A stretch of 64,000 bases of DNA. Source: Bradyrhizobium sp. SZCCHNS1050 (GTDB lineage: Bacteria > Pseudomonadota > Alphaproteobacteria > Rhizobiales > Xanthobacteraceae). The notes beneath the pieces were generated by a model that was not told the DNA's origin, ran no database searches, and was given only the letters and a program-made list of their open reading frames with translations. This document shows, one piece after another, positions 1-64,000 of the stretch. The stretch is from NCBI RefSeq assembly GCF_032484785.1, contig NZ_JAUETR010000001.1, positions 4,343,501-4,407,500 on the forward strand, given 5' to 3'. The translations under genes and the position numbers were made by a program. Position 1 is the stretch's first letter. Every line of letters starts with the position of its first letter.

Positions 1-2
1 GT

Positions 3-239
3 TGGCACCCCCGTCTAGAACTTGCGCGCCTGCTCCAGGCGCTCAGCGATGATATCATTGCGGCGACTGACGAGGAGCTCCGGGAGATCCAGGGACGTGC
101 CCTGGCCGGCACGGCACGGCAGGTCAGGCGTCTCGTCAAGGCGGCGCAGGCGGCCGAGGGCGGCGAGCCCCGCATTGTGAGCTCTAGCGATACAGAACGC
201 GGCCTCGAGTCAGTCCTATCACTTCACAATCGGCACTGA
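3..239 (+). CDS. C-terminal fragment of a hypothetical protein of the integrative element
   Basis: An open frame enters from the left edge and stops at TGA 237-239, giving 78 visible residues. The fragment is charged and probably helical (it includes ATDEELREIQGRALAG and RQVRRLVKAAQAAEGGE), with no membrane segment and no motif I recognise. Its composition matches real coding sequence better than the competing frames. It lies inside the integrative element that ends at the tRNA near 3.3 kb, so it is probably an element cargo or regulatory gene. The N-terminus is outside the window and the function is unknown. Confidence 0.45.
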   Translation, partial: WHPRLELARLLQALSDDIIAATDEELREIQGRALAGTARQVRRLVKAAQAAEGGEPRIVSSSDTERGLESVLSLHNRH

Positions 240-658
240 TCGAGTGGGAGAAGGCCTGGAAGAGTAGGGGAGCCGGTCTCTCTGAGGGACCGTCGGCTTA
301 GCAGGGGCGGCCGGTTTGGGGGACAGCATGCGGTCCACAGCCTCGCACTGGCGACGCTCATTGTGGTGACGCCCTTACGTCTCCCGGACCCCCGCGACTT
401 GTCGATCGCATAGCGGCGTAGCACAGCGAAGAATCGGCGATATGCGAGCTCGGAGTTGCTGTGGCACAATCGACCTATGTCGTCGTGCAGCCATTGCCAG
501 AGCGAGTTGCGCGCTCCGACGAATGCGAGGTCCTGCAAGCGCCCGAACCGCGCGTATGCTCGTGAGAGCCTCGCGCGCCTTCGCGTAGGGCAATTGGGCC
601 GTCGGCCGGCTGAAGTTCGCAACGGTCTGCATGGGGTCACCTGGACGGTCACCCGCCA
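240..658. other. Intergenic, no gene supported
   Basis: About 420 bases separate the partial gene from the initiator-like gene. Several short frames exist on both strands, but all are rich in Arg, Pro, Ser and Cys in the way out-of-frame GC-rich DNA is, and none has a convincing ribosome-binding site or motif. I see no tRNA, terminator or clear repeat here. Confidence 0.5.
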
Positions 659-1366
659 GTGACGATCGTCCGTCGGGAGCACAAGGCGCAGTTCACCATC
701 GTCCCGAACGCGGTCTTCGCGGATCCCCGCCTCTCTGTCGAGGCCAAGGGCGTTCTCGGCTATCTCTTGTCACGCCCCCACAAATGGCATGTCCGCCTCG
801 ATCATATCGGGCGAACCCTCCTGGTCGGCCGCAAGAAGCTGCAGCGCATTTTCCGCGAGTTGATCGACGCTGGCTACGTCACACGCGAAGCGCAACGAAT
901 TGTCGACGGACATCGGTTCGGTGAGATTGATTACGTCGTCCGAGACGTGCCTGCGCCTGTGGATAAGTCGGCGCGTCCGCGGGGTCGAAAGGGACCTGCG
1001 GCTCCGCGGGTCCAAAAGGGACCTGCGTATAAAGACTCACCGCGGGGCCCTGAGGGACCTGCCTATAAAGAACTATATAAAAACAGATCTGCATTGCCGG
1101 CGGGCCTCCCTCTTGAGGGTCGGCCGGAAACCATCGGCGTGATGCGCGATCAGATGGCCGAGCTCCAGGATGACGCTCGCCTTGATCCGGGGATTGTCCA
1201 GCTTTTCGACGACGCTGCTGAAGGTTGGGAGTTGATTGTCGCGATCCCGGACCAAGCTCGGGACGAGCTGCGCCAGCGCTACAAGCGGGGTGAGCTCGAT
1301 CGATTGACGATGATGGAGCTACGGAACAGATACCGACACTTGCTGCGTGGCAGTCGCCGCAAGTGA
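659..1366 (+). CDS. Winged-helix replication-initiator-like protein of the integrative element
   Basis: 235 residues from a GTG start. Residues about 10-85 read as a winged-helix DNA-binding domain: an 'FTIVPNAVFADPRLSVEAKG' opening is followed by helices around 'LLVGRKKLQRIFREL' and a wing 'AGYVTREAQRI'. This type is common in phage and plasmid replication proteins and in rhizobial integrated elements. Residues about 100-145 are a repetitive Lys/Gly/Pro/Tyr linker with recurring GPA and YK(D/E). Residues about 150-235 form a charged helical domain ending in RGSRRK. The linker is encoded by three near-identical 25-bp repeats followed by an AT-rich tract, an arrangement reminiscent of lambda gene O, where the origin lies inside the initiator gene. 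It is followed by excisionase-like and integrase genes. A replication or regulatory role is inferred; a plain transcription factor is the alternative. Confidence 0.65.
   Translation: MTIVRREHKAQFTIVPNAVFADPRLSVEAKGVLGYLLSRPHKWHVRLDHIGRTLLVGRKKLQRIFRELIDAGYVTREAQRIVDGHRFGEIDYVVRDVPAPVDKSARPRGRKGPAAPRVQKGPAYKDSPRGPEGPAYKELYKNRSALPAGLPLEGRPETIGVMRDQMAELQDDARLDPGIVQLFDDAAEGWELIVAIPDQARDELRQRYKRGELDRLTMMELRNRYRHLLRGSRRK
976..1063 (+). repeat. Three 25-bp direct repeats (iteron-like) inside the initiator-like gene
   Basis: Copies lie at 976-1000, 1003-1027 and 1039-1063. All share CCGCGGG near the left end and GGGACCTGC at the right end; the GGGACCTGC cores start at 991, 1018 and 1054. Spacings of 27 and 36 bp keep the reading frame, so the repeats encode the linker's GPA motifs. 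Copies 1 and 2 match over most of their length, and copy 3 diverges in the middle. Confidence 0.75.
1064..1085. other. AT-rich tract next to the repeats (possible unwinding element)
   Basis: 22 bases with only three G/C, directly abutting the third 25-bp repeat, in otherwise 60-65% GC DNA. Its position beside iteron-like repeats suggests a DNA-unwinding element. The role is inferred from layout only. Confidence 0.4.
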
Positions 1367-1369
1367 TCG

Positions 1370-1387
1370 GCGCTTTTGGGAAAGCGC
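1370..1387 (+). terminator. Short hairpin after the initiator-like gene
   Basis: Perfect 7-bp stem GCGCTTT/AAAGCGC with loop TGGG, starting four bases after the stop codon. There is no T-run behind it, so intrinsic termination is doubtful. It may stabilise the mRNA 3' end. Confidence 0.3.
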
Positions 1388-1451
1388 TGAGAAGCTGCGG
1401 ACGCCTCGGAGCAGGCGAAGCCGTTTTTCCTCGTTGATCTCCCACCCATTC

Positions 1452-1481
1452 TACGCGATTGTACGCAATCCTACGCATTCG
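1452..1481. repeat. Three tandem 10-bp repeats upstream of the excisionase-like gene
   Basis: TACGCGATTG, TACGCAATCC and TACGCATTCG follow each other without gaps, one DNA helical turn each. They lie in the gap between the initiator-like and excisionase-like genes, about 80 bp before the latter. This is the phasing expected for cooperative binding by a small winged-helix protein such as an excisionase or repressor. Confidence 0.6.
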
Positions 1482-1558
1482 TCCTACAAGTGGGCAAGAG
1501 AACTGTTGTTGGATGATGATTGATTCAATGATCGCACGTCGCACAAGAGTCGAGAGAC

Positions 1559-1942
1559 GTGAATTCATCGATCGCAGCTCAAACGCAGCCCGCCATTACA
1601 CGGGATACCCCGCTTCGCCTTGCGGATGCCGTGAAGATTGCGTTTCCTATGGGCGGTATGACCGTTGCAGGCTTGCGACGTGAGCGCGACCGGAAGCGCC
1701 TGGTCATCGAGAGGATTGCCGGCAAGGAATTTACGACGCTGGCTCACATTGAACGGATGCGAGAGCTATGCCGCGACGAAGCAAGGGAGCTCGACTCCAG
1801 CTTAAGGCCGCCCGCCGCGACAAGCGCGGAAAGATCACCCATCGTGCGACCTGGATCATCAGAGACAACGGTCGGGATGTCGGCACAGGCTGCGCTGCGG
1901 ATGAGGTTGCAGCAGCCGAGAAGAAGCTCGAGGAGTACATAG
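1559..1942 (+). CDS. Excisionase-like / MerR-type helix-turn-helix protein
   Basis: 127 residues from a GTG start. The core (residues about 20-75) is a MerR/excisionase-type helix-turn-helix: 'RLADAVKIAFPMGGMTVAGLRRERDRKRL' followed by a wing 'VIERIAGKEFTTLAHIERMRELCR'. I recognise this pattern in small proteins that sit just before integrases in rhizobial elements. The last 58 residues overlap the integrase start in another frame, and this Ser/Arg-rich tail shows no domain. The overlap suggests translational coupling and a recombination-directionality role. The start is uncertain because no strong ribosome-binding site precedes it. Confidence 0.65.
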   Translation: MNSSIAAQTQPAITRDTPLRLADAVKIAFPMGGMTVAGLRRERDRKRLVIERIAGKEFTTLAHIERMRELCRDEARELDSSLRPPAATSAERSPIVRPGSSETTVGMSAQAALRMRLQQPRRSSRST

Positions 1943-3009
1943 CGTCCAAATATACGCCGAAGCGACGCGTGCGGCATATCGACGATATCCCGATCGCAGA
2001 CGTCCTTTCGATCTACATCGATGCGCAGCTCCAAAAGCTTCGGGATCGCTTCGCGGTGGACGGTGAGGCTGAGGACACCGTACCCGCGATCCGGAAGTTC
2101 AAGAAGCGGATCGAACGATTGAACGACTGGTGGGGCGCTAAAACTCTTGGCGAGGTCAACGGCGAGGAATGTCGCGCGTACAGGAAGAAGCGTTCCAATC
2201 GGGGCGGTGCCCGGCGCGATCTGGAGGATCTGCGCGCCGCCATCGGCCATCATGCATCTGAGGGATTTCATCGGGAGATCGTCAAGGTCTCGTTGCCCGA
2301 CAAAGGGCAGCCCCGGGACCGGTGGCTCACGCGCAGCGAGGCTGCCAAGCTGATCTGGACGTGCTGGCGTTACCGCGAAAGGCAGAAGTCGTCTCGCCGC
2401 CCCGAGGACGACGTCAAGGCGCCGACAGCGAAACGTCCGCTGAGACATCTGTCTCGCTTCATTCTGATTGGGATATACAGCGGGACGCGCGCAGGAGCCA
2501 TCGCGTCAGCGTCCCCAATGCCGGCGGTCGGGCGCTCCTATGTGGATCTGGAGCGGGGCCGCTACTATCGCCAGAAGCAGGGTATGGCGAAGACGAACAA
2601 GCGGCAGCCGACGGTTCCGATCCCTTCGCGCCTGCTGACCCACTTGCGGCGCTGGCACCGTATCGATCCGGAGGCCAAGCATTTCGTCGAGTTCAATGGC
2701 AAGCCGGTGGCTTCGGTCAAAACCGCCTTCAAGAGCGCTGTAAAGCTCGCCGAGCTCGGCCCTGGAATATCGCCCCACACGCTCAGGCACACGGCGGCAA
2801 CGTGGCTGATGCAGCGCGGTGCGGACCCATGGCAGGCCGCGGGCTATCTCGGCATGTCGCTCGAGGTTCTGCTGAACACCTACGGTCACCATCACCCGGA
2901 CTATCTGTCCGACGCTGTCGAGAAAATCGCGAAGCGCGAGCCCGTTGCCAGGCAAACGGTGATGGCGGCCGGGAAGGTGATTGCGTTGCAACGGACGAAG
3001 TCGGAATGA
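1768..3009 (+). CDS. int: Tyrosine recombinase / phage-type integrase
   Basis: 413 residues, normal for the family. An N-terminal arm-binding/SAM-like region (about 1-190) precedes the catalytic domain (about 190-390). Visible catalytic elements are the first Arg in 'YSGTRAGAI', the box II 'HTLRHTAATWL' (H-x-x-R) and the nucleophile in 'YGHHHPDYLSDAV' near residue 375. The ATG lies inside the upstream excisionase-like gene, which argues for coupled expression. The gene ends about 300 bp from the 3' end of a tRNA-Ile2 gene, the classic target of such integrases, so it probably drives integration and excision of the element that extends to the left of the window. Confidence 0.9.
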   Translation: MPRRSKGARLQLKAARRDKRGKITHRATWIIRDNGRDVGTGCAADEVAAAEKKLEEYIASKYTPKRRVRHIDDIPIADVLSIYIDAQLQKLRDRFAVDGEAEDTVPAIRKFKKRIERLNDWWGAKTLGEVNGEECRAYRKKRSNRGGARRDLEDLRAAIGHHASEGFHREIVKVSLPDKGQPRDRWLTRSEAAKLIWTCWRYRERQKSSRRPEDDVKAPTAKRPLRHLSRFILIGIYSGTRAGAIASASPMPAVGRSYVDLERGRYYRQKQGMAKTNKRQPTVPIPSRLLTHLRRWHRIDPEAKHFVEFNGKPVASVKTAFKSAVKLAELGPGISPHTLRHTAATWLMQRGADPWQAAGYLGMSLEVLLNTYGHHHPDYLSDAVEKIAKREPVARQTVMAAGKVIALQRTKSE

Positions 3010-3318
3010 ACGTGTCGCGGTCCTGAGCGCCGCAAAGAGCCGACATCGCGTGGATAGTGTTGTGTCATTCGAGTCAGGTGGCCTCGGCGGCGGGGCTTGC
3101 TCGGGCTCATTTGCGCTTGAACCATACGGCCGGTGGCAGGGCAGCGTCCCTGGTGCCAAGCGTCTCTTACATCGTTGAGCCGTACCGCCGCTGGCGTGAG
3201 CCAGTGGATGCTGAGCCTTGCGGCTTCCACACGAACGAAAAGTGGACGTATCTGGTGCGGTTTCTGGTGCGGCGAGGCAGTCGTGACAAAATCCAAGCCA
3301 GCAAGTCGTTGAAATCGC
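3010..3318. other. Integrase-to-tRNA junction region, no gene
   Basis: About 310 bases between the integrase stop and the tRNA 3' end. Two loosely similar segments occur near 3113-3140 and 3172-3197 (both close to TTGAACCATACGGCCGG-like text followed by TGGC). Such segments may be arm-type integrase sites, but the similarity is imperfect. No coding frame is convincing. Confidence 0.4.
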
Positions 3319-3346
3319 TGGTGGGCCCGGCAGGACTCGAACCTGC
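3319..3346. other. Putative attachment site at the tRNA 3' end
   Basis: The tRNA 3' half faces the integrase gene, the normal geometry for integration into a tRNA 3' end with restoration of the gene. The exact core cannot be defined because the second att copy would lie to the left, outside the window. Bounds given here are the T arm and acceptor end. Confidence 0.4.
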
Positions 3347-3394
3347 AACCAGACCGTTATGAGCGGTCGGCTCTAACCATTGAGCTACAGGCCC
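3319..3394 (-). tRNA. tRNA-Ile2 (anticodon CAU)
   Basis: 76 bases including an encoded CCA. The cloverleaf folds cleanly: a 7-bp acceptor stem with one G-T pair, a D arm with AATGGTTA loop, a 5-bp anticodon stem GACCG/CGGTC around loop CTCATAA, and a T arm GCAGG/CCTGC around TTCGAGT. The CAU anticodon could be elongator Met or lysidine-modified Ile2. The acceptor and D-arm sequence resembles Ile2 genes such as ileX, so Ile2 is preferred. Confidence 0.85.
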
Positions 3395-3569
3395 CGCGAC
3401 GCTGAGGTCTTGCCGGCGGCGGGCAGGAGCGGGCCTGCCCGGCGCGGCGTCGGAACCCCAACGACGGCTCGGGCTCCGTTTACAGCCTGGCCAGCCATCC
3501 GGCAATGCCGCTGCCCGATTGTTTTGGCGCGCTTCCGTCGACGCCGGTCCGTCCCGGCGCGCCGCGACG

Positions 3570-4541
3570 CTAGTCCACCGAAACCCCGGCGAATTCCACC
3601 ACCTTGCGCCACTTCTCGGTCTCGTCGACGACCAGCTTGCCGAACTCCGCCGGTGTCATCGCGCGCGGGATGCCGCCGGTCTCGGTGAGTCGCGCCACCA
3701 GCTTGGGGTCCTTCAGCGCCTCGCCGACCGCCTTGTTGAGGATCTCGACGATGTCGGGCGGCGTGCCCTTGGGCGCCGAGATGCCGTAGAAGCCGACCGA
3801 TTCGTAGCCCGGCACGGTCTCGGCGATCGCGGGCACGTCCGGCACCGTCGGCCAGCGCTGCGGCGAGGTGACGCCGAGCGCGCGGACGCTGCCGCCGCGC
3901 GACTGTTCCAGCGCCGTCGGGAGGTTGTCGAAAATCAACTGCACCTTGTTGGAGATGATGTCGGGAAAGGCCAGCGCCGAGCCGCGATAGGGCACGTGCA
4001 GCATGTCGCATTTGGTCATCGCCTTGAACAGCTCGGCCGCCATGTGCACCGAGGTGCCGTTGCCGGAGGACGCGAAGGCGATCTTGCCCGGGTTGGCCTT
4101 GCAGTAGTCAATGAACTCCTTGACGGTCTTGGCCGGCACGTCGTTGCTCACCACCAGCATGTTGGTGAGCTGCATGATGCTGGCGACCGGCACGGTGTCG
4201 CGGATGAAGTCATAGGGCAGCTTCTTGTAGAGAGAGGTGCTGATCGCGTTGTTGGGCGCGACGAACAGCAGCGTGTAGCCGTCGGGCGGCGAGTTGATCG
4301 CGGCGGCGGCCGCGATGTTGCCACCCGAGCCGGTGCGGTTCTCGACCACGACCTGCTGGCCCAGGTGGTCGGACAGCCACTGCGCCATGATGCGGGCGAC
4401 GATGTCGACGGGCCCGCCGGGGGCAAAGCCGATCAGCCAGCGGATGGGACGGTCCGGATAGGCGGCGAGCGCCGGTCCCGGTTTGGCGGCGAGTCCCGCC
4501 GCGACGATCAACCCGAACAGCAGCGCGCGCGCCAGCTTCAT
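3570..4541 (-). CDS. TctC/Bug-family periplasmic solute-binding protein
   Basis: 323 residues with a clear signal peptide (MKLARALLFGLIVAAGLAA, cleavage near ALA-AYPDRP). Family hallmarks of tripartite tricarboxylate transporter binding proteins are present: 'YPDRPIRWLIGFAPGGPVD' after the signal, 'VVENRTGSGGNIAA', 'PDGYTLLF' and 'VPYRGSALAFPDI'. It would capture a carboxylate-type ligand in the periplasm. No tctA/tctB permease genes are nearby, as is common for the many orphan Bug proteins. A GGGGAAG ribosome-binding site precedes the ATG. The ligand cannot be told from sequence. Confidence 0.9.
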   Translation of the reverse strand: MKLARALLFGLIVAAGLAAKPGPALAAYPDRPIRWLIGFAPGGPVDIVARIMAQWLSDHLGQQVVVENRTGSGGNIAAAAAINSPPDGYTLLFVAPNNAISTSLYKKLPYDFIRDTVPVASIMQLTNMLVVSNDVPAKTVKEFIDYCKANPGKIAFASSGNGTSVHMAAELFKAMTKCDMLHVPYRGSALAFPDIISNKVQLIFDNLPTALEQSRGGSVRALGVTSPQRWPTVPDVPAIAETVPGYESVGFYGISAPKGTPPDIVEILNKAVGEALKDPKLVARLTETGGIPRAMTPAEFGKLVVDETEKWRKVVEFAGVSVD

Positions 4542-4624
4542 GCTCGTCTTCCCCCATTGATTGTTGTCGTTCAGCTCGCATGCGGCGGCCCGGTCGCCCC
4601 GGCCGCCGATCGTTCAGTGCGCCG

Positions 4625-5836
4625 TCACTTCTTGATCAGCGGGCACGCCGGATCCGGCGGGCCGAACGCGTCATCGCCTTTGATGGTCGCGAGGATCTTG
4701 TAGTAGTCCCAGGGATATTTGCTCTCCTCCGGCGATTTGACCTGCGCCAGCACGAGATCATGCACCATCAGATTGTCGGCTCGCAGCTTGCCGTTGCGGG
4801 CGAAGAAGTCCTCGACCGGCGTGTCCCGCATCTTCGCGGCGACCGCGAGGGGATCGTCGCTGCCCGCCGCCTTGATGGCGTTGAGATAGTGCATGACGGC
4901 GGAATAGACGCCGGCCTGCCACATCGTCGGCATCCGGTTCATCTTGGCGAAATAGCGCTTCGACCATTCGCGCGTCTTGTCGTCCATGTCCCAGTAGAAC
5001 GAGGTGGTGAGCAGGAGCCCCTGCGCCGCCGGCAGGCCGAGCGAATGGATGTCGGTGACCAGCGCGAGCAGCGCCGCCATCTGCTGGCCTCCCTTGAGCA
5101 GGCCGAACTCGGATGCGGTCTTGATCTCGTTCATGTTGTTGGGCGGGCCGGCGGCGATGCCGATGATCTTGGCCTTGGAGGCCTGCGCCTGCAGGATGAA
5201 GGACGACAGATCGGGCGTCGCGAATGGCGGCCGCACCGCGCCCACGACCTTGCCGCCATTGGCGATGACGACGCTGGAGGCGTCGCGCTCAAGCGAATGG
5301 CCGAAGGCGTAGTCGTCGGTGATGAAGAACCAGCTGTCGCCGCCGCGCTTGACGACCTCCTTCGCCGTGCCGGTGGCGAGTGCGCGGGTGTCGAACACCC
5401 ATTGCATCGCGTAAGGCGAGCAGAACTTGCCGTGAAAATCGGCGGCACCGGTCGACTGGGTGATGAACAGCTTCTTCTTCTCGGTGGCGATGGTCTGCAC
5501 GGCGAGGCCCACCGCGGAGACCGGCACGTCGACGATGAGATCGACCTGCTCGGTGTCGTACCAGCGGCGCGCGATCGCGGCGCCGATGTCGGGCTTGAGC
5601 TGATGATCGCCGACGATGACGCTGATCGGCTTGTCCAGCACCTTGCCGCCGAAATCATCGACCGCCATCTGCGCCGCGGTGACGGAGCCTTGTCCGGTCG
5701 GCGTCGAGGCCGGGCCGTTCATGTCGCTGAGCACGCCGATCTTGACGACGTTGTCGGAGATCTCGGCCTGCGCGGCGGTCGTGACCAGCAGCGCGGCTGC
5801 GGCCCACGCCGCCCGCTTCAAACAGCTGAGTTGCAA
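4625..5836 (-). CDS. ABC transporter substrate-binding protein, LivK/branched-chain amino acid type
   Basis: 403 residues from a TTG start that is well supported by GGAGGA five bases upstream. The signal peptide is about MQLSCLKRAAWAAAALLVTTAAQA, and the mature part begins 'EISDNVVKIGVLSDMNGP', typical of Peripla_BP_6 proteins of the HAAT family. Further typical text includes 'AAQMAVDDFGGKV' and 'TDDYAFGHSLERDAS'. The gene stands alone without livHMGF partners. It lies 83 bp upstream of the TctC-like gene on the same strand, so co-transcription is possible. Ligands of such rhizobial paralogues include amino acids, amides, urea and aromatic acids; none can be assigned here. Confidence 0.88.
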   Translation of the reverse strand: MQLSCLKRAAWAAAALLVTTAAQAEISDNVVKIGVLSDMNGPASTPTGQGSVTAAQMAVDDFGGKVLDKPISVIVGDHQLKPDIGAAIARRWYDTEQVDLIVDVPVSAVGLAVQTIATEKKKLFITQSTGAADFHGKFCSPYAMQWVFDTRALATGTAKEVVKRGGDSWFFITDDYAFGHSLERDASSVVIANGGKVVGAVRPPFATPDLSSFILQAQASKAKIIGIAAGPPNNMNEIKTASEFGLLKGGQQMAALLALVTDIHSLGLPAAQGLLLTTSFYWDMDDKTREWSKRYFAKMNRMPTMWQAGVYSAVMHYLNAIKAAGSDDPLAVAAKMRDTPVEDFFARNGKLRADNLMVHDLVLAQVKSPEESKYPWDYYKILATIKGDDAFGPPDPACPLIKK

Positions 5837-6022
5837 TCAGTCCTCCACCGGTAGCGGCGTGACGCCGTTGTTTGTTCCGGCTCTGCCGGCCGGTCCGCCT
5901 ATCTGCAATCAATCCAGGGCGGCCGTCAATCATGCCGGACGGCGGAGCGGTGGAGCGATCCCGTGCGCTGCAATGCCGCAAGCAGTGAGGTCGTCGCGCA
6001 CGCGCGCAGGATTCTCGGCCGT

Positions 6023-6613
6023 TCAGGCCTTGGCGGTCTTTTGCTCCTCGTGCGCAGCCTCCCACACCTCGCGCGCGGCGTCCGCATTCATGAGCGCGAT
6101 ACCGACCCCCACGATCAGGTCGGGCCAGATCGAGGGCCACACAAAGGCGGTCACGAGACCGACCGCGATGATCGCGATGTTGGCGAAGGCGTCGTTGCGT
6201 GCGGACAGGAAGGCGGCGCGGGTGAGGCTGCCCTGGTGGTCCCTGACCCGCGCCAGGATCAACGCGCAGCCGAGATTGACGATCAGCGCGCCGAGGCCGG
6301 TCACGGTGAGCGGCAGCGGTGCGGGTACGATCGGCGTGAAGAACTTCTCGCCGGCGGTCCACAGTCCGGCGACCGCCGGCGCCAGCAGGATCAGCGCCAG
6401 CACCTTGCCGAGTAGCGCCCGCCGCGGGGCGCTCCAGCGCAGCGCCAGCGCAATCAGGATGTTGACCGAGGCGTCCTCCAGAAAGTCGACGCTGTCGGCG
6501 AACAGCGACACCGAGCCGATCGCCAGCGCCACGGCGAACTCGATGCCGAAATATCCGAGATTGAGCGCGGCAACGGCAAGCACGGCGCGGCGAACGATGG
6601 TTGTCGCGTCCAT
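6023..6613 (-). CDS. CDF-type cation transporter, short form
   Basis: 196 residues with five or six hydrophobic segments. 'GSVSLFADSVDFLEDASVN' near residue 40 is the cation-diffusion-facilitator TM2 signature with Asp pairs, and 'SARNDAFANI' near 145 occupies the TM5 site, where a canonical His-x-x-x-Asp has become Asn-Asp-x-x-x-Asn. No cytoplasmic C-terminal metal-binding domain follows the last membrane segment. Export of Zn, Co or another divalent metal is inferred from the family. It lies 9 bp downstream of mobA on the same strand, with its ribosome-binding site inside the mobA end, so the two are probably co-transcribed. Confidence 0.75.
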   Translation of the reverse strand: MDATTIVRRAVLAVAALNLGYFGIEFAVALAIGSVSLFADSVDFLEDASVNILIALALRWSAPRRALLGKVLALILLAPAVAGLWTAGEKFFTPIVPAPLPLTVTGLGALIVNLGCALILARVRDHQGSLTRAAFLSARNDAFANIAIIAVGLVTAFVWPSIWPDLIVGVGIALMNADAAREVWEAAHEEQKTAKA

Positions 6614-6622
6614 CAGGCGTCC

Positions 6623-7252
6623 TCAATCCTCGAGAGCTGCGAGCCGCTCCGCCTCGGCGAGGTCGACTGCGGTATTGGCATTGAAGAACGGATCCAGCGG
6701 CACCGTCGGCCAGCTCACGGTCGCGACCTTGTAGCGCGCCGTGAAGCGGGTGACCTTCCGGATGTCCTCCGCGACCAGGGCGTGCCGGAGATCCTCGCGC
6801 AGCCCGACCGGCCACAGTCCGATCACCGGGTGGATCTGTCCGCCGGACGCCGCCAACGCCAGCTTGGCCTGCTCGGCCGCCCGCGCTGTCGCCAGCCGCG
6901 CGACGAGATCACGCGGCAGGAATGGGCAGTCGCCGGCGGCGCTCAGCATCCACCGGGCCTCCGGCATGTGCGCCGCAACCCAGTCGAGGCCGGCGAGAAT
7001 GCCGGCGAGCGGGCCCGGGAAGCCTGCCACGCCATCCGGAACGACGGGCAGACCGTTGCCTGCGAACCGCGCGGGGTCGCCATTGGCGTTGAGGATCAGT
7101 CGGCTGCACTGCGGCGCCAGCCGCGCGATCACGCGCTCGAGGATGGTGCGGCCGTCGACCATGCGCAATGGCTTGTCGCCGCCGCCCATCCGCTGCGCGC
7201 GACCGCCGGCGAGCAGCACGCCGGGGATCGAAGTCGAGGTCATGGCTGTCAT
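6623..7252 (-). CDS. mobA: Molybdenum cofactor guanylyltransferase MobA
   Basis: 209 residues, usual for the family. The N-terminal nucleotide-binding signature '[19 protein letters not shown]' is intact. '[10 protein letters not shown]', the '[18 protein letters not shown]' loop and 'AAGDCPFLP', which carries the metal-binding Asp, follow in the family's order. MobA links GMP to molybdopterin to form the bis-MGD cofactor of enzymes such as formate dehydrogenase and nitrate reductase. mobB lies divergently 240 bp away. The ATG at 7252 is used; an alternative ATG at 7243 is equally plausible. Confidence 0.93.
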
Positions 7253-7492
7253 CGCGGGTTCGTTACCACGACTGCTGCCAGGGCGTCAGTGTTGCGCCGC
7301 GCGCGATCCACCCATTTGCGCCTGCCCGGCGGCCATGCCGGCATGGCCCTCCCACGGCCCTTGCCTGGTCCATGGGGCTGCTGGCATGACATCGCCAAGA
7401 GTGGACGTGGCGTTCCACGGGGCCTTCGGGCCATCGATCGATCCCGCGCTCCTGGCTGTGCGAAAAACGCCGGGGCCTTTCTGGAGACCGCG

Positions 7493-8026
7493 ATGAAAGT
7501 CATCGGCCTCGCCGGCTGGAGCGGCGCCGGCAAGACCACGCTGCTGACGCGGCTGATTCCTCATCTCAGGGGGCAGGGACTGCGCGTCTCGGTGATCAAG
7601 CACGCCCATCACAAGTTCGACGTCGACGTCCCGGGTAAGGATTCGTGGCGGCATCGCGAGGCCGGGGCCGAGGAGGTCCTCGTCGCGTCGGGCACGCGCT
7701 GGGCGCTGATGCACGAGCTGCGCGGCGCAAGGGAGCCGGCACTCGCGGAGCTTCTGGCGAAATTGTCTCCCGTCGATCTGGTCGTCATCGAAGGGTACAA
7801 GGCCGGGCCGCATCGGCGCATCGAGGTGCATCGCACGGCCAATGGCAAGCCGCTGCTGTTTCCCGACGATCCAGGCATTGTCGGGCTCGCCAGCGACGGC
7901 GATGTCGAGACGGCGTTGCCGCGCGTTCATCTCGACGACATCCCGGCGATCGCGGCGCTCGTCCAACATCTGGCGACGCCGCGGGCGGACGTTCTCGCGC
8001 TGTGCGACAAACCTGGTGTTCCGTGA
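7493..8026 (+). CDS. mobB: Molybdopterin-guanine dinucleotide biosynthesis protein MobB
   Basis: 177 residues. The protein opens directly with the P-loop region 'MKVIGLAGWSGAGKTTLL', the standard MobB start, so this ATG is preferred to upstream in-frame codons. 'VSVIKHAHHKFDVDVPGKDSWRH' and 'DLVVIEGYK' are family signatures of this GTP-binding partner of MobA. Its neighbours mobA (divergent) and tusA (downstream, same strand) fit molybdoenzyme cofactor and sulfur-delivery functions. A 10-bp inverted repeat starts at the last base of its stop codon. Confidence 0.92.
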   Translation: MKVIGLAGWSGAGKTTLLTRLIPHLRGQGLRVSVIKHAHHKFDVDVPGKDSWRHREAGAEEVLVASGTRWALMHELRGAREPALAELLAKLSPVDLVVIEGYKAGPHRRIEVHRTANGKPLLFPDDPGIVGLASDGDVETALPRVHLDDIPAIAALVQHLATPRADVLALCDKPGVP

Positions 8027-8090
8027 TGGAACTCGCTCGAGCTCGCACTCATCGCTTCTGGCATCCCAGGAACCCTGCTCCGAGTTCCAT
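8026..8090. repeat. 10-bp inverted repeat flanking the mobB-tusA gap
   Basis: ATGGAACTCG (8026-8035) and its exact complement CGAGTTCCAT (8081-8090) enclose 45 bases that contain a smaller palindrome GCTCGAGC. The left arm starts within the mobB stop codon. It could form a long hairpin in the mobB 3' end or tusA leader. Confidence 0.5.
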
Positions 8091-8132
8091 AGGATGGTGC
8101 CGCCCCGGTTGACGTGCCGGAACCGCTTCTCC

Positions 8133-8393
8133 ATGGTCGCCCGCATGATGACGAGGCTGGATCTGACGGGCCTGAAGTGCCCATTGCCGGTGCTGAAGAC
8201 CCGGAAGGCGCTGCAGACGCTCAAGGCGGGAGAGCGGCTCGAAGTGTGCTGTACCGACCCGCTTGCTGTGATCGACATCCCGAATCTGGTCCGGGAGACC
8301 GGAGATCGGGTCGAGAGCGTCGATCGCACCGAGCGCGGCATCCTATTTCGGATCGAGAAGGCCGCGGAATCGGCCGGATCCGTGCGGCGGTGA
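8133..8393 (+). CDS. tusA: TusA-family sulfur carrier protein
   Basis: 86 residues from ATG 8133; ATGs at 8145 and 8148 are alternatives. 'LDLTGLKCPLPVLKTRKAL' carries the invariant Cys-Pro-x-Pro of TusA/SirA proteins, and 'GERLEVCCTDPLAVIDIPNL' is the second conserved block. Such proteins pass persulfide sulfur to tRNA thiolation, molybdoenzyme maturation or sulfur oxidation. The mobB neighbour favours a role in delivering sulfur to molybdoenzymes such as formate dehydrogenase. No strong ribosome-binding site is visible before any of the three ATGs, so the start is uncertain by up to five residues. Confidence 0.85.
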   Translation: MVARMMTRLDLTGLKCPLPVLKTRKALQTLKAGERLEVCCTDPLAVIDIPNLVRETGDRVESVDRTERGILFRIEKAAESAGSVRR

Positions 8394-9024
8394 ACATCCT
8401 CTGCTGCGGGTTGCTCGAACTACGTAGTTCGCGCGCGGTCTTGGTCGGACTGTCAAGAGATCGCGCTGCTTCCTATCGTCGCAGCGGCGCCAACCCGAGC
8501 TCACAACAATGCCGCGTTCTCAGTCCAGGCTTGCGACGCTGTTGCAAGGCAAGGACAAGTTGTTCTTCTTCACGTTTCCGCGAGCGCGTGCATGCTGATG
8601 GTCGGCCCATCTTATTAGTTGATTTCATCAGGTATGGTCGTGACGCGTCGAGAAAGTAATCGAGAGCAACATGACTACAGCCGGGAGTGGCGGTCGCGTT
8701 GGTTGCACGTGAATTTGTGTGTGTGCTAGCAACACATTCGCGCTGCAGTGCGATCAATCCACCAAGATTGACCGATTATTACCATTTTACTATCGACAAT
8801 TTGCCTCGGTTCTGCACCAATTGGGGCGCTTCCGCGGAGGTTGCGGGGGGCGAGTCATGCCCGCTGGGGAGCGGGCCAGGCAGAACAGCGGCACAAGAAG
8901 CGGCACAAGAATGGTGAGGGCATAACGTCTCGGGTGGGGTGTTATGCGCATCGAGGCAGTGATGAGCGTTTGTGCGTTGCGAGACTGCTCTGGTACGCGA
9001 TAGCGGGCGGGGTGAGTGGGCGTA
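8394..9024. other. Long intergenic region before the oxlT gene, no gene supported
   Basis: About 630 bases, notably AT-rich around 8600-8810 compared with the flanks. Short frames are present on both strands but none shows family features or a ribosome-binding site. A short imperfect inverted pair GAATTTGTGT / ACACATTC surrounds GTGCTAGCA near 8711-8740. It probably holds upstream regulatory sequence. Confidence 0.4.
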
Positions 9025-9038
9025 TTGATTCTGATCAA
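9025..9038 (+). promoter_or_regulatory. FNR/FixK-type binding site
   Basis: TTGATTCTGATCAA is a perfect TTGAT-N4-ATCAA palindrome matching the FNR/FixK consensus. Its centre (9031.5) would put a class II transcription start near 9073, 20 bases before the oxlT ATG and just ahead of its ribosome-binding site. Oxygen-limited (FixK2-like) activation is inferred. Confidence 0.7.
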
Positions 9039-9092
9039 GGGGACAGAACATGACGTTGTTGCGTTGGACGAGAGTCCGTAGGGGAGGGATGC

Positions 9093-10748
9093 ATGGCTAC
9101 CATTGAAAGCGCGGGCACGCTCCCGGGCGCGCAGGCGGGGATCTTCGATCGTGAGCACACGGTCGCCAAGGCGGGGTTCAACCGCTGGCTGGTTCCTCCG
9201 GCTGCGCTGTGCATCCATCTCTGCATCGGCATGGCCTATGGCTTCTCGGTGTTCTGGCTGCCGTTGTCGCGCGCGATCGGCGTGACCAAGACCCAGGCCT
9301 GCCCGGACATGACCCTGGTGCAGGAGCTGTTCACGACGACCTGCGACTGGAAGGTCGCGAGCCTCGGCTGGATGTACACCCTGTTCTTCGTGCTGCTGGG
9401 CGGCTCCGCTGCCGTCTGGGGCGGCTGGCTCGAGCGGGCCGGACCGCGCAAGGCGGGTGCCGTCGCGGCCTGCTGCTGGGGCGGTGGCCTCCTGATCGCG
9501 GCGCTCGGCATCTATGTTCACCAGCTCTGGATGATGTGGCTCGGTGCCGGCGTCATCGGCGGCATCGGCCTCGGCCTCGGCTACATCTCGCCGGTGTCGA
9601 CCCTGGTGAAATGGTTCCCGGACCGGCGCGGCATGGCGACCGGCATGGCCATCATGGGCTTCGGCGGCGGCGCGATGATCGGTGCTCCGCTCGCCAACCT
9701 GCTGATGAACTACTTCAAGACCCCGACCTCGGTGGGTGTCTGGGAGACTTTCGTCACGATGGGCGTGATCTACTTCGTCTTCATGATGATCGGTGCCTTT
9801 GCCTATCGCGTCGCTCCGGTGGGCTGGCAGCCCGAAGGCTGGACGCCGCCTGCGGTCAAGAAGGCAATGATCTCGGAGCACCATGTGCACCTCGACAACG
9901 CGCACAAGACTCCGCAGTTCTGGCTGGTCTGGTGGGTGCTCTGCTTGAACGTGTCGGCCGGTATCGGCGTGATCGGCATGGCCTCGCCGATGCTGCAGGA
10001 GATCTTCGCCGGCAAGCTGATCGGTTTGCCCGACGTCAGCTTCAACCAGCTCGACGCCGGCCAGAAGGCCGCGATCGCGGGCATCGCGGCAGGCTTTGCC
10101 GGCCTGTTGTCGTTGTTCAACATCGGCGGCCGCTTCTTCTGGGCGTCGCTGTCGGACCACATCGGCCGCAAGAACACCTATTACTGCTTCTTCCTGATCG
10201 GCATCGTGCTCTATGCGCTGGCGCCGACCTTCGCAGCGATGGGTTCGAAGCTGTTGTTCGTGGCGGCCTTCGCCATCATCCTCTCGATGTATGGCGGCGG
10301 CTTCGCGACGGTGCCTGCCTATCTGGCCGACCTGTTCGGCACCCAGTTCGTGGGCGCCATCCACGGCCGTCTGCTGACGGCCTGGGCGACGGCCGGCATC
10401 ATCGGTCCGGTGGTCGTCAACTACATCCGCGAGTTCCAGCTTGCCGCCGGCGTGCCGCGCGACCAGCTGTACAACACGACGATGTATATTCTCTGCGCCA
10501 TGCTGCTCGCCGGCCTGATCTGCAACTTCTTGATCAAGCCCGTCGATGACAAGTGGAACATGAGCGCGGACGAAGTCGCGAAGTACCAGGCGGAGCTCGC
10601 CAAGAACGAGTCGGCGATCCAGCACGGGTCGTTCGGCATCGGCAAGGGCGGTCTCGACGTCAAGGCCGCCCTGTTCTGGGCCTTTGTCGGCGTGCCGCTG
10701 GCATGGGGTGTCTGGAAGACGTTGGAAAGCGCGGTCAAGATCTTCTGA
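9093..10748 (+). CDS. oxlT: OFA-family MFS transporter, oxalate/formate antiporter type
   Basis: 551 residues with about 12 transmembrane helices. 'NRWLVPPAALCIHLCIGMAYGFSVF' at residue 30 is the typical OFA start, and 'LVKWFPDRRGMATGMAIMGFGGGAMIG' and 'GRFFWASLSDHIGRKNTY' are the MFS loop signatures. A family-typical insert carries Cys residues (CPDMTL, TTCDW). The C-terminus has an extra hydrophobic segment after about residue 510. The protein probably exchanges oxalate for formate, linking to formate oxidation by molybdoenzymes. A GGGGAGGG ribosome-binding site precedes the ATG, an FNR/FixK box lies 55 bp upstream and a strong terminator follows. The substrate is inferred from the family. 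Confidence 0.85.
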   Translation: MATIESAGTLPGAQAGIFDREHTVAKAGFNRWLVPPAALCIHLCIGMAYGFSVFWLPLSRAIGVTKTQACPDMTLVQELFTTTCDWKVASLGWMYTLFFVLLGGSAAVWGGWLERAGPRKAGAVAACCWGGGLLIAALGIYVHQLWMMWLGAGVIGGIGLGLGYISPVSTLVKWFPDRRGMATGMAIMGFGGGAMIGAPLANLLMNYFKTPTSVGVWETFVTMGVIYFVFMMIGAFAYRVAPVGWQPEGWTPPAVKKAMISEHHVHLDNAHKTPQFWLVWWVLCLNVSAGIGVIGMASPMLQEIFAGKLIGLPDVSFNQLDAGQKAAIAGIAAGFAGLLSLFNIGGRFFWASLSDHIGRKNTYYCFFLIGIVLYALAPTFAAMGSKLLFVAAFAIILSMYGGGFATVPAYLADLFGTQFVGAIHGRLLTAWATAGIIGPVVVNYIREFQLAAGVPRDQLYNTTMYILCAMLLAGLICNFLIKPVDDKWNMSADEVAKYQAELAKNESAIQHGSFGIGKGGLDVKAALFWAFVGVPLAWGVWKTLESAVKIF

Positions 10749-11037
10749 CCGATCGGCGATGAGACAAGCGGGGCGGCCGGATCGGCCGCCCCTTTTTTTG
10801 CGGCGCAGAGGCTTGGTTTCCGGACGACTGGATCAGCGCCATCGTCGCGCAAAAGAGCGCGGTGTAGCCGATCATCTCGTCCCAATGGTTCAGGCCCGCG
10901 GCGAACACGCCCTTGCGGCGCAGCACCGCAAGCATGGCACACAGGATCATGGTCATCCAGAGCAGGGCGGCGAGGCTGCGACCGAAGCCGATGCGGCCGA
11001 ACGTGGCGAACAGGATGAGGATTGCTAGTCGCAGCAC
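10735..11037 (-). CDS. Small hydrophobic membrane protein, hypothetical
   Basis: 100 residues from a GTG start. Residues 1-75 form two or three hydrophobic segments ('LAILILFATFG', 'SLAALLWMTMILCAMLAVL', 'MIGYTALFCATMAL') with polar loops, which looks like genuine small membrane protein sequence. The last 30 residues are basic and Pro-rich and are encoded by the oxlT terminator, with a 14-bp convergent overlap into oxlT itself. That tail is probably not conserved. The function is unknown. Confidence 0.55.
   Translation of the reverse strand: MLRLAILILFATFGRIGFGRSLAALLWMTMILCAMLAVLRRKGVFAAGLNHWDEMIGYTALFCATMALIQSSGNQASAPQKKGRPIRPPRLSHRRSVRRS
10770..10799 (+). terminator. Intrinsic terminator of oxlT
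   Basis: Perfect 10-bp GC-rich stem GGGGCGGCCG/CGGCCGCCCC, three-base loop GAT, then seven T. It starts 22 bases after the oxlT stop codon. Confidence 0.93.
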
Positions 11038-11115
11038 AACTCGCAGCAGGACCCTGGCCGCCGGACGCTCAGCGGGCTTGTCGGTGGAGATCAGCGTCGA
11101 GCAGGTAACACCGGC

Positions 11116-11568
11116 TCAGAAGTTGTCGCAGCAGAGCAGGTCGGCAAGCCCCGGTTCGGCCTGGACGCCGCGCCTTGCGTCAGTCTGCGAGACGCCGGGC
11201 TCGAGACGGCGGGCCTCGGCGGCTGCGTGGAGAATGGCGAGGGCGAGATCGGCGTGGCGGGCTTCGACACAATGATCGAGCCAGTCCGGCAATTCGCGTT
11301 GTTGCGACAATGCGCAGTGCCATTCGCCGTCATCATAGGCGATGCGCCGGAGCTGCCATCGTGGCAATTGCAGCGCGACCAGCTCCAGCGCGGCATCGAT
11401 CCGCGCGTCGGTCTCCAGCAATCGTGCGATCCGCAGCCGGCGTCGCCCTCGCGCCGACAACGGTGAGACGCCCTCGTCTTCGCCAAGCAGGGCCGTCAGC
11501 ATCGCCGTCGTGGTCTGCGCGAGTTGTACCCGCTCGGGCACATCCGGTCGTGTCGTCAAGGCAGCCAT
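11116..11568 (-). CDS. Hypothetical soluble protein
   Basis: 150 residues, mostly helical and Leu/Ala/Arg-rich: 'TTAMLTALLGEDEGVSPLSARGRRRLRIARLLETDARIDAALELVALQLPRWQLRRIAYDDGEWHCALS' runs through the middle. The mix of acidic residues and Trp/Tyr, and the tail with 'PDWLDHCVEARHADLALAILHAA', suggest a real coding gene. I recognise no domain. It is divergent from the kdp operon and may share its upstream region. Two Cys lie at the C-terminus (LLCCDNF). Confidence 0.6.
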   Translation of the reverse strand: MAALTTRPDVPERVQLAQTTTAMLTALLGEDEGVSPLSARGRRRLRIARLLETDARIDAALELVALQLPRWQLRRIAYDDGEWHCALSQQRELPDWLDHCVEARHADLALAILHAAAEARRLEPGVSQTDARRGVQAEPGLADLLCCDNF

Positions 11569-11678
11569 GCCGGCCTCCCGTCGTCAGTGAGCGATGGCCC
11601 GATGGGCCTTGATCGGCAATGTGGTCGACGGCGGCGTAGGAATGCGAGAGGGGCGAAGGCGGGAAGAAATAGCCGGCG

Positions 11679-11781
11679 CATAAAGACGCCTCGGCGGCAT
11701 GGCCGGTTCATATGCGGCTGCGGCCGCGCGGTTCTGCCGGGGGGCGGGAGAACGCCGCGGTCTTTATGAGATTCCTATAAC
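11679..11781 (+). promoter_or_regulatory. Putative kdp control region with inverted 9-bp sites and a -10 element
   Basis: CATAAAGAC (11679-11687) and its exact complement GTCTTTATG (11760-11768) lie in inverted orientation 81 bp apart. A TATAAC -10-like element at 11776-11781 follows directly, with no matching -35, as expected for an activator-dependent promoter. The first kdp reading frame begins at 11915. KdpE is the obvious candidate binder; this is inference. Confidence 0.45.
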
Positions 11782-11914
11782 TCTGTCGGCAGTGCTGTCT
11801 CGAAAACCTATGAGGTCGGATGCCATCTGTCCGCGATGGAACGGACCGTGGCCGCAGCGGCGCTCCCGGCCGCTCCAAGCGTTGCGCGTCTTTCGCGCGC
11901 ATGAGGAGCACACC

Positions 11915-11998
11915 ATGCTGGACATCCTGATGCTGGCGCTGGCCGCCGGCTTGTTCGCCCTGGCGATCGGCTACACCTACGCCTGCGAGCGGCTCTAG
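11915..11998 (+). CDS. 27-residue membrane microprotein preceding kdpF
   Basis: MLDILMLALAAGLFALAIGY followed by TYACERL: one transmembrane helix with a short polar tail. It follows a GAGGAG ribosome-binding site and ends 10 bp before kdpF. Similar small proteins with a final Cys-(D/E)-Arg-Leu occur, to my knowledge, in front of kdpF in other rhizobia. It resembles KdpF in size and topology and may be an extra stabilising subunit of the Kdp complex; that role is inferred. Confidence 0.7.
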   Translation: MLDILMLALAAGLFALAIGYTYACERL

Positions 11999-12008
11999 GA
12001 GACGAGCC

Positions 12009-12098
12009 ATGATCTTCGACTATTCGCTCGCCGGCGCGGTATCGCTCGGCCTTCTGATCTACCTCACCTACGCGCTGTTGCGGCCCGAGCGGTTCTGA
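12009..12098 (+). CDS. kdpF: K+-transporting ATPase small subunit KdpF
   Basis: 29 residues: [29 protein letters not shown]. It has a single transmembrane helix ending in the L-x-x-PE(R/K)F motif that is characteristic of KdpF. It lies between the 27-residue microprotein and kdpA, 34 bp before the latter. KdpF stabilises the KdpABC complex in the inner membrane. Confidence 0.92.
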
Positions 12099-12132
12099 CC
12101 GCCACCGTCGCACCTTCAAGGACAACATCCCC

Positions 12133-13836
12133 ATGACTGTGATCGGCTGGATCCAGATCCTGCTCTACTGCGCCGTCATCGTCGCGCTTGCCAAGCCGCT
12201 CGGCTGGTACATGACGCGCGTCTTCAATGGCGAGCGCACCTTCCTGTCGCCGGTGCTGCGGCCGGTCGAGTCCGCAATCTACTGGATCGGCGGCGTCGAC
12301 GAGCGCCGCGAGCAGCATTGGCTGACCTACACGGTCGCGATGCTGCTGTTCCATGTCGGCGGCTTCCTGATCATCTACGGCGTGATGCGCTTGCAGGCCG
12401 TGCTGCCGTTCAATCCCGCGGGACAGTCTGCGGTCGCCGAGGATCTCTCCTTCAACACCGCGATCAGCTTCCTGACCAACACCAATTGGCAGAACTACGG
12501 CGGCGAGAGCACGCTCTCCTATCTCGTGCAGATGCTCGGGCTCACGCACCAGAACTTCCTGTCGGCCGCGACCGGCATCGTGCTCGCGATCGCGCTGATC
12601 CGCGGCTTCTCACGCGCCTCGGCGCGGACCGTCGGCAATTTCTGGGTCGACGTCGTCAGATGCACGCTCTATGTGCTGCTGCCGCTCTGCATCGTCTACA
12701 CGCTGTTCCTGGTCTGGCAGGGCATCCCGCAGACGCTCGGGCCCTATGTCGAGGCCACGACGCTGGAAGGGGCGAAGCAGACCATCGCGGTCGGCCCGGT
12801 GGCTTCGCAGGTCGCGATCAAGATGCTCGGCACCAATGGCGGCGGCTTCTTCAATGCCAACGCCGCGCATCCGTTCGAGAACCCGAACGCGCTGTCGAAC
12901 TTCATCCAGATGCTCTCGATCTTCGCGCTCGGTGCCGCGCTGACCAACGTGTTCGGCCGCATGGTCGGCAACCAGCGCCAGGGCTGGGCGCTCCTCGCCG
13001 TGATGGGCGTCCTGTTCATCGCCGGCGTCGCCATCACCTACTGGGCCGAGGCCAACGGTACGACCACGTTGAACGCGCTCGGACTGACCGGCGGCAACAT
13101 GGAAGGCAAGGAGGTCCGCTTCGGCATCGTCGCATCGTCGCTGTTCGCCGTGATCACGACGGCCGCCTCCTGCGGCGCCGTCAATGCGATGCATGACAGT
13201 TTCACTGCGCTCGGCGGCATGATCCCGCTGATCAACATGCAGCTCGGCGAGATCATCGTCGGCGGCGTCGGTGCCGGCCTCTACGGCATGCTGCTGTTCG
13301 TGGTGCTCGCGATCTTCGTTGCCGGCCTGATGGTCGGGCGCACGCCGGAATATGTCGGCAAGAAGATCGAGGCGCGCGAGGTCAAGATGGCGATGCTGGC
13401 AATCCTGGTGCTGCCGCTGATGTATCTCGGCTGGACCGCGTTCGCGGTGGTGCTGCCCTCGGCCGTCGCGTCGATGGCCAATGCCGGTCCGCACGGCTTC
13501 ACCGAGGTGCTCTATGCCTATACCTCGGCGACCGCCAACAACGGCTCGGCCTTCGGCGGCCTCACCGGCAACACCTTCTTCTACAACCTCACGCTCGCGT
13601 CCTCGATGTTCGTCGGCCGCTTCTTCATGATCATTCCGGCGATGGCGATCGCGGGCTCGCTCGCCGGGAAGAAGTCGATCCCGCCCTCGGCCGGCACGTT
13701 CCCGACCACGGGCGGCCTGTTCGTCGGCCTCGTGGTCGGCGTCATCCTGATCATCGGCGGCCTCACCTTCTTCCCGGCTCTCGCCCTCGGTCCGATCGTC
13801 GAGCATCTCGCGATGGCCGCCGGCACCGTGTTTTGA
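12133..13836 (+). CDS. kdpA: K+-transporting ATPase subunit KdpA (channel-like subunit)
   Basis: 567 residues, normal length, about ten transmembrane helices. Selectivity-filter-type loops characteristic of KdpA are visible: '[14 protein letters not shown]' near residue 115, '[21 protein letters not shown]' near 232, '[14 protein letters not shown]' near 350 and '[15 protein letters not shown]' near 465. KdpA binds and translocates potassium while KdpB supplies ATP energy. An AAGGA ribosome-binding site precedes the ATG. The gene is followed 16 bp later by kdpB. Confidence 0.97.
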
Positions 13837-13852
13837 TCTCGGAGCAACCTCC

Positions 13853-15970
<2,118 letters not shown>

Positions 15971-15985
15971 CACCATGACCGCCGC

Positions 15986-16102
15986 TCATTGCGAGCGAAG
16001 CGACTTGTCCGCCATAGCCCGAAGGGCGACGGCGGAAGCAATCCAGGACTGTCTCGGGCCACGCGACTCTGGATTGCTTCGTCGCTTCGCTCCTCGCAAT
16101 GA
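15986..16102. repeat. Dispersed palindromic repeat between kdpB and kdpC
   Basis: The left arm TCATTGCGAGCGAAGCGAC (15986-16004) plus GAAGCAATCCAG (16035-16046) is mirrored by CTGGATTGCTTC (16069-16080) and GTCGCTTCGCTCCTCGCAATGA (16081-16102). This is a family of intergenic palindromes frequent in Bradyrhizobium-type genomes. It would form a large hairpin in the kdp mRNA. Confidence 0.85.
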
Positions 16103-16125
16103 CGGGAGAGACACAGGAGATTCTC

Positions 16126-16731
16126 ATGCTCAAAGAAATCCGTCCCGCCATCTTGGTCCTGGTCGCGCTGACCCTGATTACCGGGCTGCTCTACCCGCTC
16201 GCCATGACCGTCGTCGCCGGCACCATCTTTCCGGCGCAGGCCGAGGGCAGCCTGATCACGCGCAACGGCAAGGTGATCGGATCGGCGCTGATCGGTCAGG
16301 AGTTCAAGGACGACAAATATTTCCACGGCCGTCCGTCGGCGACCTCGGCCGCCGATCCGAACGACTCCACCAAGACGGTTTCTGCGCCCTACAACGCCGC
16401 CAACTCGTCCGGCTCCAATCTCGGCCCGACCAGCAAGGCGCTGGCCGACCGCGTCAAGGAGGACGTCGACAAGCTGAAGGCGGAGAATCCCGCGCAGGCC
16501 GTGCCGGTCGATCTGGTGACGACCTCGGCGAGCGGGCTCGATCCGGACATCTCGCCGGAGGCGGCGCTGTTCCAGGTGCCGCGGGTGGCCAAGGCACGCG
16601 GCTTGCCGGAGGCGAGCGTCCAGGCCGTGATCGCCCGGCAGACCCAGGGCCGTCTGCTCGGACTGCTCGGCGAACCCCGCGTTAACGTGCTGGCGCTCAA
16701 CCTGGCACTCGATGCTGCCAAACCGCAATGA
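16126..16731 (+). CDS. kdpC: K+-transporting ATPase subunit KdpC
   Basis: 201 residues starting [20 protein letters not shown], with AGGAGA six bases upstream of the ATG; in-frame upstream codons fall in the palindromic repeat and are rejected. There is one N-terminal transmembrane helix and then a periplasmic domain with the KdpC hallmarks '[22 protein letters not shown]', '[10 protein letters not shown]' and '[22 protein letters not shown]'. KdpC joins the catalytic and channel subunits and raises ATP affinity. A 15-bp tandem duplication follows its stop codon. Confidence 0.96.
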
Positions 16732-16733
16732 CG

Positions 16734-16763
16734 CCTTGAAGGTCTTGGCCTTGAAGGTCTTGG
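16734..16763. repeat. Perfect tandem 15-bp duplication after kdpC
   Basis: CCTTGAAGGTCTTGG occurs at 16734-16748 and again at 16749-16763 with no gap, followed by a partial TCTTGG. Each unit contains the palindrome CCTTGAAGG. It starts three bases after the kdpC stop codon. Confidence 0.85.
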
Positions 16764-16765
16764 TC

Positions 16766-16793
16766 TTGGCGCCGAGGTCCCTCCGTCTATAAT
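16766..16793 (+). promoter_or_regulatory. Possible internal promoter at the kdpD start
   Basis: A consensus -10 TATAAT (16788-16793) with TTGGCG (16766-16771) 16 bases upstream as a weak -35. The predicted start of transcription is at or next to the kdpD ATG (16799), so the mRNA would be nearly leaderless. Confidence 0.4.
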
Positions 16794-16798
16794 GCCGC

Positions 16799-19516
16799 AT
16801 GGCCAGTCAACGCCGCGATCCTGACCAACGTCCCTCGCCGGAGGCCCTGCTCGAAGCGGCCCGGCGGGAGGACAGTCCTGCCGGCAAGCTCAAGATCTTC
16901 GTCGGCGCCGCCCCCGGCGTCGGCAAGACCTATGAGATGCTGTCGAGCGCGCATGCCAAGCTGAGGGCCGGCGTCGACGTCGTGATCGGCTTCGTCGAGA
17001 CGCATGGCCGCGCCGAGACCGAGGCGCTGGTGCGCGGCCTGGAGATCGTCCCGCGCAAACGTATTTCCTACAAGGACCAGATCGTCGAGGAGATGGATCT
17101 GGATGCCGTGATCGCGCGCCGCCCCAAGCTCGCGATCGTCGACGAGCTCGCGCATACCAATGCGGTGGGCAGCCGCCACCCCAAGCGCTATCTCGACGTC
17201 GAGGAGCTGCTGTCGCACGGCATCGACGTCTACACCGCGGTCAACGTCCAGCACATCGAGAGCCTCAACGACGTCGTTGCCCAGATCACCCATGTGCGCG
17301 TGCGCGAGACCGTCCCGGACTCGGTCCTCGACCGCGCCGACGCCATCGAACTGATCGACCTCACGCCCGACGATCTGATCCAGCGACTGAAGGAGGGCAA
17401 GGTTTATGTGCCCAAGCAGGCAGAGCGGGCGCTGGAGCATTATTTCTCGCCCGGCAACCTGACCGCGCTGCGCGAGCTCGCGCTGCGCCGGACGGCCGAG
17501 CGCGTCGACGAGCAACTGCTCACCCACATGCAGGCCAATGCCATCGCCGGCCCCTGGGCAGCCGGCGAGCGCATCCTCGTCTGCGTGTCGGAGGATCCGC
17601 GGGCGACAGGGCTGGTGCGCTACACCAAGCGGCTCGCCGACCGTGTCCACGCGCCGTGGACCGCCGTTACCATCGAGACTCGGCGCAACCTGCAACTCAC
17701 GGACAAGCAGCGCGACCGGCTCGCCGATACGCTGCGGCTAGCCGAGACCCTCGGCGGCGAGGCGCTGACGATTCCGGGCGTCGGCCGGCGTATCGCGGAT
17801 GACCTTATCAACTTCGCGCAGGCCAACAACGTCACCCAGATCATCATCGGCAAGTCGAGCCGCTCGCGCCTGTTCGAGATCATCAGGGGCTCCGTGGTCC
17901 ACGACCTCGTCAGGGGCGCCGGCAACATCAGCATCCACGTCATCGCCGGCGAGGAGGCGCCGGACACCACGAGCAGCTCGGTCCAGACGCGAGCGCGCAG
18001 CGAGCCGCTGCAGCCGAAGCCCTATCTGAAGGCGCTGCTGATCACGGCTGTCGGCCTTGGCCTCGCCGAGCTGATCCAGCCCGTCTTCGGCATCGAGAAC
18101 GTCGATCTGGTGTTCCTCACGGCCGTGGTCGGCGTCGCCGCACGCTACGGCCTGTGGCCGTCACTGCTGGCGAGCCTCGCCGCCTCGCTCTGCTACAACT
18201 TCTTCTTCCTGCCGCCGCTGTATACGTTCACGATCACCGATCCGACCAACATCGGCGCGTTCTTCTTCTTCATGTTGATCGCGATCCTGGTGTCCAACGT
18301 CGCCGCGCGCGTTCGCGTTCAGGCTGACGCCGCCACCCACCGCGTCCGGACCACCGAGCAGCTCTATGCCTTCAGCCGCAAGCTTGCGGGCACCGCGACC
18401 CTCGATGACGTGCTGTGGGCCACGGCCTATCAGGCGGCGTTGATGCTGAAGGTACGGGTCGTGCTGCTGCTGCCGCAGGACGGCAAGCTCACGGTCATGA
18501 CCGGCTACCCGCCGGAGGATCAGCTCGACGACGCCGACCTCGCCGCCGCGAGCTGGGCCTGGAGCAACGACCGCGCCGCTGGGCGCGGCTCCGACACGCT
18601 GCCGGGCGCCAAGCGGCTGTTCCTGCCGATGCGCACGGGGCGCGGCTCGATCGGCGTCATCGGCATTGATGACGATCGCACCGGGCCGCTGCTGACGCCG
18701 GACCAGCGCCGGCTGCTCGATGCCCTGGTCGACCAGGGCGCGCTCGCGATCGAGCGCGTGCTGCTGGTCGAAGACATGGACAAGGTCAAGCGCACCATGG
18801 AGCAGGACCGGCTGCGCTCGGCACTGCTCACCTCGATCTCGCACGATCTGAAGACGCCACTCGCCTCCGTGCTCGGCGCGGCCTCGACGATGCGCGATCT
18901 CGCGGCCCAGCTGTCCGACAAGGAGAAGCTCGACCTGCTCGCCACCGTCATCGACGAATCCGAACGGCTCAACCGTTTCATCGCCAATCTCCTGGACATG
19001 ACCAAGCTGGAATCGGGCGCGATCGTGCCGAACGCCGCGCTCCACGACGTCGGCGAGATCGTCGGCAGCGCGCTGCGGCGCGCGAGCAAGATCCTCGCCG
19101 GTCATCATGTCTCGCTGGTACTGGCGCCCGATCTGCCGATGGTCGAGGTCGACGCGGTGCTGTTCGAGCAGGTGCTCTTCAATCTGCTCGACAACGCCGC
19201 CAAATATGCGCCTCCCGAGACCTCGATCGCGATCCGCGCGGCCCGCGACAGCAACTGGATCATGCTCGAGATCCGTGACGAAGGCGACGGCATTCCCGCC
19301 GCGGAGGTCGAGCACGTGTTCGACAAGTTCTATCGCGTGCAGAAGGGCGACCAGGTGCGGCCTGGCACCGGTCTGGGGCTCGCGATCTCGCGCGGCTTCA
19401 TCGAGGCGATGCATGGCCGCATCTTCGCCGGCAACCGCACCGATCGGCCCGGCGCGGTCCTCACCATCCGCCTGCCCGTGCCGGCGCAGGCCAGATCGCT
19501 GGATACGGCCGCATGA
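16799..19516 (+). CDS. kdpD: Osmosensitive K+ sensor histidine kinase KdpD
   Basis: 905 residues with full KdpD architecture. The N-terminal KdpD domain has Walker A 'FVGAAPGVGKTYEML' near residue 37 and 'LAIVDELAHTN' near 110. A universal-stress-protein-like domain (about 245-375) and four transmembrane helices (about 400-505) follow, then a GAF-like region (about 520-665). The kinase core has the phosphoacceptor His682 in 'SISHDLKTPLASVLG', an N box 'LFNLLDNAAKYAPP' and a G box 'GTGLGLAISRGF'. It senses K+ limitation and phosphorylates KdpE. The stop overlaps the kdpE start by four bases. No normal ribosome-binding site is visible before the ATG. Confidence 0.97.
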   Translation: MASQRRDPDQRPSPEALLEAARREDSPAGKLKIFVGAAPGVGKTYEMLSSAHAKLRAGVDVVIGFVETHGRAETEALVRGLEIVPRKRISYKDQIVEEMDLDAVIARRPKLAIVDELAHTNAVGSRHPKRYLDVEELLSHGIDVYTAVNVQHIESLNDVVAQITHVRVRETVPDSVLDRADAIELIDLTPDDLIQRLKEGKVYVPKQAERALEHYFSPGNLTALRELALRRTAERVDEQLLTHMQANAIAGPWAAGERILVCVSEDPRATGLVRYTKRLADRVHAPWTAVTIETRRNLQLTDKQRDRLADTLRLAETLGGEALTIPGVGRRIADDLINFAQANNVTQIIIGKSSRSRLFEIIRGSVVHDLVRGAGNISIHVIAGEEAPDTTSSSVQTRARSEPLQPKPYLKALLITAVGLGLAELIQPVFGIENVDLVFLTAVVGVAARYGLWPSLLASLAASLCYNFFFLPPLYTFTITDPTNIGAFFFFMLIAILVSNVAARVRVQADAATHRVRTTEQLYAFSRKLAGTATLDDVLWATAYQAALMLKVRVVLLLPQDGKLTVMTGYPPEDQLDDADLAAASWAWSNDRAAGRGSDTLPGAKRLFLPMRTGRGSIGVIGIDDDRTGPLLTPDQRRLLDALVDQGALAIERVLLVEDMDKVKRTMEQDRLRSALLTSISHDLKTPLASVLGAASTMRDLAAQLSDKEKLDLLATVIDESERLNRFIANLLDMTKLESGAIVPNAALHDVGEIVGSALRRASKILAGHHVSLVLAPDLPMVEVDAVLFEQVLFNLLDNAAKYAPPETSIAIRAARDSNWIMLEIRDEGDGIPAAEVEHVFDKFYRVQKGDQVRPGTGLGLAISRGFIEAMHGRIFAGNRTDRPGAVLTIRLPVPAQARSLDTAA

Positions 19517-20202
19517 CCGGCGCTCCGATCAAGGTGCTCGTGATCGACGACGAGCCGCCGATCCGCAAGCTGCTGCGGATGGGCCTGACCACGCAGGGCT
19601 ACGAGATTCTCGAAGCCTCGAACGGCAGGATCGCGCTGGAGCTGTTGGGCCAGGAGCCGGCGCTGATCATTCTCGACCTTGGCCTGCCCGACGTCGACGG
19701 GCTCGAGCTGCTGCGAACCATCCGTGGCCGCAACGAGGCCGTGCCGGTCGTGGTGCTGTCCAGCCGCGGCGACGAGGCGGGCAAGGTCCAGGCGCTCGAT
19801 CTCGGGGCCGACGACTACATCACCAAGCCGTTCGGCATGGACGAGCTGCTGGCGCGGCTGCGCGCGGCGCTGCGGCACCAGTTGCAGGTGCAGGGCGAGC
19901 GGCCGGTGTTCCGCACCGGCGATCTCTCCGTCGATCTGGTGCGCCGCATCGTCAAGGTCGGCGAGCGCGAGATCAAGCTGTCGCCCAAGGAGTACGATCT
20001 GCTCCGCGTCCTGGTGCAGCACGCCGGCAAGGTGCTGACGCACCGCTTCCTGCTCAAGGAGCTGTGGGACGAATTGACCGACGCGCAATATCTGCGCGTC
20101 TATGTGCGTCAGCTGCGGCAGAAGATCGAGGCCGATCCCGAGCGCCCGCAATTCGTATTGACCGAGACCGGCATCGGCTATCGGCTGCGCGCGCCGGACT
20201 GA
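19513..20202 (+). CDS. kdpE: Response regulator KdpE
   Basis: 229 residues, an OmpR/PhoB-type regulator. In the receiver domain the acidic pair is in 'VLVIDDEPPIRKLL', the phosphoacceptor Asp55 in 'IILDLGLPDVDGLELL' and the conserved Lys in 'DYITKPFGMDELLARLRAALRH'. The winged-helix output domain has 'ELSPKEYDLLRVL'-like text, 'LLKELWDE' and ends 'RPQFVLTETGIGYRLRAPD'. It activates kdpFABC when phosphorylated by KdpD. Coupled to kdpD by ATGA overlap; last gene of the operon. Confidence 0.97.
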   Translation: MTGAPIKVLVIDDEPPIRKLLRMGLTTQGYEILEASNGRIALELLGQEPALIILDLGLPDVDGLELLRTIRGRNEAVPVVVLSSRGDEAGKVQALDLGADDYITKPFGMDELLARLRAALRHQLQVQGERPVFRTGDLSVDLVRRIVKVGEREIKLSPKEYDLLRVLVQHAGKVLTHRFLLKELWDELTDAQYLRVYVRQLRQKIEADPERPQFVLTETGIGYRLRAPD

Positions 20203-20568
20203 GCTTTGGCCGTATCGGCCGACTGGTCCTGTGTGTCAGGGGCGTTGGCATCGCCATTCGATGGGCGAGCTTGCGTGTCCCGCGGGCGGCATCAGCTCGT
20301 TTCGTTATATTTTCGAGCAATTTTGACCAGCCGGTCATCTCGCGCTGCGGCACAGTACGTCCGCAGGCGCCCGTTCTCTGGATCAACGGATGATCGAGAC
20401 CGCGGTCGTGCCACCTCATCGGCGCAGCTGATCGTGCGTTTGCATGCACGACGGTGTAAACACGGGACGTGCCATGTCTCGGCTTGTCAGAACACGATCT
20501 GAATTTGGGGGGGCGAGGCTGCCGACTGCGGCGCAGAGATTGTCATCGGCGATACTGGGAAGAGCATC
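20203..20568. other. Intergenic after kdpE, no gene supported
   Basis: About 365 bases. A TTGGCCGTATCGGCCGA partial palindrome follows the kdpE stop but lacks a T-run. GC content drops toward the right. Short frames here show no protein-like features. Confidence 0.4.
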
Positions 20569-20880
20569 ATGCCCGAAATTCATCTCAATCAAGGTCAGCC
20601 CGACGCGTTGCGGTGCCGCTTTGGCATGAAGGCCGGCCTATGTCCCGGTGAGGGGTTCTGCGCGTTCGATCTTTCAGCCTGCAGGGACTGTTCGAGATCG
20701 CAGCACAAGATCCAGACCTTGACGGGTTCGGAAGACCCGATGAGATCAAAGATATTGCACACCTGGATTTCGTTTGCCGTTCGTCCATCGACGTCGTTCT
20801 TGGCTCCCATCAGTGAGGTCGGTCATGGAAGAATACATTCATCTGCAGAACCTCATCCTGTTCAGGAAACGTCTCGCTGA
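20569..20880 (+). CDS. Doubtful small Cys-containing protein
   Basis: 103 codons behind a good GGAAGA ribosome-binding site. The first 50 residues look protein-like and have five Cys ('LRCRFGMKAGLCPGEGFCAFDLSACRDCSRSQ'-like spacing), which could bind metal. The rest is low quality and overlaps the next gene by 56 bp, so the frame may be a remnant or an artefact. No family is recognised. Confidence 0.3.
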   Translation: MPEIHLNQGQPDALRCRFGMKAGLCPGEGFCAFDLSACRDCSRSQHKIQTLTGSEDPMRSKILHTWISFAVRPSTSFLAPISEVGHGRIHSSAEPHPVQETSR

Positions 20881-21004
20881 ATTCAACGATGAGTCCAAGC
20901 GGACGGTGCTCCTGAAATTGCTGACTGAGGAAGAGGCCAGGGACGCATCATTCGGACCGTCGCCTTGTCCAGTTGCGCCTCATGCAGCGGATCAGAACGT
21001 CTGA
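20825..21004 (+). CDS. Small hypothetical protein of the rhizobial 'EEYI-LQNL' type
   Basis: 59 residues starting MEEYIHLQNLILFRKRLAEF, with GAGG about ten bases upstream. The segment 'RTVLLKLLTEEEARD' makes a short amphipathic helical protein. I recall very similar 50-60-residue proteins in many copies in Bradyrhizobium genomes, with no known function. The C-terminal 'GPSPCPVAPHAADQNV' is variable in such proteins. The start is chosen for the ribosome-binding site and the family-like opening. Confidence 0.6.
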   Translation: MEEYIHLQNLILFRKRLAEFNDESKRTVLLKLLTEEEARDASFGPSPCPVAPHAADQNV

Positions 21005-21135
21005 TTGGCTTCTCGGTCTATCCGTCATCGAAACGATGAGCGCGAAGCTGCATTGGAATCTCGATGTATCGACGGGCTTCGATTCCCGCGATCGTGAAAG
21101 CATGGGTGGAGGTACGCGGCATCAGCTTGCGCTTT

Positions 21136-21161
21136 GGAACTTTCGTCTCGCCGACGCGGTT
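21136..21161 (+). promoter_or_regulatory. EcfG-like (general stress) promoter before the DUF6496 gene
   Basis: GGAAC (21136-21140), 17 bases, GGTT (21158-21161). It differs from the GGAAC-N16/17-CGTT consensus by one base. The implied start of transcription is about 15-20 bases before the ATG at 21188. Confidence 0.5.
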
Positions 21162-21187
21162 TACGTGTCGCAATCGGGAGGATGTTC

Positions 21188-21466
21188 ATGGCACGACAAT
21201 ACTCGCGCAAGGCATCGGCCAAGGTCGGCCGGGCCATGAAGAAGCGCAAGGCCGGCACGCTGCGCAGCGGCGGTTCCGGTCGCAAGGTCAAGAGCCGCAA
21301 GCAGGCCATCGCGATCGGCCTGTCGGAGGCGCGCCGCGAAGGCAAGAAGGTGCCCGCGAAAAAGAGCGCGAGGGCCTCGGCGAAGAAGACGGCCAAGAAG
21401 GCGAGCAAGAAGAGCACGAAGAAGACTACCAAGAAAACGACGAAGAAGAAGTCGAAGAAGAGCTGA
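21188..21466 (+). CDS. DUF6496-family, histone-H1-like Lys/Ala-rich basic protein
   Basis: 92 residues. The N-terminal half 'MARQYSRKASAKVGRAMKKR' and 'RKVKSRKQAIAIGLSEARREGKKVP' is the conserved DUF6496 region. The C-terminal 35 residues are almost only Lys, Ala, Ser and Thr with KK-S/T repeats, resembling histone H1 tails, so DNA or RNA binding and compaction is likely. The start at 21188 is favoured by GGGAG with good spacing; ATG 21182 adds two residues. An EcfG-like promoter precedes it, suggesting stress or stationary-phase expression. Confidence 0.85.
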   Translation: MARQYSRKASAKVGRAMKKRKAGTLRSGGSGRKVKSRKQAIAIGLSEARREGKKVPAKKSARASAKKTAKKASKKSTKKTTKKTTKKKSKKS

Positions 21467-21534
21467 CGAGGCGATCATTCGGGCTACGATCATCGCGCAC
21501 GCCATGACCCGCAGCCGTCGCAAAATTCTCCGCT

Positions 21535-21655
21535 GTCGTCCCGGCGAACGCCGGGACCCATAACCCCAGGGAGATGTTATTGCGCGGGATGTGGGACAAG
21601 TCTTGTCTTACAACACCCGCCGCGGAGTATGGGTCCCGGCGTTCGCCGGGACGAC
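21535..21655. repeat. Dispersed palindromic repeat between the DUF6496 and ku genes
   Basis: The left arm 21535-21562 (GTCGTCCCGGCGAACGCCGG then GACCCATA) is the complement of the right arm 21628-21655. This is a widespread rhizobial intergenic element. It lies between convergent genes and may serve as a bidirectional transcription barrier. Confidence 0.88.
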
Positions 21656-21703
21656 GGCGGTGGGTGTGGAGGCCGCTTGCGCCACGCAGGCAGCTGCTGG
21701 CTT

Positions 21704-22585
21704 TCACCCCGCCTTCCTCTGCCGCGCCGCCGACCGATGCGCCTTCTTCGCCGGGCGTCGATGCGTGCTCGTCCGCCGCGACGCCGCACGCGCGGTCTTT
21801 TTTCGGCTCTTGCCGTTCAGGCTCTGCTTCAGCGCATCCATCAGGCTGACGACGTTGTCGGGCCGCTCCGCCGGCTCCGGCAGCTTGATCGGCTTGCCCG
21901 AGGCCTTGCGCTTCACCAGCGCCTTCAGCGCGGTCTCGTACTGGTCCTTGAACTCCGAGGGGTCGAAATGGGCTGCCTTGGTCTGCAAGATGTGGCCGGC
22001 CAGCTCGACCATGTCCTTGCTGATCTTCGGCGCCCTGATGTCGTCGAAGAACTCGGCTTCGTCGCGCAGCTCATAGGGAAAGCGCAGCGTGGTGCCGAGC
22101 ATGCCCTTGCCCATCGGCTCGATGGCGATGACGTGCTCGCGGTTGGTCAGCACGATCCGCGCCAGCGCCACGCGCTCCTGGTCCTTCATGGCGTCGCGGA
22201 TGACCGCGAAGGCGTCGAGCGCCGCCTTGCCGTCGGGGGCGATGTAATAGGGGTGGTTGAGATAGCGCTGGTCGATCTCGTCGCGCGGCACGAAGCTGTC
22301 GATGTCGATCGTGTGGTTGCTCTCGATCTGGACCGCCTCCAGCTCCTCCGGCTCGATCTCGACATACTGTCCCTTGGCGAGTTCATAGCCGCGGCCCTTC
22401 TGGTCGCCCTCGACGATGTCGCCGGTCTCGGCGTCCACCATCTGCTGCTTGAGCCGGTTGCCGGTCTCGCGGTTGATCAGATGGAAGCGCGTCTTCTCGA
22501 CCGACGTCGACGCCGGATAGAGCACGACGGGGCAGCTGACGAGCGAGAGTTTGAGCGAGCCTTTCCAGTAGGCGCGGGGGGCCAT
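21704..22585 (-). CDS. ku: Non-homologous end-joining protein Ku
   Basis: 293 residues, normal for bacterial Ku. It begins 'MAPRAYWKGSLKLSLVSCPVVLYPA', the standard opening; upstream in-frame residues are rejected because GGAGA lies correctly before this ATG. The Ku core includes 'RFHLINRETGNRLKQQMVD', 'GYELAKGQYVEIEPEEL', 'IDIDSFVPRDEIDQRYL' and 'PYYIAPDG'. The C-terminal 40 residues are a Lys/Arg-rich extension (RKKTARAASRRTSTHRRPAKK), as in Ku proteins that bind internal DNA. It binds DNA ends and recruits LigD, which is encoded divergently 640 bp away. Confidence 0.96.
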   Translation of the reverse strand: MAPRAYWKGSLKLSLVSCPVVLYPASTSVEKTRFHLINRETGNRLKQQMVDAETGDIVEGDQKGRGYELAKGQYVEIEPEELEAVQIESNHTIDIDSFVPRDEIDQRYLNHPYYIAPDGKAALDAFAVIRDAMKDQERVALARIVLTNREHVIAIEPMGKGMLGTTLRFPYELRDEAEFFDDIRAPKISKDMVELAGHILQTKAAHFDPSEFKDQYETALKALVKRKASGKPIKLPEPAERPDNVVSLMDALKQSLNGKSRKKTARAASRRTSTHRRPAKKAHRSAARQRKAG

Positions 22586-22618
22586 CGTGGTCTCCTTGGA
22601 CAATCCGGACGAGGCTGC

Positions 22619-22644
22619 AACGGGCAAGCATCGGTGTGGGTTCC
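22619..22644 (-). promoter_or_regulatory. EcfG-like (general stress) promoter of ku
   Basis: On the minus strand, GGAAC (22644-22640), 17 bases, CGTT (22622-22619): an exact consensus match. The implied transcription start is about 25 bases before the ku ATG, leaving room for the ribosome-binding site. Confidence 0.65.
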
Positions 22645-23129
22645 ATGGGCCCGGCGAAGGTCGCTTCGGGAAAAAATAATTCGCTTGACGACTTCGTAAA
22701 ATCAGCATTATGGTCCGACCCGTTCCGTTGCGTCGGAGGGGACGTATCGCGGTCGTCACGGACGTCGGCAGCGGAATGCGATGGGTGTGCCGGGTTGCAG
22801 CGTGATTCAGTCGCGCCGACGAACAATCCGGCATGCACGGTCAAGTCGCGCGGTCCTGATACCCCGATGCTGGTATCCAGCGCAATGCGCGCAGGCGCAT
22901 TGTCGCGACACGGTGGCCAACAAGCCCGGCGCACCGGGGAGAACGCGAAGCAGCCGTTAAAGCCGTCGCGCAGGGAGGGCCGGGATGTCTCGGCTGCACC
23001 TGTGGTACCTGCCGCCTGCATTTCTTTCTGCAGGCGGGCCATGGGGGCGGCGAGCTCCCGGCCTTCCCTGCGCCCTCTCGACTGGCAGAGGGCGGACGCC
23101 AGCACAGCCTGGGCCCTCCATGAGCCGCG

Positions 23130-23154
23130 GGAACGCGGAACTTTGCCCGAAGTT
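23130..23154 (+). promoter_or_regulatory. Possible EcfG-like promoter of ligD
   Basis: GGAAC (23130-23134), 16 bases, AGTT (23151-23154): one mismatch to GGAAC-N16/17-CGTT, 72 bases before the ligD start codon. The rest of the 640-bp ku-ligD gap shows no gene. Confidence 0.4.
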
Positions 23155-23225
23155 ATCCTGCCGATGCGGCCGGTTCCACGAGTTCGCCGGCTTTGCTACG
23201 CTACCACTCAACGCGAGGGATCACC

Positions 23226-25916
23226 GTGGCGCTCGGGAAGCTTTCCACCTATCGCAAGAAGCGCGATTTCGACAAGACGGCGGAGCCGTCCGGCGACGCC
23301 AAGGTCGCGCGTACGGCGCGGCCGCGCTTCGTCATCCAGAAGCATGACGCAACGCGCCTGCACTACGACCTGCGGCTCGAATTCGACGGCGTCTTCAAGT
23401 CGTGGGCCGTCACCAAGGGGCCGTCGCTCGATCCGCACGACAAGCGGCTGGCGGTCGAGGTCGAGGATCATCCGCTCGACTACGGCGATTTCGAAGGTAC
23501 GATCCCGGAAGGCGAGTATGGCGGCGGCACCGTCATGCTGTGGGACCGCGGCTATTGGGACAGCGAGGACCCGGAGCGCGGGTTCAAGAAGGGCGATCTC
23601 AAATTCACTCTCGAGGGCGAAAAGCTGCATGGCAGCTGGGTGCTGGTGCGGATGCGCCACGATCGCACCGGCGGCAAGCGGACCAATTGGCTGCTGATCA
23701 AGCATCGCGACGAGTTTGCCCGGGAAGGCGAGGCCAACGATATCCTGGATGCCGACAAGTCGGTCGCCTCGGGCCGCACGATGGAGCAGATCGCGGCCGG
23801 CAAGGGCAAGGCGCCGAAGCCGTTCATGCTCGCCAAGACGCAGCGCATGAACGCGGATGCGGTGTGGCACTCCAACCGCAGTGACAGCGAAACCAAGCCG
23901 ACTACGAAGGCCTCATCACCGAAAGCGAGGGCCGAGAAGGGAAACGGCACCAAGGCCCGCGTTGCGCCGAAGACGGTATCGTCGCTGCCCGACTTCGTGC
24001 CGCCCGAGCTTTGCACGTCGGTCGCGCAACCGCCGAGCGGCGAGGGGTGGGGGCATGAGATCAAGTTCGACGGCTACCGCGTGCAGATCAGGGTCGAGGG
24101 CGGCGAGGCAACCCTGAAGACCCGCAAGGGCCTGGACTGGACCGCCAAGTTCGGCGCGATTGCGGAGGAGGCTGCGAAGCTGCCGGACGCGATCATCGAC
24201 GGCGAGATCGTCGCGCTCGACAAGGACGGCAATCCGAATTTCTCCGCCCTTCAGGCGGCGATCTCGGCGGGTGAAACCGACGAGCTGATCTTCTTCGCCT
24301 TCGACCTGATGTTCGCCGAGGAGTTCGACTTGCGCCGCCAGCCTTTGCGCGAGCGCAAGGCACGGCTGGCGAAGCTGCTGAAGGCGCATATCAAGGGCAA
24401 GACACCGCGGATCCGCTACGTCGAGCATTTCGAGAGCGACGGCGAAGCCGTGCTGGAGTCGGCGCGCAAGCTGAACCTCGAAGGCATCGTCTCGAAGAAG
24501 TTGGACTCGGCCTATCATTCGGGACGGACGGAGAGCTGGACCAAAGCCAAGACCAGGCCCGGCCACGAGGTCGTCATCGGCGGCTGGAAGACGACCAACG
24601 GCAAATTCCGATCGTTGATGGTCGGCGTCAACAAGGACGATCATCTCGCTTATGTCGGGATCGTCGGCACCGGCTTCGGCCAGGACACGGTGAAGGCGAT
24701 CATGCCGGCGCTGAAGGCGGCGGCATCCGACAAGAGCCCGTTCAGCGGCAAGAACGCGCCGCGTAAGACGCGTGACGTGCATTGGCTCAAGCCCGAGCTG
24801 GTCGCCGAGATCGAGTTTGCCGGCTTCACCGGCGACGGCAATGTCAGGCAGGCCTCGTTCAAGGGACTGCGCGAGGACAAGCCAGCCCGCGAGGTCGTTG
24901 CCGAGGCGCCGGTGGTGGCGACGAAGGTTGCCAGGCCGGTGGCGCGGGCCGCCGCGAGCGTCGCGACCGTCGGCACCACGCTGCACAAGACGCCGTCACG
25001 CACGAAGGGCTCGGCGACCGTGATGGGCGTTGCAATCTCCAAGCCCGACAAGGCGCTGTGGCCGGACGCCGGCGACGGCGAGCCCGTCACCAAGCTTGAT
25101 CTTGCGACCTATCTGGAAGCCGTCGGCAACTGGATGATCGGGCATCTGAGGGGGCGGCCGTGCTCGATCGTGCGTGCGCCTGATGGCATCGGTGGCGAAA
25201 AATTCTTCCAGCGGCACGGCATGCAGGGCATGTCGGACCTGCTGGAGCTGGTCAAGGTCTCGGGCGACCGCAAACCATATCTGCAGATCGACCGCGTCGA
25301 GGGATTGATCGCGGTGGCCCAGGTCGCCGCCGTCGAGCTGCATCCATGGAATTGCGCGCCGGACGCCTATGACGTCCCGGGTCGGCTGGTGTTCGATCTC
25401 GATCCGGCGCCGAACGTCGCGTTCGAGGAGGTGATCGCGGCCGCCAAGGAGATGCGCCAGCGCTTGAAGAGCCTCGGGCTCGAGAGCTTCTGCAAGACCA
25501 CGGGCGGCAAGGGTCTGCATGTGGTGACGCCGTTGCTGCACGGCGCGCGCGACAAGGTGAGCTGGCCCGAAGCGAAGGCGTTTGCACAGGGCGTGTGCCA
25601 ATGGATGGCGAACGACCGCCCGGAGCAGTACCTGCTCAACATGTCGAAGAAGCTGCGCAAGGGGAAGATCTTCCTCGACTATCTGCGCAACGACCGGATG
25701 TCGACGGCGGTCGCCGTGCTGTCGCCGCGCGCTCGCGAAGGCGCCACCGTGTCGATGCCGCTGACCTGGGCGCAGGTGAAGAACGGGCTCGAACCCAAGC
25801 GCTACACGGTCCGAACCGCGCCGGCGCTGTTGCCCAAGACCAAGGCGTGGGAGGGCTATGACGACGCGGCCGGAGCGATCAAGCCGGCGATGAGGAAGCT
25901 CGCGAACGAAGTGTAA
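23226..25916 (+). CDS. ligD: Multifunctional DNA ligase D (phosphoesterase-ligase-polymerase)
   Basis: 896 residues from GTG 23226, behind GAGGG. The domain order is 3'-phosphoesterase (about 30-180, with '[18 protein letters not shown]' and '[15 protein letters not shown]'), ATP-dependent ligase (about 255-560, adenylated Lys280 in '[12 protein letters not shown]', '[10 protein letters not shown]', '[11 protein letters not shown]') and primase-like polymerase (about 615-890, with '[10 protein letters not shown]' and '[13 protein letters not shown]'). It processes, fills and seals double-strand breaks together with Ku. The full length and three intact domains argue for a functional end-joining pathway. 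Low-complexity linkers join the domains (about 220-250 and 570-600). Confidence 0.96.
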
Positions 25917-26011
25917 GGGATACGATGCGGGGGCGCAATCAAGGCCAGGCCGACGTGGCGCGGCCACGTCGGCCCGAGCTGATCAGTTGGATGGCTATGA
26001 GATCGATCGGA

Positions 26012-26176
26012 TCAGATGCGTCCGAGCAGGACGAGAATCAGCACGATGACGATGATCAGGCCGAGGCCGCCGCCGCCGTAGTAGCCGGTGCCGTAGAACG
26101 GACCGCCGCCGATGCCGGAAAAGCCGCCGAGCAGGGCGATGATGAGAATGATGAGGATGATAGTTCCGATGGACAT
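26012..26176 (-). CDS. DUF3309-family small membrane protein
   Basis: 54 residues beginning MSIGTIILIILIIALLGGFS. Two hydrophobic helices flank a Gly/Tyr-rich loop (GGGPFYGTGYYGGGG), and the protein ends 'LILVLLGRI'. This is the DUF3309 layout. Its function is unknown; such proteins are often stress-associated in rhizobia. GGAGGGAA precedes the ATG. An EcfG-like promoter lies about 58 bp upstream. Confidence 0.85.
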   Translation of the reverse strand: MSIGTIILIILIIALLGGFSGIGGGPFYGTGYYGGGGLGLIIVIVLILVLLGRI

Positions 26177-26233
26177 GTGCTTCCCTCCAGTGCCCGGCAG
26201 CGGGGCGACAACGTGCTCTGCCTTCGCCGAGGA

Positions 26234-26258
26234 AACTGGTTGGAACTTCGAAAGTTCC
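26234..26258 (-). promoter_or_regulatory. Possible EcfG-like promoter of the DUF3309 gene, within an inverted repeat
   Basis: On the minus strand, GGAAC (26258-26254), 16 bases, AGTT (26237-26234). The -35 is part of a perfect inverted repeat GGAACTT-CGA-AAGTTCC (26242-26258), so a second GGAAC faces the opposite, divergent PHA-type gene without a good -10. Confidence 0.45.
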
Positions 26259-26346
26259 GCGTGGGAACAAGTAAAATGCAGCGTGTGTCTTTGCGGTCGT
26301 AGCCACCGATGACTACGTAGAGAGGGTTGTTAGTCAGGAGATCGCG

Positions 26347-26658
26347 ATGTCAAGACCGCTTGTCGTTTCCATTCCGCATCGCCTCGGCAAGGACGAGGCC
26401 GTGCGCCGGCTCCAGGCCGGTCTCAGCCGCGCCGCGACCAGCGTTCCGGTCCTGAAGGTCGACGAAGAGCGCTGGGAGGGCGACAAGATGATCTTTCGCG
26501 TTCGCGCGCTCGGTCAGGCGGCGTCGGGCCATGTCGACGTCGCCGACGATCACGTGCGTGTCGAGGTCGTGCTGCCCTGGCTGCTGCAGCGCTTTGCCGA
26601 GGCCGCGCAATCCGCGATCCGCAGCCGCGGCCAGCTGCTGTTGACGAAGAAGAGCTGA
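26347..26658 (+). CDS. Polyhydroxyalkanoic acid system family protein
   Basis: 103 residues, the usual size. 'MSRPLVVSIPHRLGKDEAVRRLQAGL' and 'WEGDKMIFRVRALGQAASGHVDVADDHVRVEVVLPWLLQRFAEAAQSAI' match the PHA granule-region protein family, a small soluble fold of unknown biochemical role found near polyhydroxyalkanoate or central-metabolism genes. A CAGGAG ribosome-binding site precedes the ATG. The stop codon directly abuts the stop codon of the convergent treY gene. Confidence 0.8.
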   Translation: MSRPLVVSIPHRLGKDEAVRRLQAGLSRAATSVPVLKVDEERWEGDKMIFRVRALGQAASGHVDVADDHVRVEVVLPWLLQRFAEAAQSAIRSRGQLLLTKKS

Positions 26659-29460
26659 TCAGGTCGGCGCCGCTCCTGTCCGACGTCGACCAGGCGGGTG
26701 GGCTGCCGCGTCGGTCCGCGCCGGGATCGCCGCTGCAGGAAAATGCGTGAAGATGGAGGACACCGCCAGGATGCCGTCCTGCATGTCCGCCGGTATGTAG
26801 CCGCGGGCATGAACCTCGGCGTCGAAACCATCTGCGTGGGGCCACACCCGGCCACCGTCGGTGAAGGGTGCAAAGTTGCGCACGGTGACGACGACGACGG
26901 CGTCCCGCCCGCGCCGCCGTGCGAAAGCAATGATGTGATCGGCATGACGTCCGCTCACCTCGAGCGGCTCGTAGGAGCCGTCGGTGAACACGGCGGGCAT
27001 CTGGTTGCGAAGCTTCAGCAGCTCCCGCGTCCAGGCGAGCTTGATGCGGCCGTCCGGCCAATGGTCCGCGAGGTGGGCCCAGTCGGGAGTCTCGCACGCA
27101 CGCAGCGCGTGCTCACGCGCTGCGAAATCGACCGGGCGGCGGTTGTCGGGATCGACCATCGAAAGGTCCCAGAACTCGGTGCCCTGATAGAAATCCGGCA
27201 CGCCGGGCATCGTCGCCTTCAGCGTGAGCTGGGTCAGCGAGTTCAGCGCGCCGAGCAAAGCGAGTCGCCTGGAAAGCGTCTCCAGCGACTGCAGGAACTC
27301 GGGCGAGCGCTCGCGATCCAGGATGCGGTCGATGAAGGCGCGCAGGCCGTTCTCATAGGCCTCGTTCGGATTGAGCCAGCTGGTCTCCTCCTTGCCCTCG
27401 CGCGCGGCCTTCAGCGCATAGGCCTGCAACCGCTCGGGCAGGGTGCCATCGGTGCCGCTTGCCGGCCAGATGCCGACGAGCGTCTGGTACAGCATGTATT
27501 CGAACGCCGCCGAGGGCGCGCGCATTTTGCCATCCGTGATGACGTGCGGCGCGTTCAAGGTCTTCCAGCGTGCCATCGCGGACGTCCAATCGTTGGGCAG
27601 CTCGGTGATGGCGGCGAGCCGCGTGCGCGCATCCTCGCCGCGCTTGGTGTCGTGGGTAGCAGTGGCGGTCATGCCGTGCGGCCAATGCCTGGCGCGGTCC
27701 CGCATCAGCTTGTGGAAGTCGGCGATCGCCAGAGCATGCGCCGCTGGATCGCCACCGACCTCGTTGAGCGCGAGCAGTCGGTGGAAGCGGTAGAAGGCGG
27801 TGTCCTCCAGCGACTTCGCCATCATCGGCCCGGTGAGCTGCTGCACCTTGAGGGCGAAGCGGCGCACACGCGGGACGCTGTGGTTGGTGCTGCGGTCGCG
27901 CTTGATGAGATCCATGGTCAGCGCATCGCGCAGGAACTCGAAGATCGAGCCGTCGGAGGCGAACCATTCGGCCCGGGCGCCTGCGATGGCGTGGTCGATC
28001 AGCTTGCGGTCGGTCTCGGTCGGGCCGGCTGTGGTGAGATAGGTGCGATAGACCGGGAAGTGAAGAACATACAGCTCGAGCGCCTGGCGCAGGATGTCTT
28101 CCGAATAGTCGCGCGTCGAGTAGTGGCCGTTGGCGATGCGCGCCAGCAGGCGGGTCAGCACGGTGAATTCGCTGGTCAGCAGCGTCTCCAGCACGCGCCG
28201 CTTGGCCTCCTTGATCACAGGCGCGAGCTTCGGCGGCTTGTTGCTGATCTGGCGCCAGATCTCGTCCAAGGGCTCCAGACCTTTGCCGTCGATCAGGACC
28301 TGGGTGATGACGTTCATCCACTCGTAGCCGGTGGTGCCGTGCACGCCGGCAAAACCCGGCAGCTTCTCGTGCTCGCAGAGAATCTTCTCGATGACGACGT
28401 AGAACGGCCCGGCTGCGGGCCCCCGAGCGTCGCGGATCAGCCGCCGCAGGCGCTGGAAATATTGTGCGGGATCGCGCAGGCCGTCGATATGGTCGAGCCG
28501 CAGACCCTGCAACTGGCCATCCGCGATCAGCTTCTTGACCAGCCGGTGGATCGCTTCGAACGTGCCGGCATCCTCGACGCGCAGGCCCGCCAGCGTGTTG
28601 ACGTCGAAGAAGCGGCGGTAGTTGATGTCGCTGGACGCAAGCCGCCAATGGCCGAGCTTGTAGTGCTGTCGCTCCAGCAGATGATGCAGAGCGAGCGTCT
28701 GCGCACCACGGTCGGGGCCGGCCTTATAGGCCGCGATCCCCTGGGCAATGACGTCGGCCGCGCCGGGAATGGCCTTGAGGGCCGCCTTGAACGCCGGCGC
28801 TTCCTTGCGGTTCGGATGGCGCAAGCCGCGATAGCGCGACGCCAGGTCGAGAATCGCCTTGCCGGCCTCGCTGCTCTCCTCACCGGCCTCCTTGACGATG
28901 ATGCGCAATACCTCGCCGTAGCGCTCCGGCGCGATCGGCAACCGATGCTCGAAGTACCAGCAGGAGAACGAGCCTTCGTCCGGATCATAGCGCAGCTCGA
29001 TGTCGCCATGTTCGAGCGCGTGGCCGTAGGAGGTGCCGATGATCGGCAGCAGCACGCCGCCGCGCGCGCGGTACGGCAACTGGTCCCAGTCGATGTCGAA
29101 CGAGGCGGCGTGCGGCGAAGCCTGGCCCCATTCGAGCACGTCGAGCCACCACGGATTGTCGTCGAAATGCACGCCGACATGGTTCGGCACGAAGTCGAGG
29201 ATGAGGCCGAGATCGTACTGCTTCAGCGCCGCGCTCAGTTTCGCAAAGCCGTCCTCGCCGCCGAGCTCGGGATTGAGCTTGGAATGATCGGTGATGTCGT
29301 AGCCATGCGTCGAGCCCTTCCGCGCCGTCATGAAGGGCGAAGCGTAGACGTGGCTGATGCCCAGCGCCTTCAGATATGGCAAGACGCGTGCGGCCGATTC
29401 GAAGTTGAAATCACCCGTGAGCTGCAGGCGATAGGTCGCGAGGGGAATGGCCGGAGGCAT
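26659..29460 (-). CDS. treY: Malto-oligosyltrehalose synthase TreY
   Basis: 933 residues, a GH13 enzyme that turns the reducing end of malto-oligosaccharides into a trehalosyl unit. The start 'MPPAIPLATYRLQLTGDFNF' is the family norm. Visible catalytic regions are 'LGLILDFVPNHVGVH', 'GLRLDHIDGLRDPAQYF' (nucleophile Asp), 'VIEKILCEHEKLPGFAGVHGTTGYEW' (acid Glu) and 'TATHDTKRGEDARTR'. It starts one base after the treZ stop, so the two are translated together; TreZ releases the trehalose. It is the last gene of the treS-glgB-glgX-treZ-treY operon. Confidence 0.95.
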   Translation of the reverse strand: MPPAIPLATYRLQLTGDFNFESAARVLPYLKALGISHVYASPFMTARKGSTHGYDITDHSKLNPELGGEDGFAKLSAALKQYDLGLILDFVPNHVGVHFDDNPWWLDVLEWGQASPHAASFDIDWDQLPYRARGGVLLPIIGTSYGHALEHGDIELRYDPDEGSFSCWYFEHRLPIAPERYGEVLRIIVKEAGEESSEAGKAILDLASRYRGLRHPNRKEAPAFKAALKAIPGAADVIAQGIAAYKAGPDRGAQTLALHHLLERQHYKLGHWRLASSDINYRRFFDVNTLAGLRVEDAGTFEAIHRLVKKLIADGQLQGLRLDHIDGLRDPAQYFQRLRRLIRDARGPAAGPFYVVIEKILCEHEKLPGFAGVHGTTGYEWMNVITQVLIDGKGLEPLDEIWRQISNKPPKLAPVIKEAKRRVLETLLTSEFTVLTRLLARIANGHYSTRDYSEDILRQALELYVLHFPVYRTYLTTAGPTETDRKLIDHAIAGARAEWFASDGSIFEFLRDALTMDLIKRDRSTNHSVPRVRRFALKVQQLTGPMMAKSLEDTAFYRFHRLLALNEVGGDPAAHALAIADFHKLMRDRARHWPHGMTATATHDTKRGEDARTRLAAITELPNDWTSAMARWKTLNAPHVITDGKMRAPSAAFEYMLYQTLVGIWPASGTDGTLPERLQAYALKAAREGKEETSWLNPNEAYENGLRAFIDRILDRERSPEFLQSLETLSRRLALLGALNSLTQLTLKATMPGVPDFYQGTEFWDLSMVDPDNRRPVDFAAREHALRACETPDWAHLADHWPDGRIKLAWTRELLKLRNQMPAVFTDGSYEPLEVSGRHADHIIAFARRRGRDAVVVVTVRNFAPFTDGGRVWPHADGFDAEVHARGYIPADMQDGILAVSSIFTHFPAAAIPARTDAAAHPPGRRRTGAAPT

Positions 29461-29461
29461 G

Positions 29462-31228
29462 CTATCCCCCGATGCTCCAGAACACCGACCACGGCGGCAG
29501 GCGGTCTCCAGGCGTGTCGCCCCAGATCGGGGTGCCCGGGACGCCGGTCGGCGAAGCCGCGAGCTCCTTGTCGGAGACGTTGGCAAGCAGATTTAGCCGG
29601 CTGCCATCGCCCATCAGCCAATGCGCGCTCAGGCGACCGTCATCGGTCACGTCCGCCTCGCCGAATTTCGCTCCCGGAAGCCGCGGCGCAACCTCCTTGT
29701 GACGCACCGCAAGGAGCGCGCGCACCAGCGCGAGACGCTCGCGCCCCGGCGACTCATTGCGGGAGTCCCAGTCGATGATTGCGGACTTGAAGGTTTCGAT
29801 GTCGAGCGGATCGGGAACCTCGTCGCCATATTTGGCGTACGCCCACTCATACTCCCTGCGGCGTCCGTTGCGCACGGCATGCGCGAGGTCGCCCTGGAAG
29901 TCGCAGAAGAACGGGAACGGCTGCTTCGAGCCCCATTCCTCGCCCATGTACAGCATCGGGACGGTGGGCGCGAGCAGCGTCACCGCGAGTGCCGCCGCGA
30001 TCCCTTCCGGCGACGCCAGCGCCTCCAGGCGGTCGCCGAACACGCGGTTGCCGATCTGGTCGTGGTTCTGCAGGAAGTTGACGAACGCGCCGGGGGCCAG
30101 ATGACCGCTCGGCTCGCCCCGCGGATCGCCGCCCCAGAATGCCGCGGGTTCGCCTTGGTAGACGAAGCCGGAGGCGAGCGCGCGAGCGAGATCGCGGCGC
30201 GGCGCCTGCTGGTAGTCACCGTAATAGCCGCCGCTCTCGCCGGTCAGGATCACGTGCCAGGTGTGATGATAGTCGTCGTTCCACTGCGCGCGGAATTTGC
30301 CGCGCGGCGGCTCCTCTGCGGAATCCAGCATGCTGGCGCGGTTGTCGCCGTTTTCGAGCACGAGATGGATGTGCCGCCCGGTTGCTTCGACCAGCTTGCC
30401 CACGGCGGCGCTGAGATCGTGCAGCATCGGGATCTCACCCTCGTTGGACAGGATGTGATTCACGGCGTCGAAGCGCAGGCCGTCGAAGCGATAGTCCGTC
30501 AGCCAATGCAACGCGTTTTGAATCGCGAAGGCGCGCACTTCGGAGCGCCGGTAGTCGATCGCGCTGCCCCACGGCGTATGCGCGTCGGTGAAGAAGGTCG
30601 GCGCATAGCGGCCGATGTAGTTTCCCTCCGGGCCGAAGTGATTGTAGACGACGTCGAGAAACACCATGATGCCACGCAGATGCGCCTCGTCGATCAGCGC
30701 GCGCAGATCATCGGGACGCCCATAGACGCTGTCCGGGGCGTAGAGCAGCACGCCGTCATAGCCCCAGTTGCGGGAGCCGGCGAAGTCCGCCAGCGGCATC
30801 AGTTCGAGCGCGGTGATGCCGGTTTCGACGAGATGATCGAGCTTGTCGATCATTGCGCGGTAGGTGCCTTCCGTCGTGAAGGTGCCGACATGGCTTTCGA
30901 GGAACACGGCATCCTGCCATGGACGACCGCGCCAGTTCTCGGAGCGCCAAGTGTAGGCACGGTGGTCGATGATTTCGCTCGGGCCGGAGACATCCTCCGG
31001 CTGGAAATCCGAGCCGGGATCTGGAACGTCGAGCTCATCGTCAATACGGAACTTATACCGCGTGCCGGCGCCGACGCCGGCGACGTCGAGCGAATACCAA
31101 CCGCCATCCCCGCGTTGCATCTCATGCTTGACGTCGAGGATCAGATCGACGCGCCTGGCGGCGGGCGCCCACAGCCGGAACGTCGTGCCGTCCTGCGTGA
31201 GCCGAGGTCCGAATTGACGGCCGTTCAT
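29462..31228 (-). CDS. treZ: Malto-oligosyltrehalose trehalohydrolase TreZ
   Basis: 588 residues, normal length. An N-terminal carbohydrate-binding-like domain opens 'MNGRQFGPRLTQDGTTFRLWAPAARRVDL', and the GH13 barrel has 'GIMVFLDVVYNHFGPEGN', 'GLRFDAVNHI' (nucleophile), 'HLVLENGDN' (acid/base) and 'FLQNHDQIGNR'. It cleaves trehalose from the product of TreY. Its ATG overlaps the glgX stop by four bases. Upstream in-frame codons are rejected because they lie in glgX. Confidence 0.95.
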   Translation of the reverse strand: MNGRQFGPRLTQDGTTFRLWAPAARRVDLILDVKHEMQRGDGGWYSLDVAGVGAGTRYKFRIDDELDVPDPGSDFQPEDVSGPSEIIDHRAYTWRSENWRGRPWQDAVFLESHVGTFTTEGTYRAMIDKLDHLVETGITALELMPLADFAGSRNWGYDGVLLYAPDSVYGRPDDLRALIDEAHLRGIMVFLDVVYNHFGPEGNYIGRYAPTFFTDAHTPWGSAIDYRRSEVRAFAIQNALHWLTDYRFDGLRFDAVNHILSNEGEIPMLHDLSAAVGKLVEATGRHIHLVLENGDNRASMLDSAEEPPRGKFRAQWNDDYHHTWHVILTGESGGYYGDYQQAPRRDLARALASGFVYQGEPAAFWGGDPRGEPSGHLAPGAFVNFLQNHDQIGNRVFGDRLEALASPEGIAAALAVTLLAPTVPMLYMGEEWGSKQPFPFFCDFQGDLAHAVRNGRRREYEWAYAKYGDEVPDPLDIETFKSAIIDWDSRNESPGRERLALVRALLAVRHKEVAPRLPGAKFGEADVTDDGRLSAHWLMGDGSRLNLLANVSDKELAASPTGVPGTPIWGDTPGDRLPPWSVFWSIGG

Positions 31229-33300
31229 GACTGGCCCGCATACGCCAGCACGGAGCGGGACGGGGCCTTGAGATCCGCACCGGACGCGAAATCGATCGGC
31301 GTCTGCTGGGCTTCGGTGGTGTTCAGGACCTGTTGCCACGTCTTGTACTCGGCAAGCTTGGGCAATTTGAATCCGATCTCTTCGGGGGCCGCGTTCAGAA
31401 CGATAAAGATCGGAGCCTGTTCCTGTTCCACCGGAGCGAGCACATAGGCGAGAAATCGTCCGTCGGGAAAGGTCCAGTCGGTTTGCGTCATCTCCTCCGC
31501 CGAAGGCGTCAGCCACAGCACGCCGAAGCTGCCGTCCGGGCGGCGGCCATCGAGCCAGCGGCGCGCGCGAATCTGGCCGAAGCGGCGGCGCAGCTCGGTC
31601 ATGTGCGCGATGAAGTCGATGAGATCATCGCCCTCGCGGCCCATGCCGCTCCAGTCCACCCAGCCGACCTCGTTGTCCTGGCAATAGGCGTTGTTGTTGC
31701 CATGCTGCGAGTTGCCGACCTCGTCGCCTGCGAGCAGCAGCGGCAGGCCCTGCGCGAGGAACAGACAGGCGAGCTGGTTCTTGCGCGACTGCCGCCGCAG
31801 CGCCGTGATCGTCACGTCGTCGGTCGGCCCCTCATGACCGAAATTGTTGCTGTGGTTGTCGTTGGAGCCGTCGCGATTGTCCTCGCCGTTCGCCTCATTG
31901 TGCTTGCTGTTGTAGCTGAAGAGATCGGCCAGCGTGAACCCGTCATGGACGGTGACGTGATTGACGCTGGCGCGCTGGGTGCGGCCGTCATGGTTGAAGA
32001 TGTCGGACGAGCCGGTCATGCGGCTCGACACCTCGCCGATCAGGCTGCCTTCGCCGCTCCAGTAGCGACGCATGGCGCTACGATAGCGGTCGTTCCATTC
32101 GGACCATTGCGAGGGGAATGCGCCGACCTGATAGCCGCCGAGACCGACGTCCCAGGGCTCTGCGACCAGCTTGACGCTCGCCAGCACCGGGTCCTGGCGG
32201 ATCGCGGTGAGAAAGCCGCTGCGCCGGTCGAAGCCGTGCTTCTCGCGCGCCAGGGTGGTGGCAAGGTCGAAGCGGAAGCCGTCGACGTGGCAGACCTCGA
32301 CCCAGTAGCGCAGCGAGTCCATCACCATCTGGAGCACACGCGGATGCGTCAGGTTAACGGACGAGCCGCAGCCGGTGAAATCGTCGTAGAAGCGCGGATT
32401 GTCGGGCTTCAGCCAGTAGTAGGACGCGTTGTCGATGCCGCGATAGCACAGGGTGGGTCCGAGATGGTTGCCCTCGGCGGTATGGTTGTAGACGACGTCG
32501 AGCATGACCTCGATGCCGGCATCGTGCAGCCTTGCCACCGTCGTCCGGAAGGCATCGAGCGGATTGTCCTGCGCGTAGCGAAGCTCCGGCGCGAAGAACG
32601 AGATCGTGTTGTAGCCCCAGTAGTTGACCAGCTTCTTCTCGACCAGCATGCGGTCGTCGATGAAGGCGTGGATGGGAAGCAGCTCGATCGTCGTGACGCC
32701 GAGCCGCTTCAGATGCTTGATCATCGCCGGCGACGACAGCCCGCCATAGGTGCCGCGCAGATTGGGTGGGACGTCGTCGCGCTTGTTGGTCAGGCCCTTG
32801 ACATGGGCCTCGTAGATGATCGTGTCCTCCCACGGGATCTGCGGCCGCATTTCGCGCCGGCCCCAGTTGAAGGTCTCGTCGATGACGACAGCCTTGGGCA
32901 TGCCGCGGGCGTTGTCGCGCCGGTCGAACGAGAGATCCTCGCGCGGCGAGCCGGCGCGGTAGGCGAAATGCGCGTCGCTCCAGACCAGCCGGCCGGCGAG
33001 CCGCTTGGCATAGGGGTCGAGCAGCAGCTTGTTGGCATTGAAGCGGTGGCCCTGCTCCGGCTCGTAAGGACCGTAGACACGGTAGCCATAGAGCTGCCCC
33101 GGCGAGACATCGTTGAGATAGCCGTGCCAGACATCCTCCGTCCGCTCCGGCAGTTCGATGCGCTCGATCTCGCGCCGGCCCTGGCTGTCGAACAGGCAGA
33201 GCTCGACCTTCTCGGCATTGGCGGAGAACAGGGCAAAATTGGTCCCCCGCCCGTCCCAGGTTGCTCCGAGACGGGCGTGGCTTCCAGCGGCCAGGCGCAT
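31225..33300 (-). CDS. glgX: Glycogen debranching enzyme GlgX (isoamylase type)
   Basis: 691 residues. An N-terminal CBM48-like domain ('GSHARLGATWDGRGTNFALFSANAEKVELCLFD') precedes a GH13 barrel with 'VMLDVVYNHTAEGNHLGP', 'GFRFDLATTLARE' (nucleophile Asp), 'KLVAEPWDVG' (acid Glu) and 'VTVHDGFTLADLFSYN'. It hydrolyses alpha-1,6 branches of glycogen to release linear malto-oligosaccharides, the substrates of TreYZ encoded next. The start at 33300 begins the conserved domain four bases after glgB ends. The longer upstream frame is an artefact inside glgB. Confidence 0.95.
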   Translation of the reverse strand: MRLAAGSHARLGATWDGRGTNFALFSANAEKVELCLFDSQGRREIERIELPERTEDVWHGYLNDVSPGQLYGYRVYGPYEPEQGHRFNANKLLLDPYAKRLAGRLVWSDAHFAYRAGSPREDLSFDRRDNARGMPKAVVIDETFNWGRREMRPQIPWEDTIIYEAHVKGLTNKRDDVPPNLRGTYGGLSSPAMIKHLKRLGVTTIELLPIHAFIDDRMLVEKKLVNYWGYNTISFFAPELRYAQDNPLDAFRTTVARLHDAGIEVMLDVVYNHTAEGNHLGPTLCYRGIDNASYYWLKPDNPRFYDDFTGCGSSVNLTHPRVLQMVMDSLRYWVEVCHVDGFRFDLATTLAREKHGFDRRSGFLTAIRQDPVLASVKLVAEPWDVGLGGYQVGAFPSQWSEWNDRYRSAMRRYWSGEGSLIGEVSSRMTGSSDIFNHDGRTQRASVNHVTVHDGFTLADLFSYNSKHNEANGEDNRDGSNDNHSNNFGHEGPTDDVTITALRRQSRKNQLACLFLAQGLPLLLAGDEVGNSQHGNNNAYCQDNEVGWVDWSGMGREGDDLIDFIAHMTELRRRFGQIRARRWLDGRRPDGSFGVLWLTPSAEEMTQTDWTFPDGRFLAYVLAPVEQEQAPIFIVLNAAPEEIGFKLPKLAEYKTWQQVLNTTEAQQTPIDFASGADLKAPSRSVLAYAGQS

Positions 33301-33304
33301 TGCG

Positions 33305-35443
33305 TCAGGCTTCCGGGAGGAGAAATACCGCTGCCATGGGCGGGAGGATGAGGTTGAGCTGGTGTTCTTCAGAGGCATGGACCTGGCCGACGTTGCCGAC
33401 ATTGCTGCCGCCATAATGCAGGGAGTCGGAATTGAAAGCTTCCCTCCATCTGCCGCCGAACGGCACGCGGACCCGGTAATTGTAATACACGTTGGGCGAA
33501 AAGTTCACGACGACGACGCAGCGCGCGTGCTCATCGAAGCCCTTGCGCACCCAGGCGAAGACGTTTCGGTCGGAGTCGTCGGTCGTCAACCACTCGAAGC
33601 CGTCCGGCTCGCAGTCCCGCTCATGCAGCGCCGGCACGTTGCGGTAGAGGTGGTTGAGGTCGCGGATCAGGGCCTGGATGCCGGCATATTTGGCGTCGCC
33701 GAGCAGATGCCAGTCGAGCGAGGCATCGTGATTCCACTCGCGCTCCTGGGCGAGCTCGCAGCCCATGAACAGGAGCTTCTTGCCGGGATGCCCGAACATG
33801 AAGCTGTAATACGCACGCAGGTTGGCAAAACGCTGCCAGTCGTCGCCCGGCATCCGGCCAAGGATGGAGCGCTTGCCGTGCACGACCTCGTCATGCGACA
33901 GCGGCAGGATGAAGTTTTCCGAAAAGGCGTAGTGCAGGCCGAACAGGATCTCGCCGTGGTGATATTTGCGGTGGATCGGGTCCTTGCTGATGTAGCGCAA
34001 GGTGTCGTGCATCCAGCCCATGTTCCACTTGTAGCCGAAACCGAGCCCGCCCATGTCGACCGGGCGAGACACCTGCGGCCACGCCGTGGATTCCTCGGCA
34101 GCCGTGGTCGCCTGCGGGAAATGGCCGAACACGTCGATATTGGTCCGGCGCAGAAACTCGATGGCCTCGAGGTTCTCGCGCCCGCCATATTTGTTCGGAA
34201 TCCAGCCGCCGGACGGACGGCTGTAGTCGAGATAGAGCATCGAGGCGACGGCATCGACGCGCAGACCGTCGATGCCGTAGCGCTCCAGCCAGAACAGCGC
34301 GTTCGAGCGCAGGAAATTGGCGACTTCGGTGCGGCCGTAATTGTAGATCAGCGTGCCCCAGTCGAGATGCCGGCCCTGCATCGGGTTGGCGTGCTCGTAC
34401 AGCGCGGTGCCGTCGAAATGGCCGAGGCCGTGCGGATCATCCGGGAAATGGCCTGGCACCCAGTCGAGCCACACCGCGAGGCCCTCGCGGTGGCACGCAT
34501 CAACCAGCGCACAGAAGTCCTCAGGACTGCCGAAGCGGCTGGTCGGCGCGAACAGGCCGGTCGGCTGATAGCCCCAGGAGCCGTCGAACGGGTGCTCGCT
34601 GACCGGCAGGAATTCGATGTGCGTGAAGCCCATGTCGCGTGCATAGGCCGGCAGTTGCTCGGCGAGTTCGCGATAGGTCAGCCACTGGTTATTGTCCTTG
34701 CGCCGCCAGGAGCCGAGATGCACCTCATAGATCGAGACCGGCCTGTTCAGCTTGTTGATGTCATGCGGCGCCGGCCGAGGTCGCGGCAGGCTGGACTCGT
34801 CGACCACGATCGATGCGGTCTTGGGACGCATCTCGGCCGCGAAGGCCATCGGATCCGATTTCAGCGGCAGGTGCTCGCCCTGCGGACCGATGATGTCGAA
34901 CTTGTAGTGGTCGCCGGCCCTGGCGCGGGGAATGAACAGCTCCCAATAGCCGTTGCCGCGGACGCGCATCGGGTGGCGCCGCGCATTCCAGAAGTTGAAA
35001 TCGCCGACCACGCTGACGCGACGTGCATTGGGCGCGAGTACGACGAATCCGACGCCATCGACGCCGTCGAGCACCATCGGATGCGCGCCGAGCTTGTCGT
35101 AAAGCCGCTCATGGTTGCCTTCGCCGAGCAGATGCAGGTCGAAATCGCTCAGGATCGGCAGGAAACGATAGGGATCCTCGAGGTCGGTGACGTGGTCGCC
35201 GAATGTCGCCCGAAGCCGATAGCGCTGCAGCGACGGCATGGTCCCGGTGAACAGGCCGGCATCATGGATGCGCGTCAGCGCGGCGACGTCGCCGTGCTCG
35301 CCGACCACCTCGACGCGGGAGGCCTCGGGCAGGAACGCGCGCACGACGGCCCGCCCGTCGACATTGTGCTGACCGAGATAGCGAAACGGGTCGGCATGCC
35401 GACCTTCGATGATCGCAAACGCCTCGGGAGAAAGATGGGTCAT
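33305..35443 (-). CDS. glgB: 1,4-alpha-glucan branching enzyme GlgB
   Basis: 712 residues. An N1 domain and CBM48 ('[24 protein letters not shown]') precede the catalytic barrel with '[20 protein letters not shown]' (nucleophile Asp), '[14 protein letters not shown]' (acid Glu) and '[16 protein letters not shown]'. It ends with an all-beta C-domain '[19 protein letters not shown]'. It introduces alpha-1,6 branches into glycogen. Its ATG overlaps the treS-mak stop by four bases, so branching-enzyme synthesis is coupled to that of the trehalose/maltose enzyme. Confidence 0.96.
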
Positions 35444-38400
35444 GAGGTCTCGCTGGCTGATGCTGGCTCGGACAGGACGCGAAGCAGGTTGCTCAATGCG
35501 ATGCGCAACCAGTCCGGCCGGTGAGCCAGATCATATTCGAGCGCTCCGAGGGCTTTTTCCAGCATGAAAAAGTTAAGGAGCGCCTCCGCCGTATGCGGAT
35601 CGTCCGGCCAGAGGCGCTGACTAGCCTTGATTTCGCGATAGCCAGCCAAGAAGGCGGTCGCGGCCTGGTCGCGCCATTCCGACAGCGCGGCGGCGATACG
35701 GCCGTGATCGTCCTGGCTCGCCCTCAGGGCGCGCTCCTGGGCGACGCGGACCGAGCAATCGATCGAGCGCAGGAAGCCTGCGATGTCGCGCGCCGGCGGC
35801 GCCTTGCGCCGACGCTCGGCAAGCGGCTGCTCCTCGTCACCGTCGAAGTCGATGATGAAAATATCGTCCTTGACGATGAGGATCTGGCCGAGATGGAAAT
35901 CGCCATGCAGCCGGATGTCGCAGCCGCCGATATGGTGCGGGATCAGGCTGCTGAGGCGCTCCGACAGCTCGCCGCGCCTGGCGAGCACCTGGTCGACCAG
36001 CCCTCGTTCCGGATCCTTGAGGTGATCGCGGCGCTCGCCCAGGCCCGTGAGGATCCGGTCAGCCTGGCCGCGCAGCCGGTCGATCCAGTGATCGAGATGA
36101 TCTGCGTTCGTGGGCTCGGGCGCGAAATCGACGATGTCGCTGCGCGAGGCGAGCGCCGCATGCAACTCGCCGACGCGACGGCCTGCCTGCGCCATGTAGC
36201 GCAGATAGGGCGACAGCTCCTCGCTCTGCCGCTCGTCGCCGCTCGCGGCGAACACGCGCTGGTCGTCGACGTAGCGATCGAGATAGGCGGCGCTGACGGT
36301 CCAGCCGTCGCCCTGGTTCTCGACGAAGCCGTGGACGCAGCCGACGGTCTGCCGCTCGCCCTCCTGGATCACCTCGACACTGCCGAGCAGCGGCGGGACA
36401 TTGGCGAAGCCTACGGTTTCCGTGAGGAAACCGCCGATCTCGATCTCCGGGTGCGGACCAGCCTCCAGCTCGCGGCGGAGCTTGATGAAGAACTCGTTGT
36501 TGACCACCGCCTTGCTGCTGCAGCGGTCGGTCTCGACCACGCGCACCTGCTCCGATTCGCGGATCTGCTTGTCGGGAAACCGCGACGTCGGCCGGAATTC
36601 GAGGCGCACCCCGTTTTCCTCGACCGTCAACGCTTGCTTCAGATTGTGCAGGAGCAGCGCAAGAAAGATCGGGCTCGTCGCTGCATCGAGCAGCGTTCCC
36701 TCGCGGGCGCCCTGGCGCACGGCGGCGAAGGCCTGCGGATTGTAGCGATCGCGATCGAAACGCACCCACTCGATCTGCATCGGCAGCAGATAGCGCCGCT
36801 TCTCGTCGCGCTCGGCGGCCTTGAAGAAGATCAGCCAGGGCCGGTTGTCGCCGATGTCGCAGAACGGGATCGCCGAGGTCAGCGTCGGATGGATCGCGTC
36901 CGCCGAGCGCTCGGGGTACCATCGTGCGCGCGCCAGATGACCGGGCAGAACGTCGCGTTCGAACACGCTGCGAGTGCGAGCCAGCGATACCCAGGTCGAG
37001 CCGAGCGGCACGACCAGCGTCTCGAACTCCGGTACCGCGCGCTGGATGATGGGCTCCGACTTCTCGCGCTCCTTGAGCTGGAACCAGTAGAATCCGTAGG
37101 GCGCGAGCGTGATCATGTAAGGCAGTTCGCCGATGGCGGGAAAGCGCGAGCGGCCGAGCATTTCGATCGGGACGCGATCCTTGAATGGCGAGAGATCGAG
37201 CTCGGTCGCCTGCGCCGAGCGCGACAGGTTGGCGACGCAGAGGATGACCTCGTCCTTGTATTGGCGGACATAGGCCAGAACCGACCGGTTGGCCGGGCGG
37301 ATGAAGGTCATGGTGCCCCTGCCGAAGGCCAGCGTCGACTTGCGCACCGAGATCAGCTTCTTGGTGGCGTTCAAAAGCGACGACAGGCTGCGCGACTGCG
37401 CCTCGACATTGACCGCCTCGTAGCCGTACACCGGGTCCATGATCATCGGCGCGTAGAGCCGCGCCGGGTCGGCGCGCGAGAAGCCCCCATTGCGGTCGGG
37501 CGTCCATTGCATCGGCGTTCGTACGCCGTTGCGGTCGCCGAGATAGATGTTGTCACCCATCCCGATCTCGTCGCCGTAATAGATGATCGGCGTGCCGGGG
37601 AATGACATCAGCAGCGAGTTCATCAGCTCGATCTTGCGCCGGTCATTGTCCATCAGCGGCGCGAGGCGGCGGCGGATGCCGACATTGATGCGCGCACGCG
37701 GATCGTTGGCGTAGGTCGACCACAGATAGTCGCGCTCGACGTCGGTGACCATCTCCAGGGTCAGCTCGTCATGATTGCGCAGGAACAGCGCCCATTGGCA
37801 GGTCGCGGGAATGTCGGGCGTCTGGCGCAGGATGTCGGTGATCGGGAAGCGGTCCTCCTGGGCGATCGCCATGTAGATGCGCGGCATCAGCGGGAAGTGA
37901 TAGGCCATATGGCATTCGTCGCCCTGGCCGAAATATTCCTGAACGTCCTCCGGCCACTGATTGGCTTCCGCCAGCAGCAGCTTGTCCTTGGCGTAATTGT
38001 CGAGCTCGACACGCAGGCGCTTGATGATCGCATGCGTCTCGGGGAGGTTTTCGTTGTTGGTGCCGTCGCGCTCGCAGAGGTAGGGGATGGCGTCAAGCCG
38101 GAAGCCGTCGACGCCGGCATCGAGCCAGCGTTTCATCACCTGGATGATCGCGTTGACCACGCGCGGATTGTCGAAGTTGAGGTCCGGCTGGTGCGAGAAG
38201 AAGCGGTGCCAGTAGAACTGGCCGGCCTCCGGATCCCAGGTCCAGTTGGACTTCTCGGTATCGGTGAAGATGATTCGGGTGCCGAGATATTTCTGGTCGG
38301 TGTCGCTCCAGACGTACCAGTTGCGGGCGCTGGAGCCGGGCGGGCTGCGCCGGGCGCGCTTGAACCAGTGATGCTGGTCGGAGGTGTGATTGACCACGAG

Positions 38401-38745
38401 CTCGGTGATCACCCGCAGGCCGCGCCGCTTGGCCTCTTGGATGAAGCGCTTGAACTCCTTCATCGTCCCGAAATCGGGATTGATGCTGCCGTAATCGGCG
38501 ATGTCGTAGCCGTCGTCGCGGCCAGGCGAGGGGTAAAACGGCAGCAGCCACAGCGTGGTGACGCCGAGGTCCTGCAGATAGTCCAGCTTGTCGGTCAGGC
38601 CGGCGAAGTCGCCGACGCCGTCATTGTTGCTGTCGGCGAACGCCTTGACGTGCAGCTGATAGATGATCGCGTCCTTGTACCAGAGACCGTCGCCGTCGGG
38701 CTCGGTCTGCAGGCTGGGCGAATCCAGGGATGACATCAGGTTCAT
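35440..38745 (-). CDS. treS: Trehalose synthase fused to maltokinase (TreS-Pep2/Mak)
   Basis: 1101 residues. Residues about 15-560 are a GH13 trehalose synthase that interconverts maltose and trehalose: '[21 protein letters not shown]', '[17 protein letters not shown]', '[22 protein letters not shown]' (nucleophile), '[14 protein letters not shown]' (acid/base) and '[15 protein letters not shown]'. Residues about 640-1095 are a maltokinase with the kinase-like '[27 protein letters not shown]' catalytic loop. Together they make maltose-1-phosphate from trehalose, normally the donor for GlgE. A GTGAGG ribosome-binding site supports ATG 38745; ATG 38736 is an alternative. First gene of the operon. 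No glgE lies beside it. Confidence 0.95.
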
Positions 38746-39000
38746 GAGGCCCTCACCTAGGAGAGAGGATGATGATGCGGCTGCGATCGGAGGCGTCTCG
38801 AAAGATGTCTCGGCCTCGACAGATGCGGCTCTCCTCAAAAGAGGGCAGAATAGGGGAGAAAGCGTCTTTGAGGGCGACGCTCTCGAACGTGTGCGCAAAT
38901 TTGTTCACGGTGATGCCATTGACAATAAAACGGCGTCCCGGTTCGCTAGAAACCGAGACGACCCCAATTACAAAGCCGCAAGGCTCGTTTTGTTCCCCGG
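38746..39000. other. Divergent treS-malQ intergenic region
   Basis: About 355 bases in total separate treS and malQ; no gene is seen. It holds a perfect 14-bp palindrome GTTCCCCGGGGAAC at 38992-39005 whose right half is the -35 of an EcfG-like promoter for malQ. A TTGACA element occurs at 38927-38932 on the plus strand without a convincing -10. No clear promoter for treS can be picked. Confidence 0.45.
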
Positions 39001-39025
39001 GGAACGACGGCCTTGCCGCGGCGTT
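39001..39025 (+). promoter_or_regulatory. EcfG-like (general stress) promoter of malQ
   Basis: GGAAC (39001-39005), 16 bases, CGTT (39022-39025): an exact consensus match about 75 bp before the malQ ATG. The -35 is half of the palindrome GTTCCCCGGGGAAC. Confidence 0.62.
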
Positions 39026-39100
39026 AGGGGCTTATCCTCTTGCCGTCCCACAACAATTTTACGACGTACGACTTGCCGTTACGTCCAGATCGCGTGCCGA

Positions 39101-41053
39101 ATGGATCTCTACAGCGAAGCCCATAGTCTCGGAATCCTGACAGAATTCTACGATGGTCAGGGGCACCGTCGTGTGACCGACGAAGCGGCCCTCAAGATCA
39201 TCGTGGAGGCCTTTCCCAGGCCCACGCCGCATCGGCTGCTGAGCGATGCGGTGGTGATTCGCTCCGGGCAGCCCGCGCGCAGCCGCCTGACCGAGGCGGC
39301 GAAGCTGCCGGTCAGGTGGACCATCAGGCGTGGCGACGCTGAGATCGCGAAGGGAGACGCCGGCGAGGCCCTGGTCGAGTGGCCGGGTGATCTGCCGGTC
39401 GGCAGCTACCGCCTCGAGCTGGTGGATGCGTCGTCGTACCGCGAGGAGCTGCCGCTGCTCGTCGCACCGGCGAAGGCCTTCGCCGGTGATTTCGACCGCG
39501 TCTGGCTGCTGGCGGTCCAGCTCTACGGCATTCGATCCGGCCGCAACTGGGGCATGGGCGATTTCACCGACCTTGCCAATCTCATCACGCTTTGCGCCGA
39601 AATCGGCGCCGATGGCGTCGGCCTCAATCCGTTGCACGCGCTGTTCGACGATCGGCCGGGCGATTTCAGCCCTTATGCGCCGAACAGCCGGCTGTTCCTG
39701 AATGCGCTCTATGTCGATGTCGAGCAGGCCCCGGGCTTCGCGAAGGGGCCCGGCAGCCAGGTGCTGGAGCCGCTGCGGCAGGCCGAGCTGGTGGACTACA
39801 AGGGTGTGTCGGCGTTGAAATGGCCGGCCCTGCGCGCGGCCTTCGACGCTTTCATGGCTGCGCCGGCCGCCGCGGCCGCTGCGGAGTTCAACGCCTATCG
39901 GGCCGAGCGTGGCGAGCTGCTGGCCCGCTTCACCTGCTTCGAGGTGTTGCGGCATCGCTTCCAGAAGCCCTGGTGGGACTGGCCCGAGGAGTGGCGGCAG
40001 CCCGATGCTGCGCGCTGCGCGGCGCTGCTCAGCGGCCCCGACCGGAGGGAGGCCGAGTTCATCGCCTATGTGCAATGGCTCGCCGAGCGACAATTGCGCC
40101 ACTGCCGGGATCTCGCGCATCGGCTGGGAATGAAGGTCGGCTTGTATCTCGACGTCGCGGTCGGCGTTCAATCCGACGGCTTCGATGCCTGGAACGAGCA
40201 GGGCGCCATTTCGCGCACGCTCTCGGTCGGGGCGCCGCCCGATCCCTTGAACACGGTCGGGCAGAACTGGGGACTCGCCGGGTTCAACGCGCCCGGACTG
40301 GCGCTGAAGAATTTCGAGCCGTTCCGGGAGATGGTTCGGGCGTCGATGCGGCATGCCGGGGCGATCCGGCTCGACCATGTGCTCGGTTTGAAGCGGCTGT
40401 ACCTGGTGCCGCATGGATTTCCGGCCAAGCAGGGCGCGTACGTGCAGATGCCGTTCGAGGCGCTGCTGGCCGCGACCGTCATCGAGAGCGTCGCCAATGA
40501 ATGCATCGTCATCGGCGAGGATCTCGGCACCGTGCCGGAGGGCTTTCGCGAACAGATGGCCGATTGGGGATTGTGGTCCTACAAGGTGATGATCTTCGAA
40601 CGCGACGACAACGGCCGCTTCCGCGATGTCGACTTCTATCCGCCGAACGCGCTGGTGACGCTGAATACCCACGACCTCTCGACCTACGCCGGCTGGCGCT
40701 CGTTCGGCGATCTCAAGACCAAACGCGGGCTGGGCATCGATCCCGGTGAAAGCGACCAGGATCGCTGGGATGCGTTGGGGCTCTGGGACGAGGTGCTCCG
40801 CCAACACGGCATTCAAGCCAACGATGTCCACTCAGCGATCGCCTTCCTGTCGCGGACGCGGTCCCGGCTGCTGGTGATTTCCCTGGAGGATCTGCTGGAG
40901 GTGGTCGATCAGCCCAATATTCCCGGCACGATCGACGAGCATCCGAACTGGCGCCGCAAGATGCCGATCAAGCTCGAGGACATCGCCGGTGCGACCAGCG
41001 TCGCAGCGTTGAAGGCGGCGACCGCCGAACGGATCAGCCCGGCCGGCGTTTAG
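39101..41053 (+). CDS. malQ: 4-alpha-glucanotransferase (amylomaltase)
   Basis: 650 residues. The GH77 signatures are visible: 'LLAVQLYGIRSGRNWGMGDFTDL', 'PYAPNSRLFLNALYVDVE', 'GLYLDVAVGVQSDGFDAW', 'GAIRLDHVLGLKRLYLVPHG' (nucleophile Asp), 'CIVIGEDLGTVPEGFREQM' (acid Glu) and 'LNTHDLSTYAGW'. It transfers glucan segments between malto-oligosaccharides and would recycle short products of GlgX and TreYZ. The start at ATG 39101 opens 'MDLYSEAHSLGILTEFYDGQG'; upstream in-frame residues fall in the promoter region. It runs divergently from the treS operon. Confidence 0.94.
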   Translation: MDLYSEAHSLGILTEFYDGQGHRRVTDEAALKIIVEAFPRPTPHRLLSDAVVIRSGQPARSRLTEAAKLPVRWTIRRGDAEIAKGDAGEALVEWPGDLPVGSYRLELVDASSYREELPLLVAPAKAFAGDFDRVWLLAVQLYGIRSGRNWGMGDFTDLANLITLCAEIGADGVGLNPLHALFDDRPGDFSPYAPNSRLFLNALYVDVEQAPGFAKGPGSQVLEPLRQAELVDYKGVSALKWPALRAAFDAFMAAPAAAAAAEFNAYRAERGELLARFTCFEVLRHRFQKPWWDWPEEWRQPDAARCAALLSGPDRREAEFIAYVQWLAERQLRHCRDLAHRLGMKVGLYLDVAVGVQSDGFDAWNEQGAISRTLSVGAPPDPLNTVGQNWGLAGFNAPGLALKNFEPFREMVRASMRHAGAIRLDHVLGLKRLYLVPHGFPAKQGAYVQMPFEALLAATVIESVANECIVIGEDLGTVPEGFREQMADWGLWSYKVMIFERDDNGRFRDVDFYPPNALVTLNTHDLSTYAGWRSFGDLKTKRGLGIDPGESDQDRWDALGLWDEVLRQHGIQANDVHSAIAFLSRTRSRLLVISLEDLLEVVDQPNIPGTIDEHPNWRRKMPIKLEDIAGATSVAALKAATAERISPAGV

Positions 41054-41092
41054 TACGGGGGGATTGGGGGGGCAGTTGCACGCGGATGCCAA

Positions 41093-42904
41093 ATGTCCTG
41101 CAGGATCGAAGACTACGCCCTGATTGGCGATTGTGAGACGGCTGCCCTGGTGAGCCGGAACGGGTCGATCGACTGGCTGTGCTGGCCGGCGTTCGATTCC
41201 GACGCCTGTTTCGCCGGCCTGCTGGGTGATAGCAGCCACGGCCGCTGGCTGATCGAGCCGCGCGGCGACGTCCGATCGACGTCTCGACGTTATCGCGGCG
41301 ACAGCCTCATCCTCGAGACGCGATACGAAACTGCGACCGGCACCGTCGAGATGATCGATTTCATGCCGCCGCGGGGCAGGGCTTCCGATGTCGTTCGGCT
41401 GGTCCGCGGCGTCTCCGGCCGGGTCGCCATGCGGATGGAGCTGATCATCCGCTTCGGGTTCGGCATCGAGATTCCCTGGGTCAAGCGTTCCGAGGATCGC
41501 TCCGCGCTGCTCGCCATCTGCGGCCAGGACATGGCGGTGCTGCATACGCCCGTCGCGACCCGCGGCGCGGACATGACCACGGTGGCGGAGTTCGAGGTCG
41601 CTGCCGGCGAAACCGTGCCTTTCGTACTCACCTACGGTCCGTCGCATCTGCCGGCGCCCAAGGCGATCGATCCGGATCAGGCGCTGGATGACACCGAAAC
41701 CTTCTGGGCCGACTGGTCGCGGCGCTGCACCTATCAGGGCGAGCATCGCGCACTCGTGATGCGCTCGCTGATCACCTTGAAGGCGCTCACCTACGCGCCG
41801 ACCGGCGGCATCGTCGCGGCGCCGACCACCTCGCTGCCGGAGAAGCTCGGCGGCCGGCGCAACTGGGACTACCGATTCTGCTGGCTGCGTGACGCGACGT
41901 TCACGCTGCTCGCGTTGATGAACTCGGGTTACACCGAGGAAGCGCTGGCCTGGCACAACTGGCTGCTGCGCGCCGCGGCGGGCGCTCCCGCCTACATGCA
42001 GATCATGTATGGCATCATGGGCCAGCGGCGGCTGATGGAGTGGGAGGCCGAGTGGCTGCCGGGCTACGAGGGTGCCCAGCCGGTGCGGATCGGCAATGCC
42101 GCGCATGCGCAGCTCCAGCTCGACGTCTACGGCGAGCTGATGGATGCCTTCCATCAGGCCCGCATGACCAAGCTCAAGCTGGACGACGGCACCTGGGACC
42201 TGGAATGCGCGGTGCTCGACCATCTCACCGACGTCTGGGACCAGCCCGACCACGGCATCTGGGAACGCCGCGGCGATGGCCGTCACTACGTGTTCTCCAA
42301 GGTGATGACCTGGGTGGCGTTCGATCGCGCGATCAAGAGCGCGGAGAAATTCGGGTTCAAGGCGCCGCTGGAGCGCTGGCGGCGGCTGCGCGAGACGATT
42401 CATCACGATGTCTGCGCCAAGGGCTACGACGAAAGCCTCGGCAGCTTCGTCGAGTCCTATGGCTCGCGGCTGCTCGATGCCAGCCTGCTGCTGTTGCCGG
42501 CGGTCGGCTTCCTGCCGTGCTCCGATTCGCGCATTCGCGGCACGGTCGACGCGATTGAGGAGCATCTGCTGCGGGACGGCTTCGTGCTCCGGCACGATCC
42601 GCGCGAGGTCCCGCCGGACGAGCAGCAGCCGATCGAAGGCGCGTTCCTGGCCTGCACGCTGTGGCTGGCCGACGCCCATGTCCTGGCGGGCGATACGGAG
42701 AAGGCCGAGACGCTGTTCCGCCGCGTGGTGAACATCGCCAACGACGTTGGACTGCTGGCCGAAGAATACGACACCGAGGCACGGCGGCAGACCGGCAACT
42801 TTCCCCAGGCGCTGACCCATATCGCGCTGATCAACACGGCGCAAAATCTGAGCAGCGCCAAGAAGGCCAGCGACAAACCCGCAAGGCAGCGGTCGGGAGC
42901 CTGA
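41093..42904 (+). CDS. GH15 glycoside hydrolase (glucoamylase/trehalase-like)
   Basis: 603 residues. The N-terminal beta domain 'MSCRIEDYALIGDCETAALVSRNGSIDWLCWPAFDSDACFAGLLG' is typical of the bacterial GH15 group that includes acid trehalases and glucodextranase-like enzymes. The (alpha/alpha)6 barrel shows 'RNWDYRFCWLRDATFTLLALMNSGYTEEA' and 'HGIWERRGDGRHYVFSKVMTWVAFDRAI', containing the expected acidic residues, and 'EEYDTEARRQTGNFPQALTHIALI' near the end. It has no signal peptide, so it acts in the cytoplasm on trehalose or maltodextrins. It starts 39 bp after malQ behind a G-rich stretch, so co-transcription is likely. Trehalase versus glucoamylase activity cannot be decided. Confidence 0.85.
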   Translation: MSCRIEDYALIGDCETAALVSRNGSIDWLCWPAFDSDACFAGLLGDSSHGRWLIEPRGDVRSTSRRYRGDSLILETRYETATGTVEMIDFMPPRGRASDVVRLVRGVSGRVAMRMELIIRFGFGIEIPWVKRSEDRSALLAICGQDMAVLHTPVATRGADMTTVAEFEVAAGETVPFVLTYGPSHLPAPKAIDPDQALDDTETFWADWSRRCTYQGEHRALVMRSLITLKALTYAPTGGIVAAPTTSLPEKLGGRRNWDYRFCWLRDATFTLLALMNSGYTEEALAWHNWLLRAAAGAPAYMQIMYGIMGQRRLMEWEAEWLPGYEGAQPVRIGNAAHAQLQLDVYGELMDAFHQARMTKLKLDDGTWDLECAVLDHLTDVWDQPDHGIWERRGDGRHYVFSKVMTWVAFDRAIKSAEKFGFKAPLERWRRLRETIHHDVCAKGYDESLGSFVESYGSRLLDASLLLLPAVGFLPCSDSRIRGTVDAIEEHLLRDGFVLRHDPREVPPDEQQPIEGAFLACTLWLADAHVLAGDTEKAETLFRRVVNIANDVGLLAEEYDTEARRQTGNFPQALTHIALINTAQNLSSAKKASDKPARQRSGA

Positions 42905-42915
42905 GCTGCCGCGCG

Positions 42916-43740
42916 TCAGCTTGCGGATGAGCCTTGCGCGTTTTCCGCCAGGATCATCTCCATGGCATTGGCAAAGCCTTCGTCCTGATTGGACGTGGTG
43001 ATGCGCTTGGCTTTGCTCTTCACCTCGTCGCTGGCATTGCCCATGGCGATCGACAATCCGCTCACCTCGAACATCGCGACATCATTGTGCATGTCGCCGA
43101 TGGTCGCGACCTGGTCGAGCGGAACGCCGAGCCGCTTGGCCATCGCCGTGACGAAGGTGCCCTTGTTGCGCCCGGGCGGAGTGATGTCGAGATAGTAGCT
43201 CTGCGAGCGGACCGCCGTCGCCTCGGTCCCCAGCGTCTGCTGCATCTGGCTCTCGCAGTGCGCCAGCAGCTCGAAATCGCTGCTGGCGCCGACGATCTTG
43301 CAGGCGTTCGACAGATAGGGGGAGAAATCGTCGACGATCGTCGGCTCCGCGCGTATCGCGCGCCGCTCGTTCGGGACGTACTCGCCGTCCGGATTGCGCG
43401 TCAGCCAGGCATCATTGGTGAAGACCCAGATGTCGACCCTGGATTGTTGGAGAAGATCGACGCAGCGCGCGGCGGCCGCGGGCGGGATCAGGCTCTGCTC
43501 GAGCGGGCGCATGTCAGCGCCGATGATCGAGCTGCCGTTGAAGGGGCCGACCGGAAGGCTGATCTGCAGCGGCTCGATCAGAAAGCGCATGCCGATCGCA
43601 GGGCGGCTCGAGGTGAGCGTGAAGGCGACGCCACATTCGTGCAGGCGTCGTGCCACCTTCGCGGCCCGCTCGGTCAGAACCTTGTCCTTGGTCAGCAGCG
43701 TGCCGTCGACGTCGGATACGACGAGAGCGATGCGGGTCAT
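42916..43740 (-). CDS. Cof-type HAD hydrolase (sugar-phosphatase-like)
   Basis: 274 residues. HAD motif I is 'LVVSDVDGTLLTKDK' at residue 8, motif II the Thr/Ser in 'FTLTSSRP', motif III the Lys in 'GRNKGTFV' and motif IV 'VATIGDMHNDVAMFEVSGLSIAMGNA'. The cap is of the IIB Cof type. It probably dephosphorylates a sugar phosphate. It lies 20 bp after gntK at the end of the pentose-phosphate operon and converges on the GH15 gene. The substrate is unknown. Confidence 0.88.
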   Translation of the reverse strand: MTRIALVVSDVDGTLLTKDKVLTERAAKVARRLHECGVAFTLTSSRPAIGMRFLIEPLQISLPVGPFNGSSIIGADMRPLEQSLIPPAAAARCVDLLQQSRVDIWVFTNDAWLTRNPDGEYVPNERRAIRAEPTIVDDFSPYLSNACKIVGASSDFELLAHCESQMQQTLGTEATAVRSQSYYLDITPPGRNKGTFVTAMAKRLGVPLDQVATIGDMHNDVAMFEVSGLSIAMGNASDEVKSKAKRITTSNQDEGFANAMEMILAENAQGSSAS

Positions 43741-43760
43741 GAGCCCTTCCTGTTCGCGGG

Positions 43761-44291
43761 TCAGGCGCAGCCCCGACCGGCGTGAAGCTGTTGCATGATG
43801 TCGTCCACGATCGCCGCGACTGGCGCGTCGACCGAGACTGTAATGGGACGCTCGGCGGCGTCAGGTGGTTCCAGGGTGGCGAATTGGCTGGCGAGCAGGC
43901 CCGGCGGCATGAAGTGCCCCTTGCGATGGCTCATCCGTCCGCCGATCAGCTCCTGACTGCCTTGGAGATAGACCATGCGGACATCGTTACAGCCGCCGAC
44001 CAGGATATCGCGATAGGCCTTCTTGAGTGCAGAGCAGGCGATGATGATGTGCTGGCCCGCAGTACGGCAACGCGCGATCTCCTGGGCAATCGCCTGCAGC
44101 CAGGGCCAGCGATCCTCGTCCGTGAGCGGGTGGCCGGCGCTCATCTTGGCGACGTTTGCGGGCGGGTGAAAGCTGTCGCCATCCTCGAAGCGCCAGCCGA
44201 GGCGTTGCCCCAATGTTTTCCCGATCGTGCTCTTGCCGGAGCCGGACACGCCCATGATGACGAGCGCATGGGGCAGGTCAGATGTCGCCAC
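43761..44291 (-). CDS. gntK: Gluconokinase
   Basis: 176 residues from GTG 44291, overlapping the pgl end by 14 bp. P-loop 'VIMGVSGSGKSTIGKTLGQRLGW' and the gluconokinase signatures 'FEDGDSFHPPANVAKMSAGHPLTDEDRWPWL', 'IIIACSALKKAYRD' and 'RKGHFMPPGLLASQFATLEPP' are intact. It phosphorylates gluconate to 6-phosphogluconate, feeding Gnd or the Entner-Doudoroff route. The start is chosen to match the normal 170-180 residues. A longer frame would run inside pgl. Confidence 0.93.
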   Translation of the reverse strand: MATSDLPHALVIMGVSGSGKSTIGKTLGQRLGWRFEDGDSFHPPANVAKMSAGHPLTDEDRWPWLQAIAQEIARCRTAGQHIIIACSALKKAYRDILVGGCNDVRMVYLQGSQELIGGRMSHRKGHFMPPGLLASQFATLEPPDAAERPITVSVDAPVAAIVDDIMQQLHAGRGCA

Positions 44292-45027
44292 TTCGCCCCT
44301 CCGGCCAGGCCTCGCTGTCGATGAGCAGGATCGTCTCCCGATTTGAGCGGGCGCGATTGGCCGGCAGGTCCTCACCGGCCAGCACCCGCGTCATGATCGC
44401 GCGCTTGTCGGTACCGGCGATCTCAAACAGCATGGTTCGGCAGGAGGCGAGCGCAGGCAAGGTCAGGCTGATCCGCGGCACGAAGGGAGCGACGTGAGCC
44501 TTGTCGACGCCGACGACCCAGCGATCGGCGACATCAACGGCGGGAAAACCGGGGAATAGCGACGCGACATGGCCGTCGGGGCCGATGCCGAGCAGCACAA
44601 GGTCGAACAGCGGCCGCGCGGGGGCGAGCCGCCCGGCGCCGTAGAACGCTTCCAGCGTGCGCTGATAGTCGCGGGCACTGGCCTCCGGGTCCGACCTATC
44701 GGTCGCGATCGGGTGGATGTTGGCGGCCGGCGCGCAGGCATCGAGGAACGCGTGGCGGGCCATGGTCATGTTGTGCAGGGGATCTCCGGCCGGAACATAG
44801 CGCTCGTCGCCGATGAACCAGTGCACGCGCGGCCATGCAATCCGCTCGCGATAGGCGTCCGTCGCCAGCAGCTGATAAAGCTGCCTCGGGCTCGATCCCC
44901 CGGTGAGGCAGACGGCTATGGTCCCCGGATTTGCGTCGATGCGGGCCAGGAGATGTTCGGCCGCGACCCTCGCCATCGTCGCCTGGTCCGCGACTCGCAC
45001 GAGTTTGCGGTTCTGCGGCCCGGCCAC
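44278..45027 (-). CDS. pgl: 6-phosphogluconolactonase
   Basis: 249 residues from a GTG start, two bases after the zwf stop. 'AVCLTGGSSPRQLYQLLA', 'HWFIGDERYVPAGDPLHNMTMAR' and 'FDLVLLGIGPDGHVASLFPG' are the family signatures, the last with the catalytic His. It hydrolyses the lactone made by Zwf to 6-phosphogluconate. Tight spacing on both sides shows a single operon. Confidence 0.94.
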   Translation of the reverse strand: MAGPQNRKLVRVADQATMARVAAEHLLARIDANPGTIAVCLTGGSSPRQLYQLLATDAYRERIAWPRVHWFIGDERYVPAGDPLHNMTMARHAFLDACAPAANIHPIATDRSDPEASARDYQRTLEAFYGAGRLAPARPLFDLVLLGIGPDGHVASLFPGFPAVDVADRWVVGVDKAHVAPFVPRISLTLPALASCRTMLFEIAGTDKRAIMTRVLAGEDLPANRARSNRETILLIDSEAWPEGRSGDI

Positions 45028-45029
45028 GG

Positions 45030-46553
45030 CTAAATCAGCTTGCGCCAGCTGCGGCCGTCGCGGGCCAGGAGATCGGCCGCCGCCTCAGGTCCCTCGCTGC
45101 CGGCCGCGTAGGAATGCAGGCCATCGCGGCCGGCCTTCTTCCACGCCCCGATGAACGGCTCGACGGCCTTCCAGCCGGCCTCGACGCTGTCGGCGCGCTG
45201 GAACAGGATGTTGTCGCCGATCATGCAGTCATAGATCAGCGTCTCGTATCCGGTGGCGGGCTCGGCCTGGAAATAGTCCTTGTAATTGAACTTCATCTGC
45301 ACGCCATCGGTGCGGATGGTGGGGCCGGGCACCTTGGTGTTGAACTGCAGCGTGATGCTCTGGGTCGGCTCGATGCCGATGACCAGATAGTTCTCGGCCA
45401 GGGTCTCGATCGGCGTGCAACTGAACATCGCGAACGGCGCCTGGCGGAACTTGATCGCGACCTCGGTGCGCTTGGCGCCGAGCGCCTTGCCGGTGCGCAG
45501 ATAGAACGGAACGCCGGCCCAGCGCCAATTGTCGATCGTGAGCTTGAAGGCGGCATAGGTCTCGGTGGTGCTGTTGGGGCGGACGTCCTTGCTCCTCAGA
45601 TAGTCGGGTAGCTCGGCATCGCCGATCATGCCAGCCGTGTACTGGCCGCGCACCGAATTGAGCAACGCCTCCCGTTCGCTCAACGGCTGGATCGCCGACA
45701 GCACCTCCGCCTTCTCGGAGCGGACGGTATGCGCATCGAACCGTGCCGGCGGCTCCATCGCCACCAGCGACAGCAATTGGAATAGATGGTTGGGGACCAT
45801 GTCGCGCAGCGCGCCAGTCGCGTCGTAGAAGCTGCCGCGCGTGCCGACGCCGAGCTTCTCCTCGACGGTGATCTGCACGTGGTCGATGTGATGCCTGTTC
45901 CAGATCGGCTCGAACATGCCATTGGCGAAACGCAGCACCAGGATGTTCTGCACCGTCTCCTTGCCGAGGTAATGATCGATCCGGTAGATCTGGTGCTCGG
46001 TCACGAGCTGCAGAAGCTCGTCGTTCAGCTTCTTGGCCGAGGCGAGGTCGGTGCCGAACGGCTTTTCCACCACGAGGCGGCGCCAAGCCTTGCCGTCCTC
46101 GCGCAGCAACCCGACGCGCCCGAGCTGTTGCGCGATCGGCGCAAAGGCGCTCGGCGGCGTCGCGAGATAGAACAGCCGATTGCCGTGGGTCTCCCGCGCG
46201 GCTTCCAGCTTTTCCAGCTTCGCCTTCAACTGATCGAAGCTTTCCGGCTCCTTCGGATCGGCCTCGATCGCAGTCACGCATTGCAACAGGCGCTGCGCGA
46301 TCTCATCCTCGATCGGGCGTGTGGCGTATTTGCGTAGGCCTTCCATGAGATTGTCGCGCAGTTGCTCGCTCGACGTGCCCTTGCGGGCAATGCCGACGAT
46401 GCAGAACCTGTCCGGCAGCAGATGATTGGCCGCGAGATTGTAAAGCGATGGCAAGACGAGCCGATGGGTCAGATCGCCGGTCACACCGAAGATCACGAAG
46501 GCGCAAGCGTCAGGCTTCTGATGTTGCGGCTGGTGCGGATGCAGCGGGGTCAC
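45030..46553 (-). CDS. zwf: Glucose-6-phosphate 1-dehydrogenase
   Basis: 507 residues from a GTG that overlaps the gnd stop by four bases. The coenzyme-binding motif is '[21 protein letters not shown]', and the substrate/catalytic motif '[14 protein letters not shown]' contains the conserved Asp-His. '[15 protein letters not shown]' and '[14 protein letters not shown]' are further hallmarks. It makes NADPH and 6-phosphogluconolactone. It lacks the N-terminal extension seen in redox-regulated homologues. Confidence 0.96.
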
Positions 46554-47587
46554 GCGCGGTCGTCCCTGGGCTTGACGATCTCGGGCGCGCTCTGGCGCGC
46601 CGGGTCTGGGTGCTGTTCAGGCTCCTTGTGCCCGCCAAAGCCTTCGCGCATCGCCGAGAGAATCTTTTCCGCGAAGGTGTGCTCCTGGCGCGAGCGGAAA
46701 CGGGCGAACAAGGCGGCGGTCAACACCTCGGCCGGCACCGCTTCGTCGATCGCCGCATTCACGGTCCAGCGGCCCTCGCCGGAATCCTCGACGTAGCCGG
46801 AATATTTCTCCAGACCGGGCTGCCGCGCGAGCGCGCTGGCGGTGAGGTCGAGCAGCCAGGACGGAATGACGCTGCCGCGGCGCCACACCTCGGCGATGTC
46901 AGCGAGATCGAAGTCGAAGCGATGCGCCTCGGGCAGCGCCGCGCTGTTCGCATTCCTGAGGATGTCGAAGCCCTCGGCATAGGCCTGCATCAGGCCATAT
47001 TCGATGCCGTTGTGGATCATCTTGACGAAATGGCCGGCGCCAGTCGGCCCCGCATGGATGTAGCCCTGTTCGACGCGCGGGTCGCGGCCGTCACGGCCCG
47101 GTGTGCGCGGGATGTCGCCGATGCCTGGCGCTAGCGTCGCGAAGATCGGATCGAGCCGGTCGACGACCGGCTTGTCGCCGCCGATCATCATGCAGTAGCC
47201 GCGGTCGAGGCCCCAGACTCCGCCGGAGGTGCCGACGTCGACGTAGTGCAGACCGCGCTCCTTGAGCGCCTTGCCGCGGCGGACGTCGTCCTGCCAGAAA
47301 CTGTTGCCGCCGTCGATGACGACGTCGTCTCGGCTCATCAGCTTGGTGAGCTGCTCGACGGTGGCTTCCGTGATCTTGCCGGCCGGCAGCATGACCCAGG
47401 CGTGCCGCGGGAGGGCGAGTTTGCCGACGAACTCCTCGAGGCTCGCGGCGCCGGTGGCGCCCTCGGAAACCAGCGCGGCGACGGCCTTTGCGTCGCGATC
47501 ATAGACCACGCAGGCGTGTCCGGCGCGCATCAGGCGGCGCACGATGTTGCCGCCCATCCGCCCGAGACCGATCATTCCCAATTGCAT
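46550..47587 (-). CDS. gnd: 6-phosphogluconate dehydrogenase (decarboxylating), short form
   Basis: 345 residues, the GntZ/YqeC-like short class. The nucleotide-binding start is '[20 protein letters not shown]'. '[12 protein letters not shown]', '[22 protein letters not shown]' and the catalytic-Lys region '[28 protein letters not shown]' follow. It converts 6-phosphogluconate to ribulose-5-phosphate. The tail ([22 protein letters not shown]) is an extra about 30 residues beyond the usual end. The gene sits 14 bp after tal-pgi and overlaps zwf by four bases. Confidence 0.94.
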
Positions 47588-47601
47588 CGACGATGCCCTT
47601 C

Positions 47602-50448
47602 CTAGCTCAGCGCTTCACTGATCGCGCTGTCGAGCATCTTCAGGCCCGATTTCAGATTGCCCTTGAGATGGACCCGAAGAGCCCTACGCCCGCGCTCGGT
47701 GAGTACGTCGAAGTCGCCGCGCGCCTGCGCCGCCTTGATCACGCCGAAGCTCGCCTTCTGCCCGGGGATCGGCAGATCCTGGGCATCGTCGGCCGTGATC
47801 TGGAGAAACACGCCGCTGTCCGGACCGCCCTTGTAGGCCTGGCCGGTCGAGTGCAGGAAGCGCGGACCGAACTCGGCGCAGGTGGCGAGGTGCTTGGCAT
47901 CGCGCAGCCTCAGCCGGATCCGCTGCAGCGTGTCGATATTGCCTGCGTTGCGGTCGATATAGCCGAGCAGGGCGATGTAGTCGCCGTCGCCGGCGCGGCC
48001 GAGATGCGCCTTCAGCCAGGACGCGAGCGTGCCGTCGGCGCCATGCTCGCGCAGGCTCTCGACGTTCTGTGCATCCGTGTAGAGCTCGCAGCCCTTGATC
48101 GAGACCACCGGCTCCTCGGCCGGCAGCGCGCCGCTCTGCTCGAACGCCGCCGTCAGCTCGCGGGTCTTGATCTTGGCCCATTCGACGTCGGGCTGGTCGA
48201 ACGGGTTGATGCCGAGCACGGCGCCGGCAACGGCGGTCGCCATTTCGAAGCGGAAGAATTCCTGGCCGAGCTGGTCGATCGACTTCATGACGATGCGCAC
48301 GACCGGATGGCCGGCCTCCTCGAGCGCGGCGAGCTTTGCATCATGGCCGGCCACGTCGTCGCCGCCGATCCTGATGTCGATGAAGAAGCGATCATGACCG
48401 TAGACCTCGGGCGAGGCGACTGGCTCGCCATCGATCGGGATGAGGCCCTTGCCTTCCTTGCCCGTGGACTCCGCGATCAACTGCTCGGCCCAGGCACCGA
48501 AATCGGCGATCTTGGGCGAGGCGAAGATCGTTATCTTGTCGCGGCCTTCGAGGCCGGCGAGACCCATCGCCAAGCCGAGCTGAACGCCCGGGTTCTGCGG
48601 CGGCGGCACGTCGGGCCCGCAGGAGCGCACCATTGACAGCGCCTGCGTAATCAGCCTGCGCACGTCGATGCCGGCGGTGGCGGCCGGCACCAGGCCGAAC
48701 GGCGACAGCACCGAATAGCGGCCGCCGATGGTCGGCTCGCCGTGGAAGATGCGGGCGAAGCCTTGCGCCTTGGCCGCCTTCTCCAGCGACGAGCCGGGAT
48801 CGGTCACGGCAATGAAGCGATGGCCGGCCTTCTTCGGCCCGATCGCCTCGGAGACGCGCGCGAAGAAGTAGTCCTTCATCGCGTTCGGCTCGGTGGTGCC
48901 GCCCGACTTCGAGGAGACGATGAACACCGTACGGGTGATGTCGATCGCCTTCTCCATCGCGCGCACCTGCGCGGGGTCGGTGGAATCGAGCACGTGCAGC
49001 CTGGGGAAGCCGGCCCTGCGCGGGAACGTCTCGGCGAGCACTTCCGGCCCGAGGCTGGAGCCGCCCATGCCAAGGACCACGGCGTCGGAAAACTTCTGTC
49101 CCTTCACCCGCTGCGCATAGTCCTCATAATCGGCGATATCGGCTTTCTCCGCGCTGGTCAGCCAGCCCAGCCATTTGTGCTCGTCATGGCCGGTCCAGAC
49201 CGTCGCATCCTTATGCCAGAGCCGGCGGATCCTGGCGTCCTTGCGCCAGTCCTCGGTCGCGGAGGCGACCTTCTTCTCGAGATCAGCAGCAACGGCGATC
49301 GTCTGCTGCCCAAGTCCTGTCCCCAGCACGACGGCGCGCTTGTGCGCAACCGCGCCGTAGAGCTTGTCGGCGGCGTCCGCGAACTGCCTGACGCCGTCGA
49401 CCACGAGATCTGCGGTGATGTCGTCGAGCGAGATGCCGGTCTTCGCCAGATCCTCCAGGGCGGCCTGGGCGGCGTCGACGTCTTCCTCCAGGCTGTCGCG
49501 CACCTCTCCGTGATCGCGGAAGGCGTCCAGCGTGGCCGGCGGCACGGTGTTGACGGTGTTCGGCCCGATCAGCTCCTCGACATAGAGGACATCGCTGTAA
49601 TCCTTGTTCTTGGTACCTGTGGAGGCCCAGAGCAGCCGCTGCGGCTTGGCGCCTTGCTCGGCCAGCCGCTCCCAGCGCGCGCCTGCGAACAGCCGCTTGT
49701 AATCCTGATACGCCATCTTGGCGTTGGCGATGGCGGTCCTGCCCTTGAGCGCCGCCAGCCGCTCCTTCTCCGAGGGATCGTTGGCCTGGGCGATCTTCTC
49801 GTCCAGTTGCTTGTCGACCACGCTGTCGATGCGGCTGACGAAGAACGACGCCACGCTGGCGACATGCGACGGATCGCCGCCGGCGCCGACGTAGGCCTCG
49901 AGGCCGGCAATGTAGGCTTCGGCGACCTGCCGGTAGACGTCTTGCGAAAACAGCAAGGTGATGTTGACGCTGATGCCCTTGGAGATCAGGTGCTGGATGG
50001 CCGGCAGGCAGGCGTCGGTCGCCGGCACCTTGATCATCAGATTCTTGCGGTCGACCGCCTTCCAGAGCTGTTCGGCCTCGGTGATGGTCGCTTTGCTGTC
50101 CATCGCCAGATAGGGCGAGACTTCGAGGCTGACGAAGCCGTCATTGCCATCGAAGCGGTCGTAGACCGGCCGCAGCACGTCGGCAGCATTCTGGATGTCC
50201 TCGACGGCGACGGCCTCGAACAGCTGCGTCGGCGATCGATCGCCGTTCTTCAGCGCCGTGGCGATCGGCGCGTCATATTCATCGGAGCTGCCGATCGCCT
50301 TCTCGAAAATCGCGGGATTCGAGGTGACGCCCTTGACGCCATCCTCATCGATCAGCCGCTTCAGGTCGCCTTTGGCGACGAAGCCGCGTGCGAGGAAATC
50401 GAGCCAGACCGCCTGGCCGTGTTCTTCGAGAGCTTTGACCGGATTCAT
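47602..50448 (-). CDS. tal-pgi: Bifunctional transaldolase / glucose-6-phosphate isomerase
   Basis: 948 residues. Residues 1-375 are transaldolase, with '[13 protein letters not shown]', the Schiff-base Lys140 in '[11 protein letters not shown]' and '[11 protein letters not shown]'. Residues about 400-945 are phosphoglucose isomerase, with '[19 protein letters not shown]', '[21 protein letters not shown]' and '[10 protein letters not shown]'. The fusion links the non-oxidative pentose phosphate pathway to glycolysis and glycogen metabolism and is known from several alphaproteobacteria and cyanobacteria-type operons. First gene of the tal-pgi, gnd, zwf, pgl, gntK, HAD operon. Confidence 0.95.
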
Positions 50449-51520
50449 GATGCCTATCTATGTGCGTCGGCTTGCTTTTTCGGGTTCCCGCCTGGCGGCC
50501 TGCCAGGTCGTGGACCTCACATGAACAACTATGCGCCAGCCCACAGGAGAACGCCATTCATAATGGATTGATCCCTCTGGAATCCCAAGAGCTTCGCGCC
50601 GGGCTCGACGTGCCGGCGGCGCGCGCCCCGCGGGAGACGTGCAGGCAGCCTGAAGCCTGCTGCCGACCGTTCGACCAAGGCGTGGCGAAGGTTCGCCAAG
50701 CGCGGCCAGCGTTCGGCTCGCGTCGGCCTCCGCGACACCCGCGCGCCGGAGGTCTCCCATCGTCGCGAGCAAATGCCGTCGATCAAACCTTCTCCGCCTT
50801 GCAATGCCGGAAAGCGGCCACATGTGTTCTGGGTAATGGTGCCTCACGTCACGGATCAAGGCGAGCGTCTTGCGATTGTCGCGTCGGCTGCGGCTCGTGA
50901 TCGGCGGATAACCCATGATGCTTTCTGCTTGCAGACATTCGGTGGCGAGCCGCAACCTGATCATGGCAATGATCAGCATCGAGTGATCCGTCCGGTTTCG
51001 GCCGCGCGTTACGTCACGGCATTCGATTCTAGCGGTGAACATGTGTGCGGATGGCTGTGAGATGCGCGCGTTCATCGCTCGCCTGATCACGATGACGTCG
51101 CGTGAGCGATGGTTGACGTGCGCGCAGCGGGGCCATCTGTTCGACCACCGTGGCCGGCGCGCATCATGTCGCGCCACGAATGAGACATTCGCTGCCTGGC
51201 GCAGCTGCGCGACCGTTGGCGTTCACTCGCGGTTCACTTCCGGAAGACAGACTGATCCCGGAGCTGTCACGCCACCAGTTCACGTGGCTTCACAACACCT
51301 TGTGCGGCGCAGGAAGACTACGGTGCCGGGGTATTGCGGATGTTGCGAAGCAGAGACAATGGGGTACAAATGGGGAGAGTCGGCCGGCGTTTGCCGAACT
51401 ATTGAGCGAAGTGCATGTTGATAGGGCATATGCTGCATGCACTTTGCGTTGCGGAAAAGGACGAAGACGGTGCCCAATGGGGGCTAGCGCGCTTCACTCT
51501 GAGTCGGTTCGGGATCAGCA
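50449..51520. other. 1.1-kb intergenic region between tal-pgi and prkA, no gene supported
   Basis: A minus-strand frame of 239 codons (50458-51177) and several shorter ones exist, but their sequences are Arg/Ser/Pro-rich with no motif, and they lack ribosome-binding sites. GC content is lower than the flanks. The right part holds an inverted repeat (51409-51444) and an EcfG-like promoter. Confidence 0.45.
51409..51444. repeat. Inverted repeat upstream of prkA
   Basis: AAGTGCATG (51409-51417) and its complement CATGCACTT (51436-51444) flank 18 bases that contain a second palindrome GCATATGC (51426-51433). It lies about 77 bp upstream of the putative prkA -35. It could be a regulator-binding site. 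Confidence 0.5.
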
Positions 51521-51546
51521 GGAACGTACTTGGATCTCGGCCCGTT
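51521..51546 (+). promoter_or_regulatory. EcfG-like (general stress) promoter of prkA
   Basis: GGAAC (51521-51525), 17 bases, CGTT (51543-51546): an exact consensus match. It predicts a transcript starting about 28 bases before the prkA ATG. Confidence 0.68.
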
Positions 51547-51581
51547 GCAGCAGTGCAGCGGAACCTACGTGGAGAGGGATC

Positions 51582-53525
51582 ATGTACAACGATTCGTTGT
51601 TCAACGCGTTCGCAAGGTCGTTCGAGGCACGCAGCCAGACCGACATGTCGATGCAGGAATATCTAGAATCGTGTCGAACCGACCCGATGCGATACGCGAA
51701 CGCCGCTGAACGACTACTAGCTGCGATCGGTGAGCCTCAGATGATCGATACGGCCAAGGACCCACGCCTTGGCCGTATTTTTTTGAACCGGACGGTTCGG
51801 CTGTATCCCGCGTTCGCCGGCTTCTACGGTATGGAAGACACGATCGAGCGCATCGTCGGATTCTTCCGTCACGCCGCGCAGGGTCTCGAAGAGCGCAAGC
51901 AGATCCTCTATCTGCTCGGACCGGTCGGCGGCGGCAAGTCGTCGCTCGCCGAACGGTTGAAGCAGTTGATGGAAACTCATCCGATCTACGTGCTCAAGGC
52001 GGGAGATGAGTTGAGCCCCGTGTTCGAGTCGCCGCTCGGCCTGTTCGATCCCGACACGCTGGGCCCGATGCTCGAGGAGAAATACGGCATTCCGCGCCGC
52101 CGCCTGTCGGGCCTGATGAGCCCGTGGTGCTACAAGCGGCTCGAAGCCTTCGGCGGCGACATCTCGCAGTTCCGCGTCGCCAAGATCCAGCCGTCGCGGC
52201 TGCGCCAGATCGGCATCGCCAAGACCGAGCCCGGCGACGAGAACAACCAGGACATCTCCTCGCTGGTCGGCAAGGTCGACATCCGCAAGCTCGAAACCTA
52301 CGCCCAGAACGATCCCGACGCCTACTCCTATTCGGGCGGCCTCAACCGCGCCAACCAGGGCATCCTCGAATTCGTCGAGATGTTCAAGGCGCCGATCAAG
52401 ATGCTGCATCCGCTGCTGACGGCGACGCAGGAGGGCAACTATATCGGCACCGAGAACATCGGCGCGATTCCCTACAATGGCGTGATCCTCGCCCACTCCA
52501 ACGAGGCGGAGTGGCAGAGCTTCAAGACCAACAAGAACAACGAGGCCTTCATCGACCGGATCTGCGTCATCAAGGTGCCGTACTGCCTGCGCGTCACCGA
52601 GGAGCGCAAGATCTATGAGAAGCTGATCCAGGGCTCCGAGCTCTCCGCCGCGCCCTGCGCGCCCGCGACCTTGGACACGCTCGCCAGATTCTCGGTGATG
52701 TCGCGCCTGCGCAAGCACGAGAATTCGACGTTGTACGCCAAGATGCGGGTCTATGACGGCGAGAGCCTCAAGGAGTCCGATCCGAAGGCGCGCAGCGTGC
52801 AGGAATATCGCGACGCCGCCGGCGTCGACGAGGGCATGGACGGCATCTCCACGCGCTTTGCCTTCAAGGTGCTGGCTGCGACCTACAATCACGACACGGC
52901 GGAAGTGTCGGCCGATGCCGTGCATCTGATGTACGTGCTGGAACAGTCGATCAAGCGCGAGCAACTGCCCGAGGAGATCGAGAAGCGCTACCTCGAATTC
53001 ATCAAGGCGGATCTGGCGCCGCGCTACGCCGAGTTCATCGGTCACGAGATCCAGAAGGCCTATCTGGAATCCTACTCCGATTACGGCCAGAACCTGTTCG
53101 ACCGCTACGTCGACTACGCCGATGCCTGGATCGAGGATCAGGACTTCAAGGATCCCGATACGGGACAGCTGCTCAATCGCGAGCTGCTGAACCAGGAGCT
53201 GACCAAAATCGAGAAGCCGGCCGGGATCGCCAACCCGAAGGATTTCCGCAACGAGGTTGTCAAGTTCTCGCTGCGCTTCCGGGCCCAGAATGGTGGCAAA
53301 AATCCGTCCTGGACCTCCTACGAAAAGATCCGCGAAGTCATCGAAAAGAGGATATTCTCGCAGGTCGAGGATCTGCTTCCGGTCATCTCGTTCGGTACCA
53401 AGAAGGACGGCGAGACCGAGAAGAAGCACGACGACTTCGTCGCGCGCATGGTCGAACGCGGCTACACCGAGCGGCAGGTCCGCCGGCTGGTCGAGTGGTA
53501 CATGCGCGTGAAGCAGGCGGGTTGA
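51582..53525 (+). CDS. prkA: PrkA serine protein kinase / AAA+ ATPase
   Basis: 647 residues. It aligns in kind with E. coli YeaG/PrkA from the start: 'FNAFARSFEARSQTDMSMQEYL', 'YANAAERLLAAIGEPQMIDT', 'RLGRIF', 'YGMEDTIERIVGFFRHAAQGLEERKQILYLLGPVGGGKSSLAERL' with Walker A at 113-121. Downstream are an AAA domain and a C-terminal kinase-like domain (about 410-640) with 'SYSDYGQNLFDRYVDYADAWIEDQDF'. It works with YeaH and YcgB in starvation or general stress. GGAGAGGG precedes the ATG. Codons 56-68 form a perfect terminator-like hairpin plus T-run. PrkA's kinase versus protease activity is debated for the family. Confidence 0.96.
   Translation: MYNDSLFNAFARSFEARSQTDMSMQEYLESCRTDPMRYANAAERLLAAIGEPQMIDTAKDPRLGRIFLNRTVRLYPAFAGFYGMEDTIERIVGFFRHAAQGLEERKQILYLLGPVGGGKSSLAERLKQLMETHPIYVLKAGDELSPVFESPLGLFDPDTLGPMLEEKYGIPRRRLSGLMSPWCYKRLEAFGGDISQFRVAKIQPSRLRQIGIAKTEPGDENNQDISSLVGKVDIRKLETYAQNDPDAYSYSGGLNRANQGILEFVEMFKAPIKMLHPLLTATQEGNYIGTENIGAIPYNGVILAHSNEAEWQSFKTNKNNEAFIDRICVIKVPYCLRVTEERKIYEKLIQGSELSAAPCAPATLDTLARFSVMSRLRKHENSTLYAKMRVYDGESLKESDPKARSVQEYRDAAGVDEGMDGISTRFAFKVLAATYNHDTAEVSADAVHLMYVLEQSIKREQLPEEIEKRYLEFIKADLAPRYAEFIGHEIQKAYLESYSDYGQNLFDRYVDYADAWIEDQDFKDPDTGQLLNRELLNQELTKIEKPAGIANPKDFRNEVVKFSLRFRAQNGGKNPSWTSYEKIREVIEKRIFSQVEDLLPVISFGTKKDGETEKKHDDFVARMVERGYTERQVRRLVEWYMRVKQAG
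51748..51784 (+). terminator. Intrinsic-terminator-like hairpin inside the prkA reading frame
   Basis: Perfect 12-bp stem: ATACGGCCAAGG (51748-51759), 7-base loop, CCTTGGCCGTAT (51767-51778), then an uninterrupted run of seven T (51778-51784). It begins 166 bases after the ATG, within codons encoding DTAKDPRLGRIFL. Structurally it is as good as the oxlT terminator, yet it is in coding sequence. Premature termination or attenuation is inferred. Confidence 0.7.
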
Positions 53526-53750
53526 TCGTGGTCCGGCGCCGATGTTCACTGCAGGTGCGGCAGGCCATCGGTCTGACGTCGGCGCCAGGGCTACGAAACG
53601 AGCGAAACGTTCGACGCTGAGCTTCGCTGGGAGGCGTCGGACAGGCAGAGGGTGCCGTTGCAGTGTCGGGTCCGATACTGCACCGCGGCATCGCGGCGGG
53701 GGAGAGCAGGAGTCGAAGCCGCTGCAGCAGGAGGCGTATGGAACGTGGTC

Positions 53751-55028
53751 ATGCACATCATTGATCGGCGCCTGAATCCGGGCGGCAAAAGTCTCGAAAA
53801 TCGCCAGCGATTTTTGCGCCGCGCCAAGGCCCTGGTTCAGGGAGCGGTCAAGAAGACCTCGCAGGACCGCGACATCAAGGACGTGCTGGAGGGCGGCGAG
53901 GTCTCGATCCCGCTCGACGGCATGGACGAGCCTCGCTTCCGCCGCGAGGGCGGCACCCGCGACATGGTGTTGCCCGGCAACAAGAAGTTCGTCGAAGGCG
54001 ACATCCTGCCGCGCTCCGGCGACGGCAGCGGCCGCAAGTCGGCGCCCGGACAAGGCGACAGCGAGGACGCGTTCCGCTTCGTGCTGAGCAAGGAGGAGTT
54101 CGTCAACCTCTTCCTCGACGATCTCGAACTGCCCGATCTCGCCAAGCGCAAATTCGCCGAGGCCGAGAGCGAGGGGCTGGTACGCGCGGGCTATTCGACC
54201 TCGGGTTCGCCGGCCAATATCTCGATCAGCCGCACCGTCACCCGCGCCTTGGCCCGCCGCGTCGCGCTGCGCCGTCCGCGGCCGGAGGCGATTGCCGAGC
54301 TCGAAGCCCAGCTGGAGCAGGAGACCGACGACGACAAGCGCGCCGCGCTTCTGGCCGAGATCGAGGCGCTGAAGGCGAAGGCCAAGCGCATCCCCTTCAT
54401 CGACCCGATCGACATCCGCTACCGGCGCTTCGAGGCCGTGCCGAAGCCGATCGCACAGGCCGTGATGTTCTGCCTGATGGACGTGTCCGGCTCGATGTCG
54501 GAGCACATGAAGGACCTCGCCAAGCGATTCTACATGCTGCTCTACGTGTTCCTGACCCGGCGCTACCGCCATGTCGAGATCGTCTTCATCCGCCATACCG
54601 ATCGCGCCGAGGAGGTCGACGAGCAGACGTTCTTCTACGGACCGGCGTCCGGCGGCACCTTGGTGTCGAGCGCCTTGCAATGCATGCACGACATCGTCCG
54701 CTCGCGCTTCCGCCCGTCGGACTGGAACATCTACGCGGCGCAGGCCTCCGACGGCGACAACGCCACCTCGGATTCCGAGAACGTCGCGCGGCTCTTGACC
54801 GACAACATCCTGCCGGTGTCGCAGTTCTTCGCCTATCTCGAGGTCGGCGAATCCGGCACCTATTCGTTCGAGATGCCCGACTCGGCGCTGTGGTCGCTGT
54901 ATGAGCGGCTGCGCGCCAATGGCGAGCCGCTGTCGATGCGCAAGGTCCGCGACCGCAGCGAGATCTTCCCGGTGTTCCACGACCTGTTTCAGCGTCGCGG
55001 CACCACGCAGGAGAGGGCGGCGTCATGA
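53751..55028 (+). CDS. yeaH: YeaH/YhbH-family (DUF444) protein
   Basis: 425 residues starting 'MHIIDRRLNPGGKSLENRQRFLRRAKALV', the family's standard opening, which fixes the start. A long basic N-terminal half precedes a von Willebrand factor A-like domain with the metal-site motif 'MDVSGSMSEHM' at Asp244 and 'GGTLVSSAL' near 303. It is the constant partner of PrkA and YcgB in stress operons. Its molecular role is unclear; a PrkA substrate or adaptor is likely. It lies 225 bp after prkA and overlaps ycgB by four bases. Confidence 0.93.
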   Translation: MHIIDRRLNPGGKSLENRQRFLRRAKALVQGAVKKTSQDRDIKDVLEGGEVSIPLDGMDEPRFRREGGTRDMVLPGNKKFVEGDILPRSGDGSGRKSAPGQGDSEDAFRFVLSKEEFVNLFLDDLELPDLAKRKFAEAESEGLVRAGYSTSGSPANISISRTVTRALARRVALRRPRPEAIAELEAQLEQETDDDKRAALLAEIEALKAKAKRIPFIDPIDIRYRRFEAVPKPIAQAVMFCLMDVSGSMSEHMKDLAKRFYMLLYVFLTRRYRHVEIVFIRHTDRAEEVDEQTFFYGPASGGTLVSSALQCMHDIVRSRFRPSDWNIYAAQASDGDNATSDSENVARLLTDNILPVSQFFAYLEVGESGTYSFEMPDSALWSLYERLRANGEPLSMRKVRDRSEIFPVFHDLFQRRGTTQERAAS

Positions 55029-56563
55029 GCGGGTTGCTGTTCGAGGGCGCAGACTGGAATTTCCTCACCCTGCAGCGCATCCACGATGCCTGCGAAGCCG
55101 TCGCCGAGAAGGAGCTCGGGCTCGACACCTATCCCAACCAGATCGAGGTGATCACGGCCGAGCAGATGCTCGACGCCTATTCCTCGGTCGGCATGCCCCT
55201 GTTCTACAAACACTGGTCGTTTGGCAAGCACTTCGCCTATCACGAGGCCTCGTACCGCAAGGGCCTGATGGGCCTCGCCTATGAGATCGTGATCAACTCC
55301 TCGCCCTGTATCTCCTATCTGATGGAGGAGAACACGGCGACGATGCAGACCTTGGTGATCGCGCACGCGGCGTTCGGCCACAACCATTTCTTCAAGAACA
55401 ACTATCTGTTCAAGCAGTGGACCGACGCCGACGGCATCCTCGACTATCTCGATTTCGCCCGCGGCTACATCGCGCAATGCGAGGAGCGTTATGGCCGGCT
55501 CGCGGTCGAGCATACGCTCGACGCGGCGCATGCGCTGATGTCGCACGGCGTCGACCGCTATCCGGGCAAGAAGAAGCTCGACTTCCGCGAGGAGGAGAAG
55601 CGCGCCGGCAAGCGCAGGCTCTACGAGGAGGGCCAGTTCAACGATCTCTGGCGCACGGTGCCGACCGGCCCGGTCAAGACCAATGCGATGCTGAACGTCG
55701 AGCGGCGCCGCGCGCTGCTCGGCCTCCCGCAGGAGAACCTGCTCTATTTCCTGGAGAAGACCGCGCCGCGGCTGGCGCCCTGGCAGCGCGAGTTGCTGCG
55801 CATCGTTCGCCACATCGCGCAGTATTTCTATCCGCAGGGCCAGACCAAGGTCATGAACGAGGGCACGGCGACCTATGTGCACTATCGCATCATGAACCGG
55901 CTGCACCAGGACGGCCGCCTCACCGACGGCAACTTCCTGGAGTTCCTGCAGTCGCACACCAACGTCGTGTTCCAGCCGGAGTTCGACGATCCGCGCTTCT
56001 CCGGCTTCAACCCATATGCGCTCGGCTTTGCGATCATGCAGGACATCGAGCGCATCGTGAAGGACCCGACCGACGAGGATCGCGAATGGTTTCCGGACAT
56101 CGCCGGCACCGGCGACGAAATGGCGGTGCTGCGTGACGTCTGGGCGAATTATCGCGACGAGAGCTTCATCAGCCAGTTCCTCAGCCCCAACCTGATCCGG
56201 CGCTTCAAGCTGTTCCATTTGCATGACGATCCGGCCGAACGCGCCGGCATCCTGGTCGACGCCATCCATGACGAGCGCGGCTATCGTCGCATCCGGCGCG
56301 AGCTGTCGAAACAGTACGATGTCGGCTACATCGACCCGAACATCGAGGTGGTCGATGTCGATCTCGCCGGCGATCGCCGCCTGATGCTGCGACATACGGT
56401 GGTCAAGGGCGCCCAGCTCAACGAGACCGACACCAAGCGCGTGCTGCAGCATCTCGCCGATCTCTGGAGCTACGACGTGTCGCTGGTCGAAGTCGACGCC
56501 GCCACCGACAAGGTGCTGAAGGAGTACGTGCTCAATCCCCGGATACAACCGGCGGCCGCCTAG
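55025..56563 (+). CDS. ycgB: SpoVR/YcgB-family protein
   Basis: 512 residues, usual length. 'LDTYPNQIEVITAEQMLDAYSSVGMP' and 'YKHWSFGKHF' near residue 60, 'INSSPCISYLMEENTATMQTLVIAHAAFGHNHFFKNNYLF' near 93 and 'VMNEGTATYVHYRIMN' near 278 are SpoVR hallmarks, rich in His and Glu that could bind metal. The function is unknown; in Bacillus SpoVR affects spore cortex. It is co-translated with yeaH through an ATGA overlap and is the last gene of the set. Confidence 0.95.
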   Translation: MSGLLFEGADWNFLTLQRIHDACEAVAEKELGLDTYPNQIEVITAEQMLDAYSSVGMPLFYKHWSFGKHFAYHEASYRKGLMGLAYEIVINSSPCISYLMEENTATMQTLVIAHAAFGHNHFFKNNYLFKQWTDADGILDYLDFARGYIAQCEERYGRLAVEHTLDAAHALMSHGVDRYPGKKKLDFREEEKRAGKRRLYEEGQFNDLWRTVPTGPVKTNAMLNVERRRALLGLPQENLLYFLEKTAPRLAPWQRELLRIVRHIAQYFYPQGQTKVMNEGTATYVHYRIMNRLHQDGRLTDGNFLEFLQSHTNVVFQPEFDDPRFSGFNPYALGFAIMQDIERIVKDPTDEDREWFPDIAGTGDEMAVLRDVWANYRDESFISQFLSPNLIRRFKLFHLHDDPAERAGILVDAIHDERGYRRIRRELSKQYDVGYIDPNIEVVDVDLAGDRRLMLRHTVVKGAQLNETDTKRVLQHLADLWSYDVSLVEVDAATDKVLKEYVLNPRIQPAAA

Positions 56564-56573
56564 CGCGGCCGCC
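56551..56573 (+). terminator. GC-rich hairpin over the ycgB stop codon
   Basis: GGCGGCCGC (56551-56559) pairs with GCGGCCGCC (56565-56573) around a loop that contains the ycgB TAG. No T-run follows. It lies between convergent genes and may help stop transcription from both sides. Confidence 0.4.
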
Positions 56574-56588
56574 AAGCCCTGAGCGACG

Positions 56589-56999
56589 TCAGATTTCCGC
56601 GAAGATCTCCAGCAGATTGCCGTCGGGATCCCTGAAGAACAGCGTCCGATGGCCGAAGGGCTGGTCCCTCGGCTGCTCCAGGAGCGCGACGCCCTTCTCC
56701 GTCAGCTCGGCCGCGCAGCGGTCGACGTCGACGCGTCCCACCTTGAAGGCGAGTTGAAGCGCCGCGCTTCCCGGCGGTGTCGGCTGGTGCGATGTCAGCC
56801 GCTGCGGCCGAGCGAGCGCGAGCGTGTTGGAGCCGATCTGAAATTCGATCCACCCCTGCGACAGTTCCCGGAGCAGCGGAAAGCCCAGGACCTCCTCGTA
56901 GAACTGCCGCATGACGTCCCAGTCGCGGGCGAGGATCACCGTGTAGTCGATGGCGCGAATGGCGCGAAATGCGGACACCCTCTTTACATCATTGGTCAC
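56589..56999 (-). CDS. VOC-family (glyoxalase/bleomycin-resistance-like) protein
   Basis: 136 residues from GTG 56999, chosen because GAGGGAGAG lies directly upstream; an ATG 13 codons earlier is possible. There is a single VOC domain: 'IRAIDYTVILARDWDVMRQFYEEVLGFPLLREL' at the start and 'RTLFFRDPDGNLLEIFAEI' at the end, with the metal-site Glu. Such proteins are metal-dependent lyases, isomerases or dioxygenases, or bind small drugs. The substrate is unknown. It converges on ycgB. Confidence 0.85.
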   Translation of the reverse strand: MTNDVKRVSAFRAIRAIDYTVILARDWDVMRQFYEEVLGFPLLRELSQGWIEFQIGSNTLALARPQRLTSHQPTPPGSAALQLAFKVGRVDVDRCAAELTEKGVALLEQPRDQPFGHRTLFFRDPDGNLLEIFAEI

Positions 57000-57062
57000 G
57001 ATCTCTCCCTCCCGGCCGGCCTCACCAAGCTTTTCCATCCCGCGTCGAGTGGCGCAAGGCTG

Positions 57063-58418
57063 ATGAGCCCGCTATGGTGCCCGCCGTTGGCCGGGTGGTT
57101 GCAGCCGGCCGTTGCGGACGATGATCAAAGCTCGGGCGTAAGGCGCGTGGTTGGACCAAAGGAGACGGCGGCAACGGATCGGCGGGACCGGTTCATTCCG
57201 ATACGCAAGTCCGACGTCCTGGACACCGTCATTTCGCATGGCGGCCTGGATGACGCCCTGGCGGCCGACCTGCGCCAGCTGGCGCACATGCTCGGCGCCA
57301 TCCTGCACCACGAATATTTCGACGAGCTCGATCGGCTGCGCGACGTCTATTTCGACTTCGATCCCGAGGTCCCCGCCGGCCGCCATCGCTCCGCTCAGGA
57401 GCTCGACACCGCCTATTGCAACCTCACCGACGAATTCGTCCGGGTGCTGAGCGAAGCGAACTTCATCGAGATCAGCCACGATGAGATCGAGCGCGCCTTC
57501 GCCGAGCACGCGCTTGTCAGGGTCAAGCTGAGGGCGCCGGTCTCCGACTTTCGCGCCGTCCGCATGTTCCGGCGCGGCACGCATCAAGAGACCATCGAGG
57601 TCCCCATGCTGTATGGCCTGCGGAGGCGCAAGCAGGAGATCGAGGTCTACGACGACATCATCCTGATGGTCGCGACCAGGCCAGACGAGCCGTCTCAGAA
57701 GAAGCGCAAGACCGCCGCCTGGCGTGGCCGCAACAAGATCCGCGGCGGCGCGGTGCTGTTCAAATATTTCCGCCACATCGCGCGCTTCGACCTCGAGGCG
57801 CTGCTGCCGAACGTCCGCGTCGTCATGGGCCTGCGCGAGCAACTGACGCTGGGCGTGCCGGCGCTGGTCGGCGGCGTACCGATCCTGCTCAAGCTGGCTT
57901 CGACGCTCACCGTGCTGTTCATCGTCGCCGGCTTTTATCTCGGCCTCAGCGGCACCGTGCACGACAACGATACGGAGCAGGCGCTGGCGGCGCTGTCGGG
58001 ATTGTTCGCGCTCGGCGCCTTCATCCTGCGGCAATGGGGCAACTTCCATCGCCAGTCGCTGATCCATCAGAAGCAGGTCACCGACAACATCTACTTCCGC
58101 AACGTCAACAACAATTCCGGCATCTTCAACTATTTGATCGGCGAGGCCGAGGACCAGGACTGGAAGGAAGCGATGCTGGCCTATGGCGGCCTGCTGCTGG
58201 CGTCGGTGCCGCTCTCGCGTGCAGCATTGTGCAGCCATGTCGAGGAGTTGCTGCAGCAGATGTTTGGATTGAGCCGCGCGTTCAATGTCGAGGAGGCCTT
58301 GATCAGGCTGCGGGAGTTCGGCCTTGTGACCGGCGGAGATGACGCGCTGTCCGCGCTGCCGCTGCGCGAGGCGATCGCGCAGCTCGATCGCGTCTGGGCA
58401 AGCGCGTTGCGGGCGTAA
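57063..58418 (+). CDS. DUF3754 (TMEM143-like) membrane protein
   Basis: 451 residues from ATG 57063; GTG 57147 would remove 28 poorly conserved residues and is equally possible. The soluble N-terminal two-thirds contains 'DRFIPIRKSDVLDTVI' and 'ELDTAYCNLTDEFVRVLSEANFIEISHDEIERAF', the DUF3754 opening, and 'VYDDIILMVAT'. Two transmembrane helices follow (about 285-308, 'LLKLASTLTVLFIVAGFYLGL', and 318-335, 'ALAALSGLFALGAFIL'), then a C-terminal domain with 'RQSLIHQKQVTDNIYFRNVNNNSGIFNYLI'. The function is unknown; eukaryotic relatives are mitochondrial membrane proteins. It has no obvious operon partner. Confidence 0.8.
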   Translation: MSPLWCPPLAGWLQPAVADDDQSSGVRRVVGPKETAATDRRDRFIPIRKSDVLDTVISHGGLDDALAADLRQLAHMLGAILHHEYFDELDRLRDVYFDFDPEVPAGRHRSAQELDTAYCNLTDEFVRVLSEANFIEISHDEIERAFAEHALVRVKLRAPVSDFRAVRMFRRGTHQETIEVPMLYGLRRRKQEIEVYDDIILMVATRPDEPSQKKRKTAAWRGRNKIRGGAVLFKYFRHIARFDLEALLPNVRVVMGLREQLTLGVPALVGGVPILLKLASTLTVLFIVAGFYLGLSGTVHDNDTEQALAALSGLFALGAFILRQWGNFHRQSLIHQKQVTDNIYFRNVNNNSGIFNYLIGEAEDQDWKEAMLAYGGLLLASVPLSRAALCSHVEELLQQMFGLSRAFNVEEALIRLREFGLVTGGDDALSALPLREAIAQLDRVWASALRA

Positions 58419-58464
58419 TCGTCATCAACGATGACGGGCCTCATGGTTCAAGACGCGCCTGCGG

Positions 58465-58485
58465 CGCTCCTCATGATGAGGAGCG
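58465..58485. repeat. 21-bp perfect palindrome (dispersed repeat)
   Basis: CGCTCCTCAT-G-ATGAGGAGCG, with 10-bp arms around one base. It belongs to a dispersed family of the GACGGGCCTCATGGTTC type; the matching text precedes it at 58434-58450. Confidence 0.8.
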
Positions 58486-58548
58486 AGGGCGCGGCTCACC
58501 AGGATATGCCGAGCTGTCGCAACGAACGATCTGATAGTTAGTTACTCC

Positions 58549-58632
58549 GTCATGGCCGGGCTTGTCCCGGGCATCCACGTGGTTATCAGCGTGCCGAACG
58601 ACGTGGATGGCCGGGACAAGCCCGGCCATGAC
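58549..58632. repeat. Dispersed palindromic repeat (GTCATGGCCGGGCTTGTCCC family)
   Basis: The left arm starting GTCATGGCCGGGCTTGTCCC and running to ATCCACGT is mirrored by ACGTGGAT ... GCCCGGCCATGAC. Further copies lie at 59867-59989 and, cut by the window edge, at 63981-64000. Confidence 0.9.
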
Positions 58633-58711
58633 GTGGAGATAGACAAGCGCAAAACTCCGATTGTGAAATGCGATAGCCCCGCCAGAAGCGGGCGCAATGC
58701 ACTCCACCTTT

Positions 58712-58750
58712 GTCCTGAGGAGCCCGCCGGAGGCGGGCGTCTCGAAGGAC
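58712..58750. repeat. GC-rich hairpin repeat
   Basis: GTCCT (58712-58716) pairs with AGGAC (58746-58750), enclosing GCCCGCC-GGAG-GGCGGGC-like arms. It resembles a partner of the repeat at 58465-58485. It ends about 37 bp downstream of the korB stop side. Confidence 0.7.
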
Positions 58751-58786
58751 GGTTACAGAGCGCACGCTCTCCACGCAGCGGTCTGC

Positions 58787-59842
58787 CTAGCGCAGACTCG
58801 CATTGATCTTGTCGAGCGCGGCCTGGCCCGGGCACAGATCCGCGGCCTCCAGCCGGTTGAGCGGGCGTTCCACCGTGTTGAGGTGGCTGTGCAGATCGTC
58901 GGCCTCAGGGTCGACATAGAGCAGGCCGGTGACGATCTGGCCTTGCGCGGCATGCTTCTGGAGGAAGGTCATGGCGCCGAGCCGGTCGTGCGGGTCGTAG
59001 TCGGCGTCGATCTTGCGCAGCGCCAGCCTGGAGCCGTCGTGCTGCTCGACGATCTGCACCGTGCCCGGATCCTGGTCGATCTCGATCGGATCGCGCCCGG
59101 TCAGCACGTCCAACCGGTTCACGGCATCGTTGTGCTCGCGGACATAGTCGAAGCTCTTGGTTGAGCCGGCGTGATTGTTGAACGCGATGCACGGGCTGAT
59201 GACGTCGATGAACGCCGCGCCCTTGTGCCGGATGGCGCCCTCGATGATCGGCACCAGCTGCTTCTTGTCGCCGGAGAACGACCGCGCCACATAGGTGGCC
59301 CCGAGCTGCAGCGCGATGCCGACCAGGTCGATCGGATTGTCGGTGTTGGTGACGCCCTTCTTCGACTTCGACCCGCGGTCGGCGGTCGCCGAGAATTGGC
59401 CCTTGGTCAGGCCGTAGACGCCGTTGTTCTCGACGATATAGGTCATGTTCACGCCGCGCCGGATCGCGTGGGCGAACTGGCCGAAGCCGATCGAGGCGGA
59501 ATCGCCGTCGCCGGAGACGCCGAGATAGATCAGCTCGCGGTTGGCGAGGTTGGCGCCGGTCAGCACCGAGGGCATGCGGCCGTGCACGGTGTTGAAGCCG
59601 TGCGAATTGCCGAGAAAGTAGTCCGGTGTCTTCGACGAGCAGCCGATGCCGGAGATTTTTGCCACCCGATGCGGCTCGATCGACAGCTCGAAGCAGGCCT
59701 CGATGATCGAGGCCGTGATCGAATCGTGGCCGCAGCCGGCGCACAAGGTCGAGATCTTGCCCTCGTAGTCGCGATGGCTGTAGCCGAGTGCGTTCTTCTT
59801 GATGCCGGGATGCTGGAATTTCGGCTTTGCGATGTAGGTCAT
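58787..59842 (-). CDS. korB: 2-oxoacid:acceptor oxidoreductase beta subunit (KorB)
   Basis: 351 residues starting 'MTYIAKPKFQHPGIKKNALGYSHRDYEG'; longer upstream frames run into a palindromic repeat. 'STLCAGCGHDSITASIIEACF' is the beta-subunit opening with its Cys motif. The thiamine diphosphate site is 'GVSGDGDSASIGFGQFAHAIRRGVNMTYIVENNGVYGLTKGQFS', with the GDG and NN anchors. With KorA it would oxidise a 2-oxoacid such as 2-oxoglutarate to acyl-CoA, reducing ferredoxin, or run in reverse. Last gene of a three-gene operon, separated from korA by 169 bp that hold a repeat. Confidence 0.93.
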   Translation of the reverse strand: MTYIAKPKFQHPGIKKNALGYSHRDYEGKISTLCAGCGHDSITASIIEACFELSIEPHRVAKISGIGCSSKTPDYFLGNSHGFNTVHGRMPSVLTGANLANRELIYLGVSGDGDSASIGFGQFAHAIRRGVNMTYIVENNGVYGLTKGQFSATADRGSKSKKGVTNTDNPIDLVGIALQLGATYVARSFSGDKKQLVPIIEGAIRHKGAAFIDVISPCIAFNNHAGSTKSFDYVREHNDAVNRLDVLTGRDPIEIDQDPGTVQIVEQHDGSRLALRKIDADYDPHDRLGAMTFLQKHAAQGQIVTGLLYVDPEADDLHSHLNTVERPLNRLEAADLCPGQAALDKINASLR

Positions 59843-59866
59843 GAGAGCACCCTGTCGCCCAGTGCC

Positions 59867-59989
59867 GTCATGGCCGGGCTTGTCCCGGCCATCCACGTGG
59901 GAGTCCGAGGAAAGAGAGGCGTGGATGCCCGGGCCTTCGCCGCGCCGGAGCGGCTCCGGCCGCGCAGGCGGGTCAAGCCCGGGCATGAC
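59867..59989. repeat. Dispersed palindromic repeat between korA and korB
   Basis: It begins GTCATGGCCGGGCTTGTCCC and ends GGTCAAGCCCGGGCATGAC, with partly mirrored inner arms. It is the same family as 58549-58632 and fills most of the 169-bp korA-korB gap. Confidence 0.85.
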
Positions 59990-60011
59990 CGTGGAGAGAG
60001 TGGCTGTAAAG

Positions 60012-61862
60012 TCATGACACCGCCTTGCGCAGCGGTGTGACCTTGATGTGGTCCTGGTGGTCGCCGATCGCATCGGCGATGAAGCGCGCCGTGATCGGCG
60101 TGCCGTCATAATGCAGGATCGGCACCAGCCGGACCGGGTCGATGCCGTTCTCGGTGACGATCAGCTGGCGCAGCTGCGCGTCGCGGTTCTGCTCGACCAC
60201 ATAGACGAAGTCGTGCTCGGCGATGAAGCTCGCCACGCTCGAATGGAACGGGAAGGCGCGGATGCGCAGGCGGTCGAGCTGACAGCCGCGCGCCTCCAGC
60301 AGTCCGATTGCCTCGTCCATCGCCGGCGCGGTCGAGCCGAAATAGATCACGCCATATCTGGTCGGCTTGCTCGCATTGGCCTGCAGCGGCCGCGGCACCA
60401 TGTCCTGCGCGGTCTGGAACTTGCGCAGCAGGCGCTGCACGTTGTCGGCATAGACGGCGCCTTCCTCGGAATAGCGCGCGTAGCGGTCACGCGAGGTGCC
60501 GCGGGTGAAGTAGGAGCCCTTCGTCGGATGCGTGCCGGGGTAGGTGCGGAACGGAATGCCGTCGCCGTCGACGTCGAGATAGCGGCCGAAGTCGCGGCCT
60601 TCGTCGAGCATTTCCGCCGTCATCACCTTGCCGCGGTCATACTGCTTGGCGTCGTCCCACTTCAGCGGCCGGGACAGCCGCTGGTTCATGCCGATGTCGA
60701 GATCGAGCATCAGGAAGATCGTGGTCTGTAGCCGCTCGGCGAGGTCGAACGCCGCAGCGGCAAACTCAAACGCCTCCGCCGGATCTTCGGGGAACAGCAT
60801 CACATGCTTGGTATCGCCGTGCGAGGCATAGCCGCAGGCGATCAGGTCGCATTGCTGCGTCCGCGTCGGCATGCCGGTCGAGGGGCCGGCGCGCTGCACG
60901 TTCATGATCACGGCCGGGATCTCGGCAAAGTAGGAGAGGCCGATGAACTCGGTCATCAGCGACACGCCGGGGCCCGATGTCGTGGTAAAGGCGCGGGCGC
61001 CGTTCCAGGACGCGCCAACCACCATGCCGATCGAGGCGAGCTCGTCCTCGGCCTGCACGATCGCGTATTTGGCCTGCCCGGTTTCCGGATCGTGCCGCAG
61101 TTTCTTGCAGTGGTTGCTGAACGCTTCGGCCAGCGACGACGACGGCGTGATCGGGTACCAGGCGCAGACCGTGGCGCCGCCATAGACGGCGCCGAGCGCG
61201 GCGGCGTTGTTGCCCTCGATGAAGATGCGGTCGCCGACCTTGTCGGCCTTCTTGATGCGCAGGCCGATCGGGCACTTCAAATTCTGCAGCGCCCAGTCGC
61301 GGCCGAGATGCAGCGCGTGGACGTTGGAGGAGAGCAGCTTCTCCTTGCCCTTGTACTGCTCACCGATCAATTGCTCGATCAGCTTCGGATCCATGTCGAG
61401 CAGCGCTGAGAGCGCGCCGAGATAGATGATGTTCTTGAACAGCTGGCGCTGGCGCGGATCCGAATAGGTCGAGTTGGTGATCGCGGTCAGCGGGACGCCG
61501 ATGACGGTGATGTCGTCGCGGAACTTGGTTGCCGGCATCGGCTTGGTGGAATCGTAGAACAGATAGCCGCCCGGCGCGATACCGGCGACGTCCTTGTCCC
61601 AGGTCTGCGGGTTCATCGCCACCATCAGATCAGTGCCGCCGCCGCGGGCGCCGAGATGGCCCGCTTCGGTGACGCGCACCTCGTACCAGGTCGGCAGGCC
61701 CTGGATGTTCGACGGGAAGATGTTGCGCGGGCTGACCGGCACGCCGTGGCGGAGCACGGCGCGCGCGAAGAGTTCGTTCGCGCTGGCCGAGCCGGAGCCG
61801 TTGACGTTGGCGAAGCGGACGACGAAGTCGTTTACGCTGCTGAGCGGCGCTTGCTGGGACAT
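60012..61862 (-). CDS. korA: 2-oxoacid:acceptor oxidoreductase alpha subunit with fused gamma domain (KorA)
   Basis: 616 residues. The N-terminal gamma domain (about 10-200) starts 'VVRFANVNGSGSASANELFARAVLRHGVPVSPRNIFPSNIQG'. The alpha pyrimidine-binding domain has the defining 'AWYPITPSSSLAEAF' near residue 240, 'QAEDELASIGMVVGASWNGARAFTTTSGPGVSLM' and a C-terminal transketolase-C-like region. Gamma-alpha fusion is standard for two-subunit KorAB enzymes. The ATG lies inside the end of the upstream flavoprotein gene, an overlap of 31 bp in another frame, so translation is coupled. Confidence 0.94.
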   Translation of the reverse strand: MSQQAPLSSVNDFVVRFANVNGSGSASANELFARAVLRHGVPVSPRNIFPSNIQGLPTWYEVRVTEAGHLGARGGGTDLMVAMNPQTWDKDVAGIAPGGYLFYDSTKPMPATKFRDDITVIGVPLTAITNSTYSDPRQRQLFKNIIYLGALSALLDMDPKLIEQLIGEQYKGKEKLLSSNVHALHLGRDWALQNLKCPIGLRIKKADKVGDRIFIEGNNAAALGAVYGGATVCAWYPITPSSSLAEAFSNHCKKLRHDPETGQAKYAIVQAEDELASIGMVVGASWNGARAFTTTSGPGVSLMTEFIGLSYFAEIPAVIMNVQRAGPSTGMPTRTQQCDLIACGYASHGDTKHVMLFPEDPAEAFEFAAAAFDLAERLQTTIFLMLDLDIGMNQRLSRPLKWDDAKQYDRGKVMTAEMLDEGRDFGRYLDVDGDGIPFRTYPGTHPTKGSYFTRGTSRDRYARYSEEGAVYADNVQRLLRKFQTAQDMVPRPLQANASKPTRYGVIYFGSTAPAMDEAIGLLEARGCQLDRLRIRAFPFHSSVASFIAEHDFVYVVEQNRDAQLRQLIVTENGIDPVRLVPILHYDGTPITARFIADAIGDHQDHIKVTPLRKAVS

Positions 61863-63631
61863 GCGTTACCTGCGTGAGTCGTCTCGATGAAATATTTCTG
61901 CATGTCCCACGCACCGGTGGGACAGCGCTCGGCGCACAGGCCGCAATGGAGGCAGACGTCCTCGTCCTTCACCATCACCCGCCCGGTCTTCAGATCCGAC
62001 GACACGTAGAGGCTCTGGTCGACATGCGGCGCCGGCGCCTTCAGGCGCGAACGCAGATCCGCCTCCTCGCCGTTGTCGGTGAAGGTGATGCAGTCCATCG
62101 GACAGATGTCGGCGCAGGCGTCGCATTCGATGCACAGCGTGTCGGAGAACACCGTCTGCACGTCGCAATTCAGGCAGCGATGCGCCTCGCCGAGCGCGAG
62201 CTTGACGTCGTAGCCGAGCTCGACCTCGGCGCGGATGTCCTTCAGCGCGACCACCTTGTCGCGGTGCGGCACCTTGAAGCGCTTCTCGGACGAAACGTCG
62301 TTGTCATAGCTCCATTCATGGATGCCCATCTTCTGCGAGGAGACATGCACCTCGGGCAGCGGCCGCTCGGTGATGTCCTCGCCGGACAGCAGGCGGTGGA
62401 TCGACAGCGCCGCCTCGTGGCCCTGGGCGACCGCCCAGATGATGTTCTTCGGACCGAACGCCGCATCGCCGCCGAAGAACACTTTCGGGTTGGTCGAGAC
62501 GAAGGTTGTCGGATCGACCACCGGCATGTGCCATTTGTCGAACGCGATGTCGCAATCGGCCTCGATCCAGGGGAACGCGTTCTCCTGGCCGACGGCGACC
62601 AGCACGTCGTCGCACTCATAGGTGACGTCGGGCTCGCCCGACGGCACCAGCGAGCGACGGCCGCTGGCGTCATATTCGGCCTTCACCTTCTGGAAGGTGA
62701 CGCCGGTGAGCCTGCCATTGTCGTGATTGAAGGCGACCGGCACGAGATAGTTGAGGATCGGAATGTCCTCGTGCAGCGCGTCCTCCTTCTCCCAGGGCGA
62801 CGCCTTCATCTCCTCGAAGCCGGAGCGCACGATGACCTTGACGTCCTCGCCGCCGAGCCGTCGCGCGGTGCGGCAGCAATCCATCGCGGTGTTGCCGCCG
62901 CCGAGCACGATCACGCGCCTGCCGATCTTGTCGGTGTGTCCGAACGAGACGCTGGAGAGCCAGTCGATGCCGAGATGGATGTTCGCGGCGGCTTCCTTGC
63001 GTCCGGGAATGTTCAGCTCCCGGCCGCGTGGCGCGCCGGAGCCGATGAAGATGGCATCATAGTTCTCGGCCAGCAGCGTCTTGAGGCTGTCGACGCGATG
63101 TCCGGCCTTGTAGTCGACGCCGAGGCCGAGCACGTAGCCCGTCTCCTCGTCGATGACGCTGTCGGGCAGGCGGAATTTGGGGATCTGCGAGCGCATCATG
63201 CCGCCGGGCTTTGGGTCGGCATCGAACACGGTGCAGTGATAGCCGAGCGGCGCGAGATCGCGCGCCACCGTCAGCGAGGCCGGGCCGCCGCCGACCAGCG
63301 CGATGCGCCGGCCGTTCTTCGGGGCAGGGCGCGGCAGGCGCTGATGGATGTCGTCCTTGAAATCGGCCGCAACGCGCTTCAGGCGGCAGATCGCGACCGG
63401 GCTTTCCTCGACACGCCCCCGTCGGCAGGCGGGCTCGCAAGGGCGATCGCAGGTGCGTCCGAGAATGCCCGGGAATACATTCGATTTCCAATTGATCATG
63501 TAGGCGTCGCTGTAGCGACCCTCAGCGATCAGGCGGATGTATTCAGGGACCGGAGTGTGTGCGGGACAAGCCCATTGGCAGTCGACCACTTTGTGAAAGT
63601 AGTCGGGGGCCGAGATATCAGTCGCTCTCAT
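61832..63631 (-). CDS. GltD-like FAD/NAD(P)-binding oxidoreductase with two 4Fe-4S clusters
   Basis: 599 residues. N-terminal cluster-binding Cys lie in 'CQWACPAHTPV' and 'CDRPCEPACRRG', as in glutamate synthase small subunits and NfnB. The FAD site is 'IALVGGGPASLTVARDLA' near 110 and the NAD(P) site 'VIVLGGGNTAMDCCRTARRLG' near 244. C-terminal 2x[4Fe-4S] ferredoxin motifs are 'CIECDACADICPMDC' and 'CLHCGLCAERCPTGAW'. It probably shuttles electrons between NAD(P)H and the KorAB enzyme, replacing a free ferredoxin. First gene of the operon with korA and korB; no GltB large subunit is present. Confidence 0.9.
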   Translation of the reverse strand: MRATDISAPDYFHKVVDCQWACPAHTPVPEYIRLIAEGRYSDAYMINWKSNVFPGILGRTCDRPCEPACRRGRVEESPVAICRLKRVAADFKDDIHQRLPRPAPKNGRRIALVGGGPASLTVARDLAPLGYHCTVFDADPKPGGMMRSQIPKFRLPDSVIDEETGYVLGLGVDYKAGHRVDSLKTLLAENYDAIFIGSGAPRGRELNIPGRKEAAANIHLGIDWLSSVSFGHTDKIGRRVIVLGGGNTAMDCCRTARRLGGEDVKVIVRSGFEEMKASPWEKEDALHEDIPILNYLVPVAFNHDNGRLTGVTFQKVKAEYDASGRRSLVPSGEPDVTYECDDVLVAVGQENAFPWIEADCDIAFDKWHMPVVDPTTFVSTNPKVFFGGDAAFGPKNIIWAVAQGHEAALSIHRLLSGEDITERPLPEVHVSSQKMGIHEWSYDNDVSSEKRFKVPHRDKVVALKDIRAEVELGYDVKLALGEAHRCLNCDVQTVFSDTLCIECDACADICPMDCITFTDNGEEADLRSRLKAPAPHVDQSLYVSSDLKTGRVMVKDEDVCLHCGLCAERCPTGAWDMQKYFIETTHAGNACPSKRRSAA

Positions 63632-63980
63632 TCATACCCTGTCCGCGCGGCGAACCATGAGCGCGCGGCCTTCCTGACGTGAGGACGACTGCTTGTTCAG
63701 GATCGGCTAGGGATCGATGTGGGTCCGGAGCAGGTCCTGTTCGTCGCCCTTCTGTTTTTTGAATGGCTCAATTGAATAGTCTTATCAGACTAGAGCCATT
63801 CCAAGGCGCGCACAAAGGCAAATTTGCAAAGCTGCCCCTCATGCACAGTGTGCGGCGCCGCATTGCCGGCCTGATGCTGCCACGTGTTGCGATGCGGCAT
63901 TTTCGGTGACGATAGATTGCGAGGATGATGATAAATTAAAGAATGGAGGGTGGAGCACGCGGGTTGCCACGCACTCCGCC
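63632..63980. other. Upstream region of the flavoprotein-korAB operon
   Basis: About 350 bases with no supported gene. It becomes AT-rich around 63900-63955. It contains the nested inverted repeat at 63761-63801. No exact sigma-70, FixK or EcfG-type site was found. Confidence 0.4.
63761..63801. promoter_or_regulatory. Nested inverted repeat before the korAB operon
   Basis: GAATGGCTC (63761-63769) pairs with GAGCCATTC (63793-63801). Inside, TAGTCT (63777-63782) pairs with AGACTA (63787-63792) around TATC, leaving a one-sided 7-base bulge. It is 130 bp upstream of the operon's first ATG. An operator or leader-RNA structure is possible. Confidence 0.45.
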
Positions 63981-64000
63981 GTCATGCCCGGGCTTGTCCC
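63981..64000. repeat. Start of a dispersed palindromic repeat cut by the window edge
   Basis: GTCATGCCCGGGCTTGTCCC matches the opening of the repeats at 58549 and 59867 with one or two differences. Confidence 0.7.

Follow-up and report, generated by a model that had tools for sequence, protein, structure and literature searches.

The prkA gene of Bradyrhizobium sp. SZCCHNS1050 contains, within its translated region, a sequence with the form of an intrinsic transcription terminator. To our knowledge, coding sequences are usually expected to be without strong intrinsic terminators. Is the hairpin in prkA a coincidence of the codons that encode a conserved peptide, or is it maintained by selection? 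And, if it is maintained, what does a terminator do so close to the start of a gene? Here we investigate this element in a window of 64,000 nucleotides (contig NZ_JAUETR010000001.1, positions 4,343,501 to 4,407,500), to which coordinates refer unless another locus is named, and in the prkA genes of related bacteria.

The prkA gene (51582..53525, + strand) encodes 647 residues with an AAA_PrkA domain (PF08298, 618 bits) and a PrkA C-terminal domain (PF06798, 253 bits). Its ATG at 51582 follows GGAGAGGGATC and is aligned as the start in all 99 genus members compared. The terminator hairpin, assigned from sequence, fold and conservation (51748..51778, + strand), begins 166 nt past the A of this ATG. 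Its 5' arm ATACGGCCAAGG (51748-51759) pairs perfectly over 12 bp, seven of them G-C, with the 3' arm CCTTGGCCGTAT (51767-51778), enclosing the loop ACCCACG (51760-51766). A thirteenth pair, G51747-T51779 (G-U), is possible. The T tract (51778..51784, + strand) comprises seven T in codons 66–68 (ATT TTT TTG); the first is the last base of the stem, so that six lie past it, and the RNA 3' end is predicted at ~51784-51786. The hairpin thus occupies codons 56–66 of prkA, and hairpin and tail together codons 56–68. A perfect 12-bp stem with a 7-base loop and seven T, 166 bases into prkA, is what the first-pass annotation had described, and the sequence bears it out. The fold, at -20.3 kcal/mol, has a z-score of -6.1, none of 200 shuffled sequences being equally stable, and the site combines the GC-rich stem, short loop and adjoining U tract of an intrinsic terminator. 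Rfam returned no match at E ≤ 1 within 51000-52200. A 10-bp core (51750-51759 / 51767-51776) is the conserved part of the hairpin; the two pairs outside it require GAT at codon 56, which is present in two of the 99 genus members.

How unusual is such a site in this genome? Both strands of 464 kb, made up of the window and 20 stretches of 20 kb, were scanned for hairpins with a perfect stem of 8 bp or longer, a loop of 3–8 bases and at least five T among the next seven bases. Seven sites were found: four between gene-like frames, one antisense and two in a same-strand frame, with genes chosen by length and GC3 rather than by annotation and their start codons unchecked. The prkA stem is the longest of the seven. 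The other same-strand site (L264:5190-5213) is ~50 nt inside a stop-to-stop frame, probably ahead of the true start codon of that frame. No site of this grade other than the prkA hairpin falls clearly within a coding sequence on its own strand in the 464 kb. Its stem is also the longest in a 14-kb scan, which gave 16 terminator-like sites against a mean of 7.3 in shuffles. The 23-nt palindrome occurs without mismatch at a single place in the genome, and with up to two mismatches at eight, compared with six for the reversed control. Elsewhere in the window, at 10770-10799, an all-GC 10-bp hairpin followed by seven T lies antisense to a called open frame (10424-11068); this is probably an ordinary terminator and the frame miscalled.

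Selection on the hairpin was assessed in a codon alignment of prkA from 99 genus members (this genome and 98 others), to which were added 19 sequences from the rest of the family and 19 from the rest of the order. The 99 come from 245 prkA-bearing genus genomes; because they were drawn from score-ordered lists, with some left out by hand, the sample is biased to closer relatives. Parsimony changes were counted on a tree made from prkA codons 91 onward. Nine stem and tail codons are nearly fixed in the genus (94–99 of 99): ACG57, GCC58, AAG59, CGC62, CTT63, GGC64, CGT65, TTT67 and TTG68. Together they have undergone 10 changes. Codon sets matched to them by amino acid, drawn from other parts of prkA, give 97 ± 20, and in 100,000 such draws no value as low as 10 arose. 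Four of them are held despite being rare among their synonyms from codon 91 on: CTT63 (99/99; usage 6%), CGT65 (94/99; 8%), TTT67 (94/99; 6% of Phe codons) and TTG68 (96 of 97 Leu; 7%). Conserved rare codons occur in ten prkA columns, these four and codons 5, 31, 32, 37, 170 and 591. When constraint is normalised for amino acid, codons 57–68 are the tightest 12-codon window of 491; by plain codon diversity, un-normalised, they rank fourth, after overlapping windows at codons 263–265.

The surroundings behave differently. Loop codon 61 varies (CCA in 57, CCT in 25, CCC in 11, plus other residues), as do flanking codons 55, 69 and 70 across the 99 genus members. The constraint is one-sided: the T tract that follows the stem is kept, whereas codon 55, immediately before the stem, has 14 changes. 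The core stem is followed by ATCTTTTTG or ATTTTTTTG in 92 of the 99; in the remaining seven (L017, L020, L031, L036, L069, L077 and L079) the 9-nt tail has fewer than six T, and L069 is additionally down to eight stem pairs. Compensatory changes could not be counted because the stem is almost invariant. Frozen stem and T-tract codons beside a varying loop and flanks therefore support a functional element of the terminator type. Judged from the substitutions, the footprint of constraint is that of a terminator, covering both arms and the downstream T tract without the loop or the upstream side, and terminator-type selection on the stem and T tract is well supported. Synonymous variation among relatives had been put forward at the outset as a test of this reading; with the stem nearly frozen in 99 genus members, the reading withstands it.

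Is the element confined to these close relatives? At least nine of the ten core pairs with a T-rich tail are present in 92/99 genus members and 16/19 sequences of the family's other genera, and in none of the 19 from elsewhere in the order. To check the sampling bias of the 99-member set, 265 genus genomes were searched for the nine inner stem pairs followed by ATYTTYTTG. This pattern was found in 230 of the 265, its position in prkA being seen among the matches listed, and the reversed control in none. The prkA gene is present in 245 of these genomes, and all 20 without it also lack the pattern. Named genomes gave at least 120 in-frame prkA matches, mostly from Bradyrhizobium; among the matches listed the other carriers are Tardiphaga, Bosea (L197, L222, L247), Roseiarcaceae (L184) and MAGs, and every one listed sits in prkA, none at another gene. 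No comparable stem and T tract was found in 47 prkA loci outside the clade, which were the top-scoring hits in the samples of the order and the class and included some incomplete loci. Stems of 8–9 bp elsewhere in prkA at L124, L127, L129, L130 and L139 have tails of the kind GTTCTTC or GTTTTCC and were judged not to be terminators.

In a protein tree of selected prkA sequences the carriers form one clade with a few losses. The Bosea and Roseiarcaceae genes (L197, L222, L247 and L184) have the same hairpin and are ~83–84% identical in DNA to the window. In the tree they group with the family members L117, a weak carrier, and L118, a non-carrier, and both gene transfer and an older origin are therefore possible. 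Two individual cases may also be recorded. One genome (G400) has two prkA copies, of which L111 keeps the element and L116 has lost it, making a natural test pair. In another genus member (G252:C1:5841714-5842314) the prkA match is split in two, and one of the pieces carries an in-frame TAG.

The first-pass annotation had also held that the hairpin coincides with residues conserved in other PrkA proteins. This needs a qualification at two positions. Among the 118 genus and family sequences, 114 have L at residue 68 and 116 have K at residue 59, but in the outgroups, judged from the 43 of the 47 loci with a readable motif, residue 68 is M in 31 and residue 59 is K in 15. The peptide DTxxDxRLGRIF is itself conserved beyond the clade. 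Both K59-to-R changes among the 118 sequences use AGG, which retains a G-U pair in the stem. The pattern of residues suggests that the clade may have settled on those that suit the stem and T tract, rather than the hairpin matching residues that are universally fixed.

What would termination at this site affect? On the same strand follow a DUF444 gene (53652..55028, + strand; 458 aa; PF04285, 520 bits) and a SpoVR gene (55025..56563, + strand; 512 aa; PF04293, 571 bits), second and third in a presumed operon. Gene order and the example of R. etli point to a prkA-DUF444-SpoVR operon, and the terminator, within the translated region, precedes the rest of it. In R. etli, as reported in one study, prkA heads a three-gene operon and is negatively autoregulated, its expression is RpoN1-dependent, and in stationary phase it is >27-fold higher in the wild type than in a (p)ppGpp-deficient mutant (PMC3188799). 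Upstream lies a transaldolase-phosphoglucose isomerase fusion of 948 aa in one frame (47602-50448, - strand; PF00923, PF00342). Because this large gene runs in the opposite direction, the prkA hairpin probably does not serve to terminate an upstream gene; + strand frames between the two are short (83–146 aa). Opposite prkA and DUF444 runs an open frame of 1087 aa (51717-54980, - strand), likely a by-product of high GC.

A candidate promoter, GGAAC-N17-CGTT, was read in the sequence at 51521..51546 (+ strand); it resembles the EcfG (general stress) type. RNA starting from it would begin at ~51552-51555 and, if the promoter is used, would measure ~235 nt up to the T tract. GGAAC-N16/17-CGTT occurs within 200 nt upstream of prkA in 40 of the 99 genus members, at -55 to -64, compared with a shuffled rate of 0.18%; no exact match was found upstream of prkA in the remaining 59, nor among the 15 loci listed from the family and the order. 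The upstream sequence differs in other genus members, and blocks such as GTGTCCAAT and TGATTCG recur in many of them. A sigma-54 promoter was considered and is unsupported, the pattern being present at scattered places in 4/99 upstream regions.

Immediately 5' of the terminator, codons 31–56 (51672..51749, + strand) form a stretch of rare codons. Their mean relative adaptiveness is 0.28 (genus mean 0.32), compared with 0.67 ± 0.16 in 204 gene-like ORFs, and it recovers to 0.62 in codons 69–90. Values as low over codons 11–56 occur in 10 of the 204 ORFs and in 61 of 8075 windows of that length in this genome. GC3 of codons 31–55, relative to the rest of the gene, is lower in 112 carriers than in 29 non-carriers (Mann-Whitney p 4e-7, a statistic that ignores the kinship of these related sequences). 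The stretch was rejected as a fixed partner of the hairpin; it is weak in Bosea and Roseiarcaceae, which retain the hairpin, and is therefore not obligate.

Overlapping the start of this stretch, the fold of the predicted 235-nt RNA contains a possible upstream hairpin, AUCGUGUCG / CGAUGCGAU (51668..51693, + strand; codons 29–38), which spans the conserved rare codons TGT31, CGA32 and CGA37. At least eight of its nine pairs are present in 74/99 genus members and in none when the arms are slid by 1–3 nt. Outside the genus it occurs in only 2/19 sequences of the family, and ~25 genus members with K37 have it broken; it is not required. A second constrained block, codons 23–32 (51648-51677), overlaps it: TCG23, TCG30 and TGT31 are unchanged and CGA32 is present in 97/99, with 0, 0, 0 and 2 changes at codons 23, 30, 31 and 32. 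The predicted hairpin at 51668-51693 explains this constraint in part. Antiterminators were sought with RNAalifold in 114 sequences, which gave weak upstream folds unshared by single-sequence folds. An upstream complement of 8–9 nt to the 3' arm is present, as a raw count, in 55/99, at varying positions. Neither search yielded an antiterminator or alternative fold with support across relatives.

How might a terminator be tolerated in prkA, and even favoured? We consider, with moderate confidence, that codons 56–68 are probably a selected intrinsic terminator, masked by ribosomes, that acts as a translation-coupled attenuator of prkA-DUF444-SpoVR. Termination in cells, ribosome control, the RNA start, the slowing signal and the short RNA are here what we infer from sequence; a term search of the main text of a B. 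japonicum transcription start site paper gave no mention of prkA (PMC4842269). In this model, a ribosome close behind RNA polymerase would keep the hairpin from forming and transcription would read through. Should the lead ribosome lag or be absent, the hairpin would form and the U tract would free the RNA at ~51784-51786, so that a short 5' RNA (~235 nt), which would have no stop codon, would replace the prkA-DUF444-SpoVR message. The rare codons 31–56 may sharpen the dependence on ribosome speed. Such a model does without an antiterminator fold. In E. coli reporters, less transcription passes an intrinsic terminator when a ribosome is stalled ahead of it on the message (PMC5021804); because of this, and because the upstream gene runs in the opposite direction, gating of prkA by ribosome cover seems the most likely mode of action. 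Attenuation through loss of ribosome cover and a 5' RNA of ~230 nt, both first suggested when the hairpin was noticed, are plausible by analogy with known systems (PMC5021804, PMC3989581).

Several other explanations have to be weighed against this one. That the hairpin is a coincidence, preferred codons of a conserved peptide without function, could draw on the conservation of DTxxDxRLGRIF outside the clade as well; much the same peptide is, however, encoded without the stem in other lineages, four of the held codons are rare, and matched prkA codons change about ten times more. The matched-codon test already contradicts this reading, which we regard as highly improbable. A gene-internal operator, in which a regulator binds the DNA palindrome, would fit a core that is a perfect inverted repeat matched exactly once in the genome. 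It accords poorly with a constraint that holds the 3' T tract and leaves the 5' side free (14 changes at codon 55), and with the two AGG variants, in which DNA symmetry is lost and the RNA G-U pair is kept; nor does the element occur at other genes among the at least 120 named-genome matches listed, so an operator is improbable and we give it little weight. If the hairpin instead slowed ribosomes at codon 57 for folding of the N-terminal part of PrkA, or marked the mRNA for stability, with transcription unaffected, the clustering of rare codons immediately 5' of it would be in keeping. A pause has no need of a frozen TTT TTG tail, however, and outgroup PrkA proteins manage without such a hairpin (0/47), which leaves this explanation very unlikely. 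A programmed frameshift at T TTT TTG was rejected, the heptamer being missing in the 49/99 members that carry ATCTTTTTG.

Two further explanations turn on a shortened RNA. The terminator may serve the short 5' RNA itself (~235 nt), as a base-pairing sRNA, a sponge or the message of a short peptide, with any effect on prkA secondary. The predicted 235-nt RNA folds with a z-score of -2.58, one of 200 shuffled sequences reaching its stability, and the terminator forms a hairpin of its own at the 3' end; the constrained block at codons 23–32 and the second hairpin predicted in 74/99 lie upstream, and E. coli sRNAs are described as arising from 5' regions and ORF interiors (PMC7815308). On the other side, many codons upstream of 57 change freely (16–25 changes at codons 16, 40, 41, 43, 45–47, 50 and 52), the second hairpin is lost in one clade, Rfam holds no match to 51000-52200, and prkA has no occurrences in the main text of a B. 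japonicum sRNA paper (PMC5082802). A role for the short RNA is accordingly unlikely, while being the least unlikely of the alternatives. Alternatively, prkA may possess a processing or non-stop device like that of arfA, in which RNase III or termination yields a stop-less mRNA and tmRNA rescue sets the output of PrkA. The coding-region stem-loop of arfA is both a target of RNase III and a point at which transcription terminates early (PMC3989581), and prkA RNA that ended at 51784 would also be stop-less because no in-frame stop codon precedes that end. Cleavage alone would not need a T tract, though, and this is about as conserved as the stem; truncation of prkA would moreover leave ~67 of 647 residues, ending before the P-loop, whereas the arfA site is in the 3' region of its ORF. 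We think such a device quite unlikely, and translation-coupled attenuation by a ribosome-masked terminator is the reading we retain.

More speculatively, and with our doubts outweighing our confidence, the lineage may use the first 68 codons of prkA as a gauge of translation speed: the rare codons would slow the lead ribosome, the terminator would abort the operon whenever ribosomes fell behind, and RNA function would even have fixed the protein residues L68 and K59. Whatever its precise use, a terminator seems to have been kept actively, in frame, across a genus and some of its relatives: by this account selection would hold it in prkA of Bradyrhizobium and some related Hyphomicrobiales. If the preferred reading is true, some of the regulation of the prkA operon would be accounted for, and the locus would offer a clean natural system for studying how close ribosomes stay to RNA polymerase in alpha-proteobacteria. 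The element also suggests a route to similar sites in other genomes, namely a search for invariant rare codons.

We found no earlier report of a prkA-internal terminator in the open literature, most subscription papers lying outside the scope of the search. Translation-dependent attenuation is familiar in rhizobia from rnTrpL, which acts in a leader via a separate upstream ORF. The S. meliloti DUF1127 attenuator resembles the prkA element in that ribosome availability decides whether transcription continues; it acts in a leader with a separate upstream ORF and is probably Rho-dependent, whereas in prkA sensor and target would share one frame (PMC12218461). Intrinsic terminators unmasked by ribosome stalling are already known from E. 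coli (PMC5021804). Close to the prkA element are the narY and rsxC candidates, intrinsic terminators in translated stretches that are suppressed by the advancing ribosome; the main reporter in that work used the pyrL terminator, however, the coding-region sites being predictions chosen for tests, and the accessible text reports no lineage-wide conservation of the kind held by the prkA element (PMC5021804). That element lies near the 5' end of the first gene of its presumed operon and appears to be selected across the genus and related groups.

The arfA system is a further point of comparison, and there the truncated protein is functional. A conserved stem-loop within the coding region and the lack of a stop codon are features that prkA has in common with arfA; truncation near the C terminus is not. 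In both, the stem-loop within the codons would end the message early and without a stop codon, but that of arfA lies towards the 3' end of its ORF and is cut mainly by RNase III (PMC3989581), and that of prkA is at codon 57 of 647 with a conserved U tract. Finally, the prkA site resembles the ORF-internal 3' ends of E. coli, some of which, such as aceK int, possibly arise by intrinsic termination; those were found in RNA data from one species, whereas the prkA site is known here through sequence conservation (PMC7815308).
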